Shown here piece by piece: positions 1 to 64,000 of a stretch of DNA of 64,000 bases (positions are counted from its first letter, which is position 1; every line of letters begins with the position of its first letter). This stretch comes from Pyrococcus kukulkanii (GTDB lineage Archaea; Methanobacteriota_B; Thermococci; Thermococcales; Thermococcaceae). The notes under the pieces are model-generated. The model ran no database searches and was not told the DNA's origin. It saw only the letters and a program-made list of their open reading frames with translations. The stretch covers positions 124,001-188,000 of the forward strand of contig NZ_JARRIB010000001.1 of assembly GCF_041647995.1 (NCBI RefSeq), in the 5' to 3' direction. The position numbers and the translations under genes are program-made.

Positions 1-386
1 TCAACGGCTTCCTTTATCCTCTCTATATGGTGGGGTCTCCACCTCTCCTTCTGGATCGTTAAAACTGTCCCCGGTTCAACCGCTATCGTGTGGTACTTTC
101 CCAAGGGCACATCATCCCTGCTCGTGTAAACGATTGGACCAGTTATCCTAAGCTGGTTTGCAAACTTGTGCAGGTTTATCTTTTCAGCCTTAACTCCTAA
201 AAACACAGGAATTACCTCAACTTTCTCGGGTCTTAAGGAGTCGCTCCTTTGAGCCTGCTTCCTCAAGGTTTTCGCGTACACGATGTCCCCCTCGTTTATG
301 ACGTGATAAAGGTGCCAGAGATCATCAAGAGTCTCAACTTTAATTTTAACCATCCCCTCCTTGGGCTTCTCCTCAAGTATTTCCAT
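1..386 (-). CDS. pelA: Pelota (Dom34 family), N-terminal part
   Basis: Partial gene; its 3' end lies beyond base 1. The visible 128 residues begin MEILEEKPKEG and contain GDIVYAKTLRK and EKINLHKFANQ, which match the N-terminal Sm-like domain of archaeal Pelota. With aEF1alpha, archaeal Pelota rescues stalled ribosomes. The ATG at 384-386 is preceded by a GGAGGTGA Shine-Dalgarno site and sits 4 bp after the stop of the RNase P gene upstream, so the two are probably co-transcribed. The catalytic-like central and C-terminal domains cannot be seen here. Confidence 0.9.
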   Translation of the reverse strand, partial: MEILEEKPKEGMVKIKVETLDDLWHLYHVINEGDIVYAKTLRKQAQRSDSLRPEKVEVIPVFLGVKAEKINLHKFANQLRITGPIVYTSRDDVPLGKYHTIAVEPGTVLTIQKERWRPHHIERIKEAV

Positions 387-390
387 CTTC

Positions 391-753
391 TCACCTCCAG
401 CCAAACTCAGATAGGAACTTCTTCTTAAGCCTTCTTATGGTGCCAGAGACCCCAAGAGTTCTCACGAGAACCTTTTTCCCCTTAAATTCAGTCAACAGGA
501 TAAGAGAAAATCTGACATGCTCAACGTAATTCCTATCGCATCTAAGAATTCCAGTCTGAGATTCCTCATCAAATTTAATCAACCACGGCTTGGCCATTGA
601 GGTTCCAACTTCACCAAGAACTCGAAGAATATTGCCCCATATCATCTCCCTTACTTCCCCTTTCTTCAGGGGCTCCTCGGAGATAACTTGGAAAGCTATG
701 TACCTGTGCTTATCCCTAAGCGTGGGGGGGAGGGTTTTTGGTCTATCGCTCAT
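391..753 (-). CDS. rnp2: RNase P protein component 2 (Pop5)
   Basis: 120 residues, the usual length for archaeal Pop5. It is a protein subunit of RNase P, which pairs with Rpp30 to activate the specificity/catalytic RNA in 5' maturation of pre-tRNA. Recognisable features are the start [21 protein letters not shown], the central ILRCDRNYV strand and the end [19 protein letters not shown]. Its sequence is clearly divergent from the P. horikoshii protein as remembered. A TATA-like CTATTAAATTC lies about 25 bp upstream of the ATG on the minus strand, so the transcript is probably nearly leaderless. It precedes pelota in an apparent operon and is divergent from TFB. Confidence 0.95.
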
Positions 754-865
754 GCCCTAAGTTACTCAGCTAGAATTTAATAGTTGCTGTGCAAAAAATT
801 TGCATAGTGGAGATTCTTAAATACTTCTTTGAGGAGACTAGTTTAACACGTCACTAAGTAACACA

Positions 866-880
866 AAAGGTTTATATACC
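866..880 (+). promoter_or_regulatory. BRE/TATA promoter of TFB gene
   Basis: AAAGGTTTATATACC is a strong archaeal BRE plus TATA box. Transcription should start about 25 bp downstream, near 903, which gives a leader of roughly 35 nt before the GTG start of TFB. The leader is G-rich (GCCGGCGGGGGTGTTGGGGTG). Confidence 0.75.
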
Positions 881-938
881 TTTCGGTATTCGTAGTTATA
901 TTGAGAAGAGCTTTTGGACCGCCGGCGGGGGTGTTGGG

Positions 939-1841
939 GTGAATAAGCAAAGAGTTTGTCCCGTTTGTGGATCAACTGAGTTTATATATGACCCCGAAAG
1001 GGGCGAAATCGTCTGCGCAAGGTGTGGTTACGTAATTGAAGAGAACATCATTGACATGGGACCAGAATGGAGGGCCTTTGATGCTTCTCAGCGTGAAAGA
1101 AGATCAAGAACAGGAGCCCCAGAGAGTATACTTCTCCACGACAAAGGGCTATCTACCGATATAGGAATTGATAGGTCGCTAACTGGCTTAATGAGAGAAA
1201 AGATGTATAGGCTTAGGAAGTGGCAGTCAAGGCTTAGGGTTAGTGATGCAGCGGAGAGAAACCTTGCATTTGCATTGAGTGAACTTGACAGGATTACCGC
1301 TCAATTAAAATTGCCAAAACATGTTGAAGAGGAAGCCGCAAGGCTGTATAGGGAAGCCGTAAGAAAAGGATTAATAAGGGGGAGATCCATCGAAAGTGTT
1401 ATAGCTGCCTGTGTATATGCAGCGTGCAGGTTGCTAAAGGTTCCCAGAACCCTAGATGAAATATCAGATATAGCGAGAGTTGAGAAGAAGGAGATCGGAA
1501 GAAGTTACCGTTTCATCGCAAGAAATCTGAATTTAACTCCGAAAAAGCTCTTCGTCAAGCCCACTGATTATGTTAACAAGTTCGCGGATGAACTCGGGCT
1601 AAGTGAGAAGGTTAGAAGGAGGGCCATAGAAATTCTTGAAGAGGCTTACAGGAGAGGCCTTACAAGTGGAAAGAGCCCAGCCGGACTAGTTGCCGCAGCC
1701 CTCTATATAGCCTCACTTCTTGAAGGAGAGAAGAGGACTCAGAGGGAAGTTGCCGAAGTTGCGAGGGTCACGGAAGTAACGGTGAGAAACAGATATAAAG
1801 AGCTTGTAGAAAAGCTCGGAATTAAGGTTCCCATTGCATAA
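939..1841 (+). CDS. tfb: Transcription initiation factor TFB
   Basis: 300-residue archaeal TFIIB homologue. It bridges TBP-bound TATA DNA and RNA polymerase. The zinc ribbon has Cys7, Cys10, Cys26 and Cys29 (CPVC, CARC), followed by the B-reader/linker region (GPEWRAFDASQRERRSRTG) and two cyclin folds (about 105-200 and 205-300) ending in a helix-turn-helix (TQREVAEVARVTEVTVRNRY) that reads the BRE. The start is a GTG at 939 inside a G-rich Shine-Dalgarno context; the residues after it match the known Pyrococcus N-terminus MNKQ. It is transcribed alone, and a T-rich terminator follows. Confidence 0.97.
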   Translation: MNKQRVCPVCGSTEFIYDPERGEIVCARCGYVIEENIIDMGPEWRAFDASQRERRSRTGAPESILLHDKGLSTDIGIDRSLTGLMREKMYRLRKWQSRLRVSDAAERNLAFALSELDRITAQLKLPKHVEEEAARLYREAVRKGLIRGRSIESVIAACVYAACRLLKVPRTLDEISDIARVEKKEIGRSYRFIARNLNLTPKKLFVKPTDYVNKFADELGLSEKVRRRAIEILEEAYRRGLTSGKSPAGLVAAALYIASLLEGEKRTQREVAEVARVTEVTVRNRYKELVEKLGIKVPIA

Positions 1842-1866
1842 TTTTTTAATTTTATTTTATTATTTT
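1842..1866 (+). terminator. T-rich terminator after TFB
   Basis: Directly after the TAA stop come several runs of T (ATTTTTTAATTTTATTTTAT). Oligo-T tracts of this kind terminate archaeal RNA polymerase. The tRNA-Ser gene on the opposite strand ends shortly beyond. Confidence 0.6.
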
Positions 1867-1889
1867 GAAGAAAGGGGAAGAAAGTATTC

Positions 1890-1976
1890 TGGCGCCGGGG
1901 CGGGGATTTGAACCCCGGTGGGCAAACGCCCACGGGCTCTCCAGGCCCGCGCCTTCCCTGGCTAGGCTACCCCGGC
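1890..1976 (-). tRNA. tRNA-Ser (anticodon GGA)
   Basis: Read on the minus strand it begins GCCGGGGTAGCC and ends with acceptor CCCCGGC, discriminator G and an encoded CCA (1890-1892). The anticodon stem CGGGC/GCCCG closes the loop CTGGAGA, giving anticodon GGA (UCC codons). The long variable arm (GTGGGC...GCCCAC) is typical of class II serine tRNAs. It lies just downstream of the EF-1alpha/S10 genes on the same strand and may share their transcript. Confidence 0.95.
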
Positions 1977-2014
1977 ACACCTATATTAAATAGAATTAGA
2001 GGGATTATAAACCT

Positions 2015-2323
2015 TCAGGATATTAGCTCAATCTCAATTGTAACATCCTCAGGAACACGAATCCTCATGATCTGCCTCATGGCCCTCTCATCGGCCTCAA
2101 TGTCAATGAGCCTTTTGTGTATTCTGAGCTCCCATCTATCAAACGTTGCTGAGCCCTCACCATCTGGACTCTTCCTTGTAACGATCCTTATCCTCTTGGT
2201 CGGCAGTGGTATTGGCCCACTCATCCTAACTCCAGTTCTCTCGGCGATCTGCCTTATTTGACTTGCAACTTCCTCAAGGGAACGGACATTAGTGCTTGCA
2301 AGCTTGATCCTCGCTTTTTGCAT
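2015..2323 (-). CDS. rps10: 30S ribosomal protein S10
   Basis: 102 residues, normal for archaeal uS10. The sequence starts [19 protein letters not shown] and contains the GPIPLPTKR(IR)[12 protein letters not shown] loop typical of the family, ending IEIELIS. It is a component of the small-subunit head near the mRNA exit and tRNA sites. It lies 39 bp downstream of the EF-1alpha gene on the same strand, the conserved archaeal tuf-rps10 pair, with tRNA-Ser following. Confidence 0.97.
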
Positions 2324-2362
2324 AAAATCACCCCAGGAGAATTAAAGAAAGGGGAGAAGAGA

Positions 2363-3649
2363 TCACTCACCCTTCTGGATTGAAATTACCATACCAGCAG
2401 CAACAGTCATACCCATGTCTCTGATAGCGAACCTACCGAGCTGTGGAATCTCCTTGACTGGCTCAAGGACCACTGGCTTCATTGGCCTGAGGATAACGAT
2501 AGCTGAGTCACCGGTCTTGATGAACTGTGGGTTCTCCTCCACTATGTTACCGGTCCTGGGATCAAGCTTTGCAAGGAGCTGCTCGAACCTGACTGGAATC
2601 TGGGCAGTGTGGGCATGAAGGACTGGGCTGTATCCAACGGTGATAGCCGTTGGGTGGTTGAGGACGATGATCTGAGCCTTGAAGGTATCCTTGGTTCTGA
2701 CGACTGTTGGCGGGTTGTTTGCGTGTCCAGCAACGTCACCTCTCTTGATGTCGTTCTTGCTAACACCTCTGACGTTGAATCCGATGTTGTCACCTGGGAG
2801 TGCTTCCTGAAGTGGCTCGTGGTGCATCTCAATGGACTTAACTTCACCCTGAATGGGCTTGTGGAAGATCGTGCTTGCGGGCTCGAAGATGACCACGTCG
2901 CCGACCTTAAGCTTACCGGTCTCAACCCTACCGACTGGAACTGTACCGACACCCTTAATTGAGTAGACATCTTGGATGGGTATCCTGAGTGGCTTGTCAA
3001 TTGGCTTCTCTGGTTCTGGAACCTTGTCAAGGGCCTCGATGAGTGTTGGACCGTTGTACCATGGCATCTTGTCGCTCTTCTTAACGACGTTGTCTCCCTC
3101 CCAAGCGCTGATTGGAATGACTGGGAAGTCCTTGTAACCGAGCATCTTGAGGAGCTTCTCAACCTGAGCCTTGACCTTCTCGAAGACCTTCTGATCGTAG
3201 TTAACCATGTCCATCTTGTTTATACAGACAATTATGTGCTTGATACCAAGGGTTCTTGCAAGGAAGGCGTGCTCCTTAGTCTGTGGCATGACACCATCGG
3301 TAGCTGCAACGACGAGAACTGCAACGTCTGCCTGTGAAGCACCGGTGATCATGTTCTTAACGAAGTCCCTGTGACCCGGAGCGTCGATGATAGTAATGTA
3401 CCTGTGTGGGGTCTCGAACTTGGTGTGGGCGACATCAATGGTAATACCTCTTTCTCTCTCCTCCTTAAGCCTGTCCATGACCCAAGCGAACTTGAAGGAC
3501 TTACCCTTTTCACCCATCTCCTCGAACTTCTTGATGATGGTCTCTGGGATGTTACCGGTATCGTAAAGGAGCCTACCGATTGTTGTACTCTTACCGTGGT
3601 CTACGTGTCCGATAAACACGATGTTAACGTGGGGCTTCTCCTTTGGCAT
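2363..3649 (-). CDS. tuf: Translation elongation factor 1-alpha
   Basis: 428-residue GTPase that delivers aminoacyl-tRNA to the ribosome; it also works with Pelota in rescue. G1 is GHVDHGKST (residues 14-22), G2 lies near [10 protein letters not shown]3 is DAPGHRDF, G4 is NKMD and G5 is SAW; beta-barrel domains 2 and 3 follow. The Shine-Dalgarno GGAGGTGG lies at 3656-3663. The mRNA leader contains a large predicted hairpin (see separate entry). The codon choice is strongly biased, as expected for a highly expressed gene, and this gives long open frames on the opposite strand that are not genes. Confidence 0.98.
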
Positions 3650-3689
3650 CTTTAACCACCTCCAAATTTTTGCCTAACCCTACTTTTGA

Positions 3690-3768
3690 CCGAGCTTTTT
3701 AAGATTTTCGCACATCGGCCCCCTCAGGCGGGAAACCCGCCCAAGTAGAGGGGGCCTCATAAGCTCGG
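3690..3768 (-). promoter_or_regulatory. Structured leader of EF-1alpha mRNA
   Basis: On the minus strand an outer stem CCGAGCTT (3761-3768) pairs with AAGCTCGG (3690-3697). Inside it GGCCCCC pairs with GGGGGCC, and a terminal stem GGGCGGG/CCCGCC closes a TTT loop. The outer arm begins almost exactly at the transcription start expected from the TATA box at 3786-3796, and the structure ends 26 nt before the Shine-Dalgarno site. A role as leader regulator or stability element is inference; an H/ACA guide RNA was considered but no 3' ACA is present. Confidence 0.5.
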
Positions 3769-3785
3769 ATTGAAGTTGAGAAGGA

Positions 3786-3796
3786 GGTTTAAAAAC
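3786..3796 (-). promoter_or_regulatory. TATA box of EF-1alpha operon
   Basis: GTTTTTAAACC on the minus strand. The expected start site, about 25 bp downstream, falls near 3766, giving a 115-nt leader. The box lies directly downstream of the C/D guide RNA on the same strand. Confidence 0.55.
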
Positions 3797-3797
3797 T

Positions 3798-3863
3798 TAA
3801 CTCAGGGCTCGGCGGTGACCACTTTCATCACTCCTCAGACAAGACCGATTTCTTCATCGCCTA
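3798..3863 (-). ncRNA. Box C/D guide RNA (sRNA)
   Basis: On the minus strand the order is box C GCGATGA (3854-3860), a spacer ending ATCGGTCTTGT, box D' CTGA (3835-3838), box C' TGATGA (3825-3830), a second spacer ending CACCGCCGAGCC, and box D CTGA (3802-3805). D' and C' are 4 nt apart, as is standard. Such RNAs bind L7Ae, Nop5 and fibrillarin and guide 2'-O-methylation of the base paired to the fifth nucleotide upstream of D or D'. The targets were not assigned. Box C deviates by one base and the second spacer is long, so confidence is below that of the pair at 5.6 kb. Confidence 0.65.
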
Positions 3864-3922
3864 TTTAACGCTAACCCATGAAAGTATTTAAGCGGTTTTC
3901 CCAAGCTGAGATGGTGTTTATG

Positions 3923-4672
3923 ATGAGGTTCATTCCCCTTATCGTTGCAAGACCTGAAGTTCAGATGGCCATAGATGAGGCAATAATGAGGGCAAGGATT
4001 GAGGGCAGAGTTCCAGACACCGTAAGGCTTTACGTTTTCAAGCCTAGTTCCGTGACCATAGGGAGATTCCAGAGCGTGAAGCACGATGTTAATCTAGAAA
4101 AAGCTAAAGAATTAGGTATTCCAGTCGTGAGGAGGATAACCGGAGGAGGAAGCGTTTTCCATGATGAATACGGGGAAATAACGTACTCGGTGGTTATAGG
4201 AGAAGACTATCACCCTGCCCTTAAGAGCATTCAAGAGAGCTACAGATTCTTAGCGGGCCCCTTAGTCGATGCCCTTAAAGACCTAGGGCTGAATGCAGAG
4301 TTTTCGGGACTTAACGATATCGTGGTTAATGGAAAGAAAATCAGCGGATCAGCCCAAACTAGAAGAAAGGGTGTTATTTTGCAACACGGAACTTTCATGT
4401 ACTCGACGAGACTTGAGGTTTTAGCTTCAGTACTGAAGGTTTCCAAGGAAAAACTGAAGGATAAGGGAGTGAGGAGCATCTACGAGAGGGTAACCACCGT
4501 AGAGAGAGAAGGAATAAAGTTATCGAGAGAGGAAGCTTATGAGCTCCTGAAGAACAGCTTTTTCAGAGCATTTCCTTTAGAAGTAGGAGAGCTGACGGAC
4601 TATGAGCTGGAGCTTGCAGAAAAGCTGATCGAGGAGAGATATGGGAATGAGAGGTGGAACCTCATGAAGTAA
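3923..4672 (+). CDS. Lipoate-protein ligase A family protein
   Basis: 249 residues with the lipoate/biotin ligase fold: PVVRRITGGGSVFHD (RRxxGGGxVxHD substrate loop), YSVVIG, and GKKISGSAQTRRKG with the catalytic-type lysine in NGKKISGSAQ. It matches the large catalytic domain of LplA/LipM-type enzymes; the small C-terminal domain (LplB) is not present beside it. The frame is open from 3878, but a TATA box (GTATTTAAG, 3889-3897) lies inside that extension. The start is therefore placed at the ATG at 3923, which has a GGTG site 6 bp before it. The 3' end overlaps the convergent cation efflux gene by 11 bp. Lipoate versus octanoate substrate cannot be told. Confidence 0.85.
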   Translation: MRFIPLIVARPEVQMAIDEAIMRARIEGRVPDTVRLYVFKPSSVTIGRFQSVKHDVNLEKAKELGIPVVRRITGGGSVFHDEYGEITYSVVIGEDYHPALKSIQESYRFLAGPLVDALKDLGLNAEFSGLNDIVVNGKKISGSAQTRRKGVILQHGTFMYSTRLEVLASVLKVSKEKLKDKGVRSIYERVTTVEREGIKLSREEAYELLKNSFFRAFPLEVGELTDYELELAEKLIEERYGNERWNLMK

Positions 4673-5522
4673 CACCTTTTATGTCCACATGAACAAAGGC
4701 AACCTCCACCTCCGGTAGCTCCTCTATTTTCTTCTTAACCTCCTCACTTATATCGTGGGCCTCTTTAAGGGTCATCTCTGGAGGAACTTCTATGTGTAAC
4801 TCAACATGTAACGTACTCCCAACGTAGTGAGCCCTTAGGTCATGAACTCCCAAAACCCCAGGAACGCTCTTGGCAACATCCTCTATCCTTTTGTAAACTT
4901 CGTATGGAGGGGCCCTACCCGTTAAGTAGTGGACGTTCTCAAGGATTATCTCAACCGCAATTTTCCCTATGAACAGTGCAACCACAAATCCCGCAAGGGC
5001 ATCTCCAGAGCTTATTCCGACCTTCTCAAGACCGAATCCAAAGAGAACGGCTATAGTACTCAGGACGTCGCTACGATGATGATAGGCGTCAGCTATCAAT
5101 ATTTGATTGTTCATTTTCTTTCCTACAGCTAGGGTGTATCTAGTCATGCCATCCTTCACGAGAATTGAGAGAACCGCAACGCCAACCATTAAGGGAGTTA
5201 CTTTAATTCTCGTTCCAAGGATGATCCTTTCCAAGGAATCCCTAGCTATCTCGTAAGCCACTATAAGCAGGAGCTCACCCATGAAGAATGCAAATAAGGG
5301 TTCAAACCTTGAGTGGCCAAACGGATGAGAGCTGTCTGGGGGCTTTTTCGATATTTTTACCCCAATAAGTCCAATGATGCTCGTAAGGGTGTCGCTAAAC
5401 GAATGAATGCCATCAGAAATTAGGGCTATGCTTGAATAAAGAAAGCCTATGATTATCTTAACAACTCCCAGTGCTGTGTTCCCAACTATGCTGACCACTA
5501 TGGGCTTGTACTCTTCCCTCAT
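4662..5522 (-). CDS. Cation diffusion facilitator (Zn/Fe/Co/Mn efflux)
   Basis: 286 residues. About six membrane segments span residues 10-200, followed by a cytoplasmic C-terminal domain of ferredoxin-like fold (SVPGVLGVHDLRAHYVGSTLHVELHI). The transport-site motifs are HSFSD in segment II and HHRSD in segment V, the CDF HxxxD pattern. It should exchange divalent metal for protons at the cytoplasmic membrane; metal specificity is not readable (HD pairing suggests zinc, by family analogy). It is a single gene. The two C/D guide RNAs upstream lie on the same strand. Confidence 0.92.
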   Translation of the reverse strand: MREEYKPIVVSIVGNTALGVVKIIIGFLYSSIALISDGIHSFSDTLTSIIGLIGVKISKKPPDSSHPFGHSRFEPLFAFFMGELLLIVAYEIARDSLERIILGTRIKVTPLMVGVAVLSILVKDGMTRYTLAVGKKMNNQILIADAYHHRSDVLSTIAVLFGFGLEKVGISSGDALAGFVVALFIGKIAVEIILENVHYLTGRAPPYEVYKRIEDVAKSVPGVLGVHDLRAHYVGSTLHVELHIEVPPEMTLKEAHDISEEVKKKIEELPEVEVAFVHVDIKGVTS

Positions 5523-5618
5523 TTTATCACCTTAGCATATGCACAAAATTTCCTGAGCAACAAAATTTTAGAAAAGGGGTTATTAGGATTTCTTTTTGTT
5601 AGTCTAATCTAATTCCTG

Positions 5619-5676
5619 CGGTCAGTCCGTCACTCCTTCATCACGCATCAGCCTAGGCTGAACTCCTCATCCCGCG
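5619..5676 (-). ncRNA. Box C/D guide RNA, second of tandem pair
   Basis: Minus strand: box C-like GATGAGGA (5664-5671), guide GTTCAGCCTAGG, box D' CTGA (5648-5651), 4-nt gap, box C' TGATGA (5638-5643), guide AGGAGTGACGGA, box D CTGA (5622-5625). Both guides are 12 nt, the archaeal norm. Box C carries a one-base change from RTGATGA. The predicted targets would contain CCTAGGCTGAAC and TCCGTCACTCCT; I could not place them in rRNA or tRNA from memory. Confidence 0.8.
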
Positions 5677-5688
5677 GTGTTCCCTAAA

Positions 5689-5746
5689 AAGCTCAGAGAT
5701 CACCTACCATCATCACCACTCAGTTCGCCCATCAATCATCATTGCC
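5689..5746 (-). ncRNA. Box C/D guide RNA, first of tandem pair
   Basis: Minus strand: perfect box C ATGATGA (5736-5742), guide TTGATGGGCGAA, box D' CTGA (5720-5723), short gap, box C' TGATGA (5710-5715), guide TGGTAGGTGATCT, box D CTGA (5693-5696). Size and spacing match canonical Pyrococcus C/D sRNAs, which assemble with L7Ae, Nop5 and fibrillarin to methylate rRNA or tRNA. It lies about 20 bp from the second guide RNA on the same strand, so both may come from one precursor. Confidence 0.88.
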
Positions 5747-5776
5747 AAAAACTCAAAGAAGAGAGAGTTTAAAAAG

Positions 5777-6010
5777 TTAAACGTCCCAGCCAAACTCCTC
5801 CCTCACAAGCTTTACTAACTCCTTGAACTCTTCTTTCTTTATATTGACGCTACTTGTGGCTCCAACGAGAGCAATTATTCCGTGTACTTCTTCTTGGATC
5901 TGTATAACGTCATCGCTAACTTTGGCCACCCTAAGTTCCCTCCTTGCAACTTCGTCTTCACTTATCTTGAACCTGTCTTCTCCTATCTTGTAATATCTAA
6001 TCTCTGTCAT
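5777..6010 (-). CDS. Conserved small protein, function unknown
   Basis: 77 residues beginning MTEIRYYKIGEDRFKISEDE, with alternating charged strands and a C-terminal helix (FKELVKLVREEFGWDV). I do not recognise a family; it looks like a small beta-alpha protein of Thermococcales. An upstream in-frame ATG (6025) forms the Shine-Dalgarno sequence itself (ATGGAGGTGAGC), so the start is placed at 6010, six bases after GGAGGTG. It is monocistronic, with the guide RNAs downstream and the tRNA genes divergent. Confidence 0.7.
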   Translation of the reverse strand: MTEIRYYKIGEDRFKISEDEVARRELRVAKVSDDVIQIQEEVHGIIALVGATSSVNIKKEEFKELVKLVREEFGWDV

Positions 6011-6128
6011 TTTGCTCACCTCCAAAAGCTCTTCCGAATTTTAGTTACGAAACGGAAGATTATAAAGATTTCTCAGCCCAGGAACCGTAATATTTATAAA
6101 GTCATTTCAGTGGTTATTTTTTGGACGC

Positions 6129-6204
6129 GCCGCCGTAGCTTAGCTGGTGGAGCGCCGGACTGTTAATCCGGCGGTCCCCGGTTCGAATCCGGGCGGCGGC
6201 GCCA
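6129..6204 (+). tRNA. tRNA-Asn (anticodon GTT)
   Basis: Acceptor GCCGCCG pairs with CGGCGGC; discriminator G and an encoded CCA (6202-6204) follow. The anticodon stem CCGGA/TCCGG encloses CTGTTAA, anticodon GTT. A TATA box (ATATTTATAAAG) lies about 35 bp upstream. It is followed 8 bp later by the next tRNA gene, probably in the same transcript. Confidence 0.96.
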
Positions 6205-6212
6205 AAAGGAAA

Positions 6213-6290
6213 GGGCCCGTAGCTCAGCCTGGTCAGAGCGCGCGGCTCATAACCGCGTGGTCCGGGGTTCAAATCCCCGCGGGCCCACCA
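6213..6290 (+). tRNA. tRNA with CAT anticodon (elongator Met or Ile2)
   Basis: Acceptor GGGCCCG pairs with CGGGCCC; discriminator A and an encoded CCA (6288-6290) follow. The anticodon loop is CTCATAA, anticodon CAT. It lacks the features of an initiator (no A1 mismatch or three G-C pairs in initiator form), so it is either elongator Met or the isoleucine tRNA whose C34 becomes agmatidine. The GGGCCC acceptor and GCGGCTCATAACCGC stem resemble archaeal Ile2 as remembered, but sequence alone does not settle it. Confidence 0.9.
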
Positions 6291-6293
6291 GAA

Positions 6294-7130
6294 TTATTCC
6301 CTTCTCGAAAGCATTATTCCCAGGAGAATTAAGGCAAGTCCAAGGAGCGTTGATTTTAAGATTTTCTCCCCAACTACAATCGATATAAACACCAGGGAAA
6401 GCACGGGGGTTAGGTAAACGAGGGATGCAACTTTTCCAGCCTCTTCCCTCTCCAACGCCTTAAGCCACAGAAGGAAGGTAAGACCCATCTCAAATGTTCC
6501 AATGTAAACTGCCCCGAGGACTCCAAGGGGGTCGAACTTTATTCCCCTTATAACCCCAAGGGTGAGAATATAGAGGGAGCCAAAGAAGAAATTCCAGAAC
6601 ATCTTCTCCTCAGCCTTCCTGGGGTCTCTAAGGTTGAAGATCCAGTACATGGCCCACACCAATGCACTGCTTAGGGCAAGGGCATCGCCAAGGGGATTTG
6701 CAAAGCTTAAGGATGAGAGGTTACCGTGCGTTCCAATAACCAATGCTCCAAGGAATCCAACGATAACGCCAAAGAACTCTTTAATCGTCAAAGGTTGACC
6801 TAAGAATGCTGAAGAGAATACCACGAGAATTATGGGCCACGTGTAGTTTAATGCCTGTGCTTCCTGAGCTGGGAGGAGGGAGTATGCATTGAACAGGACT
6901 AAGTAGTACAGGAAGGGGTTTATGAACCCTAAAAACGCTGAGTAGATGTTTTTTCTTATAGAGAATTTTTTGCCCTCCCTTAGATTTGCCCCCAAGAATA
7001 TTATCGTTGATGTGAGAGAAGCGTAGAGTAGCATACTTACGGGATCCAGCCTCGAAAGGGTAAGCTTAAAGGCAGAGGCCACGGTGGACCAGAAGATTAT
7101 TGCAAGTACGGCATAATGAATGGGGCGCAT
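6294..7130 (-). CDS. EamA/DMT family transporter
   Basis: 278 residues forming about ten membrane helices in two EamA repeats (roughly 1-135 and 145-278). The family signatures are AIIFWSTVASAFKLTLS in helix 1, a YYLVLFNAYSLLPAQEAQALNYTWPIIL repeat end, and GTFEMGLTFLLWLKALE in the second half. The family exports amino acids, metabolites or nucleotide sugars; the substrate is not predictable. It is encoded on the minus strand, downstream of the L7Ae-S28e-L24e ribosomal operon and about 30 bp from it, and it ends just 3 bp from the tRNA gene on the other strand. Confidence 0.85.
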   Translation of the reverse strand: MRPIHYAVLAIIFWSTVASAFKLTLSRLDPVSMLLYASLTSTIIFLGANLREGKKFSIRKNIYSAFLGFINPFLYYLVLFNAYSLLPAQEAQALNYTWPIILVVFSSAFLGQPLTIKEFFGVIVGFLGALVIGTHGNLSSLSFANPLGDALALSSALVWAMYWIFNLRDPRKAEEKMFWNFFFGSLYILTLGVIRGIKFDPLGVLGAVYIGTFEMGLTFLLWLKALEREEAGKVASLVYLTPVLSLVFISIVVGEKILKSTLLGLALILLGIMLSRRE

Positions 7131-7160
7131 ATAGAAGGATAGAAGGAGGGGTTAATAACA

Positions 7161-7364
7161 TTACTTCTTCTTGGCCCTCTGAAGCCTTGCCTCTTGGTAA
7201 GCCTTGGTCCACTTGAGCTTCCTGGGGTTCCTACCCATGAAGAAGTACCTCTCACACTTCCTCGAGCAGAAGAAGAACACCCTTCCATCGTTCCTGACGA
7301 ACATCTTTCCAGTTCCAGGCTCGAAAGGCTTTCCACAGTAGGAACAGATGTTCCATCTTGCCAT
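7161..7364 (-). CDS. rpl24e: 50S ribosomal protein L24e
   Basis: 67 residues with the zinc ribbon Cys7-x2-Cys10 ... Cys33-x3-Cys37 (CSYC, CSRKC), the standard form of archaeal eL24. It binds the large subunit near the inter-subunit bridge. It is the last gene of the L7Ae-S28e-L24e operon, 5 bp after S28e. Confidence 0.97.
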
Positions 7365-7369
7365 TCAAT

Positions 7370-7585
7370 TCACCTCCTGCTCTTGATTTCCCTAGCCTCT
7401 CTCTCTGTCTCTCTAAGGATCAGTATGTCGCCAACCCTCACGGGGCCTCTAACGTTCCTCCTAATTACCCTACCCTTATCCCTACCTTCGAGGATTCTAA
7501 CCTTTACCTGAGTCACGTCACCAGTTGTTCCCGTTCTCCCTATGATTTCGATCACTTCAGCTGGATACCCCTCATCCTCCGCCAT
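7370..7585 (-). CDS. rps28e: 30S ribosomal protein S28e
   Basis: 71 residues. It contains the eS28 core [29 protein letters not shown] and the [15 protein letters not shown] segment, ending in the ETEREAR motif shared by the family. It sits near the mRNA exit on the small subunit platform. It lies between L7Ae and L24e. Confidence 0.97.
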
Positions 7586-7633
7586 TCTCTCTCACCCCCA
7601 AAGATGATCGTGAAAGGGGAAAGGAAGGGGAGC

Positions 7634-8005
7634 TCACTTCATGAGCTCCCTAACCTTCATTGCGATTTCCTCAACAAGCTCCCTGGCCTTGCCAGGCTCG
7701 ATTATAGCAACGCTAGCTGCAGCAACCTCAATTCCAGCTGCAGCACCAAGCTCCTTCTTGCTTGGGACATAGATGTAGGGGATCTCCTTCTCCTCACAGA
7801 GTGGTGGAAGGTGCGCAACGATCTCCTCTGGGTCGACATCCTCGGCAATTATAACGAGCTTTGCCTGGCCCCTCTCAACGGCCTTTGTGGTCTCGTTGGT
7901 TCCCTTCCTTATCTTTCCAGTGTCCCTTGCTATTTCTACAGCCTGAAGGGCCTTCTCTGCGAGCTCCTTTGGAACCTCAAACTTTACGTAGCTTGGCTTG
8001 GCCAT
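7634..8005 (-). CDS. rpl7ae: Ribosomal protein L7Ae (also C/D and H/ACA sRNP, RNase P)
   Basis: 123 residues. It binds kink-turns in 23S rRNA, in C/D and H/ACA guide RNAs and in RNase P RNA. Signatures: [27 protein letters not shown] and the [26 protein letters not shown] loop. The start is taken at the second of two adjacent ATGs, giving [12 protein letters not shown] as in its relatives. A TATA box (GCCTTTTAAATTC, minus strand, about 8057-8069) lies 50-60 bp upstream. It heads the L7Ae-S28e-L24e operon. Its sRNA partners are encoded nearby at 3.8 and 5.6 kb. Confidence 0.97.
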
Positions 8006-8127
8006 CATCCATCCCTCCTTCAGTCATCGTTCATCTGTCGAGCTTGGTTGAGGTGGAGAATTTAAAAGGCTTGTGGTTCCCAGGAACGTTTTTAAAGACT
8101 GAGTATTTTTCAGGCTTAGGGATCAAC

Positions 8128-8715
8128 GTGAAGAAGGTTTGGAAGTACTTTCCCGGGACATTTACACTTCTCATCCTTATAACGATCGTATTCGCCTACG
8201 AAGTTGTTATTGGTTTCAACAAGGCGATCCTGCAGCTTGCCCAAATAAACCTCCTCGTTTTGTATAGGGGTGAGTGGTGGAGATTAATAACCGCGATATT
8301 CATCCATATGGGCTTCATTCACTTCGCCTTGAACGCCTTCTGGTTGTTCTACCTCGGGATTGATCTAGAAGGCGTCATTGGAACTAAGAGGTTCCTCATA
8401 GTTTTCTTTATTTCGGCCTTAGTTGGGAACGTACTAAGCTTATTTACGCTTCCCCTTGATGTTGCCTCAGGAGGAGCCAGCGGAGGGCTGTTTGGAATAG
8501 TTGGAGCATCTCTGGCAATAGAGGGAGTTTTAAGGAGAAACATGAGCAAGGCCCTAATGAACGCCCTCTTCCTGTTCCTGATAAACAGCATATTCCCTGG
8601 GGTGAATATAATAGCTCACTTTGGAGGCCTTGCCGCTGGTTTGATCTTAGGATACACCTACGGGAAATGGCTAAAGAAAAGGCTAATGGACATGAGCTAC
8701 TGGGTCACATATTGA
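8128..8715 (+). CDS. Rhomboid family intramembrane protease
   Basis: 195 residues with six predicted membrane segments. The catalytic dyad is Ser in GGASGGLFG (segment 4) and His in IAHFGGLAAG (segment 6); the L1 loop motif WWRLITAIFIHMGFIHFALN is present. It cleaves membrane proteins inside the bilayer. The frame runs open far upstream, antisense to L7Ae, but a TATA box (GTTTTTAAAG, about 8088-8097) and an AGGGATC site point to a GTG start at 8128 (VKKVWKYFPG). The 3' end overlaps the convergent nth gene by 11 bp. Confidence 0.9.
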   Translation: MKKVWKYFPGTFTLLILITIVFAYEVVIGFNKAILQLAQINLLVLYRGEWWRLITAIFIHMGFIHFALNAFWLFYLGIDLEGVIGTKRFLIVFFISALVGNVLSLFTLPLDVASGGASGGLFGIVGASLAIEGVLRRNMSKALMNALFLFLINSIFPGVNIIAHFGGLAAGLILGYTYGKWLKKRLMDMSYWVTY

Positions 8716-9352
8716 CTTTAGGACACAGATCTCTAAGGGGACACTCCTCACACCTAGGCTTTATGGGCCTGCAAACCCTCTTTCCATGGTCTACCATAGC
8801 GTGATTAACGTACAGCCACTCCTCCCTGGGAATTAGTTGCTTCAGCCTTTCTTCAACCTCCTCAGGAGAGGCATCCTTGGGAACGAGCCCAAGCCTCTTG
8901 CTTATCCTGTTAACGTGGGTGTCCACGGGAATCGCCGGAATTCCAAACCCATAAGCAAGGACTATGTTGGCGCACTTTCTCCCGATCCCAGGAAGCTTAA
9001 TTAGTTCCTCAAACTTGTCCGGAACTCTACCTTTATACCTCTCAAGGATGATCCTTGAGGACTCTACTATCCACCTCCCCTTGCTCCTCCAGAGGCCAAC
9101 CTTGAGTGATCTCAAAAATTCCTGCATCTCCTCAACGCTGGCCCTTGCAATGTCCTCGATAGTTGGATACCTCTTGAAGAGCTCTTCAGCAACCCTATCA
9201 GTCACCTCGTCCCTGTTCCTTTGGGAGATTATGCACTTAATCAACGCCCTATAGGGATCGCCGGAAACGTGCCTTTCCCTGGGGTAAGTCCTCTTGAGTA
9301 TCTCAACGATTTTGAGGGCCCTAGACCTTAATGAGCTTAAGTCTTCTTCCAT
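8705..9352 (-). CDS. nth: Endonuclease III (DNA N-glycosylase/AP lyase)
   Basis: 215 residues. The helix-hairpin-helix KLPGIGRKCANIVLAYGFG carries the catalytic lysine, and the GPD-type aspartate is in VDTHVNRISKRLG. The C-terminal [4Fe-4S] loop has the spacing C-x6-C-x2-C-x5-C (CRPIKPRCEECPLRDLC). It removes oxidised pyrimidines and nicks the AP site in base excision repair. The start is the ATG at 9352 behind a GGTGGTGG site; a TTG lies one codon upstream. The first 32 bp overlap the end of the upstream gene, implying translational coupling. Confidence 0.95.
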   Translation of the reverse strand: MEEDLSSLRSRALKIVEILKRTYPRERHVSGDPYRALIKCIISQRNRDEVTDRVAEELFKRYPTIEDIARASVEEMQEFLRSLKVGLWRSKGRWIVESSRIILERYKGRVPDKFEELIKLPGIGRKCANIVLAYGFGIPAIPVDTHVNRISKRLGLVPKDASPEEVEERLKQLIPREEWLYVNHAMVDHGKRVCRPIKPRCEECPLRDLCPKVNM

Positions 9353-9749
9353 CAACCACCACCAGGCCAGCCTTTGTCTGAATTACTTTAATTAAGTTTT
9401 CGAACCTTTCCCTGTAAATTTCTTCAAGATTTTGGTTCAAAATTAGAACCTCATTCCCAAGGATCACGACGATATTATCACCGTAAACGAATACCTCCTT
9501 GGGTTCACCTGTGAGCTCGATCTCCAGAACCTCAACTCCCGGCCTTGCTATTATAACTGATGTCTTGTCCGAGACCCTAATGGGAGAAGGGGTTGCCTGG
9601 ACAACCTTGAACTCCAGGGGCTTCCCCAGGATATCTATGGTTACAACTTCCCCAGTCTTTACCTCTCTACCTCTAAGTTTAGCCTTCAAAATCTCGGCGA
9701 AATCCTGGGGTAGCTCTACATTTGCTAGTGGTTTCAAAACTACTTTCAT
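9321..9749 (-). CDS. VAT-N-like/beta-propeller protein (PH1500 type)
   Basis: 142 residues. The first 75 resemble the substrate-recognition N-domain of VAT/Cdc48 (GEVVTIDILGKPLEFKVVQ, SPIRVSDKTSV). The C-terminal part is a run of short beta strands (EVFVYGDNIVVILGNEVLILNQNLEEIY). This is the arrangement of P. horikoshii PH1500, whose C-domains were reported to assemble from a hexamer into a twelve-bladed propeller. It has no ATPase domain; its cellular role is unknown. It is immediately downstream of the Lrp gene (1 bp) and upstream of nth, in one operon. The homology is recalled, not searched. Confidence 0.75.
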   Translation of the reverse strand: MKVVLKPLANVELPQDFAEILKAKLRGREVKTGEVVTIDILGKPLEFKVVQATPSPIRVSDKTSVIIARPGVEVLEIELTGEPKEVFVYGDNIVVILGNEVLILNQNLEEIYRERFENLIKVIQTKAGLVVVDGRRLKLIKV

Positions 9750-10196
9750 TTAGAACACCCTCGCGTAGCCCCACTTCTTGACGCTCGTGAGTATTGAGGT
9801 CTCAGTGCTTTTAATACCATCTATCTTGCCTAGTTTATCGAGAAGGAAGTTCTCTAGCTCCTCGAGGCTCTTCAGGGTTACCTGCATGAATATATCGTGA
9901 GCGCCCGTAGTTATCCCCAGGACGTCAACTTCTTCGAGCTTGGCGAGCTTTTCGGCCACCTCCCTGACTTTGCTGGGCTCAACGTCAACGGCTATGACGG
10001 CCACTATACTGTAGCCAGCCTTGAAAGGGTTTATGAGAGCGGCAAACTTCCTTATTATCCCCCTCTCAACAAGCCTTTTCACCCTCGCCCTGACCGTCGA
10101 TTCTGGAACCCCCAATATTCTTGCGACCTCCGAGTAGCTCATCCTCCCGTCTTCTTGAAGTAAGTGGAGTATCCTCCTGTCAAGCTCATCCAGCAT
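9750..10196 (-). CDS. Lrp/AsnC family transcriptional regulator
   Basis: 148 residues: N-terminal helix-turn-helix (LDELDRRILHLLQEDGRMSYSEVARILGVPESTVRARVKRL) followed by the RAM effector-binding domain (GYSIVAVIAVDVEP, GITTGAHDIFMQVTLKSLEELENFLLDKLG). It is divergent from the class III PLP enzyme at 10315, with a 118-bp AT-rich intergenic region between the two starts, so control of that gene by amino acids is the natural hypothesis. It also heads the operon with the VAT-N-like gene and nth. The effector is not predictable. Confidence 0.92.
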   Translation of the reverse strand: MLDELDRRILHLLQEDGRMSYSEVARILGVPESTVRARVKRLVERGIIRKFAALINPFKAGYSIVAVIAVDVEPSKVREVAEKLAKLEEVDVLGITTGAHDIFMQVTLKSLEELENFLLDKLGKIDGIKSTETSILTSVKKWGYARVF

Positions 10197-10314
10197 TTGC
10201 TTATCACCATTTTTGCTAATTCAACGTTTGTATTAATAAATATTATGATAAATCAACAAAATTTTGGCGAAAAAGTTATCGAATTCAGAAGGATATAGTA
10301 TTAGGGGGAATACC

Positions 10315-11646
10315 ATGGATCCATGGGATGTCGTGGAGAGGTACAATAGGGTGATAGCCCCGGCCAATAGGACTACTTATTTTCCCTTAGTTCCGGTAAA
10401 AGCCGAGAATGCCAAAGTTTGGGATGTGAATGGAAGGGAATATATAGACTTCCTAAGCGATGCAGCGGTTCAAAACGTCGGCCACAACAATCCTAGGGTC
10501 GTTAAGGCGATAAAGGAACAGGTCGAAAAGCTCATTCACGCAACCTATATTTACTCCTTCCCACTGGAGCCACTGCTCTTAGCGGAGAAGCTCGTTGAGA
10601 TTGCCCCGATAGATAACGCTAAGGTCTCTTTTGGACTGAGCGGGGCGGATGCCAACGATGGGGCGATAAAGTTTGCGAGGGCTTACACTAGGAGGCACAC
10701 AATCTTGAGTTACATGAAGAGCTTTTACGGCTCAACTTATGGTGCAATGAGTCTAACAGGATTAGACTTCCACGTCAGGGCAATCGTTGGAGAGTTAAGC
10801 GGAGTTCACTATATCCCCTACCCAAACTGCTATCGCTGTCCGTTCGGTAAAGATCCCAAGAGCTGCAGGATGGAGTGCGTGGAGTACATAAAGGAGAAGT
10901 TCGAAGGAGAGGTTTATGCTGAGGGGGTTGCCGCGCTATTTGCTGAACCCATTCAGGGTGACTCCGGCATGGTTGTCCCTCCCAAGAACTACTTCAAGAA
11001 GGTCAAGAAGATACTTGATGAGCATGGAATACTACTCGTTGTCGATGAAGTGCAGAGCGGTATGGGAAGAACGGGGAAGTGGTTTGCGATAGAGCACTTT
11101 GGGGTTAAACCTGACATAATAACCGTTGCAAAGCCCCTCGGAGGAGGGTTGCCAATAAGCGCAACAATTGGAAGAGCTGAAGTCATGGATTCCCTCCCCC
11201 CACTCAGCCACGCATTCACGCTCTCAGGCAATCCAACTGCGGCTAGAGCTGCCTTAGCCGTCATAGAAGAGATTGAGGAGAAGAACCTCCTAAGGAGGGC
11301 CAAAAAGCTGGGAGAGTATGCAAAGAAGAGGCTGGAGAAGATGAAGGAGGAGCATGAGCTCATAGGAGATGTCAGGGGACTCGGGCTGATGCTTGGGGTT
11401 GAGCTTGTGAAGGACAGGGAAACAAAGGAAAGGGCATTTGAGGAGGCAAAGAAGGTTGTGTGGAGGGCGTTTGAACTTGGCCTAATAGTTGCATTCTTAC
11501 AAGGGAACGTCCTGAGAATCCAGCCTCCCTTAACGATAGAGGAAGAGGTTCTTGAGGAAGGCCTTAACATATTGGAGAGAGCCATAAGTGACGTTGAGGA
11601 AGGAAAGGTTCCAGATGACGTCGTGGAGAAGGTTCAGGGATGGTAA
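10315..11646 (+). CDS. Class III PLP enzyme (aminotransferase or amino acid racemase)
   Basis: 443 residues, PLP fold type I. The Schiff-base lysine is in [12 protein letters not shown], the PLP-binding aspartate in [15 protein letters not shown], and the [20 protein letters not shown] segment is present. Such proteins are often annotated 4-aminobutyrate aminotransferase; in Thermococcales several members are amino acid racemases or ornithine aminotransferases, so the substrate is uncertain. The insert [17 protein letters not shown] carries four cysteines. The frame is open from 10264, but the GGGGGAATACC Shine-Dalgarno context favours the ATG at 10315. It is divergent from an Lrp regulator that probably controls it. 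Confidence 0.88.
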
Positions 11647-11678
11647 AGTTTATATCCTTATAGTGTCCATTAGCAACT

Positions 11679-12596
11679 ATGGAAGTTAATAAAATCATCC
11701 CGATAATCGTTGTCTTATTTTTTCTTATCATAATCTTTGAGGCGGGACTTTATGAAGGAATTAAAGATAGGGCTAAAGATATCAAAGTCGAAGCATATTA
11801 CCAAAGATACTCGAGCGTCGATGCATTCAGGGTTCTCTTCATCGATGGCATGATTGGAGCGTACTACATCCCTCATTGGATGGACAACCCAGTCGTTTTT
11901 GTACCCTCGGGGTCAATTCGAGGAGAGTACTCTAAGATGGCCATGAAGATATATGATGAGAAAAAGGAGCTTTTCGAAAGGGATCTGAAAAAATACATAA
12001 AAGAATCGGAGGATGTGGAATGGGCCTCCTTATACCTATTTAGTCTGGCCAACTTCAAGTTCCGTGAAATTGACCTGGGAAGGAACGTTGTAGAAGTCGA
12101 TATTCTTCCACCCCAACCTTACAAATTTTTCCTTGACCACCCAATCCTCTCAAGCTTCTTGGTGTTTGTGATATTTCTCATCCTCTACTCTTTCTCCCTA
12201 TTAGACGTTTTTAAATCGGCTAGAGTTTTAGCAATCTTAGCAGTTCTTGCGGTCTTAACGTTCCTTATTCCTTATCATCTAGTTGACCTAAGTCCCCCAG
12301 TAGATTTCGAGACTCTCAAAAATTTCGATGGAGCAGTTGTTACCGAGGATGAGTATTTCGTGAGGAACGTCACATGTGAAGAGGCGTACAACATAATTAT
12401 GAAGCATTACCCCATCAAAATCCCAAGCAAATGCACCAAATGCTTCATAGCCATAGAGGAGGAATACGTTGCTAAATCATTAAACGTTTCACAAGATATC
12501 AGGAGAGAACTCCTAAAGATTGCTAAAGAAGATAGAAAAGAATACTGCAGGGAAAACGCGACAATGCTAGGAGTTCCTCTTAAAGGAGACAAATAG
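11679..12596 (+). CDS. Membrane protein of unknown function
   Basis: 305 residues not assigned to a family. One N-terminal membrane segment (about 6-24), an extracellular-looking domain (25-150), two further membrane segments (about 155-200), then a C-terminal domain with a CTKC pair and Cys in EYC. The TATA box TTTATATCC (11649-11657) lies about 25 bp before the ATG, so the mRNA should be leaderless. The last 30 bp overlap a possible decayed gene on the other strand. Confidence 0.75.
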   Translation: MEVNKIIPIIVVLFFLIIIFEAGLYEGIKDRAKDIKVEAYYQRYSSVDAFRVLFIDGMIGAYYIPHWMDNPVVFVPSGSIRGEYSKMAMKIYDEKKELFERDLKKYIKESEDVEWASLYLFSLANFKFREIDLGRNVVEVDILPPQPYKFFLDHPILSSFLVFVIFLILYSFSLLDVFKSARVLAILAVLAVLTFLIPYHLVDLSPPVDFETLKNFDGAVVTEDEYFVRNVTCEEAYNIIMKHYPIKIPSKCTKCFIAIEEEYVAKSLNVSQDIRRELLKIAKEDRKEYCRENATMLGVPLKGDK

Positions 12597-12900
12597 TGCG
12601 ATAATCCAGTTCCCCTTGTACTTGGCATAGTCACTCCACTCTGCAACAAAAACTAAGTTCGCTGGGGAATAGAGGTTATCAGGCTTAGTCGACCTGTACA
12701 CTTCGTAGGCTTTTAACATCTGGAATAAGAGTCCAAGTCAAGTTTACTACATCCCATGCCTACTGAAACTGCTCTGAGTTCTATTTTTCCTTCTGCTGCC
12801 ACTATAGGGAAATTGCAAAATATGAGGCACCAGTGCCATCAATCCCAGGGCCAAAGGTAAAATTAATTTTTCACCCGGATTGCCAAAAGAGCGATTTTGA
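12567..12900 (-). pseudogene. Decayed gene fragment
   Basis: This fills most of the 384-bp gap between the membrane protein and the PadR gene. On the minus strand a protein-like stretch can be read (KAYEVYRSTKPDNLYSPANL, then FVAEWSDYAKYKGNWIIALF) ending at a TAG at 12567-12569. Further upstream, in other frames, are SVGMGCSKLDLDS and TFGPGIDGTGASYF, separated by a stop and frame changes. The composition looks like a formerly coding gene; the family is not recognised. Confidence 0.4.
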
Positions 12901-12992
12901 TTAGTAGTTTTTGTAGGCGTTTGTTTTTATGTGATAAAACTGCTGGGTTAAGTTTATAAGTGATATATCGTTAGATATGTTTGGTGATATGT

Positions 12993-13448
12993 TTGGAGAA
13001 ACCAAAGCTGAGAGGCTACCTTAGGCTACTGATCCTCCACATGCTGAAGGAGAAACCCATGCACGGTTACGCGATAATGACCGAGCTGGAAAAGAGGTAT
13101 GGGATTCCAGAACCGAGTGCTGGAGCAATTTACCCAGTTCTCTCCGAGCTTAAGAGACTAAAGCTCATCGAGATGGAGGGTAGAGGAAAGAGAGAAAAAA
13201 AGGTCTACAGGATAACCGAGGAAGGATTAAAGTTCTTAGAAGAGAACCGGGAGGAATTAAATGAAATTCTGCAAAAAATTGAAGCTTATAAGGAATTTTC
13301 GAAGCTTGGAGGGAGAGAGCTCGCGAAGACAATGAAGGAGCTTCTCGAAAAACTTCCAGAGCTAAATGAGAATCAGAAAGAAAGAATTAGAGAAGAGATT
13401 CTCGAGTTTACCAGGAGGATAAAACTCATTCTCCTGGGAGGTGATTAA
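12993..13448 (+). CDS. PadR family transcriptional regulator
   Basis: 151 residues. PadR winged helix: LRLLILHMLKEKPMHGYAIMTELEKRYG, PSAGAIYPVLSELKRLKLIE and RKVYRITEEGLKFL-type wing, then a C-terminal coiled dimerisation region. The start is most likely the TTG at 12993, six bases after a GGTGAT site; alternative in-frame TTG/GTG codons lie at 12981 and 12984. The upstream region has repeated ATAT(A/G)T(C/T) words around 12961-12990 that could be an operator. It ends 1 bp before the ABC ATPase gene, so it probably represses its own exporter operon. Confidence 0.9.
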   Translation: MEKPKLRGYLRLLILHMLKEKPMHGYAIMTELEKRYGIPEPSAGAIYPVLSELKRLKLIEMEGRGKREKKVYRITEEGLKFLEENREELNEILQKIEAYKEFSKLGGRELAKTMKELLEKLPELNENQKERIREEILEFTRRIKLILLGGD

Positions 13449-14435
13449 ATGTACGCAATAGAAGTTAAGGATCTCGTGAAAAAGTACGGGGACTTTACAG
13501 CCGTAAAAGGAATCAGCTTCAAAGTAAAGAAGGGAGAGATATTTGCATTCCTGGGGCCAAACGGAGCTGGAAAAACTACAACAGTCCACGTCCTAACGAC
13601 CCTCCTGAAGCCAACATCAGGCAAGGCCATAGTTGCCGGGCACGATGTAGTTAAGGAGCCTATGGAGGTAAGGAAGAAGATAGGAATAGTTTTCCAAGAT
13701 CCGAGCGTTGACAGGGAGCTAACAGCCTATGAAAACATGTACATCCATGGAAGGATCTATGGGCTGGGAGGGAGAGAGCTTAAGGAGAAGATTGAAAGGC
13801 TATTGAAGTTCGTTGAGCTGTGGAAGTTCAAGGATAGGCCTGTCAAGTACTTCTCCGGAGGGATGCAGAGAAGGCTCGAAATCGCTAGGGCCTTACTTCA
13901 CGAGCCCGAGATATTATTCTTGGACGAGCCCACGATAGGCCTAGATCCCCAAACAAGGGCTCGCATTTGGGACTACATAAAAACGATGAAGGAAGAGCAT
14001 GACATGACGATATTCCTAACAACCCACTACATGGATGAAGCCGAGCAATTAGCAGATAAGATAGCGATCATAGACCATGGAAAGATAATAGCGGAGGGCA
14101 CGGCCGAGGAGCTAAAGAAGCTCGTTGGAAACGACATCATCTACCTCAGACTCGAAAGTCCTAAAGAGGAATTAAAATGCCTAAAAGCTGATTTCATAAG
14201 AGGATGCAAGCTTCTTCCAGATGGTAGGGTTAGGATAGACGTTGAAAACGCAACTGAGGCTTTGCCAAAGCTGTTTGAGCTTGCCCAAAGGTCAGGAGTT
14301 AAGATCCTCGAGGTTACGTACCACAGGCCGACCCTAAACGATGTCTTCCTGCACTTAACTGGAAGGGAGATCAGGGACGAGGGTGGAGAGCAGAATGTTG
14401 CTAGAGGGATTATGAGGGGCAGAATGAGGAGGTGA
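13449..14435 (+). CDS. ABC transporter ATPase (DrrA-like exporter)
   Basis: 328 residues. Walker A GPNGAGKTT (about 38-46), Q-loop in GIVFQDPSVD, signature FSGGMQRRLEIARAL, Walker B EILFLDEPTIGLDP and switch His in LTTHYMDEAEQ. The C-terminal extension of about 90 residues is typical of the DrrA/CcmA daunorubicin-type group. It powers the membrane subunit encoded next, with which its end overlaps or abuts. Substrate (drug, lipid or peptide) unknown. Regulated together with the adjacent padR gene. Confidence 0.94.
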   Translation: MYAIEVKDLVKKYGDFTAVKGISFKVKKGEIFAFLGPNGAGKTTTVHVLTTLLKPTSGKAIVAGHDVVKEPMEVRKKIGIVFQDPSVDRELTAYENMYIHGRIYGLGGRELKEKIERLLKFVELWKFKDRPVKYFSGGMQRRLEIARALLHEPEILFLDEPTIGLDPQTRARIWDYIKTMKEEHDMTIFLTTHYMDEAEQLADKIAIIDHGKIIAEGTAEELKKLVGNDIIYLRLESPKEELKCLKADFIRGCKLLPDGRVRIDVENATEALPKLFELAQRSGVKILEVTYHRPTLNDVFLHLTGREIRDEGGEQNVARGIMRGRMRR

Positions 14436-14440
14436 ATAAG

Positions 14441-15205
14441 ATGAGGGTTCTCGCTACAATGATCTATAGGGAGCTTAAGAGGTTCATACGCTCAAGGGCG
14501 AGGGTTATTGGCTCCCTGTTAAATCCGCTTATATGGCTCATATTCTTCGGAAAGGGATGGGCTGGTGCATTCAACTTCCCTGGGGCAAGAATGATCTTTG
14601 GAGGAGTCGACTACATGACTTACCTCGTCCCAGGAATAGTGGCAATGACGGTTTTCAACATGGGCTTCATGCAGGGGATAACAGTCATATGGGACAGACA
14701 GTTCGGATTCCTCAAGGAGTTGCTTGTAGCTCCAGCATCAAGGGTTGAGGCAATAATTGGGAGGAGCATTGGAGGAGCATTAACGGCCCTTATCCAAGGG
14801 ACTATAATATTAATCCTGAGCTTCACGATAGCCGACCTAAAAGTTTCAGGGGTTCCGCCTACACTTGCATTGGCATTCCTCGTAGGAGTAGCAGTTTCCG
14901 GCCTTGGAATGGCGATAGCAATGAAAATGACGTCCATGGAGGGCTTCCAGATAATAGTGACCATGCTCATGCTCCCAATGACGTTCCTTAGCGGGGCTTT
15001 CTATCCCATAAGCACGATGCCAGAATGGATGCAGTACTTAGCGAAGATTAATCCACTAACGTACGCTGTTGATGGTGCGAGGTATTACCTAGCGGGAATC
15101 CAGCCAACGTTTTCGCTGACAACTGACTGGCTAGTCCTGGGACTGCTAGCGGTAGTGTTCGTTGGAATAGCTGCCCTAGAGTTCAGAAAGGCAACCATCG
15201 ACTGA
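14441..15205 (+). CDS. ABC-2 type transporter permease (DrrB-like)
   Basis: 254 residues with six membrane segments and the ABC-2 signature near FQIIVTMLMLPMTFLSGAFYPISTMPEWMQYLAKINPLTY. The N-terminal amphipathic helix (YRELKRFIRSRARV) is typical. The start is placed at the ATG at 14441, six bases after GGAGGTG; a GTG at 14432 is in frame but lies within the Shine-Dalgarno site. It forms the exporter with the preceding ATPase. Confidence 0.93.
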   Translation: MRVLATMIYRELKRFIRSRARVIGSLLNPLIWLIFFGKGWAGAFNFPGARMIFGGVDYMTYLVPGIVAMTVFNMGFMQGITVIWDRQFGFLKELLVAPASRVEAIIGRSIGGALTALIQGTIILILSFTIADLKVSGVPPTLALAFLVGVAVSGLGMAIAMKMTSMEGFQIIVTMLMLPMTFLSGAFYPISTMPEWMQYLAKINPLTYAVDGARYYLAGIQPTFSLTTDWLVLGLLAVVFVGIAALEFRKATID

Positions 15206-15260
15206 TTGATGTAGCAAGATTATTATACTTTCCTTACATCATTTTTCTTTAGGTGGTTCA

Positions 15261-16592
15261 ATGTTCGTGAATAGAAAGAGGGAGCTCGAATTTCTCGAGA
15301 GGAAATGGAGGGAAAGTAAGGCTCAACTAATAATCATCTATGGGAGGAGAAGAGTTGGAAAAACCATGCTTCTTAAGGAATTCCTGAAAGGGAAAAAGGG
15401 GGTGTACTTCCTAGCGACTGCCGATTCACTTCTCGAGAACACTAGGAGGCTCTCGGAGAAGTTCGTCGAGCTGACCGGAAGGGAATACTTCAAGGACGTT
15501 AATGACATCGGAAAGTTGCTCCAGTATCTTGCCGAAGAGATCAGGGAAGAAAGGATCTGCGTGATCATCGACGAATTCCAGTACCTAATGTCCCTAAACC
15601 CAGGAATCCTAAGCGTTCTTCAAAGAGCCTGGGATGAGCACCTTAAAGACACCAACGTGTTTCTAGTCTTATGCGGCTCATCGATTGGTATGATGGAGAA
15701 AACTATGGAGTACAAAAGTCCGCTGTACGGGAGGAGAACCGGACAATGGAAGGTTGAGCCCTTCGACATCAGGGGAATAGCGGAGATGTTTCCCGATGAG
15801 AGTATGGAAAACCTAGTAAAGATATATGCAGTTTTCGGGGGGATTCCTTATTACCTTGACCTAATAAGGGGACTAGAACCCGAAGAGGCAATACGGGAAA
15901 AAGTCCTCCAGAAGGGAGAAGTTCTCTATGAGGAGCCGGAATTCCTTCTCAGGGAAGAACTTAGAGAGCCCAGGGTGTACAAGTTGATACTAAAGGGGTT
16001 ATCATTAGGATACGAGTCCCTGGGAGAGCTGATGAACTACACGGGACTAGACAGGGGAAACATCTCGAAGTACATTGAAACCCTTGAACGACTTGATTTA
16101 GTTGGCTACGAGCTCCCCTACGGGAAGAGAAAGAGAGGGAGATACTATATTAAGGACAACTTCTTCAACTTCTGGTTCCGCTTCGTATATCCAAACCTCA
16201 ACGACCTTGAAATAGGCTTGATCGATGAGGTGTGGGCTAAGATAGAACGCGATCTCAACCAATACTATGGCCAAATGTTCGAGAGGCTCGTCAGGGAAAT
16301 GTTTAAGTTGAAAATAATGGACTTCGGTCAGAGAAGCGTTTCTAGGTGGTGGCATAGGGACAAGGAGATAGATGCCGTGTTGGAGCTTAAGGATGGACTA
16401 ATGTTCGTCGAGGTTAAGTGGAAAAAATTAAAGAGGGGAGAAGCAGAGAGTATCCTTGAAGAGCTTAAGAGGAAAGCAGAGGCATTCAACGCCAAGGAAA
16501 AAAGATTCCTGCTCATAGCAAAGGAAATTAAGGGTAAAACTTCCGAGATGCTTGATTTGAGGGATTTGGAAGAGATTATAAGAGGGCGATGA
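15261..16592 (+). CDS. Archaeal AAA+ ATPase with DUF234 C-terminus
   Basis: 443 residues. Walker A IYGRRRVGKTMLL (about 27-39), Walker B VCVIIDEFQYL, sensor-like LVLCGSSIGMME, then a winged helix (YESLGELMNYTGLDRGNISKYIETLERLDLVGYE) and a C-terminal PD-(D/E)XK-like domain (DAVLELKDGLMFVEVKWKK), the DUF234 region. This family is abundant and mobile in Thermococcales; the function is unknown, and a defence or DNA-processing role is often suspected. TATA ATTATTATAC at about 15220 and SD AGGTGG support the ATG start. The IS607 element lies directly downstream. Confidence 0.88.
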   Translation: MFVNRKRELEFLERKWRESKAQLIIIYGRRRVGKTMLLKEFLKGKKGVYFLATADSLLENTRRLSEKFVELTGREYFKDVNDIGKLLQYLAEEIREERICVIIDEFQYLMSLNPGILSVLQRAWDEHLKDTNVFLVLCGSSIGMMEKTMEYKSPLYGRRTGQWKVEPFDIRGIAEMFPDESMENLVKIYAVFGGIPYYLDLIRGLEPEEAIREKVLQKGEVLYEEPEFLLREELREPRVYKLILKGLSLGYESLGELMNYTGLDRGNISKYIETLERLDLVGYELPYGKRKRGRYYIKDNFFNFWFRFVYPNLNDLEIGLIDEVWAKIERDLNQYYGQMFERLVREMFKLKIMDFGQRSVSRWWHRDKEIDAVLELKDGLMFVEVKWKKLKRGEAESILEELKRKAEAFNAKEKRFLLIAKEIKGKTSEMLDLRDLEEIIRGR

Positions 16593-16687
16593 TTGAGATT
16601 GGCTGTTTCAAACTGTTTTTGTTTTTGTAGTAGTTTGTAGAAAATAGTGGAAAAATATATAAAGGTGTTGTGGAGAAGTGGGTCTGT

Positions 16688-17287
16688 ATGGAGCGGCATT
16701 ATACTCTGAAGGAGGCTTCGAGAATTCTTGGAGTCACAGTAAAGACACTCCAGAACTGGGATAAGCAGGGAAAGATTAGGGTTATTAGAACTCCCGGGGG
16801 CAGGAGGAGGATACCAGAAAGTGAAATAAAGAGAATTCTCGGAATTCAGGAGGAAAGAAAAATAATCGGTTATGCAAGGGTGTCGAGCAGAACTCAAAAA
16901 GATGATTTGGAAAGGCAAGTTCAGGCAATTCAACAGTATGCGAGAGAAAGAGGCTGGAGTGTGGAAATCCTCAAAGACATTGGCTCGGGACTGAACGAGA
17001 AAAGAAAGAACTACCAAAAACTCCTCAAAATGGTTGCAAATAGAGAAGTGTCAAAAGTCATCATAACATATCCAGACAGATTGACAAGGTTCGGCTTTGA
17101 AACGCTAAAAACACTCTTCCAAGCCTTTGGAACGGAAATAGTTGTAATCAACGGAGAAAAAGAACCAAAGGAAGAACTAATTGAAGACTTGATAACAATA
17201 ATCTCACACTTTGCCGGAAAACTTTATGGAGTGCGTTCTCACAAGTATAGAGAGGTCGTGAAGAATGCGAAGGAGCTCTTCGAGTGA
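16688..17287 (+). CDS. tnpA: IS607 serine recombinase (TnpA)
   Basis: 199 residues. N-terminal MerR-type helix-turn-helix ([37 protein letters not shown]) followed by a resolvase catalytic domain with nucleophile Ser in [17 protein letters not shown] and the conserved [11 protein letters not shown]. It cuts and exchanges strands during transposition. A TATA box (AAAAATATATAAAGG, about 16650-16664) makes the ATG at 16688 the likely start; an in-frame GTG at 16670 would lie upstream of the transcription start. Confidence 0.94.
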
Positions 17288-18479
17288 GACTGTAATCAAG
17301 GCATATTCAATACCAATCCACCCTGATGAATTTCTCCTAAAGTTTATTGAGGACTATCACGAACTCGCGAAAACTGTCTTAGAGGAGATTCTTAATGCTG
17401 AAAGGTTCACTAAGGTGGAGAGGAAGCAGCTTCGCGATAAGCTCCTCGAAGAGTGGGAGTATGCAAGCCACTACATTGACTCGGCAATAAACCAAATGCT
17501 CGGCCTCGTGGACTCTTACAGGAAGAAGCTTAGGAGGGGTGAGAGGGCCAGTGAGCCCAGGCTGAGGAAGAAGTATGTTTACGTGAAGAGTACTCTCATC
17601 ACGCTGAAGGGTTCCATCCTAACCGTGAGGATCATTGCTGGAAAGTACTACTTGAGGATAAACCTTGAGGATTACCCTTACATAAGGCCGCTCTTGGAGG
17701 AGGTTTTGGAGGGCAAGGCAAAACTCGCAGGCCTGTTCCTCTTCCCGGATAGGATTGTCCTGAACTTCAAGAAGAGTGTGGAGTACTTTGAGCCAGTTGA
17801 TTGGATGAGCATTGACGTGAACCTCACGAACGTTACCGTTCTTGCCGGGCTGACAGTTTACACTTTTGACACTCGCGAGTTATACCATATTCACCGTGCT
17901 TACGAGCTGAAGAGGCGGAGGATTCAGAGAATCTCAAAGTGGAATAAAAAGTTAAGTGAGGAACTCTTGAAGAAGTATTCCCGCAGGGAGAGGAATAGGG
18001 TTAGAGACTTCTTGCACAAGCTGGCTAACAAGATTGTTTGGATTTCTTATAGGAATAGAATGGGGATTATCCTTGAGGATTTGAGGGGGATAAAAGAGGG
18101 GTTGAAGGGTTCAAAGGAGTTCAATAGGAAGATTTCCAAGTGGAATGCTCGTGAGTTGCAGAGGCTGATTGAGTATAAGGCGAAGTGGCTTGGTGTTCCC
18201 GTCGTTTACGTGAACCCCAGGAATAGTTCTAGGGTTTGCCCCGCATGCGGGGGTTGGTTAATACCCCAAGAGGGGCGTTTAATGAAGTGTTTGAAGTGTG
18301 GCCTCGTTGAGGATAGGGACTTTATTGCTGTCCTAAACCTTCGGATGTGGGGCGTCAGGGGTTCCCCCGAAAGGGTTGGAGGCTTCAAGTCGATGAAGAC
18401 CAATCCCTACGGGGTTATGGCAGTAGAAAAACAAAGAATCGGACTAAAATTCCACAAAATCACACCAAAACCCCCGTAG
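17265..18479 (+). CDS. tnpB: TnpB, RNA-guided nuclease of the IS607 element
   Basis: 404 residues, full length for TnpB. RuvC-like motifs: Asp in [13 protein letters not shown], Glu in [10 protein letters not shown] and Asp in [13 protein letters not shown]. The zinc finger CPAC...CLKC lies between the last two. TnpB uses an omega-RNA taken from the transposon's right end to cut DNA and keep the element in the genome; it is the ancestor of Cas12. It overlaps tnpA by 23 bp. The 3' end of the gene overlaps a structured RNA-like region. Confidence 0.93.
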
Positions 18480-18500
18480 GGAGAACCCCTTTGGGGTATT
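18405..18500 (+). ncRNA. Candidate omega-RNA at the tnpB 3' end
   Basis: CCCTACGGGG (18405-18414) is perfectly complementary to CCCCGTAGGG (18472-18481), and it is followed by a small hairpin ACCCC-TTT-GGGGT (18485-18497). This structure spans the tnpB stop codon and the element's right end, where omega-RNAs of TnpB systems are made. The exact 3' end and guide are not determined. Confidence 0.4.
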
Positions 18501-18531
18501 TGATGCCCGGGACCGGTGGAGGCTGAGCCCG

Positions 18532-18888
18532 ATGAAAGTTGGGGAGGTAAAGTTTGGGAGCGTTGAGATAAACGGAATAAAGTACAACCACGACATAGTT
18601 ATCTATCCTAGTGGCAGAATAGAGAGGAGGAAAAAGGAGATAAGCAAGAAAAAGCACGGAACAAGTCACAAATTTGACCCGGAGGAGCTTAAGGAATACC
18701 TAAGAGAGGACTTCGATATTCTGATAGTAGGTACCGGAATATACGGAATGCTTTCCCTGCTCCCCGAGGCAAGAGAGCTCGTAAAGAGGAAAGAGATAAT
18801 AGAAAGACCAACTCCAGAAGCTCTGAAGTTGGTTGAGGAGCTCTGGGGCAAGAAGAGGGTTTTAGCTATTATCCACGTCACCTGTTAG
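18532..18888 (+). CDS. Mth938-like domain protein
   Basis: 118 residues resembling the Mth938/AAMDC fold: FGSVEINGIKYNHDIVIYPSGRIERR, then FDILIVGTGIYGMLSLLPEARELVKRKEII and a C-terminal strand VLAIIHVTC. The function of the family is unknown. SD GGTGG at about 18513-18517 is rather distant. The IS607 element inserted directly upstream, so its native promoter may have been separated from it. Confidence 0.8.
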   Translation: MKVGEVKFGSVEINGIKYNHDIVIYPSGRIERRKKEISKKKHGTSHKFDPEELKEYLREDFDILIVGTGIYGMLSLLPEARELVKRKEIIERPTPEALKLVEELWGKKRVLAIIHVTC

Positions 18889-18931
18889 AAATCGTTATTA
18901 ACTTTCCTTCAACTATATTTTCGGTGGTTTC

Positions 18932-20830
18932 ATGCTCATCAGGGGCAAGGTTAGGGAAAGCAAGATACCGAAGTTCAAGCATCGCTGGTTCGGCGTTCTC
19001 GAAGTTGATACCAAAGATGGAGTGTACAGGCTGTACATGAGTGGGATAGCTCAGTGGTTCATAGAGGGAGATGAAGTTGAGATAAAGCTACTAAAGGAGC
19101 CAAAGGAGAAGGACGGGATAAAAATTCTCGAATTCAACGATTACGAGCTGTACAAATTCTACAACGGAGAGAAGATAAAGGTCTGGCCCCTCTGGGAGAG
19201 GACGTACAGGGCAAAGCGCTACTCCCCTTTGACGGGCGAGCTACTGTACGAGTATGAGATAAGGGCGAGGGAGGCAACTTACGAAACTGACTTTGAGGCG
19301 ATAGCGGAGCTTGAGCAGTACCACTACGCGAGCCAAAAGGAAAAAGTTGCCCTATGGAGGTGCGAGAAGTGCGGAACGATAATCGAGGCAAACACGAAGC
19401 CAGCATGCCCCAAGTGTAAAACCGATAAACACGTTCACATACTAGAGATTAAGGGCTCAACCCCAGCCTCAAGGTTCCTCCTCCTCGAGCTCGTTAAGAG
19501 GGAGGAATATGAACCCAGGATTCTAGCGTACGTTAGAGTAGATCCACCAATACCCCTAATGCACAGAAGGCTACCCAATGGGGAGATAGAGAAGAATATA
19601 AGGGAGAAGGTGTTTCCTGAGGACTGGCTGAAGCCAAGCTTCTGGCCGGAGAAGATAATGCACGAACTGTTCATGGAGCTAAGGAAGAAGTATCCAAAGA
19701 AGATAGCCAGATCCCTATTATGGGAGAAGGCCAAAGAGAGGGCATTAAGGGAGAGCAACACGGCAGGAGCGAGGATTGCGAGGGTTGTTGTCCACCCCGA
19801 CTACCGTTCAGATGGCATTGGACAGCTAAGCGTTAAAGCTGCACTAGAATGGGTCGCAGAAAGGAGAATACCCGAGATGAGGAAGAAGAAGCACTTCGTC
19901 GAAACCATAGCACAGATGGCCCGCTATAACCCATTCTTCGAAAAGGTTGGCTTTAGGTTCGTGTGGGAAACCGCGAGCGGAAGGCCAGTTCTAATCTACC
20001 CGCTAACCCAGGAAGCCAAGGAGTACCTAGAGAGGTACTTCAAGGAGGATCCCTATGCCCCCAAGGAGCCCCTCTGGAAGCCAAGCTACGGAAAAGTGGA
20101 ACCGCTAAACGGCCCAATAGTGTTCAAGAACGTGAGCAAGGTCTTCGAGAGCGAACTCGACATAAAGGGTCTTCCTGAAGAAATCCAAGAGTTGCTGAAG
20201 GCCTTCGGAGTGAGGCACAGGGTAATTCAGAGGCCAGTTTTGAGGAACCTAAACTTCGAGATAAAGCCTGGGGAGGTCATAGCGGTCGTTGGGGCAAGCG
20301 GTGCCGGTAAGACAACCCTATTAAGGCTAATCCTGGGGGCCGTTAAGGGTTATTGGGAGGAGAAGTACAGACCAACTACGGGAAAGATCGAAGTTCCAGA
20401 CAACGTCAAGGTTGCAGTTATGATTCCAGGGGAGTTCGAGCCCGAATTTGGCTCTGAAAGCATTCTAGAACATGTTTACAGGAAGATCAAGGATTTAAAT
20501 GCCGCCGTAGAAGTGCTAAACAGGGCAGGATTGAGCGATGCAGTTCTTTACAGGGCAAAGTTTTCCGAACTATCAACGGGCCAGAAGGAAAGGGCAAAAA
20601 TAGCTTCTCTTCTCGCGGAGAAGCCTAACTTAATACTTATCGATGAGTTCGCCGCTCATCTAGATACCCTAACCGCGATGAGGGTGGCAAGGAAGGTTGC
20701 AGAAATCGTTAGGGAAGCTGGAATCACAGCGGTGATAATTACCCACAGGCCAGAAGTGGTTAAGGCGCTAGATCCCGATAGGGTATTGTTCGTTGGGTAT
20801 GGAACCGCAATTATGAGGAAATCTCTCTGA
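18932..20830 (+). CDS. GNAT acetyltransferase fused to ABC-type ATPase (COG2401)
   Basis: 632 residues. N-terminal beta domain (1-75), a zinc ribbon CEKC...CPKC (about 149-170), an acetyltransferase-like segment (ARVVVHPDYRSDGIGQLSVKAALEWVAERR, about 285-355), and a soluble ABC ATPase domain with Walker A VVGASGAGKTTLL (about 450), signature LSTGQKERAKIASLL and Walker B LILIDEFAAHLD. This archaeal fusion is known as COG2401; its substrate is unknown. It has no membrane segments, which excludes transport and suggests an RNA, ribosome or DNA role. SD GGTGG precedes the ATG. Confidence 0.87.
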   Translation: MLIRGKVRESKIPKFKHRWFGVLEVDTKDGVYRLYMSGIAQWFIEGDEVEIKLLKEPKEKDGIKILEFNDYELYKFYNGEKIKVWPLWERTYRAKRYSPLTGELLYEYEIRAREATYETDFEAIAELEQYHYASQKEKVALWRCEKCGTIIEANTKPACPKCKTDKHVHILEIKGSTPASRFLLLELVKREEYEPRILAYVRVDPPIPLMHRRLPNGEIEKNIREKVFPEDWLKPSFWPEKIMHELFMELRKKYPKKIARSLLWEKAKERALRESNTAGARIARVVVHPDYRSDGIGQLSVKAALEWVAERRIPEMRKKKHFVETIAQMARYNPFFEKVGFRFVWETASGRPVLIYPLTQEAKEYLERYFKEDPYAPKEPLWKPSYGKVEPLNGPIVFKNVSKVFESELDIKGLPEEIQELLKAFGVRHRVIQRPVLRNLNFEIKPGEVIAVVGASGAGKTTLLRLILGAVKGYWEEKYRPTTGKIEVPDNVKVAVMIPGEFEPEFGSESILEHVYRKIKDLNAAVEVLNRAGLSDAVLYRAKFSELSTGQKERAKIASLLAEKPNLILIDEFAAHLDTLTAMRVARKVAEIVREAGITAVIITHRPEVVKALDPDRVLFVGYGTAIMRKSL

Positions 20831-20912
20831 CTTCTTTTTCCTCTTTCCGAGCAAAGATTTTTAATGTCCATTGAATTACCTAGTTCTTGAAAATAAAAAC
20901 TTGGTGATAAAA

Positions 20913-22190
20913 ATGACACAGATTGAGCAGGCGAAGAGGGGTATAATCACGGATGAGATGATGCAAATCGCTCAAAAGGAAGGTATAAACCCGGAAAAAT
21001 TGAGGAAGCTTGTAGCTAGGGGACATACCGTGATATTCAGGAACAAAGTTCACGATTGGGTAAAGCCCGTGGCAGTTGGCCAAGGTGTTAGGGTAAAGAT
21101 AAATGCAAACATAGGAACATCAAGGGACATTGTGAACGTTGAAGAGGAGATAAAGAAAGCCCAAATCGCCGTCAAATACGGAGCCGACACAATAATGGAT
21201 CTCTCGACGGGTGGAGATCTGGATGAAATAAGGAGGAAGATAATGAAGGCCGTAAACGTTCCAGTTGGGACAGTTCCAATATATCAGGCAGCCGAGGAAA
21301 TGCTGGCTAAGGGGAAGGCCATAATAGAGATGAGTGAAGAGGACATGTGGAAGGCCGTAGAGAAGCACTTTAAGGATGGTGTTGACTTTGCAACGATCCA
21401 TGTGGGTGTTACTAAAGAGGTCGTCGAGAAGATGAAGAGAGCCAAGAGAGTAGTAGGAATGGTTTCAAGGGGAGGGACGTTTCTAGCTGCATGGATACTA
21501 TATTGGGATGAAGAAAATCCGTTCTACAAGAATTATGACTACCTACTGGAACTTGCTAAGGAGTACGATGTAGTCTTGAGCCTAGGGGATGGGCTTAGAC
21601 CAGGAGGATTGCCAGATGCCGGAGATGAGCTACAAGTAGCGGAACTTTACACACTGGGAAGGCTCGTTAGAAGGGCGAGAGAAGCTGGAGTTCAGACAAT
21701 GGTTGAAGGTCCCGGACACGTTCCAATAGATCAAATACCCGCTCAGATAAAGCTAATGAAGGTGGCTACTGATAATGCCCCAGTTTACGTCCTGGGACCT
21801 CTTGTGACGGATATATTCCCAGGATACGACCACATAGCCGGGGCAATAGGAGGGGCAATAGCCGCCCTAAATGGTGCGGACTTCCTATGCTACGTCACGC
21901 CAGCGGAGCACCTTGGCCTGCCGACGGTGGAGCACGTTAAAGAGGGTGTTATTGCAACGAAACTTGCTGCCCATGCGGTAAACCTCACGAGGTTTGAAGA
22001 GGACTACAGAAAAGACTATTTAATGAGTGTAGCAAGGGGAACCTTGAACTGGGCCAAACAATATGAGCTCGCCATGGACAAGGAGAAGTTCATCGAGATA
22101 AGGAAAGAGAGGCCAACAAAAACAGAGGCGTGCTCAATGTGCGGTGACCTGTGCGCGATAAAGCTGATCAACGATATGCTCAGGAAATAA
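20913..22190 (+). CDS. thiC: Phosphomethylpyrimidine synthase ThiC
   Basis: 425 residues, radical-SAM-type enzyme that converts aminoimidazole ribotide to HMP-phosphate for thiamine. Family blocks: VKINANIGTS, YGADTIMDLSTGGDL, DFATIHVGVT, SLGDGLRPGG, MVEGPGHVP, LGPLVTDIFPGYDHI. The C-terminal iron-sulfur cysteines are CSMCGDLC, with one residue fewer between the last two cysteines than the bacterial CSMCGxxxC form. The start is the ATG at 20913 after GGTGAT; an in-frame ATG at 20871 lies beside the probable TATA region. No other thiamine gene is adjacent. Confidence 0.94.
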   Translation: MTQIEQAKRGIITDEMMQIAQKEGINPEKLRKLVARGHTVIFRNKVHDWVKPVAVGQGVRVKINANIGTSRDIVNVEEEIKKAQIAVKYGADTIMDLSTGGDLDEIRRKIMKAVNVPVGTVPIYQAAEEMLAKGKAIIEMSEEDMWKAVEKHFKDGVDFATIHVGVTKEVVEKMKRAKRVVGMVSRGGTFLAAWILYWDEENPFYKNYDYLLELAKEYDVVLSLGDGLRPGGLPDAGDELQVAELYTLGRLVRRAREAGVQTMVEGPGHVPIDQIPAQIKLMKVATDNAPVYVLGPLVTDIFPGYDHIAGAIGGAIAALNGADFLCYVTPAEHLGLPTVEHVKEGVIATKLAAHAVNLTRFEEDYRKDYLMSVARGTLNWAKQYELAMDKEKFIEIRKERPTKTEACSMCGDLCAIKLINDMLRK

Positions 22191-22220
22191 CCTCTATATC
22201 ACGTGTCATGACCTACGAGC

Positions 22221-22532
22221 ATGAAAGTTTCAACCTTCGAAGTTACTTCCCGCTATGTTTATTCATCTTTAAGGAGGAGATTAGTTCAGATTTTAGGGGA
22301 GGGATTAAAGCAAGGAACAACTGAGCTCAAGGTACTTGAAGAAAGACAATGGGGAGCACTAATTGATGTTGAGCATTTAAAGACATCGATGAGGGCTGGA
22401 GAGATAGCAGAGTGGCTTCCTCCCTTTGGGGTTCCTACGGGAATCATCCTCCGCATGGTTGTCCTTACTTCGCCGGACAGATTGATGTCACTAGGTCGGC
22501 TCAGAGCAGCTCTCTTAAGATATAAAAAGTGA
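22221..22532 (+). CDS. Conserved hypothetical protein
   Basis: 103 residues, not recognised. It starts MKVSTFEVTSRYVYSSLRRR, with an alpha/beta pattern and a basic C-terminal helix (SLGRLRAALLRYKK). A TATA-like CTCTATATCAC (about 22192-22202) is 25 bp before the ATG, consistent with a leaderless mRNA. It follows thiC by 30 bp on the same strand. Pcc1-type proteins were considered but the length and motifs do not fit. Confidence 0.55.
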   Translation: MKVSTFEVTSRYVYSSLRRRLVQILGEGLKQGTTELKVLEERQWGALIDVEHLKTSMRAGEIAEWLPPFGVPTGIILRMVVLTSPDRLMSLGRLRAALLRYKK

Positions 22533-22616
22533 TAAAGGAGAGGTCCACCGAATATGAGGTCCATGGGCCCCTTGTAAAGCTAACCTTAAAAATGGTGGGG
22601 AAAGGACACATATTTT

Positions 22617-23222
22617 TCACTTCCTCATAGATTCAACCCCGAATTCAGAGGAGTGCGATATCTGCTTTGAGCTGTTTACATAAGCAAATACCATAAGTAG
22701 GATTATCTCGTACGCTTCTAAGAGTGCTGTCGAAGGCCAGGGAATCCCTAAGCCTACCAAGGCCAGGATAAAGAGAGTTATGGAGATCTTCTTAACGAAA
22801 CTGAAACTTCCCAAACCATAAATCAGGATACCCAGAAAGAACTGAACGAAAAAGTACGTTGAAACGAAAACATGAGGCTCAGTTCCCGAATGAAATACTC
22901 CAATTAGTGCCAGAAAAATAGCGGACACGCTTATATAAGCACCACCAACCGTTTGAAGCTTGTTCCTGGCATCAACAATTAAGGATATAGTGAAGGCAAA
23001 TAAGAACACCGCCGAAATTATTAGTCCGAGATTATAAATCCAAGGAGCGGTGGCCTTTGGATTTCCAAGATCACTTAAAGCGTTCTTGAAGAAAGAAAAC
23101 CAGGGATTTCTTGAGATACTAATGACTACGGACAACCAATAAACTAAACCCGCCAGTATTCCGGATTTAGCACATAGGCTCCTAATAAATTGACCTGAAC
23201 GTAATCTCTTCAACTCTAGCAT
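22617..23222 (-). CDS. DUF998 family membrane protein
   Basis: 201 residues with five or six membrane segments. The DUF998 hallmark is FFKNALSDLGNP ... IYNLGLIISAVFLF (residues about 44-77), followed by GVFHSGTEPHVFVS. The function is unknown. It is monocistronic. The short gap before it (22533-22616) shows nothing notable. Confidence 0.8.
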   Translation of the reverse strand: MLELKRLRSGQFIRSLCAKSGILAGLVYWLSVVISISRNPWFSFFKNALSDLGNPKATAPWIYNLGLIISAVFLFAFTISLIVDARNKLQTVGGAYISVSAIFLALIGVFHSGTEPHVFVSTYFFVQFFLGILIYGLGSFSFVKKISITLFILALVGLGIPWPSTALLEAYEIILLMVFAYVNSSKQISHSSEFGVESMRK

Positions 23223-23297
23223 AAGTGGACAACCTCACCAATCCAATAACATCTTCCAACCCCATAACTAGGAAAGAGATAAGAGAGGAATAAAAAG

Positions 23298-24749
23298 TTA
23301 CTCCTTCGGCTTTAGGACGTACGTTGAAATCACTGCAACTATAAGTGTCACTATGAACGTCATTAGCCTTGCCGAAACCTTCGCTTCAAGGCCAGCACTT
23401 ATCCAGAATATCGTGAAGAGTAGGCCTGCAATTATCGTGGGTGGAACTGCTCTAGCATGGAACTTCTTCCAAAACAGGGTTAGAACTACTATCACGGAGA
23501 ACGTGTCTCCAATTCCCGCCCAGGTGTAGCCGACTATGGTGTATATAAGCTTCGTTGGAACGAGATAAGCCGTAGCCAAAGCTAGGAGACCGAGGGTTAT
23601 CGTTGTAAGTCTCGACATTCGGAGGCTCTTCCTTTCATCAACATTGCCACCATAGACGAAGGGCTTCAGAAAGTTCTCTGAAAGCTCGGTTGCTGAAAGT
23701 ATCAGGAGAGAGTCTGCAGTTGAAAGCATCGCAGCAATTGCTCCTGTGATGAAGACTGCTGCAATTGCCGGAGGGAACAGCTTAAGCATTACAGATGGCA
23801 TGACATTTTCCCTGTCGGCTAATCCATTCGGCCCAAATATGGCTAAGCCAATCCAACCGATCATGAGAGCGCCGATGTAAGCCAAGATCGTCCACGCGAT
23901 ACCGACATTTCTTGCAAGCTTTGCGTTCTTCTCATCCTTTATTGCCATGAACCTTATGCTCAACTGAGGCATTCCCCCTAGATAGCCGAAGAACCATGAA
24001 AGTTCTGCTATGACGAAGATTAGAGCAGCAGAACCCGTCAGGCCTCCCAGAATGCTTGAATACTTCGGTCCAGCAAGTTTTAAAGCCTCAGTAACTGAGC
24101 TGGCGAAGAGGCCAGGATGAGTTGCAATGTAAATTACACCAACTATTGGGGCAACTGTAAGAGTTAGGATCATGACTATAGCCTGGACTGTATCCGTGTA
24201 CGCAACGCTCTGAAGACCTCCGAGGACAGTGTAGGGGAGGATTATCATTGCAGTAATCAGCATTCCCATTTTAGGATCAATCCCAAAGAGAACATTGAGC
24301 GTCTTTCCACCACCTATGAACTGGGCACCCACGTAGAAGAAAAAGAAGAATGCTATTGTCAAGCTACCCAGTACCCTTATCCACTTTCCAGACTCCTCGT
24401 GCCTCTTGGCAATGTAGTCTATGAATGTTCTTGCGTCATATTTCTCGGCTTCTCTCCTCAATCTTCCAGCGAAAACTGCCCAAGCGACGATAATACCGGC
24501 AACACAACCTATAGCAACCCAGATTGCCGAAAGCCCTGCCGCATAAGCGAGGCCCGGAAGGCCAAGTAGGGCCCATGCTGACTCTCCAGTGGCCCTCTCT
24601 GACAAAGCGGCCACCCATCCTGGGAGCCTTCTACCGGCTATTGCGAAGTCCTTTCCGCTCTTGGCCTTCCTACCTTGGTAAACACCTAATCCTATCAAGA
24701 AGAACAGGTATAATACAAGGACGGTTAATATCTGTGCATGGACATCCAT
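23298..24749 (-). CDS. Sodium/solute symporter (SSF, PutP-like)
   Basis: 483 residues, about 13 membrane segments. The SSF core FAIAGRRLPGWVAALSERATGESAWALLGLPG and the later AYTDTVQAIVMILTLTVAP and GAIAAMLSTADSLLILSATELSENF match PutP-type transporters that use the Na+ gradient to import proline or related solutes. Which solute is uncertain. TATA CGTTATATACC (about 24799-24809, minus strand) and SD GGGGAGGG support the ATG at 24747-24749. Confidence 0.92.
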   Translation of the reverse strand: MDVHAQILTVLVLYLFFLIGLGVYQGRKAKSGKDFAIAGRRLPGWVAALSERATGESAWALLGLPGLAYAAGLSAIWVAIGCVAGIIVAWAVFAGRLRREAEKYDARTFIDYIAKRHEESGKWIRVLGSLTIAFFFFFYVGAQFIGGGKTLNVLFGIDPKMGMLITAMIILPYTVLGGLQSVAYTDTVQAIVMILTLTVAPIVGVIYIATHPGLFASSVTEALKLAGPKYSSILGGLTGSAALIFVIAELSWFFGYLGGMPQLSIRFMAIKDEKNAKLARNVGIAWTILAYIGALMIGWIGLAIFGPNGLADRENVMPSVMLKLFPPAIAAVFITGAIAAMLSTADSLLILSATELSENFLKPFVYGGNVDERKSLRMSRLTTITLGLLALATAYLVPTKLIYTIVGYTWAGIGDTFSVIVVLTLFWKKFHARAVPPTIIAGLLFTIFWISAGLEAKVSARLMTFIVTLIVAVISTYVLKPKE

Positions 24750-25155
24750 ATTGCACGTCCCTCCCCATCTTTGTCAGATGTTTAATAATTGAACATTGGT
24801 ATATAACGTTTTTTGAATATAAGTTCAATTGTTACGTGCAATTGTAGAATTACTAGTAAGATTTGAGTGCATTCTCCGAAAAATATTCAGTAAATATTCG
24901 TTGAATATAAACCAAACAGTTTACACTGTGTCAAATATCATCGGAAATTTTTCAAAATACTAAAATGGGTACAGCTGAAGCTAGGAGTAGAGTAAGAAAA
25001 AGAATTTTTCCTTACTAAACCACTGAGCAAAAATCTTCTGCCATATGACGTCATGGTCATCTAAAAATCAAACCTAGCAGGTTCGAAAATCATGACGATA
25101 TGGTGAGCATAGAAAACTTTATATGATATGTGGCAAGTTATCTTGTGGTGATGGT
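24750..25155. promoter_or_regulatory. Long divergent intergenic region with two promoters
   Basis: 406 bp, very AT-rich, with no coding content that I can see. It contains the minus-strand TATA for the symporter (about 24799-24809), framed by ATTGAAC and GTTCAAT (inverted 7-mers 30 bp apart), a perfect 10-bp palindrome ATGACGTCAT (25045-25054), and the plus-strand TATA CTTTATATG (25117-25125) of the flavodiiron gene. Confidence 0.5.
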
Positions 25156-26373
25156 ATGGTTAACATTTTGGTAAGGAAGATACTTGACGAACCTGAGCTC
25201 TACCTGATAAGGGTTAACGATGACGAGATAAAGTACTTTGAAGCGACTTGGTACATCCCTGAGGGAATAACGTACAATTCTTATCTTATGAAACTTGGTA
25301 ATGCAATAGTATTGTTTGACACCGTAAAAAGAGATTATACGGAGATGTTTTTGAAAGAGCTGGAGAGGCTTGTTGATCTCAGGGAGATAACTCACATAAT
25401 AGTGCACCACACTGAGCCTGACCATAGTGGTGCCCTCTCCAAAGTTCTTGAGGCAAATGAATACAAGGCCAAAGTTATTGGAACGGCATTTGCAAGGAAC
25501 CTTCTGGAGGGTTTCTATGGGAAAGAAGTTGTAAAGAACTTCCAAGTCGTTAGGGATGGAGAAGAGCTTAGAATAGGAACCAAAACTTTCAGATTTATAA
25601 CTATCCCATGGCTTCACTGGCCCGACGCGATGATAACGTACGTTGTTGAAGATAAGCTAATATTCAGCTGCGACGCTGGAGGGGGCTATTCAATTCCGAG
25701 GGAGATAGATGACTCAAATGAAGATGTCGTAAGAGAGTATCTCCCATACGTTACCAAGTACGTTGTCACCGTGATTGGCCACTATCATAAATATATAGTC
25801 CAGAACATCGAGAAGCTAAAGAGGCTCGGAATTATAGATAATGCCAAGATGATTCTTCCTGGACACGGTTTAATTTGGAGGAAGAACCCTAGGAGAATAT
25901 TTGAACACTACGAGCGTATAGGAGCAGGAATCCCAGAAAAAGGCAAGGTTCTCGTAATTTACGATTCAATGTATGGTTTCGTAGAGGAAAGAATGAAAAT
26001 AGTTATAGATGAACTTAAGAAGCTTGGTAAGAAACCTATCGTTTACAGGTTCACCGATAGAGAAAACCCAGCGATAGCCGATATCCTTGGGGAAGTCCCT
26101 ACTGCCGAGGCAATAGTTATCGGGGCCTCGACGTTTGAGGCAGATATTCACCCCAGGATCAGGTACACCCTGTTTGAAATACTTGATAAGGCCAACTATG
26201 AAAAACCCGTCCTTATAATTGGAGCTTTTGGCTGGGGTGGAGTTGCCGGAAGGAAGATTGAAACTTTAATTGCAAGGAGCAAGTTTGATCACGTGGCAAC
26301 GATAGAGAGCAAGGGCAGACCAACCAAGGAGGATAGGGAGAAGATTAGAGAAGCCATCAATGCTCTATTTTAA
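25156..26373 (+). CDS. Flavodiiron protein (FprA, A-type flavoprotein)
   Basis: 405 residues. An N-terminal metallo-beta-lactamase-like domain carries the di-iron ligands in HHTEPDHSG (HxExDH) and further His/Asp in PWLHWPDAMITY, FSCDAGGGY and VIGHYHKYI; a C-terminal flavodoxin domain (VLVIYDSMYGFVEERM, GASTFEADIHP, GAFGWGGVAGRKIE) binds FMN. It reduces O2 to water (or NO) with electrons from rubredoxin, whose gene lies downstream beyond an insertion. The start is the ATG at 25156 after GGTGATGGT; the upstream in-frame ATG at 25123 lies in the TATA region. Confidence 0.95.
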   Translation: MVNILVRKILDEPELYLIRVNDDEIKYFEATWYIPEGITYNSYLMKLGNAIVLFDTVKRDYTEMFLKELERLVDLREITHIIVHHTEPDHSGALSKVLEANEYKAKVIGTAFARNLLEGFYGKEVVKNFQVVRDGEELRIGTKTFRFITIPWLHWPDAMITYVVEDKLIFSCDAGGGYSIPREIDDSNEDVVREYLPYVTKYVVTVIGHYHKYIVQNIEKLKRLGIIDNAKMILPGHGLIWRKNPRRIFEHYERIGAGIPEKGKVLVIYDSMYGFVEERMKIVIDELKKLGKKPIVYRFTDRENPAIADILGEVPTAEAIVIGASTFEADIHPRIRYTLFEILDKANYEKPVLIIGAFGWGGVAGRKIETLIARSKFDHVATIESKGRPTKEDREKIREAINALF

Positions 26374-26377
26374 TCCT

Positions 26378-27240
26378 CTATTTTTCTGGAATGAGCACAA
26401 CTGCATTCTTCGTTATCTCATATCCCCATGATTTCAAATTATATTCCATAAAAGGGCTCCTTATTATTGTGAGTATCCTTTTGATCGAAACTCCAACGAC
26501 TTTGACCTCAAACTTAATTACATTAAGGGCGAAGCTATTACCTATCTCAAGTATACTCTCGGGGAACATCTTGGTGTTAAACGTCATTATGACACTATTT
26601 CCTAGAGCCCTTGATAGGACTTTCTTATCAATCTACAAGCTTTTCTATCCCACTAGTTATCCTACTCCATGTTGGCTCGAACTCCACTCTTTTAAGCTCA
26701 GGAACGTCAAAAAAATCTATTCCGTTGTCGGTTATTGCATATTCATATTCAGGTTTCCTAATTTTTCTTCTCATTTTCCTAATTTCCAACGTTCCTACTA
26801 TGTTTTCTCCAATGCTTCTAGTTTTTAGAATTATAACTCCATCAACAACGAACTCTTCAACTCCGAACCCTATTTTTTCTTCGCCAATCGGTTTTTCTGC
26901 AATTAGCAAGGCAGTAGAGCCATAGGTTTTTATCAGTCTACCCAGCATTGTATGGAGGAATGTTCTTGTCATTTCCTTGCCCAAAAGGTTTGATATAACG
27001 GTAATTGAATCTAAGACTATCCGGTCTGGCTATCTCACTCATAAGCAAATCTATTTCTTTCTGAATAGTGGCAGAAGGGACAGTAACTAAGTCGATAAAC
27101 TTAAACAATCCTTTCTCTTCAAGATTCTTAAAGTTCATACCAAGCATTTTCATCTGCCTGTAGAATTCGCTCTTAGTCTCGCTAAAGGACACATAAACTC
27201 TCTTCTCGCCAAATTTTATTGCCCCGTTATATAGAAAGGT
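26378..27240 (-). pseudogene. KaiC-like RecA-superfamily ATPase, 5'-truncated and frameshifted
   Basis: Three overlapping minus-strand pieces make one protein. Piece 1 (about 27240-27010) reads FLYNGAIKFGEKRVYVSFSETKSEFY...EIARPD. Piece 2 (about 27010-26628) continues IVLDSITVISNLLGKEMTRT to IEKLVD. Piece 3 continues KKVLSRALGNSVIMTFNTKM to VLIPEK, ending at 26378. The second shift looks like a 4-bp duplication (GATTGAT). Walker A and everything upstream is missing because coding similarity stops at about 27240, where a truncated tnpB begins in the opposite direction. Confidence 0.75.
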
Positions 27241-28262
27241 CGCCGAAAATATTGTCCAACATTAGGAAGAAAAAGGACGAGGAATTGTCAAAGTGGTTGA
27301 AGCCGAGACCACCGAATTATCGGAAGAGAAAACCACTGATAGTCCTGAGGAATGATCAGTACAGGATTGAGGGTAACAAACTTATTTTAAAGGGTCTTGG
27401 AAAATTCGGTAGAATAGAAGTCCAGTTCAAGGGCAGAATACACTGGAAGGGCAAGCAGGGAAGATTAGAAATCACTTATGACCCCATAAAGCGGAGGTGG
27501 TATGCTCACATCACGTTTACAGTTGAAGAGAGGCTAACCAGAGATGGTTGGGTTAAAATCCCCAGACAATCGAAAGGAGACCTTACGGCAGGCATTGACT
27601 TGGGAGTGAACAATTTAATGGCCGTCTATGTTGAGAACGGTGAGAGCTTCCTCGTGAATGAGAGACCACTCAAGAGCATTGACTTCTACTGGCAGCACAA
27701 GATTGCTGAGTATCAGTCTAAACTCAACAAGAGTGGGGCAAGGAAGAGTAGAAAATTAAAGAGGATGTATGAGAAGGCTAAGCTTCAAGCCAAGCACTAC
27801 ATTAACACTGCTGTAAGGCAAACCGTGAGAAGGCTCTACGAGTTGGGAGTTTCAAAAATTATTGTTGGTTATCCTAAAGAAATTGCAAGAAAACCCGAAA
27901 AGGGTAGAAAACTAAACTTCATCCTCTCCCACGTCTGGCGGTTTAATTACCTTATCAAACGGTTGAAAGAGGTTGCGGAAGAGTATTGTATTCGCGTAAT
28001 CTTGGTTGATGAGGCTTTCACCTCCCAAGTGTGCCCCCTCTGCGGGAAGCCCCATAACGGGGCAAGGTTTGTTCGTGGATTATTTAAGTGTCCCGCAGAG
28101 GGGCTTGTATTTAACGCGGACTTAGTTAGAGCCTTCAACATTTTGAGGAAGGTAAAGAGGATAACCCCGAGCCTGCCGGGTTTAACGGCAGGTAGGGGTA
28201 ACCGGCCTAAGACCGGGCCGGAGGGGCTGACCAGTGAAGCCCCCCAAACCTCCCCCTGGTGA
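27219..28262 (+). pseudogene. tnpB: TnpB (IS200/IS605 group), 5'-truncated
   Basis: 347 codons remain, against about 420 in full-length relatives; the N-terminal helical domain is absent. The RuvC residues are present: Asp in TAGIDLGVNNLMAVY, Glu in VILVDEAFTS region (ILVDEAFTSQVCPLCG) and Asp in NADLVRAFNIL. The zinc finger has CPLCG but the second pair is reduced to FKCPAEG. TnpB-like sequence begins near 27235 (SPKILSNIRKKK), at the junction with the KaiC fragment; the frame opens at a TTG inside that gene's remnant. Whether a shortened protein is made is unknown. No tnpA is present. Confidence 0.8.
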
Positions 28263-28304
28263 GGGGTCAATCCGCTGGAACCCTCGCCAAGGGGAGGAGG
28301 TCAG
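28227..28304 (+). ncRNA. Right end / candidate omega-RNA of the IS200/605-type element
   Basis: CTGACC (28227-28232) is complementary to GGTCAG (28299-28304). Between them lies GGAACCCT-CGCCA-AGGGG, a small hairpin next to the terminal GGGGAGGAGGTCAG. The same two elements occur in the solo copy at 32.6 kb, with a compensating pair change. It spans the tnpB stop codon, as omega-RNAs do. The guide would be the sequence after 28304. Confidence 0.5.
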
Positions 28305-28398
28305 ACCCTCTTAAAATGGATGTTGTAAGTAAACTAATCAAGTTTGAACCACAAACCTTATAAGGGCGAATTACAAATTTCATAGTGAGGAAACCAAT

Positions 28399-28560
28399 AT
28401 GGCAAAGTGGAGATGCAAAATCTGTGGCTACATATATGACGAAGATGAAGGGGGCGAGGAGAACGGGATAGCCTCAGGAACAAAGTTTGAGGATCTCCCT
28501 AGGGATTGGCTCTGCCCTCTTTGTGGAGCACCAAAGGATGAATTTGAAAAGATAGAGTGA
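28399..28560 (+). CDS. Rubredoxin
   Basis: 53 residues, [19 protein letters not shown]...; one iron bound by Cys in CKICG (6, 9) and CPLCG (39, 42). It carries electrons to superoxide reductase and to flavodiiron protein in the Pyrococcus oxygen-detoxification pathway. TATA AACCTTATAAGG lies about 45 bp upstream, giving its own promoter after the tnpB element. The superoxide reductase gene starts 10 bp downstream. Confidence 0.96.
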
Positions 28561-28570
28561 GGTGATTGAA

Positions 28571-28918
28571 ATGTTAAAGGACACCATAAAAAGTGGAGAT
28601 TGGAAAGGGGAAAAGCACGTTCCAGTTATAGAGTATTCGAGAGAAGGGGACTTTGTCAAAGTAGAAGTCTCAGTTGGAAAGGAAATCCCCCACCCAAATA
28701 CTCCAGAGCACCACATAGCCTGGATAGAGTTATACTTCCATCCAGAGGGAGAAAACTTCCCAATAATGGTGGGTAGGGTTGCATTTACAGCCCATAATGA
28801 TCCACTAACAGAGCCAAGGGCGGTGTTCTATATTAAGACTAATAAAAAAGGCAAGCTCTATGCCCTAAGTTACTGTAATATCCACGGCCTCTGGGAGAAT
28901 GAGGTTACCCTTGAATGA
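28571..28918 (+). CDS. sor: Superoxide reductase (neelaredoxin/desulfoferrodoxin type)
   Basis: 115 residues. It reduces superoxide to hydrogen peroxide at a single iron centre with ligands His in EKHVP, HPNTPEHH and HxxC region CNIHG, plus the lid Glu in GEKHVP. It lacks the short insert after FTAH found in the 124-residue P. furiosus protein, like the P. horikoshii version as remembered. The start is the ATG at 28571 after GGTGATTGAA. It is cotranscribed with rubredoxin. Confidence 0.95.
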   Translation: MLKDTIKSGDWKGEKHVPVIEYSREGDFVKVEVSVGKEIPHPNTPEHHIAWIELYFHPEGENFPIMVGRVAFTAHNDPLTEPRAVFYIKTNKKGKLYALSYCNIHGLWENEVTLE

Positions 28919-29022
28919 TTTCCAAACTTTAGTTATTTATAGGTATCATCTCTTGCCTTCCCTTCCTGGGGATAGCACCAACGTTTATATCCCCTTCCTC
29001 CCCCTATTTTTTGGTGGTTTTT

Positions 29023-30345
29023 ATGAGGGTAGTTGTAATAGGTTCAGGAACAGCTGGTAGCAATTTCGCACTTTTCATGAGGAAGCTCGACAGAAAGGCC
29101 AAGATAACAGTTATAGGAAAGGAGCCAACCATGCAATATTCTCCCTGTGCCTTGCCCCACGTCATAAGCGGAACAATAGAAAGGCCAGAACATGTTATAG
29201 TATTTCCAAATGAGTTCTATAAAAAGCAGAAAATTGAAATGATGCTTGGAGTTGAAGCGAAGAAGATAGACAGGCAGAAAAAGATAGTAATTACTGACAA
29301 GGGGGAAGTTCCTTACGACAAGCTCGTAATAGCAACTGGTTCTAAGGCATTTATTCCACCAATAAAGGGCGTTGAGAACGAAGGAGTATTCACGTTGAAG
29401 AGCTTGGATGATGTTAGAAGAATCAAAGAGTATATAACAAAGAGGAAGCCAAAGAAAGTCGTTGTAATAGGGGCTGGTTTAATAGGATTGGAAGGGGCGG
29501 AGGCCTTTGCAAAGCTTGGTATGGATGTTTTAGTTGTCGAACTGCTCGAGCACTTACTACCTACAATGCTCGACAAGGACATGGCAAAGCTCGTGCAGGA
29601 TGAAATGGAAAAGTATGGAGTGAAGTTCAGGTTTGGTGTTGGCGTAAGTGAGATCATTGGCAGTCCAGTAAAAGCGGTAAAGATAGGGGAGGAAGAGGTT
29701 AAAGCCGATATAGTCTTGGTGGCGACCGGCGTTAGGGCAAATGTCGACCTAGCAAAGGAGGCAGGCCTAGAGGTTAATAGAGGCATTGTAGTAAACGAAC
29801 ACCTTCAAACAAGTGATCCTGATATATACGCTATTGGGGACTGCGCTGAAGTTATAGATGCCGTAACTGGAAAGAGAACCCTAAGTCAACTTGGAACTTC
29901 GGCAGTGAGAATGGCAAAGGTCGCTGCAGAGCATATAGCAGGTAAAAATTCCGTATTTAGACCAGTATTTAATACAGCAATTACAGAATTATTTGGTTTG
30001 GAGGTTGGAACATTTGGAATTACTGAAGAGAGAGCAAAGAAAGAGGGGATTGATGTAGTTGTAGGAAAATTCAAGGGCTCCACGAAGCCTGAGTATTACC
30101 CAGGAGGCAAACCAATAACCGTGAAGCTAATCTTTAGGAAAGAAGACAGGAAACTTATAGGAGCTCAAATAGTTGGAGGAGAGAGAGTTTGGGGAAGGAT
30201 AATGACCCTCTCGGCTTTAGCTCAGAAGGGAGCAACAGTTGAGGATGTTGCTTATTTAGAAACCGCATATGCACCACCAATAAGCCCAACTATAGATCCA
30301 ATCACGGTAGCCGCGGAAATGGCCATGAGAAAGTTCAAGCTCTAA
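29023..30345 (+). CDS. CoA-disulfide reductase / NAD(P)H oxidase family
   Basis: 440 residues. FAD-binding Rossmann motif VVVIGSGTAGSNFA at the N-terminus, NAD(P)H motif VVVIGAGLIGLEGAEAFAKLG (about 150-170) and FAD motif DIYAIGDCAEV. The active cysteine is in QYSPCALPH (about 43), as in CoA-disulfide reductases. In Pyrococcus such enzymes reduce CoA disulfide or elemental sulfur/polysulfide and also act as NADH oxidases. The start is the ATG at 29023 behind GGTGG; TATA CGTTTATATCC lies about 40 bp upstream. The next gene, the stomatin protease, follows closely. Confidence 0.93.
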   Translation: MRVVVIGSGTAGSNFALFMRKLDRKAKITVIGKEPTMQYSPCALPHVISGTIERPEHVIVFPNEFYKKQKIEMMLGVEAKKIDRQKKIVITDKGEVPYDKLVIATGSKAFIPPIKGVENEGVFTLKSLDDVRRIKEYITKRKPKKVVVIGAGLIGLEGAEAFAKLGMDVLVVELLEHLLPTMLDKDMAKLVQDEMEKYGVKFRFGVGVSEIIGSPVKAVKIGEEEVKADIVLVATGVRANVDLAKEAGLEVNRGIVVNEHLQTSDPDIYAIGDCAEVIDAVTGKRTLSQLGTSAVRMAKVAAEHIAGKNSVFRPVFNTAITELFGLEVGTFGITEERAKKEGIDVVVGKFKGSTKPEYYPGGKPITVKLIFRKEDRKLIGAQIVGGERVWGRIMTLSALAQKGATVEDVAYLETAYAPPISPTIDPITVAAEMAMRKFKL

Positions 30346-30401
30346 AATTGAAAACCTTTAAATACTTCTTTTTACTACCTTTGTTAAGTATGGTGACTAA
30401 G

Positions 30402-31739
30402 ATGAGAGGGAAGTTCATCTTGGGAACCTTAATCTTGTCATTTCTGATCCTTCCAGTCTTAGCCCAGGAGAGGGTAATTTACGTTGCTCAAATCAAGGGA
30501 CAAATAACGTCATACACGTACGACCAGTTTAACAGGTACATAAGCCTTGCAGAAGAAAACAAAGCAGAAGCAATAATCATTGAACTCGATACACCAGGAG
30601 GAAGGGGAGATGCAATGATGAACATAATCCAAAGGATACAGCAAGCAAAAGTTCCCGTGATAATCTACGTCTATCCCCCAGGAGCTACCGCGGCTTCTGC
30701 TGGAACTTACATTGCCCTCGGATCTCACTTAATTGCAATGGCCCCAGGAACGAGCATAGGTGCCTGCAGGCCTATCCTGGGTTATGCCCAGAACGGTTCA
30801 ATAATTCAAGCCCCTCCAAAGATAGTCAATCATTATGTAGCGTACATCAAAAGCCTAGCCCAGGAAAGTGGAAGAAACGCCACAATAGCTGAGGAGTTTA
30901 TAACTAAAGATGTAAGCTTGACCCCCGAAGAAGCCCTGAAATATGGAGTAATTGAGATTATAGCTAAAGACCTCAATGAACTGCTTGAGAAAGCAAATGG
31001 TATGCAGACGAAATTACCCGTTAATGGAAGGTATGTCACCCTGAACTTCACCAACGTCAAGGTCGTCCAACTTGAACCATCCCTCAAAGATAAAGTGATA
31101 ACCTACATAACTGACCCAAATATAGCTTACCTTCTCCTCTCCCTGGGGATTTGGGCCCTAATCTTAGGCTTTCTTACCCCAGGATGGCACGTGCCAGAAA
31201 CAGTTGGGGCAATAATGATAGTTTTAGCAATAATAGGGTTCGGATACTTTGGCTATAACGCTGCCGGTCTGTTGTTAATAGTAGTAGGAATGTTATTCTT
31301 CGTCGCTGAGGCCCTCACTCCAACCTTTGGCTTATTTACAGTAGCAGGACTTATATCGTTCATATTGGGAGGAATACTACTGTTTGGAGGTGGGGAAGTG
31401 GAGTACCTAGTCAATAGGGAGGTCTTCTCACAACTTAGGATTACCATAATAACCATAGGAGTCCTACTTGCACTATTCTTTGCCTTTGGGATGGCCGCAG
31501 TAATAAAAGCCCATAGAAGGAAAGCAGGAACAGGAAAAGAGGAAATGATAGGTCTAACAGGAGTTGTTGTTGAAGACCTAAATCCTGAAGGCATGGTCAA
31601 GGTTAGGGGGGAGTTGTGGAGAGCAAAGAGTAAATTTGGAAAGCCCATAGAGAAAGGGAGAAAGGTTAGGGTTGTTGATATGGAGGGATTGACGCTTATT
31701 GTTGTTAGAGAAAAGGAAGAGGAAGGTGGAAAGCAATGA
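30402..31739 (+). CDS. NfeD family membrane serine protease (stomatin operon partner)
   Basis: 445 residues. N-terminal signal/anchor segment, then a ClpP-like protease domain with catalytic Ser99 in ATAASAGTY and Lys140 in APPKIVNHY, then four or five membrane segments (about 235-375), and a C-terminal NfeD OB-fold domain ([26 protein letters not shown]). Its P. horikoshii counterpart PH1510 uses a Ser-Lys dyad to cleave the C-terminal hydrophobic segment of stomatin PH1511. A TATA box (CTTTAAATAC, 30357-30366) and GGTGACTAAG favour the ATG at 30402 over earlier in-frame starts. The end overlaps stomatin by 4 bp. Confidence 0.95.
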
Positions 31740-32545
31740 TTCTGTCAGGAGATTTGTTCGTTATTGGAATTGTACTGCTGTTTGTGTTGATATTCTTGGC
31801 AAGCGCTATAAAGATTGTCAAGGAGTACGAGAGAGCAGTAATATTCAGACTTGGTAGAGTCGTGGGAGCTAGAGGGCCTGGGCTGTTCTTCATAATCCCG
31901 ATATTCGAAAAGGCAGTTATAGTTGACCTCAGAACTCAGGTTCTTGACGTTCCAGTTCAGGAAACTATAACTAAGGATAACGTGCCAGTAAGGGTTAATG
32001 CCGTAGTTTACTTTAGAGTTGTAGATCCAGTAAAGGCCGTAACCCAAGTTAGAAACTATATAATGGCTACATCCCAGATCTCACAAACCACATTAAGGAG
32101 CGTTATAGGTCAGGCGCATCTAGATGAGCTGTTGAGCGAGAGGGATAAGCTCAACATGCAGTTACAAAGAATAATTGACGAAGCAACGGATCCCTGGGGC
32201 ATAAAGGTTACTGCAGTGGAGATTAAAGATGTAGAGCTCCCAGCAGGAATGCAGAGAGCAATGGCAAAGCAAGCAGAGGCAGAGAGAGAAAGAAGAGCTA
32301 GGATCTTGCTTGCAGAGGCTGAGAGACAGGCGGCAGAGAAGCTTAGAGAGGCGGCGGAAATTATCAGCGAACATCCAATGGCCTTACAGCTTAGAACCCT
32401 GCAGACCATAAGTGATGTCGCAAGCGACAAGAGCAATGTCATCGTACTAACCCTACCAATGGAAATGCTTAAACTATTCAAGAGCTTGGGAGAGGCCGCC
32501 GAAGCGTACAAGAAGAAAGTTGAGGAAGAAGAGAAGAAGGAGTAG
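31736..32545 (+). CDS. Stomatin / prohibitin (SPFH) family protein
   Basis: 269 residues. One N-terminal membrane hairpin (about 7-26), the SPFH domain ([26 protein letters not shown] to [19 protein letters not shown]), a coiled coil ([24 protein letters not shown]) and a C-terminal hydrophobic segment ([15 protein letters not shown]) that is the protease cleavage region in PH1511. It shares a transcript with the NfeD protease (ATGA overlap). Membrane microdomain or ion-channel scaffolding is the family role. Confidence 0.95.
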
Positions 32546-32610
32546 TCACAACCTTTGTGGGCTGGAAGCCTTTAAGGGGAGGAAAGCAAAGTTTTATGTT
32601 CCATTTTTAT

Positions 32611-32715
32611 TCCTCCCGAGGGTACCCTGACCGTGCCCGATGACGCCAGCCTGCCCGATGAATCACGGGCGACCGTGCGGAGCTACGGGAACCCCCGTTT
32701 AGGGGAGGAGGTCAG
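32611..32715 (+). mobile_element. Solo right end of IS200/605-type TnpB element (no tnpB)
   Basis: The terminal sequence GGGAACCCCCGTTTAGGGG followed by AGGAGGTCAG matches the right end of the tnpB element at 28.3 kb, with a different hairpin stem (CCCC/GGGG versus CCCT/AGGG). CTGACC (32627-32632) again pairs with GGTCAG (32710-32715) 89 nt downstream, and an internal hairpin GCCCG-N8-CGGGC lies between. No tnpB remnant is visible. The glgP stop codon (32712-32714) lies within the element's terminal GGTCAG. It is either a decayed insertion or a free-standing omega-RNA-like gene. Confidence 0.6.
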
Positions 32716-35222
32716 TTCTTCACTCCTTTCCATTTTATGTATCCACCTAGTAGGAACTTTCCCGGCATCATTGGGTGATAAGCGTAAACCCTAACGGCGT
32801 AGTGCCAGCACGGATCTTCAATGTTCTTAAGGGCCTTGCCCATGTAGGTGTAGATATACCTCCCATTCCCTAGATCCTTAGCTTTCCTAAGTTCGACTAT
32901 GTGGGGCTTGAGTACCTTGAATCCTTCCCCTTTAATTCCATAGTAAAGCTCGACCCTGACATCTTCTGGCTTTAGGTTTCCAAGATTTATTGTGACCTCA
33001 ACAACGTGCTCGTTGATCTTAACATCTTCAATCTCAACCTTGTCCCATTCAGCCCTAATTTTCTCCTTCCACCTGGCGAGCTCCTTGGCCCACCTGAACT
33101 CATCCCTGCTTAGGTAGATCCCAAGTTCCATGGCCTTCGAGTAGAACTTAGTCACATAGTCCTTAACCATCCTGTGCGTGCTGAACCTTGGTGCAATGCT
33201 CTTTATGCTCTCCTTCATCATCCTTATCCATGCATCCCTGTTCTCATAGTACATTGGAACCACAACGTTCTCCAGAATATCGTAGAGGCTCATGGCATCC
33301 CAGTAGTCATCTGCTTCGGTTTCTGGTTCAGTGCTTGTATCTCCAATAACCCAGCCATTCCTACCGTTGTATCCTTCGACCCACCAACCGTCAAATATGC
33401 TCAGATTTATAACACCATTCAGTCCTGCTTTCATTCCGCTCGTCCCACTTGCTTCTAGTGGCCTCCTTGGAGTGTTAAGCCAGACATCGACTCCAGAAAC
33501 GAAAAGCCTCGCTGAGCCCATGTCATAATTTTCTATGAGTATTATTTTACCCTTAAACTCGGGCATTTGAGAGACTTCATAAACCCTCCTGAGGAACTCC
33601 TTTCCGGCCTCATCCCTGGGATGAGCCTTTCCTCCGAAGACGATGTAGACAGGTCTCTTTGGATTGTTCACGATTTTCTTAAGTCTCTCAAGGTCAGTTA
33701 ACAGCAGAACAGCCCTCTTGTACGTCGCGAACCTCCTTGCGAAGCCTATTATAAGGGCGTTTTCATCTATATCTGGAAGGGGCTCATCTAAACCGAGCCT
33801 CTCATTCCTCCTCATTATCTTCCTCCTTATTAGCTCAATCAACTCCCTCTTGGCCTTAAGATGAGCCTCCCACAGCTCCTCATCAGGAATCCTCTCTATT
33901 GCATACCATATACCTTCAAGGTTGACGTGCTCCCTCCAGATCTTACCGATGTATATGTCGTAGAGCTTCGCCAAGTTCTCATTAACCCACGTGGCAGTAT
34001 GGACGCCATTCGTTATCCCCTCAATTGGAATTTCATCAAGGGGCACTCCCTTCCATAGATCTGCCCACATTTCCCTCGTGACCTTGGCGTGTAACTGACT
34101 AACGCCATTCACGAAGTTTGATGTTTTTATCGAGAGGATCGTCATGTTAAAGTTCGGATCACTTGGATTTGCCTTTCCAAGCTCGAGGAACTTCTCAGCG
34201 GGTAGACCCTCAAAGAACTTTGCAAGCTTTTCCCTAACGAAATCTACAGGGAACACGTCGTGGCCAGCAGGAACGGGCGTATGAGTTGTAAATACGCTCG
34301 TTCCCCTCGTGATCTCTAGGGCCTCCTCAAAGCTGAGTCCCTTTTCCATGAACCATCTTATCCTTTCAAAGTTAGCAAATGCTGGATGACCTTCATTTAG
34401 GTGGATAACCCCAGGCTCTATTTCCAAAGCCTTGAGGAGTCTCATTCCACCAATACCGAGAAGGATCTCCTGCTTTATCCTCTTATCGGGCTCAGCATTA
34501 TATAAGTAGTCACAGACCTTCCTGTCCTCTTCAGAGTTTTCTGGAACGTCCGTATCAAGGAGATACAGATCGACTCTCCCAACTTTCACTAAGAAAACCC
34601 TCGCTTTAATGATCCTGTCCTCTATTGGGACATTAATTAAGAGAGGTTTTCCATCATTAGTGAATACTTGCCTTATTGGCATTTCTTTAATGTTATATTC
34701 TGGGAAAATTTCTATCTGTCCCCCATCTTTATCTATCTCTTGCCTAAAGTAGCCGTGTTTGTAAAGGAGACCCACTGCAATAAGAGGTAATCCCAAATCG
34801 CTTGCCGTCTTTAGATGATCCCCTGCAAGTATCCCAAGCCCACCAGAATATATTGGTAGGCTCTTACTTATCCCATACTCCATACATAGGTAAACTATAG
34901 GTTTGTCCCAATGTGGGTAATTTGTCGAGAACCAGGTAGTCCCCTGGTTCATATAACTCTCAAATCTCTCAACCACCAGCTCATATAAGTCAAGGAAGGA
35001 ATCATCCTTAGAAAGCTCTTTTAGTCTCGATTCAGGGATCTCTAATAACAATTTGACTGGGTTTTTATATTCCCTCCAGTGTTCCTCATCAATTTTCTGC
35101 CATAGTTTCATCGCCTTATGATCCCAACTCCACCAGTAATTATAAGCTAAATCGGCGAGCATTGATAGATTCTCTGGAAGCTTTTCTAGAATTTTCTCCT
35201 TGATTGTAGTATCAACCTTCAT
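32712..35222 (-). CDS. glgP: Glycogen/maltodextrin phosphorylase
   Basis: 836 residues, archaeal-type alpha-glucan phosphorylase. It releases glucose-1-phosphate from glycogen or maltodextrin. The PLP lysine is in TSGMKAGLNGVINLS, preceded by NTPRRPLEASG; other blocks are YSGGLGILAGDHLK, HLNEGHPAFANFERI and FTTHTPVPAGHD. The C-terminal part (about 720-836) is a beta domain. It is the last gene of a run with a macro-domain protein, a DUF835 protein and a deaminase. Its stop codon lies in the border of the solo TnpB right end. Confidence 0.95.
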   Translation of the reverse strand: MKVDTTIKEKILEKLPENLSMLADLAYNYWWSWDHKAMKLWQKIDEEHWREYKNPVKLLLEIPESRLKELSKDDSFLDLYELVVERFESYMNQGTTWFSTNYPHWDKPIVYLCMEYGISKSLPIYSGGLGILAGDHLKTASDLGLPLIAVGLLYKHGYFRQEIDKDGGQIEIFPEYNIKEMPIRQVFTNDGKPLLINVPIEDRIIKARVFLVKVGRVDLYLLDTDVPENSEEDRKVCDYLYNAEPDKRIKQEILLGIGGMRLLKALEIEPGVIHLNEGHPAFANFERIRWFMEKGLSFEEALEITRGTSVFTTHTPVPAGHDVFPVDFVREKLAKFFEGLPAEKFLELGKANPSDPNFNMTILSIKTSNFVNGVSQLHAKVTREMWADLWKGVPLDEIPIEGITNGVHTATWVNENLAKLYDIYIGKIWREHVNLEGIWYAIERIPDEELWEAHLKAKRELIELIRRKIMRRNERLGLDEPLPDIDENALIIGFARRFATYKRAVLLLTDLERLKKIVNNPKRPVYIVFGGKAHPRDEAGKEFLRRVYEVSQMPEFKGKIILIENYDMGSARLFVSGVDVWLNTPRRPLEASGTSGMKAGLNGVINLSIFDGWWVEGYNGRNGWVIGDTSTEPETEADDYWDAMSLYDILENVVVPMYYENRDAWIRMMKESIKSIAPRFSTHRMVKDYVTKFYSKAMELGIYLSRDEFRWAKELARWKEKIRAEWDKVEIEDVKINEHVVEVTINLGNLKPEDVRVELYYGIKGEGFKVLKPHIVELRKAKDLGNGRYIYTYMGKALKNIEDPCWHYAVRVYAYHPMMPGKFLLGGYIKWKGVKN

Positions 35223-35225
35223 TTA

Positions 35226-35765
35226 TCATACCTCCAGAACTTTTGTTGCCCTGTTATAATCTTCCTCCGAGTAAAGCACCAAGAAAACCTCTTTAACACT
35301 CTTCGATTTCTTTATGAATTCATCAACTACCTCCTTAAATGTCTTAATAACTTCTTCAAGTGGACAGCCATATATCCCGGCGCTTATAGCGGGAAATGCT
35401 ATTGTTTTAACCCCTAATTCGTCAGCCTTTTTAAGCGCTCCGAGGATTGCGAGTTTTAATTTATTCTTTTTGTCTTCATCCCATTTTCCTCCACAATATG
35501 GGCCAACAGTGTGGATAACATATTTAACTCCATTTTTGGCAAGTCTAAGTGGGGGTGTCACAACAACTTCTCCATGTTCGATATAATCTCTCCCAATTTG
35601 CTTTCTCATTTCTTCTTTACTTATTCGTATGTACTCATAAACATCCCCTGCGGCGGCCTTTGCAATTGCATAAGCAACTCCGCCTCCATGCTCGAGGTAT
35701 TTGTTGGCTGCATTGACAATTGCTTCAGCCCTAAATTTCGTAATATCCCCTTTTACAACCTTCAT
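35226..35765 (-). CDS. Macro domain protein (ADP-ribose hydrolase type)
   Basis: 179 residues, a single macro domain. Signatures: [35 protein letters not shown]-like start (DAIVNAAN pattern) and the later TVGPYCGG and [14 protein letters not shown] loop. Members bind or hydrolyse ADP-ribose, O-acetyl-ADP-ribose or ADP-ribose-1''-phosphate. The start overlaps the upstream DUF835 gene by 4 bp, and it is 3 bp from glgP, so it is translated in a tight operon. Confidence 0.93.
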   Translation of the reverse strand: [179 protein letters not shown]

Positions 35766-36709
35766 ATCTCCTCACCAACAACTCTCAATATTAGATTTCT
35801 TTCTCTTTCTGGGAAATTAGTGAGGTCACTAACAACTATAACAGTTGAAGCATATAGAAGGGCATAATCCCTAAGATGGGCCAAAAATTTCACGATTGAT
35901 TCAAACCCATTTTCCAATACAAGATACTCAAACCCATCGATAACCACTATTCCTCCCTGCTCAAGATACTTGACAGAGAGGTTTAATATCTTCACCAGGT
36001 TTGTTGGTTCAATAGTCCTAGAACCCTTTTGCACCTTTGTTATCCAGAACCATCTTTCATTATTCTCATTTCCGGGATTTCTGGAAAACACGAGGGCAGT
36101 CTTAAGTATCTTATTTGGTACTTCAGTCATAAAAAGAACACCTGGCCTAAGAGGAACTCTTTCCTTAACAACAGCAGGTATGGTAACCTTTAGTGTATCC
36201 ACAGTTATTAAGTATCCAAGGATTATTGCTATAATTACCTGGACTTTGAATATTAAGTTCGGATAAGACATCAAGCCGAAAGTTAGTATCGAAAATAGGA
36301 GAATTAAGAAGGGAACTAACTTAGGGCTCTCACTTTCCGTATATACCAGGAAGGCGGAGACCACCATCATCACTGCATCTATAATCAAGACTATAATTGG
36401 ATTATATACTGAAAAATACAAGTAAACAACGACTGGAACTAAGCTGAGGTACTTAAGGTCCTCTGAATATTTAGTCATTATTCCAGGGGATAGCATCTCA
36501 ATCGTTCCTACCCAAAAGAATGATACGAAAACGGATAAGCTCGCTAAATGAGTTATTCCATTAACGAGACATCCGACGCTTAAAGAAAGGAAAGCTAAAG
36601 AAAAGTACAATAAGACCCTTTCTTTCCTTCTATAATACTCATAGAAAAGAATGACATAGAAAGTTAATAAAAAAACTCCCAATAATATTGAAATGTCAAG
36701 GACCACCAT
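35762..36709 (-). CDS. DUF835 protein with membrane domain
   Basis: 315 residues. The first about 175 form six or seven membrane helices (ILLGVFLLTFYVILFYEYYRR onward); the C-terminal about 130 are the DUF835 domain (ALVFSRNPGNEN, ITKVQKGSRTIEPTNLVKIL, GGIVVIDGFEYLVLENGFESIVKFLAHLRD). DUF835 resembles a P-loop-less RecA/KaiC-like fold and is expanded in Thermococcales; a membrane sensor role is only guessed. It abuts the deaminase gene (no gap) and overlaps the macro gene. Confidence 0.85.
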   Translation of the reverse strand: MVVLDISILLGVFLLTFYVILFYEYYRRKERVLLYFSLAFLSLSVGCLVNGITHLASLSVFVSFFWVGTIEMLSPGIMTKYSEDLKYLSLVPVVVYLYFSVYNPIIVLIIDAVMMVVSAFLVYTESESPKLVPFLILLFSILTFGLMSYPNLIFKVQVIIAIILGYLITVDTLKVTIPAVVKERVPLRPGVLFMTEVPNKILKTALVFSRNPGNENNERWFWITKVQKGSRTIEPTNLVKILNLSVKYLEQGGIVVIDGFEYLVLENGFESIVKFLAHLRDYALLYASTVIVVSDLTNFPERERNLILRVVGEEI

Positions 36710-37972
36710 TTAGAGAACCCCCAGAAACTTGTCGAGAACCTTATCCTCGTCTACAGTTTGAAATTCACCATCAAGTATAACTATCCTACCGTTAACTATT
36801 AAGGTCTCAACATCTTCGGCCTTGGCAGAGAATATTAAGGAACTTAAAGGATCATTCGTTGGAAGAAGGTTAGGTTTTTTTAAACTTATAACCGCAATAT
36901 CTGCAAGATATCCCTCTTTTATTACTCCAGCATTTAATTTAAGGGCTTTTGCCCCATTAAGAGTTGCCATTCTGAATATTTCAACACTTTTAATTATCGA
37001 GGGATCAAGATTCACAACTTTCTGAAGTAGAGATGCTAGTCTCATTTCCCGAAGCATGTCTAGTGTGTTATTACTTGCCGCACCATCTGTTCCCAAAGCA
37101 ACGTTGACACCACTATCTAGCAACTTCCTGAGGTTAATGATCCCACTACCAAGCTTCATGTTACTGGCAGGACAATGAACAACCGTAGAGCCTTTTTCAC
37201 TCAGAAGACTTACCTCCTTATCTTCTAACCAAATTCCATGCGCTGCTATCAATTTTTCATTTAAGAGACCTGCATCAGCCAGGACTTCCGTTGGAGTTTT
37301 CCCGTACTTTTCTTTTATGAGAGCAACTTCGCCCTTAGTCTCCGAAAGGTGAATAGTAACTAGGGCATTCCATTCCCTACTTTTGTTAGCTACCCATTTT
37401 AGGCATTCCATCGAACAAGTGTAAGGAGCATGAGGGGCAAGAATAAAGTTAACAAGCTCTGAATTCTGTTGGACAACGAATTTCCTGAATTTTTCTGTTT
37501 CCCTGATCTCAATCTTTCTCTTCCTTTCATCATCAAGGTCTATCATTCCGTACCCTAGGAAACCTCTCAAACCAACTTCAAGAGTAGCTTTCGCAACTTC
37601 GTCCATGTGAAAGTACATGTCGATGAATGTTGTAGTCCCCGACCTCGCCATCTCAATTAAACCCAAGAGAGCCCCCCAATATACTTCCTTTTTTCCAAGC
37701 TTCCTTTCATTTGGCCATATATACTTCTCCAACCATTCCATGAGAGGGACATCTTCAGCTAAACCCCTCAGTAAAACCATCGGAGAATGAGTATGAGCAT
37801 TTATAAGACCAGGAATTACCAGGGAATGTGAACAGTCAATCACAACGTCAGAATCAGCATGCAAGTTTCTACCAATTTTAACTATCTCATTTCCTTCAAT
37901 GAGGATATCAGCCCTCACTTTCTCATAACTTTCTCCGTATAGAATCAAACCATTTTTAAGTAACACTGACAA
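36710..37972 (-). CDS. Amidohydrolase, MTA/SAH or 5'-deoxyadenosine deaminase family
   Basis: 420 residues, TIM-barrel metal hydrolase: HTHSPMVLLRGLAEDVPLMEWL (metal HxH), HAPYTCS, HLSETKGEV, and the Asp of GTDGAASNNTLDM. It deaminates S-adenosylhomocysteine, methylthioadenosine or 5'-deoxyadenosine in SAM by-product salvage. The frame is open much further upstream (to 38113), but that part crosses the TATA box GCTTTTTATATTTA (about 38000-38013). A TTG at 37972 after GGTGGGGGT gives the family-like start MSVLLKNG. It heads the operon with DUF835, macro and glgP genes. Confidence 0.88.
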   Translation of the reverse strand: MSVLLKNGLILYGESYEKVRADILIEGNEIVKIGRNLHADSDVVIDCSHSLVIPGLINAHTHSPMVLLRGLAEDVPLMEWLEKYIWPNERKLGKKEVYWGALLGLIEMARSGTTTFIDMYFHMDEVAKATLEVGLRGFLGYGMIDLDDERKRKIEIRETEKFRKFVVQQNSELVNFILAPHAPYTCSMECLKWVANKSREWNALVTIHLSETKGEVALIKEKYGKTPTEVLADAGLLNEKLIAAHGIWLEDKEVSLLSEKGSTVVHCPASNMKLGSGIINLRKLLDSGVNVALGTDGAASNNTLDMLREMRLASLLQKVVNLDPSIIKSVEIFRMATLNGAKALKLNAGVIKEGYLADIAVISLKKPNLLPTNDPLSSLIFSAKAEDVETLIVNGRIVILDGEFQTVDEDKVLDKFLGVL

Positions 37973-37999
37973 TGATACCCCCACCATGTTTAGTAGCTG

Positions 38000-38013
38000 A
38001 TAAATATAAAAAG
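38000..38013. promoter_or_regulatory. Shared bidirectional TATA region of deaminase and pyrD
   Basis: TAAATATAAAAAGC on the plus strand reads GCTTTTTATATTTA on the minus strand. Each reading is about 25 bp from the expected start of its gene (plus near 38035, minus near 37980). A single AT block thus appears to serve both divergent genes. Confidence 0.5.
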
Positions 38014-38042
38014 CTTTTTCCAAGTATCCTGGGGGAATAAAA

Positions 38043-38942
38043 ATGCTTGAGACTGAAATTTTAGGATTGAAAATGAAAAATCCGCTAATTTTAGCATCTG
38101 GGGTCGTTGACATGACTCCAGAACTGCTAAAAAGGGCACACAGAGAAGGAGCAGGAGCCGTTGTTACAAAGTCGATTGGGAAAGAGCCCAGAAAGGGCTA
38201 TGAAAATCCAACAATAGTAGAACTTCCATATGGGCTAATAAACGCTATGGGTTTACCAAACCCGGGGTGGGAAGCATTCCTAGAGGAGTTCAAAAAAGAA
38301 AAGTTTGGCTTCCCAATAATAGTTTCTATATTCGGGGGTACCCCCGAAGAATTCGCTTTCCTTGCGGATAAGCTCCAAGAGGTTGCGGATGCATTTGAGT
38401 TAAACCTAAGTTGTCCCCATGCCAAAGGATACGGAATGGAAATAGGTCAAGACCCGGATAATGTGTATGAGGTAGTTAAGGCAGTAAAAGATGTTACAGA
38501 GAGACCTGTTATAGCGAAGTTAACTCCAAATACCAACGATATAGTAAAATTGGGCTTAGCAGCTGAAAAGGCAGGAGCAGATGCCGTCTCAGCTATAAAT
38601 ACCCTGAAAGCAATTGCCATAGATATCTATGCCAAGAGGCCAATATTAAGTAACAAAGTCGGAGGCTATTCGGGACCTGGAGTCAAACCTATTGCCCTAA
38701 GGGCAGTTTACGATCTGGCGAGAGCGCTTGATATCCCAATCATAGGTATGGGAGGAATAACAACATGGCAAGATGCCATAGAATTCCTTCTTGCTGGAGC
38801 TTCAGCCCTACAAATAGGAACCGCTGTCTACCTAAGGGGGTTCTCCGTCTTCAAGGAAATCGCCCAGGGGATAGAAAACTACCTTAAGGAAGAGGGATTC
38901 AAGAGCGTTCGCGAGATTGTAGGACTTGCCTTAGAAGTTTAA
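38043..38942 (+). CDS. pyrD: Dihydroorotate dehydrogenase, catalytic subunit (PyrD, class 1B)
   Basis: 299 residues. FMN TIM barrel that oxidises dihydroorotate to orotate in pyrimidine synthesis. Blocks: NPLILASGVVDMTPELLKR, NAMGLPNPGW, ELNLSCPHAKGYG (catalytic Cys), KLTPNTNDIVKL, NTLKAIAID, GYSGPGVKPIALR and GMGGITTWQDAIEFLLAGASALQIGTA. The class 1B enzyme needs a PyrK-type electron subunit, which is not next to it. SD GGGGGAATAAAA. Confidence 0.94.
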   Translation: MLETEILGLKMKNPLILASGVVDMTPELLKRAHREGAGAVVTKSIGKEPRKGYENPTIVELPYGLINAMGLPNPGWEAFLEEFKKEKFGFPIIVSIFGGTPEEFAFLADKLQEVADAFELNLSCPHAKGYGMEIGQDPDNVYEVVKAVKDVTERPVIAKLTPNTNDIVKLGLAAEKAGADAVSAINTLKAIAIDIYAKRPILSNKVGGYSGPGVKPIALRAVYDLARALDIPIIGMGGITTWQDAIEFLLAGASALQIGTAVYLRGFSVFKEIAQGIENYLKEEGFKSVREIVGLALEV

Positions 38943-39036
38943 CAAATGTCGAAAATAACTTCGTCAAAAATGGAAGAGAAAAGTTATAACATTCGTCGAA
39001 AATCGAAAAATGTAAACGCTTTCAGGGGTGATAGAA
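38943..39036 (+). promoter_or_regulatory. Promoter region of ACD alpha with repeated CGAAAA words
   Basis: Between pyrD and the ACD gene the words GTCGAAAAT, CGTCAAAAAT, CGTCGAAAAT and CGAAAAAT occur at short intervals (38947-39011) around a TATA-like AAGTTATAAC. They could be a regulator-binding array; no known archaeal operator was matched. Confidence 0.35.
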
Positions 39037-40425
39037 ATGAGCCTAGAAGCTCTTTTTAATCCAAAAAGCATCGCTGTTATAGGTGCTTCTTCAAAACCAG
39101 GGAAGATAGGATATGCAATTATGAAGAACCTCATCGAGTATGGCTATGAGGGCAAAATATATCCAGTGAACATTAAAGGCGGAGAAATGGAAATTAGCGG
39201 AAGGAAGTTTAAGGTCTACAAGAGCATTCTTGAGGTTCCTGACGAAGTTGACATGGCCGTTATAGTCGTCCCCGCAAAGTTCGTTCCCCAGGTTCTTGAA
39301 GAATGCGGACAGAAAGGAGTCAAAGTTGTCCCAATCATAAGCTCGGGATTTGGTGAACTTGGAGAAGAGGGAAAGAAGGCCGAAAGGCAACTTGTCGAGA
39401 CAGCCAAGAAGTACGGTATGAGAATCTTAGGTCCAAATATATTCGGCGTAGTTTACACCCCAGCAAAGCTCAACGCTACCTTCGGACCAACTGACGTCCT
39501 TCCAGGGCCATTAGCATTGATAAGCCAGAGCGGTGCCCTAGGAATTGCCCTTATGGGTTGGACCATCCTTGAAAAGATCGGTCTATCTGCAGTAGTTAGC
39601 GTAGGAAACAAAGCTGATATTGACGATGCAGACTTGCTCGAGTTCTTCAAGGACGATGACAACACTAAGGCAATTCTCATCTACATGGAGGGTGTGAAGG
39701 ACGGTAGAAGGTTCATGGAGGTAGCAAAGGAAGTCAGCAAGAAGAAGCCTATAATAGTGATAAAGGCTGGAAGGAGCGAGAGAGGAGCAAAAGCTGCAGC
39801 ATCCCACACAGATTCTCTCGCTGGAAGTGATACCATCTACACGGCAGCCTTTAAGCAGAGTGGAGTTCTCAGGGCCCTAACAATTGGAGAAGCATTCGAC
39901 TGGGCCAGAGCACTTAGCAACCTTCCAGAGCCCCAAGGAGATAATGTTGTGATAATAACGAATGGTGGCGGAATCGGAGTCATGGCCACGGATGCAGCTG
40001 AAGAAGAGGGACTCCACCTGTATGATGACCTCGAGCAACTTAAGGTATTCGCCAACCACATGCCCCCGTTCGGTTCCTACAAGAATCCCGTTGACTTAAC
40101 CGGAATGGCTGACGGGAAGAGTTACGAGGGAGCGATTAAAGATGCCCTAGCCCATCCAGAGATGCACGCTATAGCGGTCCTCTACTGTCAGACCGCAGTT
40201 CTCGATCCCAGGGAGCTTGCCGAAATAATCATTAGGGAGTACAACGAGAGCGGAAGGAAGAAGCCGCTTGTAGTAGCAATTGTCGGTGGAATTGAAGCTA
40301 AGGAAGCTATTGACATGCTCAATGAGAACGGAATACCAGCATATCCAGAACCAGAAAGGGCAATTAAGGCATTGTCAGCACTCTACAAGTGGAGTAAATG
40401 GAAGAAAAAGTATGAGAATCAGTGA
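39037..40425 (+). CDS. acdA: Acetyl-CoA synthetase (ADP-forming) alpha subunit
   Basis: 462 residues, same length as the P. furiosus ACD-I alpha chain and very similar. It makes acetate and ATP from acetyl-CoA, ADP and phosphate, the main ATP-yielding step of peptide and sugar fermentation. CoA-binding Rossmann domain ([21 protein letters not shown]), ligase domain with ISQSGALG and the phosphohistidine in [12 protein letters not shown] (Asp follows SHT where Gly is usual). The start is the ATG at 39037 behind GGGGTGAT. The beta subunit gene is not in the window. Confidence 0.95.
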
Positions 40426-40607
40426 ACATTCTTTTTCTTCTTCCACTTCTTGCTCCATCTGTACTTCCTAAGTCTCCTGCTTCTCCCAAAGCCGCAAGCT
40501 GCACAGTAGCCCTTCTTTATGTTAAATGCTTTCCTACCGCATCTCCTGCATCTAATGTGAGTTGGTGTCTTATTCCTTTTACCGAAAGTTGCTGTACCAC
40601 TACCCAT
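40419..40607 (-). CDS. rpl37e: 50S ribosomal protein L37e
   Basis: 62 residues, eL37 with the zinc finger C20-x2-C23 ... C35-x2-C38 (CRRC, CAAC) and basic ends ([10 protein letters not shown]). It ends 7 bp inside the convergent ACD gene. It lies 11 bp downstream of the Sm1 gene; the Lsm-L37e pair is a conserved archaeal operon. Confidence 0.97.
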
Positions 40608-40618
40608 TAAACATCACC

Positions 40619-40849
40619 TCACAGCTCTTCCGTTGGAGAGATCGCCAATACATTGTCCCCTCTAATCACAATCTTACCGTACTTCTTCACCACCTCTCCA
40701 TCCTGAATCATCTCTGCGTCAGCCAAGACAACGTTAAGGTGAATGTCATACCCGATGAGCCTACCCCTGAATTCGAACCCTTTCTTGAGAATTACGAGGA
40801 CGTCCTTATCCAAAGATTTGTGGATAACATCAAGAGGCCTCTCAGCCAT
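40619..40849 (-). CDS. lsm1: Sm-like (LSm/SmAP1) RNA-binding protein
   Basis: 76 residues, Sm fold: Sm1 motif (DVLVILKKGFEFRGRLIGYDIHLNVVLADAE) and Sm2 motif (IVIRGDNVLAIS). It differs at only a few positions from the crystallised P. abyssi Sm1 heptamer as remembered, which binds oligo(U). The ATG at 40849 follows GGGGGGAGGAAA; an in-frame ATG 27 bp upstream lacks this. It is transcribed with L37e. Confidence 0.96.
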   Translation of the reverse strand: MAERPLDVIHKSLDKDVLVILKKGFEFRGRLIGYDIHLNVVLADAEMIQDGEVVKKYGKIVIRGDNVLAISPTEEL

Positions 40850-40969
40850 TTTCCTCCCCCCTTTAGTTTCACACACATAATTGGAAGTGCCTTTATAACT
40901 CTTTCCTTTTTCATACGAGTTTCAAAGTGTTGTATAAGGACAGCCCCCAACAACTTTATATCTTCCTCT

Positions 40970-40984
40970 TGAAAAATTTTTCCA
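40970..40984 (+). promoter_or_regulatory. Possible FL11 autoregulatory site
   Basis: TGAAAAATTTTTCCA, an imperfect palindrome, lies between the TATA box (CAACTTTATATC, about 40950-40961) and the ATG at 40994. FL11 of P. horikoshii is reported to bind sites with TGAAA/TTTCA half-sites and AT centre; the left half matches exactly, the right half has a mismatch. Position over the transcription start suggests autorepression. Confidence 0.45.
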
Positions 40985-40993
40985 GAGGTGTTA

Positions 40994-41452
40994 ATGGTGA
41001 GGGGAGTACTTGACGATGTCGACAAAAAGATCATAGAAATTCTTCAGAAGGATGGAAAGGTTCCGCTTAGGGAAATATCAAAAATAACTAGATTAGCCGA
41101 ATCCACTATCCACGAGAGAATTAAGAGACTAAGGGAAAGTGGTATTATTAAGAAATTTACGGCAATAGTAGATCCTGAAGCCCTTGGCTATACAATGCTT
41201 GCATTTATTTTAATCAAAGTAAAAGCAGGAAAGTACTCAGAAGTGGCCTCAAAACTTATAAAATATCCAGAAATCATGGAGGTTTATGAAACGACAGGAG
41301 ACTATGATATGGTAGTTAAGATAAGGACAAAAAGTAGTGAAGAACTAAACAACTTCCTTGATATAGTAGGTAGCATTGAGGGAGTTGAGGGTACCCATAC
41401 GATGATCGTTTTGAAAGTACACAAGGAAACGACAGAACTTCCAATCAAATGA
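40994..41452 (+). CDS. Lrp/AsnC regulator, FL11-type (feast/famine)
   Basis: 152 residues very close to P. horikoshii FL11 (PH1519): HTH DKKIIEILQKDGKVPLREISKITRLAESTIHERIKRLRESG, then the RAM domain YTMLAFILIKVKAGKYSEVASKL, TTGDYDMVVKIRTKSSEELNNFLD, ending TELPIK. FL11 represses many growth genes when lysine is bound (feast) and opens up as dimers when it is scarce. SD GAGGTG precedes the ATG at 40994. Identity is from memory of the FL11 sequence. Confidence 0.92.
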   Translation: MVRGVLDDVDKKIIEILQKDGKVPLREISKITRLAESTIHERIKRLRESGIIKKFTAIVDPEALGYTMLAFILIKVKAGKYSEVASKLIKYPEIMEVYETTGDYDMVVKIRTKSSEELNNFLDIVGSIEGVEGTHTMIVLKVHKETTELPIK

Positions 41453-41531
41453 AGTAAAAGTTTGATTCTCAAACCAACACTCAAACCTTAATAAATTTCC
41501 AATACCCTATTAATTTTTGAGGGCATTAAGG

Positions 41532-42992
41532 ATGGAGAGGGGGTTCTCAATAATAAACATTAAACAGCTTAGAAGTGATATTAAAAAGTGGAAGATAAAA
41601 GAAGCCGTTGATACGATCGCACTAACAAAAGATAGGGTAGAGATAGTGAGGGAACTCTTAAAGGATAGGGACAGTGCGATCAGGGGAAACACTTTGTTTA
41701 TAATAGAAAAAATGGTAAAAGAGGGCTACTTAAAAAAGGAGGAGGTTGAAGAGTTAATTGACGACATAATTACCCTACTAAAAGATCCCCATGAGAGAAT
41801 AGCACTAGATGCGATAAAATTCCTGAAGTATATCCTAGAAAACGTAGAACTTTCAGATGAAAACTACAATAAGGTTATGGAAGCCCTAATGGGAGTAGTA
41901 AGCTCAGGGAGAGGAATCCTGGGAGAATATGCCGCTGAAGGATTGGGAATACTCGGCATTAAAATATCTAAGCTGGTAAGGAAGGTAATCAACTTCCTTG
42001 TATCACTAATAAAGGGGAGTAAAGAGAGAGAAGTCCAGAGTGCTGCTATGACAGCACTAACTGAAATAGCAAGCAAATCAAAGGACAAGGGAGTTATCGA
42101 GGATGTAGTAAATGAGATGATAGGGTTCTTAGATTCAGGAGATGATTATCTACAGAAGAGAGCTCTTTCAGCAATTGGAAGGGTTGTGACAACACAAAGA
42201 GGGAGAATATCAAAAGGGCTTATAGACAGGCTAAGGGAAAAAGTTAGTTTACTTAAAGGTGGAGAGCTTGAGGAAAAGGCAAATGAAGTATTAAGTGCCC
42301 TTACAACGGCAGAAAAAGGATCAAGACAAGAAGAGTACAAGGGATATAAGATAGAGCAACTACTAGATATGGAAAAACATGAAGTCGTTGCAGAAATGGC
42401 AAAGGAAAATGAGGAAATCCTAGAGAAAGTATTGGAAATGTTATCTTCCCAAGATTACATAAGAAAAACGGATGCCCTGTGGGTGATTTCAAGGATAGTT
42501 GATTTCTTAGGCCCCAGTAGAGCATACTCTATCCTCCCAACGTTAGGAGATTTGGCAAAAAGCAAGAACCCCTGGGTCAGAAGCACCGCGATAAAAACAT
42601 TATCAAACATATATTTCCTTTACCCAGGAACAAAAAATTACATAATATCACTTATGGACTTATTACTAAAGTCCTCAGATAAAAAAGCCGTTGAAGCCGG
42701 ATTAGAACTTACTAAAGAAATATCAACGCATTCCCCAACAAAAGATCTCTTTACCGCTGCTATACTCTTAACATTAAAGAGGCTAGGAGATAAGGATGTA
42801 AGACTTCCAATTCTGAGGTTTTATGCACTAACCGCCGAGAACTTCTTAAACTTGGATAAGGAGATACTTGAGGCAATGTTTAACAAGTTAAATGAGGTAT
42901 ATAAGGACGCCACCGACGAAGAAAAGGAGATAATAATATCCTTACTAGATCTCCTCAGTACTTTAATTAAGAAAAAGGAGGAAAGGGCATGA
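41532..42992 (+). CDS. HEAT-repeat protein, first of tandem pair
   Basis: 486 residues, almost entirely paired alpha helices with HEAT-like periodicity (VRELLKDRDSAIRGNTLFIIEKMVKEG, ITLLKDPHERIALDAIKFLKYIL, LAKSKNPWVRSTAIKTLSNIY). No membrane segments or catalytic motifs. Such solenoids bind protein or nucleic acid partners. The first half resembles the next protein (EYAAEGLGILGIKI, TDALWVISRI). The ATG at 41532 is preferred; a TATA-like CTTAATAAATTT lies about 40 bp upstream. It overlaps the next gene by 4 bp. Confidence 0.82.
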   Translation: MERGFSIINIKQLRSDIKKWKIKEAVDTIALTKDRVEIVRELLKDRDSAIRGNTLFIIEKMVKEGYLKKEEVEELIDDIITLLKDPHERIALDAIKFLKYILENVELSDENYNKVMEALMGVVSSGRGILGEYAAEGLGILGIKISKLVRKVINFLVSLIKGSKEREVQSAAMTALTEIASKSKDKGVIEDVVNEMIGFLDSGDDYLQKRALSAIGRVVTTQRGRISKGLIDRLREKVSLLKGGELEEKANEVLSALTTAEKGSRQEEYKGYKIEQLLDMEKHEVVAEMAKENEEILEKVLEMLSSQDYIRKTDALWVISRIVDFLGPSRAYSILPTLGDLAKSKNPWVRSTAIKTLSNIYFLYPGTKNYIISLMDLLLKSSDKKAVEAGLELTKEISTHSPTKDLFTAAILLTLKRLGDKDVRLPILRFYALTAENFLNLDKEILEAMFNKLNEVYKDATDEEKEIIISLLDLLSTLIKKKEERA

Positions 42993-44356
42993 ATACCTAT
43001 GAGGAATTCGTAGAGTATCTAAAAGGATGGAGACTCAGAAAAGCCATAGAACTTGCATCAACAGACATAAAAAAAGGAATCAACTTAATTTTAAGAGGAT
43101 TAAAAGAAAAAGATCCAATAGTGAAAAAAGGGTGTCTTTATATAATTAAAAAACTCGTTATGAAGGGCGTGATCGGGGTTGAGGAGGCAAAACTTGTAAT
43201 TCCCGAGATAATAAACCTTCTTGGAGATAAAGATGAGTCCGTGGTTCTCCAAGCAGTAGAAACTCTTAATACAATACTCACATTCCTGGAGTTGCCTCCA
43301 GAATTAAATGAAGAGATAACAAATATCTTGATGAGAACTGTTGAAGAAAAACCTGAACCAATAAATGAATATGCAGCAGAAGGACTCGCTGCACTAGGTG
43401 CTAAAATAGTCAGTATAGCAAGGAGAATATTTGGATGGATAAAGGAAATAATAGCGGGGAAATCAGAGAGGAAGAAAGTAGCATCATTAAGGGTTCTTAA
43501 GGAGATAATAGCAAGAACGAATAATCCAGAGATAATGGAAGAAGCCTTTAATTTGGCTCTTGATTTATTAAATGACGAAGATCCAATAGTTAGAAAGTCA
43601 GCCCTAAGCATAATAGAGGTAGCCGTTGATAAAGTTGAATACATCTCTAAGGAATCCTTGGAAAGAGCGTCCCGGGAGCTTGGCCTTTCTAACCTAGGCA
43701 AGAAGGCAGAAGATACTAAAACGAGGATAGATAGCTACTTGGAAAATCCCATTACAGAGAAACCCAAACTAAAAGAGGAACTTGAAGAATACTCCGTTGA
43801 AGTTATTAAGAAAATGTTTGAAAGAGAACAACATCCAGCTGTCCTTGAGTTGGCAAAGTCAGATTATAGAGTTCTCCAGTTGGTCATCAGGATCTTCCTA
43901 TCGGAGGACTTACTGACAAAGTTAGATGCTCTTTGGGTTATTTCAAATGCAACTAATTATATAAAAAGGGATGATGCTGAGAAAATAATCCCCCAACTTG
44001 TCAAGTTTCTGCTACATGATAACCCCTGGATAAGATCGACCTCAGCGAAAGTATTAGCGGAGCTTGCTTTAACGTACTCATCAATAATGGATAGGACAAT
44101 AGAAACTACCCTCAAGTTGCTCGAAAAAGGAGATTACAAATCAGTAAGAAGTGGGATAGAGCTTGCGTCTGCTCTCCTATCCAGGGTCAAAAATCTTGGA
44201 TTTCTAGAGGAAATAGCAAAAAGAATAGTCAAACTTGAGAAGCTACCTAAGGAAGTTATAGAGTTCTTAAAGGAGCATGAGGAAGATATAGAGGAACTTG
44301 ATCCAGGGCTAAAGAGGGAAATATCAATAAAGTTGGCAAATTCAATTCTCAGTTAA
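42989..44356 (+). CDS. HEAT-repeat protein, second of tandem pair
   Basis: 455 residues, all-helical HEAT solenoid, paralogous to the preceding gene: [27 protein letters not shown] and [16 protein letters not shown] occur at equivalent positions. It is translationally coupled to the first protein (ATGA), so the two probably act as a heteromeric scaffold. The 3' end overlaps the convergent NAC gene by 15 bp. Function unknown. Confidence 0.82.
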
Positions 44357-44671
44357 CTTTAATATTGCTTCCGCTAAATCTCCTCCAGTTTCTTCTAGTG
44401 CTTTTTTTGCAGTTTCGTAATCAACGCCAGTTTGCTCCATTACAAGCTTAATATCCTCCTCCGATATCTTGACAATGACCCTCTCCTCCTCATGACCTCC
44501 AGCTATTTGATACATCTTCTCCCCCATCGCCTTAATAACGGTGACTACTGGCTCCTTGATAATTATCTCCTTGTCCTTCATTCGAATTATAACCTCCTCA
44601 ACTCCATCTAGCTGCTTCATATCAAGCTGTTTCATAAGCCTCTTTAGTTGCTTTGGATTCATAGGCATCAT
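44342..44671 (-). CDS. nac: Nascent polypeptide-associated complex protein (archaeal NAC)
   Basis: 109 residues: N-terminal basic ribosome-contact stretch ([16 protein letters not shown]), the NAC barrel ([33 protein letters not shown]) and a C-terminal UBA domain ([36 protein letters not shown]). It binds emerging chains at the ribosome exit tunnel as a homodimer. The start is the ATG at 44671, three bases after the GGTGAGGAAG site; a GTG at 44680 lies in that site. Confidence 0.94.
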
Positions 44672-44694
44672 CTTCCTCACCTACAAAAGAGAGG

Positions 44695-44782
44695 TGGTGC
44701 GGGGGGCGGGATTCGAACCCGCGCAGCCCTACGGCACCGGATCTTAAGTCCGGCCCCTTTGGCCAGGCTCGGGCACCCCCGC
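44695..44782 (-). tRNA. tRNA-Leu (anticodon TAA)
   Basis: Minus strand: acceptor GCGGGGG pairs with CCCCCGC, discriminator A and encoded CCA (44695-44697). The anticodon stem CCGGA/TCCGG encloses CTTAAGA, anticodon TAA (UUA codons). The long variable arm (TGCCGTAGGGCTGC region) is typical of class II leucine tRNAs. It lies just upstream of nac on the same strand. Confidence 0.95.
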
Positions 44783-44815
44783 TCACAAAAAAGTGTTAAG
44801 GTTAGTTTAAAAAGC

Positions 44816-45160
44816 TTATTCCTCTTCCTCGACCTCTTCAATCTCTTCGAGTATGTGCTCAAACTTCTTAAAGTCCTCAGTTTTAGCCAACAAAGTCATG
44901 AACTCATCTATTTCATCCTTCTCTAGGAATGCCCCAGCCAAGACCCTTCCGGTATACTTGTTATCTTTGATCTCCCAAAATAGGTAGAATTCTGGAAAGC
45001 TCTGCTTTATTTTTCTGTACGCAACACCGTACTTCGAATCCTTGAGTGGGTTCTGCTCAAGAAAGAAGTGGCCAGGTTTTAACTCGATCATATGGAGAAT
45101 TGCTCCCCTCTTAGTCCTTACCAACTTGACCTTAACGTTCCACTCCTTAATGACTCTCAT
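44816..45160 (-). CDS. Conserved hypothetical protein
   Basis: 114 residues starting MRVIKEWNVKVKLVRTKRGAI, an alpha/beta fold with a strongly acidic C-terminus (EHILEEIEEVEEEE). No family recognised. The ATG at 45160 follows GGTGATACC directly; an in-frame ATG 60 bp upstream would overlap the end of the TET aminopeptidase gene. It is co-directional with that gene, 43 bp downstream, so an operon is likely. Confidence 0.7.
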   Translation of the reverse strand: MRVIKEWNVKVKLVRTKRGAILHMIELKPGHFFLEQNPLKDSKYGVAYRKIKQSFPEFYLFWEIKDNKYTGRVLAGAFLEKDEIDEFMTLLAKTEDFKKFEHILEEIEEVEEEE

Positions 45161-45203
45161 GGTATCACCAGATAAAGGGGAGGAAGAAGAAGTAAATAAA
45201 CCT

Positions 45204-46343
<1,140 letters not shown>

Positions 46344-46345
46344 CT

Positions 46346-49029
<2,684 letters not shown>

Positions 49030-49043
<14 letters not shown>

Positions 49044-50304
49044 CTCTTTTCTTGAATCTTATCTTTGCTGTAAGGATCTTTTCCGTTCTAAAGAACCAGG
49101 CGGTAGCATAGAGGGTTCCCAGGGACACCAAGGCAAGGTAGGCTATGCTCATGTACATTTTAGAGTACTCTCCTAGGATCATTGCCCTCGAGGCAATTAT
49201 AGGATGACTGAATGGGATCGCATAGAGAATGTACTTTACGACGGTGGGAAGAGTTTCAACGTCAACAATCATAAATGTAAAAGTTGGAAATAGCAAGGGC
49301 ATCATGACCGTGCTTACTAGAGTGCCAGCACTCTTAGTGTCTTCTGCAAAGGTTCCAAGTAGCATGGAGAGGGAGATAGCAAAGGTTATCGCTAGGAATA
49401 TTATGACTGCAAAGAGAACCATGCCATAGGGGGTAATTTTTAATCCGAGATCCTCGAGCTTAATGTTAGAGTTCATTCCTAGGCTCGAGAAGTACCTGCT
49501 CATTCCGAACATGTAAGCTAGGGCAGCTATTAGTCCTAGGATAGCACTTCCCACCATCTTCCCAGCAACAATTGCCGTTCTTGAAACAGGGAGAGTAAGC
49601 AGGGTCTCCAATGTTTTATTCTCCTTTTCGCTTGCCATAGTACTAGCAGCCATTTGAGAGACCATCGTAAACATTATGAATACGACAAGGGGGATCGAAA
49701 ATGCCTGAGAAGCTATAACACCAGAAACAACCGAAGGAGGAAGGTTTATCACCCTTCCCTTGAGCACAGAGTAGCTCTTCACGTTTATCGGATGAAGCAC
49801 CGCCTCGGGGTTAGGATAGTTGGACTTCAGCTTAAGCTTCGCAAGCTCTTCATTTAGAACGTTTATTACGGCATTTATCCTGCCTTCACTCACGCTCTCC
49901 TTCATTCCGAGGCTCATGCCTGTGAATATGCCATAAACTTCAACCATCGCCTTTTCATTCTCTTCTATGCATTCCGAGAAGTTCGAAGGGACAACGACGA
50001 GAACGTTGTAGCCTTTAGAAGTCGCAATCCTTAGCGCTTCATCGATGCTTTTAGCTTTAATCTCAACGACTGTAACATTAGGAGCAATTTTTAAAGTCTT
50101 TATCAAAATATCAGCGTAATTCCCAGAGTCAAAGTTTGCGATTACCACCTTCGTCTCCTTCTGGGCCTGTTCCATGCCGATCTGCACCATTTGCCCAAGC
50201 GCAGGATAAAGGACGAGAGGGACTATTATTAATCCGATGATAACCCCCCTATCCCTAAACATATCTTTTAGCTCTTTCATTAAAATTACCATAAAATCAG
50301 ACAT
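49030..50304 (-). CDS. ABC-2 family permease (NatB-like)
   Basis: 424 residues: one N-terminal membrane helix, a large extracellular domain (about 45-200) and five or six C-terminal helices (VVFIMFTMVSQMAASTMASEKENKTLETLLTLPVSR carries the ABC-2 signature). It resembles the Na+ exporter NatB. It is the last gene of the six-gene operon and overlaps its ATPase gene by 8 bp. Confidence 0.88.
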
Positions 50305-51022
50305 TCTTGATCGCCTCCATAAACACCTCTTCTAAGTTCTCAGCGTTATACTTAGCCTTCAACTCCTCCGGCTCACCTATCTCAACAATCCTTCCCTTAT
50401 GGATTAATGCCACCCTATCGCAGAGGTACTCAACCTCAAGCATGTTGTGGCTCGATATTAGGAAGGTCACCCCTTCCTTAACGAACTCCTTTATCGTCTT
50501 CCTTATCTCAAAGGCATTCATTATATCAAGCCCGCTCGTCGGTTCATCAAGAATGGCAAGCTTTGGTTTGACCATTAGAGCTCGAGCTAGAAGAAGCCTC
50601 CTCGTCATGCCCTTAGAGTACGTTGAAACCTTGTCCCTAAGCCTCTCACCAAGCCCACTCAGTTTTATTCCCAGCTCTAGCATCTTCTCGGCTTTCTTGT
50701 TATCCTTTGCGTAGAGCTTAGCCATGAATTCAAGGTACTCCAACCCTGTCAGCCTCTTGTAAGCTCCAGCCTCTTCGGGAAGGTAACTTATGAGCTTCCT
50801 AACTTCCTCGGCCTCTTCAACTACATCATGCCCAAATACCTCGGCCCTGCCCCCCGTGGGCGTTAGCAGAGTGGCCAGAATTCTCAATGTAGTGCTTTTA
50901 CCTGCCCCATTTGGACCTATTAAGCCGAATATTTCCCCCTCCTCTATTGTAAAGCTAATTCCCTTGAGTGCCTTGACTTTCCCGTAATCCTTCTCAAGCT
51001 TTTCAACCTCAACCGCCACCAT
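50297..51022 (-). CDS. ABC transporter ATPase (NatA-like)
   Basis: 241 residues. Walker A IGPNGAGKSTTLRI, Q-loop in SYLPEEAGAY, signature TYSKGMTRRLLLARALM, Walker B KLAILDEPTSGLD and switch His in LISSHNMLEVEYL. It is the partner of the NatB-like permease and is preceded by a small membrane protein, overlapping it by 14 bp. Confidence 0.93.
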   Translation of the reverse strand: MVAVEVEKLEKDYGKVKALKGISFTIEEGEIFGLIGPNGAGKSTTLRILATLLTPTGGRAEVFGHDVVEEAEEVRKLISYLPEEAGAYKRLTGLEYLEFMAKLYAKDNKKAEKMLELGIKLSGLGERLRDKVSTYSKGMTRRLLLARALMVKPKLAILDEPTSGLDIMNAFEIRKTIKEFVKEGVTFLISSHNMLEVEYLCDRVALIHKGRIVEIGEPEELKAKYNAENLEEVFMEAIKNV

Positions 51023-51368
51023 GCTTAACCCTCCCGATCTTGTAGACTATTATTCCAAGAGTTGCCAGGGCAATTCCAAAGAGGAGGAGTTCGTAAATCT
51101 TGGAATATCCACCAACAAACGCAAATCCAAGGCCAGTACTAACTGCCAGCCATCCGTTCCTCTCGTGGTAGTTCTTAAACTCGTGATTTAAGGCAAGAAA
51201 CAAGGCACCCACCATTATTAAGCCAAGCTCGAGGACTAAAAAGAACGGGTTTATTCCAGTCATCACCTGTCCGGTGGTCATGTCGATACATGCAAGCCTG
51301 TCTAAGGGTGGCCTCACGATGGAGAGTGCTATCCCCAAGAGGTAAACTATCAAACCAGCCCACTTCAT
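51009..51368 (-). CDS. Small membrane protein in ABC operon
   Basis: 119 residues with four predicted membrane helices (GLIVYLLGIALSIVRPPL, FLVLELGLIMVGALFLAL, WLAVSTGLGFAFVGG, ELLLFGIALATLGIIVYKIG). No family recognised. It lies between the XRE regulator and the ATPase gene, and overlaps the latter. Confidence 0.7.
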   Translation of the reverse strand: MKWAGLIVYLLGIALSIVRPPLDRLACIDMTTGQVMTGINPFFLVLELGLIMVGALFLALNHEFKNYHERNGWLAVSTGLGFAFVGGYSKIYELLLFGIALATLGIIVYKIGRVKHGGG

Positions 51369-51387
51369 TTTTCACCCCTCATAGTTA

Positions 51388-51585
51388 TTAGTCCTCATCA
51401 TATATGAATATATCCTCAATTTTAACTCCAAAAAAGCGGGCTATTTTAAACGCAAGTTTTAAAGAGGGATCGTACTTCCCCTTCTCTATCGCGATTATCG
51501 TCTGTCTAGTAACCCCTAGAGCTCTGGCCAACTCTTCCTGGGTTAGACCATAGGCCTCTCTAAACTCCCTAAGCCGGTTCTTCAC
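51388..51585 (-). CDS. XRE family transcriptional regulator (small, Cro/CI-like)
   Basis: 65 residues, a single helix-turn-helix domain: [56 protein letters not shown]. This YozG/PH-type regulator is often encoded beside small membrane proteins and ABC exporters. It is the third gene of the operon, directly after the 92-residue gene, and is the natural ligand for the double operator at 52259-52290 (inference). Confidence 0.93.
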
Positions 51586-51864
51586 TCACATCACCCTTGA
51601 ATAGTAGTACCTCAGAAGGACATGACCAACTATAGCTACGATATACGCCATAACAACTATGGACTTTGGGTCAAGCACGCCAACATCTATCCCTACTAGA
51701 CCGGCAAGCAACAAAGCTTGAAGAAATATCAAGGTCTTCTCGGCGGCGATCGGATTTATCCTTCTCCCTCTCTCGCCCTTAAGGCCTCCCATGTTCTTCA
51801 GGGAGGTGTACAGGAAAGCGAAGTAAACGATCGTCAAGGCGATAACCACAAATAGAACATTCAT
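51586..51864 (-). CDS. Small membrane protein ending YYSRVM
   Basis: 92 residues with three membrane helices (VLFVVIALTIVYFAFLYTSL, TLIFLQALLLAGLVGIDVGV, SIVVMAYIVAIVGHVLLRYY). Its last ten residues, LLRYYYSRVM, nearly repeat the end of the protein encoded upstream (ILRIYYSRVM), so the two may be distant paralogues. It is adjacent to its neighbours with no gap. Confidence 0.78.
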   Translation of the reverse strand: MNVLFVVIALTIVYFAFLYTSLKNMGGLKGERGRRINPIAAEKTLIFLQALLLAGLVGIDVGVLDPKSIVVMAYIVAIVGHVLLRYYYSRVM

Positions 51865-52245
51865 CTACATCACCCTTGAGTAGTAAATCCTTAGGATCAT
51901 GTGAGTGATCATTATTGTAAATAGCAATAAGCCCGAGAAAGCCATAAGCCCCTTATAGGAACTATCACTCCGAACCTTCGTTGAAAAATAAATCATAGAG
52001 ACAGCCAGGATTGTTAATATAACCTGAAGGGTCCTCCTTGCCGAGATCTCCTCTATCCTTATCGTTCTCTCATCTTCAAGTATATACCCCTTCTTCCTCA
52101 GGAAGTCATAATAGAGGTTCAGGGTAACAGCTCCCAGAGCAAAAACTATCATCGCCCCTACAAAGCTTCCCCTCCCAACGCTCCACCCTAGAAGGGCGCC
52201 CATAGTCATTATAATCCCTAGTGGTACTATTCTTTCAACTTTCAT
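51865..52245 (-). CDS. DUF2178 family membrane protein
   Basis: 126 residues, four membrane helices; the central motif GYILEDERTIRIEEISARRTLQVIL is the DUF2178 signature. It is the first gene of the operon that includes the XRE regulator and the ABC exporter. The ATG at 52243-52245 follows GGCGGAGG; the double operator lies 13 bp upstream. The proteins are thought to be regulated membrane components, role unknown. Confidence 0.83.
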   Translation of the reverse strand: MKVERIVPLGIIMTMGALLGWSVGRGSFVGAMIVFALGAVTLNLYYDFLRKKGYILEDERTIRIEEISARRTLQVILTILAVSMIYFSTKVRSDSSYKGLMAFSGLLLFTIMITHMILRIYYSRVM

Positions 52246-52258
52246 CCTCCGCCACCAT

Positions 52259-52290
52259 GTAAAGTTTCCTTTACGTAAAGTATTCTTTAC
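52259..52290. promoter_or_regulatory. Double palindromic operator GTAAAG-N4-CTTTAC x2
   Basis: Two perfect 16-bp palindromes, GTAAAGtttcCTTTAC and GTAAAGtattCTTTAC, directly abutted (32 bp). On the minus strand the TATA box GTTTATAAAGC lies at about 52296-52306, so the expected transcription start (about 52275) is inside the operator. A dimeric repressor bound here would block transcription; the XRE protein of the same operon is the best candidate. Confidence 0.85.
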
Positions 52291-52291
52291 G

Positions 52292-53566
52292 TTAGGCTTT
52301 ATAAACTTTTCCCTTTAGGAAATCGAGAAGGGAGCTCTGCTTCGGCTTTGGGGCTTCCTCCTCAATTTTTATTTCCAAATCTTCTAGATCGCTGATATTA
52401 GCATTCTTTATTTCGTCAGGAAGCTTAATCTCTCCGTATTTGCCTCCTCCCCCAGGGATAACTATCAATTTACCATTCCTATAGGCCCAAATTGCCTTTG
52501 CAACATCTTCATGAACCTTCGCGAGCGTTTGGATAGGAACGTCAACTAAAACCCTTATTTCGCTCCCGAACTCCTTAAGGAACCTTTGCCATACTATCTT
52601 AACGGCCTTAGTTTCAACGCCTTTGCCTAGAACCATAGCAATTATCTCCGCCAGAGGGGCAAGCCTCAAATAGGGAGGCCTATCCTTTGGCCTCTCGTTG
52701 GTATCAGAAAGCTCGAGAATCCTATCCCTAACCCCCTTCTTGATCGTTCCACCACACTTCGGGCACTTCCACCTCAATGCAACTGCATCCTGAAGAGTGT
52801 ACTTAGTGTAACAGCGAGAACATGCAGTCAGGTGGTACTTGCCCAGTCTTGGATCTAAGCCTGCGTTGAGAACTATTCTCCTGCCTCCCCTCTTTAGTAT
52901 GGCCTTTCTAATTTCCTCAAACGTTACCTCCTCCACCTTGAATCTGTTGAACTCCCTTCCCAGCCTATGGGGCTGAGGGGAGTGGGCATCGGAATTGCTT
53001 AGGTAAGTTAGCCTGTGATGGGCTTTTATCATGTCGGCCATTTCCGAATCTGCCGAAAGGCCAAGCTCAAGAAAATCAACCTTTGCATCCTCGTAGGCCT
53101 CCTTTAGGGAATTGTACTCCTTGTAAAGGGCCGTCCATGGGGTAAAGGCGTGGGCAGGGCCTATGAGGATATCAAATTCATTAGCTATCTCGGCTATTTC
53201 AGCCGCACTCAAGTTTACGCGTGGCCTGCCCTCCGTATCTATATCCTGGGAGTATTTCCTAAGGATGTCCCTGAGCTCGTGAACCTGGCTCAGCGATGGG
53301 AAAATTAGAAGGTGGTGAACCCTCCTATTGTCCTCAACTTCTGCTGTGAGAATAAACCTGATCCCTTTAACCTCAAAAGTCCCATCATCAACTCTTTTGG
53401 AGTACTTAAGTAACTCCTCCTCCCATTTTGGGTTGAATATATCCCCAGTTCCAACCAATCCCAGGCCCTTAAGCTTGGCGTTTTCAGATATCACAGGATA
53501 TATCATTAGCTTCGAGACGGCCTTTGAATAGTGAGAATGAATATGAAGATCTCCATCAACAAGCAT
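52292..53566 (-). CDS. Endonuclease Q (PHP-domain DNA repair nuclease)
   Basis: 424 residues. PHP domain (DGDLHIHSHYSKAV, EVEDNRRVHHLLIF, GPAHAFTPW, NSDAHSP) with metal-binding His/Asp/Glu; a zinc finger CSRCYTKY...CPKCGG (about 270-300); and a helical C-terminus ending KQSSLLDFLKGK, a PCNA-binding PIP-like box. EndoQ of P. furiosus (PF1551) nicks 5' to hypoxanthine, uracil, xanthine and abasic sites, in deaminated-base repair with PCNA. It is upstream of the DUF2178 operon; the operon promoter lies in its last codons. Confidence 0.9.
   Translation of the reverse strand: MLVDGDLHIHSHYSKAVSKLMIYPVISENAKLKGLGLVGTGDIFNPKWEEELLKYSKRVDDGTFEVKGIRFILTAEVEDNRRVHHLLIFPSLSQVHELRDILRKYSQDIDTEGRPRVNLSAAEIAEIANEFDILIGPAHAFTPWTALYKEYNSLKEAYEDAKVDFLELGLSADSEMADMIKAHHRLTYLSNSDAHSPQPHRLGREFNRFKVEEVTFEEIRKAILKRGGRRIVLNAGLDPRLGKYHLTACSRCYTKYTLQDAVALRWKCPKCGGTIKKGVRDRILELSDTNERPKDRPPYLRLAPLAEIIAMVLGKGVETKAVKIVWQRFLKEFGSEIRVLVDVPIQTLAKVHEDVAKAIWAYRNGKLIVIPGGGGKYGEIKLPDEIKNANISDLEDLEIKIEEEAPKPKQSSLLDFLKGKVYKA
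52296..52306 (-). promoter_or_regulatory. TATA box of the DUF2178/XRE/ABC operon
   Basis: GTTTATAAAGC on the minus strand, located within the last codons of the endonuclease Q gene, directly upstream of the double operator. Confidence 0.65.
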
Positions 53567-54162
53567 GTTCGTAAAGATGGTTAAGTAGTTTAAAAGCCTC
53601 CCGCTTCGATTGGAGAAACATCATCTTCCAATTATCAGTCCCAAAAACATACTTCTTGCACTTTAAAATCCCTATTACATAAGAAACATGCTCAAAAAGA
53701 AGAAAACAGTTCATTCTTTAGTTTAAGGCTAGTGTTCATGAAATATTCTAAAAGCAAGATCAAACCGTCGAGAGGCTCAATTTTTATCCAAAAAATTCCA
53801 TTATATACATAAATTCCGGCTGGGTACAGTAAGAGCACAAGAAACTTGGTTATAGAAAGCTCATTCCTGTGCTTTACTAACATCAAAATTATGGTCTCAA
53901 CACGGATAATAACGCTTAAGCAACGTTTATACTTGGACATGGTGTAAACATGCCATTGGTTTTTGTCTTTATGGGCCCTGCTTAAAGATGAGGAGTTCTT
54001 TGACGTTGACGGATGATGAGTGAGTGAAAGGTTCCTCCACCTCTATCATGCCTAGAGCATCTCTATAGGGAAGTAGTAAATGGTTATAAGGGGAAATCCA
54101 TTCCTGCTTCCCTTCTATCCGCTGGCAAGGCCTGAAGCACGCTTGGTTATTAAGCACTTAAG
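53567..54162. other. Gene-poor region, possible decayed sequences
   Basis: 596 bp. The minus strand holds a short open frame (53692-53940; RNELSITKFLVLLLYPAGIY reading) that shares the string GTACAGTAAGAGCA (plus strand) with another decayed region at about 55035, and a second one at 53969-54157. Neither resembles a known family, and no ribosome-binding site fits. I regard them as remnants. A box-C-like GATGATGA occurs near 54014 but no matching D boxes. Confidence 0.3.
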
Positions 54163-54483
54163 ATGGAGATCAAGCGTGGGTTTAATCCAGATAAGTGGAC
54201 GGGCATAAATAGCATCTTAAAAAAGGAAACCCTCAAGAAGCTGGAGAAGGCCGTTGAAACCCTTGAAGAATTAAAGAAGCAGGTACCAGGAATTCCAAAA
54301 CCCAAAATAGAGGAAGTCATAACCTCTATTGTAGAGGCAAAGGAAAAGCTCATTCCAAAGGTAGATGTGGAGAAGATTATTGAAACAGTTAAAGGTAGTG
54401 AGACAGAGCTTCACATTAAGTTTGACAAACTGACCTTGGATGGAGAAGTGACAATAAAATTTGCTCCACTGAAGAAGGAGTGA
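54163..54483 (+). CDS. Hypothetical helical protein
   Basis: 106 residues starting MEIKRGFNPDKWTGINSI; a long helical stretch with heptad pattern (LKKLEKAVETLEELKKQVPG...IVEAKEKLIP) is followed by three beta strands (TELHIKFDKLTLDGEVTIKFAPL). No family recognised. No clear Shine-Dalgarno site precedes the ATG. It overlaps by 4 bp the open frame that follows, so it may be the first gene of a small operon. Confidence 0.55.
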   Translation: MEIKRGFNPDKWTGINSILKKETLKKLEKAVETLEELKKQVPGIPKPKIEEVITSIVEAKEKLIPKVDVEKIIETVKGSETELHIKFDKLTLDGEVTIKFAPLKKE

Positions 54484-54519
54484 TTTCTCCTTTGTTTTAT
54501 TTTTATCATGGTGATAATT

Positions 54520-54939
54520 ATGAATGCAAAAAACTTGTAATAATGCTTTCCAAGTTTCAGAGCTTAATAGCAGAAGGCTCATTTGAGATAAAGGTTGGGG
54601 ATAATTTTATCACAATAAGCAGAGATGATGTAATTGTGGATATATTAAACCCAGAGGAGATAACCAAGCTTGCAAAGGCACTACTAAAGGGTATGGAGAG
54701 TGACATCCCAAAGACTATAAAAAGCATCCCAGACATCATGAGGCTCATAGCAGAAGTTGGAGAAGAGCTATACGAAGACAAGAAAAACACTCATCATCAA
54801 ATATCAGGGTAGGAATGTTGCGATAATGGGCTTTAAAGCAAACTCCGGCATTCTTGGAATGAATAACGTCGAAATTAAAGATAAGGTAGAATTAATGAGA
54901 TTAATCTCAGCTCTTCTAATGATGCCATCTCTTCTTTAG
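54520..54939 (+). pseudogene. Hypothetical gene with two compensating frameshifts
   Basis: An ATG at 54520 has a good Shine-Dalgarno (GGTGATAATT) but stops after MNAKNL. Ignoring one missing A in the run at 54527-54532, it continues MNAKKLVIMLSKFQSL and the frame runs to about 54780. There an extra A in AAGAAAAAC ends it; removing it restores KKTLIIKYQGRNVAIMGFKA and so on to 54939. The two shifts cancel out, so start and end are in the same frame (about 139 residues). The central part (SFEIKVGDNFITISRDDVIV) is well ordered; no family recognised. Confidence 0.55.
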
Positions 54940-55323
54940 GTTTAATGAGGAGTTTTACATGTTACGTATTCTAGGTTCCTGACTTATGCCTAGCAGCATA
55001 GGCAGCAACTCCAGCCTAAAAAGATAAGTACCAATTGTCAGTACAGTAAGAGCATGTTCAAAACCCCACTTGTAAGTTATTCCATCAACCAATGCTAAAA
55101 CAGAAAATAACACCCTAGCTTTCTTATCTTTTACTCCTCTAAAGTGGAGTTATGCTTTCTCAAGTACTACTGTTAAATCCTCTTGTACTTTCATCTTTAC
55201 ACATTTTTCTTTCCTTTTGAAGGCTTCGGAAAGGGAGTTGGATATGTTTTCCTCTTTCTCTGAGCTTGTTTTGTATCAATGTTTTTAAATTCACTTGTGG
55301 TGAGAATAATCTGGGTGGTGTAG
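54940..55323 (-). pseudogene. Decayed gene region
   Basis: 384-bp gap. On the minus strand one can read KVQEDLTVVLEKA, a stop, then LHFRGVKDKKARVLFSVLAL and VDGITYKWGFEHALTVLTIG up to GISQEPRI, i.e. one frame broken by a stop, without start. It looks like an old coding fragment; family not recognised. The plus-strand promoter for the next gene lies at the right end (about 55280-55300). Confidence 0.35.
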
Positions 55324-56073
55324 ATGGTGGGTGTTGAATTAATTTCGACTGGGGATAAGGATGTTGATGACCTTCTTGGGGGAGGAGTGATAAGTGGGGG
55401 GACGCTACTATTAACTTATGATGAGGATTCCCTGGGCTGGGTTCTTGGAGTCAAGATCTTTAAGAACATAGTGAGCCGGGGAGGCTTTGGAATAATAATA
55501 AACACGCTCCTACCACTCCCAAAGCTAATGATGAGGGCGGAATACCTTGGCATTGACGTTGAAAAATTTGGCGAGAACCTCATCATAATTGACGTTTTCG
55601 GGTCAAAGTACAACATTCCAAGCACTAAGCCCTACGTCTACACGGTGGAAGACTGGAGTGATGATACGGGCCTGCAGAAGCTCTCAAGACTGCTTGAAGA
55701 ACTGTACAAGAGCGTGGTCCCCAGGGACAGGACGATTGTGACCCTCCTGACGACGGTCGATGGTGCGTTCTACCACTTCGGGAGGGAGATTGCCGAGGGG
55801 CTGATCAGAATGCTGTTAATTGGCTCTTACAGGAGACTCCCCTCAAATGCGAGGTTCTTCCAGCTGCTGCTTGTTGATAGGGATTACGTGGACGAGCGGA
55901 CTTTGGAGATGCTTAAAGCCCTCAGCGAGCAGGTCATCGAGGTCTCTGCAGAGTTCGATTCGGTAGAGGGGGAGGTTGTTGAGACCATCAGAGTCCCAAA
56001 ATCCCTAGTCAAAGGATTCACACCCCGCGTAGAAGTCATACGACTATTACAAGAGCATTTCGTCTACAAGTGA
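55324..56073 (+). CDS. KaiC/RadA-like protein lacking the P-loop
   Basis: 249 residues. The N-terminus STGDKDVDDLLGGGVISGGTLLLTYDED follows KaiC-type ATPases (G-x-x-x-LDxLLGGG-x-x-x-G), but the Walker A GxxxxGKT that should come next is absent (YDEDSLGWVLG). A Walker-B-like strand is TIVTLLTTVDGAF. It is thus a RecA-fold protein unlikely to hydrolyse ATP, perhaps related to the DUF835 group. Its GC content is higher than that of the region around it. Confidence 0.7.
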   Translation: MVGVELISTGDKDVDDLLGGGVISGGTLLLTYDEDSLGWVLGVKIFKNIVSRGGFGIIINTLLPLPKLMMRAEYLGIDVEKFGENLIIIDVFGSKYNIPSTKPYVYTVEDWSDDTGLQKLSRLLEELYKSVVPRDRTIVTLLTTVDGAFYHFGREIAEGLIRMLLIGSYRRLPSNARFFQLLLVDRDYVDERTLEMLKALSEQVIEVSAEFDSVEGEVVETIRVPKSLVKGFTPRVEVIRLLQEHFVYK

Positions 56074-56312
56074 ACATTTCAACCCCCCATTAAACCCACA
56101 TTAGAAGGATTGGAGATAGCATTAAGCCCGAGGAGACTATGCAGGTGAAGCATTCTTCCATGCTAACTTCTTATTAACATTATGGATAGATGACAGGTAA
56201 ATATTAATAGCATTACTTAATGTAACTGCGTAGGGCTTTTCTGACGGGTTCTTGAGGCTCAAACATTCAAAAGTTTAAAACTCTATTTACTAAGTCTATC
56301 TTGGGATGAAAA

Positions 56313-56741
56313 ATGAAAACATGGGAGCACTATGAACATACTGCTGACATAGGAATCAGGGGATACGGGGATTCCCTTGAGGAGGCGTTTGAGGCCGTAG
56401 CGATAGCCCTCTTTGATGTTATCGTTAATGTAAACAAGGTCGAAAAGGAGGAAGTTAAAGAAATCGAAGCGGAAGGAGATGACCTTGAATCCCTCCTCTA
56501 CAACTTCCTCGAAGAGCTACTAGTAATCCACGACATCGAAGGATTAGTCTTTAGGGACTTTGAAGTCAAAATAAAGAAGGTCAATGGAAAATACAAGCTG
56601 AAAGCAAAAGCTTATGGTGAAAAGTTTGATCCTGAAAAGCACGAACCTAAGGAGGAAGTTAAGGCAATAACTTATCATGATATGAAGATAGAACAACTGC
56701 CAGATGGAAGATGGATGGCACAGTTAGTTCCCGACATCTGA
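56313..56741 (+). CDS. Archease
   Basis: 142 residues, archease fold: [77 protein letters not shown]. In P. abyssi the archease (PAB1946) improves solubility and specificity of the tRNA m5C methyltransferase PAB1947. In archaea it also activates RtcB. Here the methyltransferase gene lies 1.0 kb downstream, beyond a CRISPR array. TATA AAGTTTAAAACTC (about 56271-56283) provides its promoter. Confidence 0.96.
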
Positions 56742-57227
56742 AGATCTTTAGAAACAGGCATAACCCTTTTAATTTAAAGACTATTGCCATTTTAGTGTTT
56801 TTCTTGATTTAGTGTTTTTCTTGAGAATCAAAGTATGGAAAGGCGTTTGGATATTTTTAGTAATATTTTATTACTAAATGTCAATATGCTCAATATGGTA
56901 TGCCAAAATATCACGAAATATTTTCAAAATTTCCAGATTTAGGAGGGAATTGCGCCAGCAGAGGTGTTTGAGCATATACATGGTGATTTTTAATAAGAAC
57001 ATGCGCAAGACCCTGAATTTGCACTACAGAGTAACGAGCCGTCTTTGCACGCCCTTAAAGCCCATAAAAAATATCGCCAGTATCGCTCACAATTACAAAT
57101 TTCACCAAGTTCATCACTTTTTAGTACAAGCATCTTCATGGAGTTTCGTAGTCCCTCTCAGCAAAAAGCTTATATGAACAGAGACACTTTAAGAGAGTTT
57201 AGGGGGATGAGAGAGAAATAACTCCCT
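56742..57227 (+). other. CRISPR leader and AT-rich intergenic region
   Basis: 486 bp between archease and the first repeat. It begins with a tandem TTAGTGTTTTTCTTGA repeat (about 56794-56825). The part next to the array has a TATA box (AAAGCTTATATGAAC, about 57162-57176) and ends AGGGGGATGAGAGAGAAATA, typical leader characters, so the array is probably transcribed on the plus strand from about 57200. No gene is seen. Confidence 0.6.
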
Positions 57228-57524
57228 GTTCCAATAAGACTAAAGGAGAATTGAAAGCATCAAACAACCCAAGCACGTTACCCATCTCAACAAGTTCCAA
57301 TAAGACTAAAGGAGAATTGAAAGGCATAATAAGTTGAGCAAACTTCTGAGTCTGCCCCTGGTTCCAATAAGACTAAAGGAGAATTGAAAGCTTACTGCAT
57401 TCTTCTTTCTCCTCAACTCTTGCCATTGTTCCAATAAGACTAAAGGAGAATTGAAAGGCAGTCCGAGCCACCCTACACCCTCGTTGTGTCCCCGGTTCCA
57501 ATAAGACTAAAGGAGAATTGAAAG
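57228..57524 (+). CRISPR. CRISPR array, 5 repeats, 4 spacers
   Basis: Five identical 30-bp repeats start at 57228, 57294, 57361, 57428 and 57495. Each starts GTTCCAATAAGACTAAAGG and ends AGAATTGAAAG, the Thermococcales type with the conserved ATTGAAAG 3' handle. Spacers are 36, 37, 37 and 37 bp and all different. The last repeat is not degenerate. No cas genes are in the window, so crRNA would be processed by Cas6 encoded elsewhere. Confidence 0.98.
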
Positions 57525-57726
57525 ATATTTATACTTCACAAGGGAAGAAGTCAACACCCAAGTTATAACGACATACAACCTTACAATTACCGTTCCCGTG
57601 TTTACTGGACGCATATTCGTCGTTATGGAGGGCGATAAACTATATGAGGTGAAAAATGTAACATCGAAAAGGCCAAGCTACCTGATTGTATACTTTAGCG
57701 AACTATCTTCCGGATCACAAACCTAA
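57525..57726 (+). pseudogene. 3' fragment of a gene cut by the CRISPR locus
   Basis: Directly after the last repeat an open frame reads YFTREEVNTQVITTYNLTIT, then VPVFTGRIFVVMEGDKLYEV and so on to SSGSQT and a TAA (57724-57726). About 65 residues of beta-rich sequence with no start, apparently the end of an extracellular-type protein. The frame runs into the repeat, so the 5' part was lost where the array sits. Family not recognised. Confidence 0.55.
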
Positions 57727-57759
57727 AACCTAAATACCCCCTACAAGAACGAGCCAAAC

Positions 57760-58692
57760 ATGAACTACAGAGAAGAGTTCCAAAAGATCAACAGGAAGCT
57801 CGTGGAAAGGTACTCCAAGCTAGATGATACCGAAGATTTCTGGGCCTACCTTTACAAACCTTTAAGACCAAGCATCAGGATAAACACCCTCAAGGGCAAC
57901 CTTAACGAGATAAAGCCGATGCTTGAGGAGAAGTTTGAGCTCGAGAACATTCCATGGACGAAGGGAGAGGGGTTCTTCATAAAATCTTATAATGTCAACT
58001 TCGGCCAGCTTATTGAATACTCCCTTGGCTTGATTATTCCCCAGGAAGCCAGCTCCATGATACCCCCCGTAGTCCTAGATCCAAAACCGGGAGAGCTTGT
58101 CCTAGACATGGCAGCTGCCCCGGGGAGCAAAACTACTCAGATAGCCCAGTACATGAACAACGAGGGGTGCATAATAGCCAACGACGCAAAGCAGGACAGG
58201 GCCAACATCCTCATAGCCAACCTTAACAGGGCAGGAGTTTTAATTGCAAAAGTTACCGTGAAGGACGGAGCCTACTACGCCAAATACGAGAACACCTTTG
58301 ACAGGGTTCTCTTAGATGCCCCATGCTCCTCCGTTGGAATGATAAGGAAGAACTTCAAGTTCGCAAAGACGTGGAGCTTAGGAAAGGTCTACTACCACTC
58401 AAGGCTCCAGAAGAGGCTTATACTAGCTGCATATAAGGCTTTAAAGCCTGGGGGGGTTCTGGTTTATTCAACGTGCACCGTAGATCCTTTGGAGAATGAG
58501 GAGGTAGTTGACTTCCTCCTCCAAAAGACGGATGCGAAGCTTGAGAAAATTAAACTGCCGCTGAAGACGACTGAGCCAGTTTTAGAGTGGGAAGGGAGGA
58601 AGTACAGCGAAGAGTTAAAGAAGACCGTTAGAATTCACCCCCAGGACAACGATACCGAGGCGTTCTATATAGCAAAGATAGTCAAGCCATAA
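57760..58692 (+). CDS. tRNA (cytosine-5)-methyltransferase, Trm4/NSUN family
   Basis: 310 residues, the homologue of P. abyssi PAB1947. SAM-binding motif I VLDMAAAPGSKTTQIAQYM, motif IV LLDAPCSSVGM (resolving Cys) and motif VI VYSTCTVDPLENEEVVDFLL (catalytic Cys in TC). An N-terminal RNA-binding segment precedes it. It makes m5C at several tRNA positions, assisted by archease. A short leader and the TATA-like CTAAATACCCC lie just upstream; the CRISPR array separates it from archease. Confidence 0.95.
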   Translation: MNYREEFQKINRKLVERYSKLDDTEDFWAYLYKPLRPSIRINTLKGNLNEIKPMLEEKFELENIPWTKGEGFFIKSYNVNFGQLIEYSLGLIIPQEASSMIPPVVLDPKPGELVLDMAAAPGSKTTQIAQYMNNEGCIIANDAKQDRANILIANLNRAGVLIAKVTVKDGAYYAKYENTFDRVLLDAPCSSVGMIRKNFKFAKTWSLGKVYYHSRLQKRLILAAYKALKPGGVLVYSTCTVDPLENEEVVDFLLQKTDAKLEKIKLPLKTTEPVLEWEGRKYSEELKKTVRIHPQDNDTEAFYIAKIVKP

Positions 58693-58705
58693 ACTTTCTA
58701 TTTGT

Positions 58706-58733
58706 ATACCCCCGAAACTAGTTTCGGGGGTAT
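58706..58733. repeat. Perfect 28-bp palindrome over a start region
   Basis: Each arm is ATACCCCCGAAACT; the centre is ACTAGT. It begins 13 bp after the methyltransferase stop and ends over the ribosome-binding site of the next gene: GGGGGT (58726-58731) is six bases before the ATG at 58738. In RNA it would form a very stable hairpin that hides the Shine-Dalgarno sequence; in DNA it could be an operator or a terminator. Confidence 0.9.
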
Positions 58734-58737
58734 GGAT

Positions 58738-58986
58738 ATGCTGGTGAAGAAGAAGGGAGTGTTCACGGAGGAAGATGCCCTAAAGGTAATAGAGATGGCC
58801 AGCCAGAAAATGGAGAAGGAGATCATTGTCATGGCGTATAGGGTTACAGATGAAGCTAAGAGGAGGCTTTGGGACTACCAGAGGGCAGTGGCGCTAATGG
58901 CTGACCTCACGGGAGAAGAGAGGTACGTTAGGGTGGAGATCCTAGAAGGCTACGTCAGCGACAAGGTAAAGGGGATAGAGCTTTAG
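58738..58986 (+). CDS. Small conserved protein downstream of a palindromic leader
   Basis: 82 residues, [82 protein letters not shown] pattern: helix-rich first half, beta-alpha second half. No family recognised. An in-frame ATG at 58732 overlaps the palindrome. Spacing from GGGGGT favours 58738. The 3' end overlaps the convergent truD gene by 32 bp. Co-transcription with the methyltransferase gene is likely. Confidence 0.65.
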
Positions 58987-60187
58987 TCTTCATGATTTCC
59001 CTGAGAACGCTCGTCGCGTAAACACCTTTAGGCAGGAAGAACCTAAACACAACGTCATTTCCCTCGATTCTATATGCAAACTTTCTAGGCTTTATTAAGA
59101 GCTCCCTCCTACCTCCGGGCTCCCTTAGTGGTTTTGGCAGCTTTTTAAAGGCCTCAAGGCTAACTCCAGCCTCCTCCAAGATTTCCTTTTCAAGTTTTCC
59201 TGGGATGCCTTCAGCTTTTCTCATAGAGTAGCCAAAGATTGGCCCTGAAACCATTGCTTCCCCCTTCTTTATCTTTGAGTTCACGAAGTCTACATTGGTT
59301 TCTGTTACCCTGTACGTCCTCGTTCTAAGGGGTATCCCATTCTTAACCTGAACGACTATATCCCCTGGGAGAGCCTCGTTTAGTGGCAATCCTTCCTCGA
59401 TTCTCCTTGAGAGGTATAAGTTGAACAGGTAAGCCTGAAATGCATGGACAAAGATCCTCAAGATCGGCCTTGGAAGAACGAGAAAAGCCTTCTTCCAGCT
59501 TTTAGTTTCTTTATACCTGTAAAGCATGGCCCTTTCGTACCTCAGGAACTTGGGGAATTCCTTAAGGGCCAGATCAACATCCTTCGTCTCTAGGAATCTC
59601 CTCCTTGCATCATCCCCTTCCATGCCCTCCCCAGGATAACCCAAGAAGACCTCGGCCGCCTCCTCGTACTTCCCCTCGAGCAACAACTTACCAACTATGT
59701 GGTTGACGCTTCTCCTCTCGCCGAACCTCTGAATTCCGAAGTAGTTGGGAAAACCCCCTTTATTCTTTAATTCTGCAATTATGTCTCTAAGTAATTCTGG
59801 CCTTTCTGCGTCCCTGACCCTTATCTTAAACCAGTTACCCAGGAGAAGGCCAAGCTTAAGTGGCCTGCCATAACCAACGAACTTTATGCTCATATCCGCA
59901 ATCCTAAGCTGGGCAAGGTCAACATCCCTGCAGATGCTTATATACTGGTAGGTTACAGCATGCCTATCCTTTGTTCCCGCGAAGCCGATCTCAGAATAGT
60001 GAATGCCAACCCTCTTCGCTATCTCCTTTATGGCCGCCATAGTCTCCCAATTTCTCTTCTTCAGGAGATATATTCTGCACTTTCCACTCCTAAAAATAGA
60101 GGAAGGTAAGACTTCCCTAACTATGAAATCTTCCGGGTAGACCTTTATCTTTCCACCTATCCCTGGGGCTTCGCTTAAGTACTTCAT
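58955..60187 (-). CDS. truD: tRNA pseudouridine synthase TruD
   Basis: 410 residues. Catalytic motif [17 protein letters not shown] (Asp in GxKD) and the TruD-specific blocks [23 protein letters not shown] and PIFGY; the long insert (about 160-320) is the TRUD domain. It makes pseudouridine-13 in tRNA (in Pyrococcus also position 35 of tRNA-Tyr). A near-perfect inverted repeat lies 42 bp upstream. TATA ATCTTTTTATTCG is at about 60209-60221. Confidence 0.95.
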
Positions 60188-60228
60188 CCTCTTTAAGAGC
60201 TAAAGGACGAATAAAAAGATTTCTACAA

Positions 60229-60265
60229 TAGTTCACATTAGATTATCATAATCATGTGTGAACTA
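60229..60265. repeat. 37-bp inverted repeat between pth2 and truD
   Basis: Left arm TAGTTCACATTAGATTAT, central C, right arm ATAATCATGTGTGAACTA; 15 of 18 positions pair. It lies 15 bp after the pth2 stop and just upstream of the truD TATA box. It may be an operator for truD or a structure at the end of pth2 mRNA. Confidence 0.8.
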
Positions 60266-60279
60266 CTTTGAGAAAGGAC

Positions 60280-60636
60280 TTAAAGAAGTTTCAGGTGACC
60301 TGTAACTTTATCTACCAACTCATTAGGCCCAGGACCCACGGCAAGAACGGTTATCGTCCCAGGAGGAATTTCAGTTAATCCAGCGTCTTGAATTAACGCA
60401 GTAGGCAGGCCGAGCTTTTCGGCTTTCTCCTTTAACTCGAGAAGATCTTCAAGCTTCTCGACTTTGACGACAACTTTCTTCTGACCCTCGTTAAACCACC
60501 TCTCAAACCACTCCCTCTTCTCTCTGTAAGCCTTAAAAGCAGCTGTAACAGCCCCATGGGCAACCTGAACAGCCAATTTTCCCTTACTGAGCTTTAAATC
60601 CTTCCTAACAACGATAACCTGCTTGTACTTGAGCAT
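60280..60636 (-). CDS. pth2: Peptidyl-tRNA hydrolase, archaeal/eukaryal type (Pth2)
   Basis: 118 residues. Signatures [26 protein letters not shown] (His in VAHGA), [22 protein letters not shown]. It frees peptide from peptidyl-tRNA that falls off ribosomes, so it works next to Pelota-type rescue. The start is the ATG at 60636 after GGTGTTTTTA. It follows S7 in the same direction, 22 bp downstream of its stop. Confidence 0.95.
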
Positions 60637-60667
60637 TAAAAACACCTAAGAGAAAAGAATAGGGAGA

Positions 60668-61315
60668 TCAACGTGAGGACTCTGCAATCCTTTCGATCTC
60701 GAGCTTCTTGCTGTAGGCGTAGCTCTTTGGATCCTTGTTTGCAGCCAGGATTATCTCCTCAGCTAAAGCCTCCGCAAAGCTCATCTTGGTCCTGTAGCAT
60801 TTGGCTGAGGCACCAAGAGCAATGTTTCTCAGTGCAACGTCAAGTCTCCTCAGTGGTGAGATGTCAACTGCTACGTGATACCTTATACCACCGAACATTA
60901 CGCTTGTGGTGTCCTCTCTTGGGGCCGCGTTCTCGATAGCCCACACTAAAACCTGGATTGGGTTCTTTCCAGTCCTCTTCTCGATGATCTTGAATGCCTC
61001 CTTGACGACCTCGTAAGCCTTGACTTTCTTGCTGTTGAGTGACCTGTGCTCCCTCCTCATGAAGTGGCCAGCGACCTTGTAGTGGCTTCCACCGCTCCTC
61101 ATGACCTTGTTAATTAGCCTCTCCACGATGTGGACGTTTGCCTTTCCGAAGTGCTTCTTGGCGTGCCTTCCATGAGTGTGGGGGAGTAGCCTTGGCTCGA
61201 GGTTTATGTAGGGCCTAAGAGAGGGATCTCTAACCTCGACGTCCTCGGTGCTCCACCTTCCCATGACCTTGATTTCGTGGGGAATGAAGAATCTCTCGCT
61301 CAGTGGCTTGGCCAT
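60668..61315 (-). CDS. rps7: 30S ribosomal protein S7
   Basis: 215 residues, uS7 with archaeal N-terminal extension: [108 protein letters not shown]. It organises the small-subunit head and contacts E-site tRNA. Start ATG at 61315 behind GGAGGTGAAG. It is in the rpoA2-L30e-NusA-S12-S7 cluster. Confidence 0.97.
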
Positions 61316-61320
61316 CAGCT

Positions 61321-61764
61321 TCACCTCCTTGGCTTCTCCTTCCTACCCTTAACTAGCTCCTTGAGGGAGACCCTGTTTACCTTAACTACCTTGTACCTAA
61401 TTCCTGGGATGTCACCCATTGAACCACCCTTTGGACCACCGATACCTTCAATGATTACCTCATCGTGCTCGTCGATGAAGTTGATAGCACCAACACCGGG
61501 ACAGAATGCGGTAACGACTTTACCGTTCTTGATGAGTTGAACTCTCACTGCCTTACGCATTCCTGAGTTAGGCTGCTTTGCTTCTACAGCAATCTTCTCG
61601 AGGACTATTCCCCTAGCCTGTGGTGCACCTTCGAGTGGGTCGCTCTTCTCCTTAAGCCTTAGAACTCTCCTCTTGTACCTGATGTCGCTCCACCTGAACT
61701 TCTTCCTCTTGAGCTTTAACTTCCTACCAGCGAATTCACCATTAGGAGCCTTCTTACCTGGCAT
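61321..61764 (-). CDS. rps12: 30S ribosomal protein S12
   Basis: 147 residues, uS12 of archaeal length. Blocks: [48 protein letters not shown] and [33 protein letters not shown]. The PNSAxRK motif reads PNSGMRK. It checks codon-anticodon pairing in the decoding centre. Start at the ATG at 61764. Confidence 0.97.
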
Positions 61765-61774
61765 GAGCATCACC

Positions 61775-62212
61775 CTAAATTATTATCACATCTTCAATTC
61801 CGTGGTGTCTCTCCATTAATTGCTTCACAATATTAATGTTATGGCCACCCCTACCAATTGCCCTCGGCTTATCCCTCGGATTAACGTCAAGGAGGGCAAC
61901 CTTCTTGCCGTCCCTCTTTTCAGTTATGTGAACTCTTTTAACCTTTACGCCCATAGTCTTGTATATGTTCTTTATGAACTCCTCGGGATTCTCTGAGTGC
62001 TCTACTAAGTCGATCTCCTTCCCTATGAGACCTTCGACTCTCCTGACGTTCATTCCCCTCTTGCCCAAGGCCAAACCCATCTCACCTTTCTTGATAACGT
62101 AGATAAGCCTGTTCCTCTCCTGGTCGATAAGACAGTCAAGAACAGTAGCCCCTGTAAAGCTCTCGAAGAGCGCTATGTACTTTATTTGGTCAGTGTTAAG
62201 TTTCAGTGGCAT
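61775..62212 (-). CDS. nusA: NusA-like transcription termination/antitermination protein
   Basis: 145 residues with two KH domains only ([30 protein letters not shown] and [28 protein letters not shown]); the bacterial N-terminal and S1 domains are missing, as in all archaeal NusA proteins. It binds RNA in the elongation complex. It stands between L30e and S12, the conserved archaeal order. Confidence 0.95.
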
Positions 62213-62220
62213 TTCCTATC

Positions 62221-62520
62221 TCACCTCTTTGCCAGTGCTAGTATCTTGCTCTCACCGGGATCAACTATTGCAAGTGAAGCTACAACGAAGGGCTTACCAA
62301 GCAAGGTTCCCAACTCAACGCTCGTTCCCTCAAACTCATAAACTGGAATGTCACTGAGCTTTGCGTAGTAATAGATGTCATCCTTGATTTCCTTAGGAGC
62401 GTTCTTTGCGACGATTATTAGCTTAGCACCGCCTGTCTTTGCCAACCTTATTGTTTCATTAGAACCGAGAATAACCTTACCGGTCTCCATAGCCTTCCTA
62501 AGCTCGAATGCTAAATCCAT
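62221..62520 (-). CDS. rpl30e: 50S ribosomal protein L30e
   Basis: 99 residues of the L7Ae/L30e fold: [74 protein letters not shown]. It binds a kink-turn in 23S rRNA. It follows rpoA2 by 3 bp. Confidence 0.97.
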
Positions 62521-62523
62521 TCA

Positions 62524-63714
62524 TCACACCTCCTCTTCCTTCTGTGGTCTTAATGGTAGCCTCATTGTCAACTTAACTATGCCCGTTCCCACTGGAACGG
62601 GCTGCCCAATGAGGACGTTTTCAATTACACCGTTGAGGGTGTCAACCTCTCCCCTTTCGGCGGCCTCAAACAGGTGCTGAGTTGTAATCTCGAAGGCCGC
62701 CCTTGCGAGGACGCTTGCCTTTTCACCAACTACACCGTGCCTACCAATGGGTCTCACAACGCCATCTAACGTCATTATGTCCGCGACGAGCATGATGTGC
62801 CTAATATCCACTTCAAGACCCTGCTCGCGCATCGTGTTTATTATCTCCTCTATGATAGCATTTCTTGCAGCCTCAATGCCCAGCACTTCAGCGATCTCGT
62901 GGATGTTGTTGGTTCTTGTCCTTGTAGGATCTACCCCAGGAACCTTGAGGACCTGCTTAAAGTTTGAGCCCTCCGTGTAGATCACGTACTCATCGCCTTC
63001 TTTTCTCACGATGGTCTTCCCAACGCCCGAGAGACCCTTAAGACGGTGCTTTTTAACCTTTTCGGCAAGCCTCCTAAGGTCTGAGATCTTCTCGACTTTC
63101 TTTGGCCTAACGATAAGCGTATAGCCCTCCGCCTCAAATTCAGCACTCTTAAATGAGCCCTGAAGCTTCTTTAGAATCTTCTCCATTGTAAGTCCACTCT
63201 TCTCAAGCCTCTCGGGGTCTATCTCAACTATAAACTCCATGTTAATAAGGTCTAGAGTAGTGCTTCTCGCGAGGTTCTCTAGTGTAGTTCCTTCAATTCT
63301 CCTCGCGACTTCCTCCGCCTTTGCTCTGTCATAACGGTGCTCTTCATCAAGGTAAACGGTCATCATTGGCGTTGAAGGGTTCTTCCTTGCATCAACTATC
63401 TCAATGATTCTGGGCAAACCGAGGGTAACGTTAATTTCGGCGACACCTGCGTAGTGGAAGGTGTTGAGAGTCATCTGAGTTGAAGGCTCTCCAATCGACT
63501 GAGCGGCAACTGTCCCAACGGCCTCACCTGGCTCGACTAGGGCCCTCTCGTACTCCTTCACAACCTCCTCAATTATCATTTCCACTTCCGCCTTTGTGAG
63601 CTTGTACTTCTCATTGTACTTCAAAAGCTTCTCATAAAGTTCCTGCTTAACGCTCTCCGGGAGATCTTTCCCTTTCTTCTCAATTAAAGATTTGATAGTG
63701 GAAGAAGAAACCAT
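62524..63714 (-). CDS. rpoA2: DNA-directed RNA polymerase subunit A''
   Basis: 396 residues, the C-terminal third of the largest RNA polymerase subunit, which in archaea is split from A'. It contains the trigger-loop/bridge-side block [52 protein letters not shown] and the C-terminal clamp block [36 protein letters not shown]...[25 protein letters not shown]. Start ATG at 63714, behind GAGGTGATAATT. It follows rpoA1 directly. Confidence 0.97.
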
Positions 63715-63719
63715 AATTA

Positions 63720-64000
63720 TCACCTCTTTCCATTAGCTCTAACTTTCAAGAGGGTTCTCACAATTATCCTATCCACATCAACGGTCTTTCCGCCCCAGCT
63801 CTTCATAGGATCAACACCATCTTCACCGTACTTGAATTGAACTATGACTCCCGTTGGATCCCTAACTGTGCCATCGTAGTCAACTTTGAGATCCTGGAGT
63901 GCATTGATTAATCTCCTCTGCATGTAACCGCTCTGAGCGGTTCTTACAGCTGTATCGACGAGACCTTCCCTACCACCCATGGCATGGAAGAAGTACTCCT
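63720..64000 (-). CDS. rpoA1: DNA-directed RNA polymerase subunit A', C-terminal end
   Basis: Partial: the gene continues beyond base 64000. The visible 93 codons read [37 protein letters not shown] and end at [20 protein letters not shown]-like sequence with stop at 63720. [18 protein letters not shown] lies in the bridge-helix region conserved in all multisubunit polymerases. The A'/A'' split right after it is the archaeal arrangement; in the window the two genes are 5 bp apart. Confidence 0.97.

Follow-up and report, generated by a model that had tools for sequence, protein, structure and literature searches.

CylR2 of Enterococcus faecalis is a small repressor that works together with a membrane partner, CylR1; a peptide that acts on CylR1 lifts the repression, in a way still to be worked out, and the genes for both proteins lie divergent from the cytolysin genes under their control (PMC5454873). 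In archaea, LrpA (P. furiosus) and MDR1 (Archaeoglobus fulgidus) are repressors that bind on the downstream side of the TATA box and exclude RNA polymerase (PMC2995911), and a palindrome conserved across the Thermococcales, that of the TFB-RF1 regulon, controls ABC-2 transporter operons (PMC5937170). Here we analyse a 32-bp element in a 64,000-nucleotide stretch of the Pyrococcus kukulkanii genome (the window) that invites comparison with all three. We consider it probable that this element is the double operator of its operon's own XRE protein, acting in negative autoregulation, with a membrane protein of the DUF2178 family most likely releasing the repressor. Sequence comparison supports the operator, its placement and its coupling to the XRE family, and we infer that the XRE protein would bind the site and exclude polymerase.

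The paired palindrome, its promoter and its operon

Two 16-bp palindromes, GTAAAGTTTCCTTTAC and GTAAAGTATTCTTTAC, abut to span positions 52259-52290, exactly as the first-pass annotation had described them: GTAAAG-N4-CTTTAC elements with identical arms and different centres. Relative to the operon on the minus strand, the putative distal (upstream) operator reads GTAAAG-AATA-CTTTAC (52275-52290) and the putative proximal operator GTAAAG-GAAA-CTTTAC (52259-52274), and both are exact palindromes. A genome scan for more such sites, which that annotation had proposed, returned the window pair as the sole exact sites in the 2.05-Mb genome, where base composition would predict 0.17 single sites and ~1.5e-8 abutting pairs by chance. 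When a wider regulon was sought in the same genome, six one-mismatch sites were found besides the two exact ones, versus four in all with the reversed control, and no clear further targets emerged. A chance origin of the palindromes is ruled out by their genome-wide uniqueness, the reversed-pattern control and their conservation.

Along the minus strand a BRE-like element (GGGAAAAG, 52306-52313) precedes the TATA box (TTTATAAA, 52298-52305), followed by the two operators, a GGTGG ribosome-binding region and an ATG at 52245. With a usual TATA-to-start distance of ~26 nt, counted from the TATA centre, the predicted transcription start falls at ~52275, where the two palindromes meet. The TATA box does lie, as previously annotated, inside the neighbouring gene for endonuclease Q (EndoQ; 52292-53566, minus strand), which scores 738 bits to the solved P. 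furiosus EndoQ (PDB 5zb8) and is a neighbour outside the switch. Of the 79 Thermococcaceae loci, just 5 have a detected EndoQ gene immediately ahead of the operator, and three genomes carry it and the XRE gene on different contigs, so the overlap is accidental to the genus. The C-terminal end of EndoQ, QSSLLDFL, resembles a PCNA-binding (PIP) motif (52292-52350, minus strand), and the TATA box of the XRE operon occupies the same stretch.

The operon is tightly packed, with all of its six genes on the minus strand. Its XRE regulator is, as first annotated, a 65-residue protein of the same operon (51388-51585; Pfam HTH_3, E 5e-21); the earlier reading is refined in that two small membrane proteins open the operon. 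The first, of 126 aa (51865-52245), is a DUF2178 protein (Pfam PF09946, E 4.6e-13) and our proposed sensor, and the second, of 92 aa (51586-51864), clusters with DUF2178-like proteins of relatives and has a weak Pfam DUF2178 match (E 0.04). Downstream of the XRE gene follow a 119-aa membrane protein without a Pfam family and with clustered homologues in 45 relatives (51009-51368), an ABC transporter ATP-binding protein (50297-51022; Pfam PF00005) and an ABC-2 type permease (49030-50304; Pfam PF12698). No mention of DUF2178 was found in the open-access papers searched.

The structure model of the XRE protein (pLDDT 94.6) is a helix-turn-helix bundle without a ligand domain, and its best matches by both fold and sequence are DR_2454 (PDB 9k3w, 61% identity) and CylR2 (PDB 1utx, 48% identity; TM 0.96/0.93). 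It thus shares with CylR2-type regulators a single HTH_3 domain, a length of ~65 aa and, in the model, the CylR2 fold; an adjacent gene for a putative membrane partner is likewise present, in the form of the DUF2178-like genes of this operon and of loci in several other phyla. A type II toxin-antitoxin assignment was rejected, as the best NCBIfam antitoxin match scores 50.7 bits, below the 71.65 cut-off, and the neighbours are membrane and ABC proteins with no recognisable toxin among them.

Conservation and loss among Thermococcaceae

The double site is present at 79 of the 90 Thermococcaceae XRE loci read (19-24 of 24 arm letters, with all 24 perfect in 68), and the centre GAAA of the proximal element recurs in 70 of these 79. 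It stands directly downstream of a TATA-like 8-mer at a nearly fixed distance, and this layout, constant across the family, is the placement known for LrpA and MDR1. Mean pairwise identity reaches 0.945 in the operator and 0.68 between TATA box and operator, as against 0.39 on the upstream side and 0.46 on the downstream side. A typical locus begins with the operator, continues with between one and five DUF2178-like genes and XRE, often adds another membrane gene, and closes with the genes for ATPase and permease; the distance from operator to XRE gene ranges from 348 to 2073 bp.

Eleven XRE loci are without the double site. Four are paralogues, treated below; in four genomes (G003, G010, G035 and G052) the contig ends before reaching the operator; in G082 the XRE contig has 1.6 kb upstream and both exact sites are elsewhere in the assembly; and G040 and G066 have single sites. 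The last two are natural single-operator variants, G066 looking as if one 16-bp unit had dropped out cleanly between near-identical repeats. Conversely, one genome (G084) carries two complete double-operator cassettes ~900 bp apart, each with a TATA box and then a small membrane-protein gene. One mismatch is seen in each site of G059, and additional exact sites in G022 (position 1531031) and G063 (contig C271) are outside the promoter position and look like chance occurrences. Over 94 genomes the co-occurrence of XRE and site is 80/6/1/7 (Fisher p 1.3e-6), a p value that is indicative only owing to shared ancestry, the conservation counts in general not being phylogenetically independent.

Loss of the palindromes from relatives that keep the operon had been named at the outset as the outcome that would count against the operator reading. 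We found instead that the sites persist with the regulator, the exceptions being a Pyrococcus genome (G009) in which the XRE gene is kept and the distal site has decayed, and the single sites of G040 and G066. Two complete genomes from two genera (G006 and G034, both ~99% complete) have kept the ABC permease and possess no XRE, DUF2178 match or palindrome. In G006 (1,738,505 bp) the ABC genes directly follow EndoQ and the whole operator-DUF2178-XRE unit is absent. Having lost regulator and palindrome together while keeping the permease, these genomes argue that the site belongs to the regulator unit and not to the transporter. Beside the ABC genes of G034 there is also a repeat array (800-2000 of the locus) whose frames translate as repeated FNSLGVLLEP and which is CRISPR-array-like.

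Six genomes, drawn from two genera, also have a single GTAAAG-N4-CTTTAC site immediately ahead of another ABC-2 permease/ATPase operon. The XRE protein probably acts there in trans, and this second operon is a probable further member of the regulon in those genomes.

The site and the regulator in other archaea and bacteria

Outside the Thermococcaceae the element occurs beside XRE relatives in Micrarchaeota, Diapherotrites, haloarchaea and Methanosarcina, and in Clostridia, Chloroflexota, one Priestia and one Streptomyces. At least 11 of 12 arm letters are matched at 15 of 65 loci outside the family and the reversed pattern at none, and in the seven of these genomes with exact sites, all exact sites genome-wide are at the XRE locus. 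Abutting pairs are seen in Micrarchaeota and Diapherotrites (L080 and L089), sets spaced by 21 bp in three loci (L084, L095 and L096), other pairs in two (L119 and L123), and a single site in a Dehalococcoidia locus (L132). Five plasmid loci were taken as a further test of the pairing of XRE and operator: Haladaptatus, whose DUF2178-XRE genes are preceded by two perfect sites at a spacing of 17 bp, fits, as do Streptomyces and Priestia; Deinococcus gobiensis has a weak site, and the motif is absent from the Halobacterium locus. Paired sites have centre spacings of 16-17, 21-23, 27 and 43-48 bp, or 1.5 to ~4.5 helical turns, a variety that argues for independent occupancy and not for one fixed tetramer.

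DUF2178-type proteins recur beside XRE in Chloroflexota, DPANN, haloarchaea and Streptomyces, and some XRE-operator units (L123 and L323) are without downstream ABC genes. Together with the loss of the whole block in G006, these observations point to DUF2178 as the sensor; taken by itself this assignment, whose basis is gene neighbourhood only, strikes us as having about an even chance of being right. The first-pass annotation had proposed that the switch probably senses the substrate of the ABC exporter; on this reading the XRE protein itself would bind that substrate, or another small molecule, and thereby be released from DNA. The Thermococcaceae operons that were examined in their entirety do have ABC genes along with XRE, and six genomes have the site before a second ABC-2 operon, but a 65-aa helix-turn-helix bundle offers no ligand domain, ABC genes are not always present, and in other phyla the partner that recurs is a small membrane protein, of the DUF2178 type or another. 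We therefore regard substrate sensing by the XRE protein as improbable and did not retain it; the DUF2178 membrane protein is the likelier sensor.

Sequence comparison also supports a coupling of the operator's sequence to the recognition helix of the XRE protein. A second XRE, 58-61% identical to that of the window and found in four genomes (L253-L256: G093:C37, G015:C2, G042:C8 and G002:C1), has a differing recognition segment, VRRETIVFLE, and at its locus TGTTA-N8-TAACA occurs twice with a 21-bp period, right after the TATA box and before the first membrane gene, some half-sites being imperfect. Among the loci outside the family, sites matching at least 11 of 12 letters are present at 15 of 26 loci without leucine at one position of the recognition helix versus 0 of 36 with leucine (Fisher p 8e-8), an association to which shared ancestry and base composition contribute, given that the leucine group is mostly Methanomicrobiales. 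Most Methanomicrobiales relatives are without the motif. A shared operator for methanogens with the VTRQTIL segment was sought and found just in part, as GTTACA-type repeats. Three such palindromes (e.g. GTTACA-TTT-TGTAAC) lie in one locus (L085) ~450-550 bp upstream of a VTRQTIL-type XRE gene, and they are a possible variant operator. Natural recognition-helix variants paired with changed operators provide a starting point for a specificity code.

The same observations bear on whether the palindromes might instead bind a different, global regulator, with XRE acting elsewhere. Archaeal operons are often under unlinked factors; against this, the site is normally unique to the XRE operon in its genome, is lost along with XRE but not when the ABC genes are lost, and changes where the recognition helix of XRE changes, so that we judge a global regulator very unlikely and take the palindromes as the probable sites of the XRE protein.

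In Clostridia two sites (at least 10 of 12 letters) are present in all 30 loci, ~43-48 bp apart in 29, several rows being close relatives. Across the nine Clostridia promoters displayed, the first site overlaps the -35 box (typically ...CTTGACA) and the second comes immediately behind a TATAAT-like -10 box, a placement that also reads as repression. An RNA hairpin or a terminator behind EndoQ is scarcely credible and was rejected. Two 6-bp hairpins are possible in the predicted transcript (-10.4 kcal/mol at 37 C), but at 95 C no stable structure is left in the computed fold. No T-run follows the palindromes, the distal palindrome lies no further downstream than the predicted start, most genomes have EndoQ in another place, and the first Clostridia site, covering the -35 box, is untranscribed from that promoter.

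Operators normally drift fast, which makes it unusual for one site to accompany one small repressor across archaea and bacteria. It is an evenly balanced proposition, in our estimation, that the CylR2-like XRE protein and GTAAAG-N4-CTTTAC form a conserved cross-domain module, working in archaeal TATA/TFB and bacterial -35/-10 promoters with changes only in the spacing and position of the two sites, and with DUF2178-type sensors. That hyperthermophilic archaea, DPANN, haloarchaea, Clostridia, Chloroflexota and Streptomyces share site and repressor makes them a test of one repressor serving two unrelated transcription machineries.

A proposed switch compared with described systems

In the mechanism we propose, each 16-bp palindrome would take up one dimer of the XRE protein, of the CylR2 type. 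Once bound, the dimers would sit over the start site, immediately past the TATA box, and keep RNA polymerase from joining TBP/TFB, and the operon would repress itself until the repressor leaves the DNA. Release would most likely come through the DUF2178 membrane protein or proteins encoded ahead of XRE, in response to a membrane or extracellular signal, which suggests for this family a role as membrane sensor of an XRE switch. Of the compact self-regulating switch originally annotated, the predicted double operator tied to its own XRE is thus strongly supported by comparison, as the sites persist with XRE and are absent from two XRE-less genomes, and the sensing of the exporter's substrate is the part that the evidence does not support. 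No description of the GTAAAG/CTTTAC motif was found in the open-access papers searched, and a prior one in subscription papers is possible.

With LrpA and MDR1 the proposed repressor would share polymerase exclusion, which we infer for the XRE protein, although they belong to other protein families. TFB-RF1 differs in both motif and mechanism, being an activator with a TCTG-N5-CAGA site upstream of the promoter elements. The closest solved structure, the 65-aa DR_2454 of Deinococcus radiodurans (released in 2025), is one for which our literature search found no publication. The 66-aa CylR2 is likewise an XRE protein, and the likeness of the Pyrococcus regulator to it lies in protein sequence, fold and an adjacent membrane-protein gene. 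Unlike in the CylR2/CylR1 system, the Pyrococcus XRE gene is inside the operon that its product would control, and it comes with a double abutting operator, DUF2178, an ABC-2 exporter and an archaeal host. Autorepression by a CylR2-like protein is a known kind of regulation; what would be new is an archaeal form in which the two operators abut, together with one operator/regulator pair apparently conserved across archaea and bacteria.
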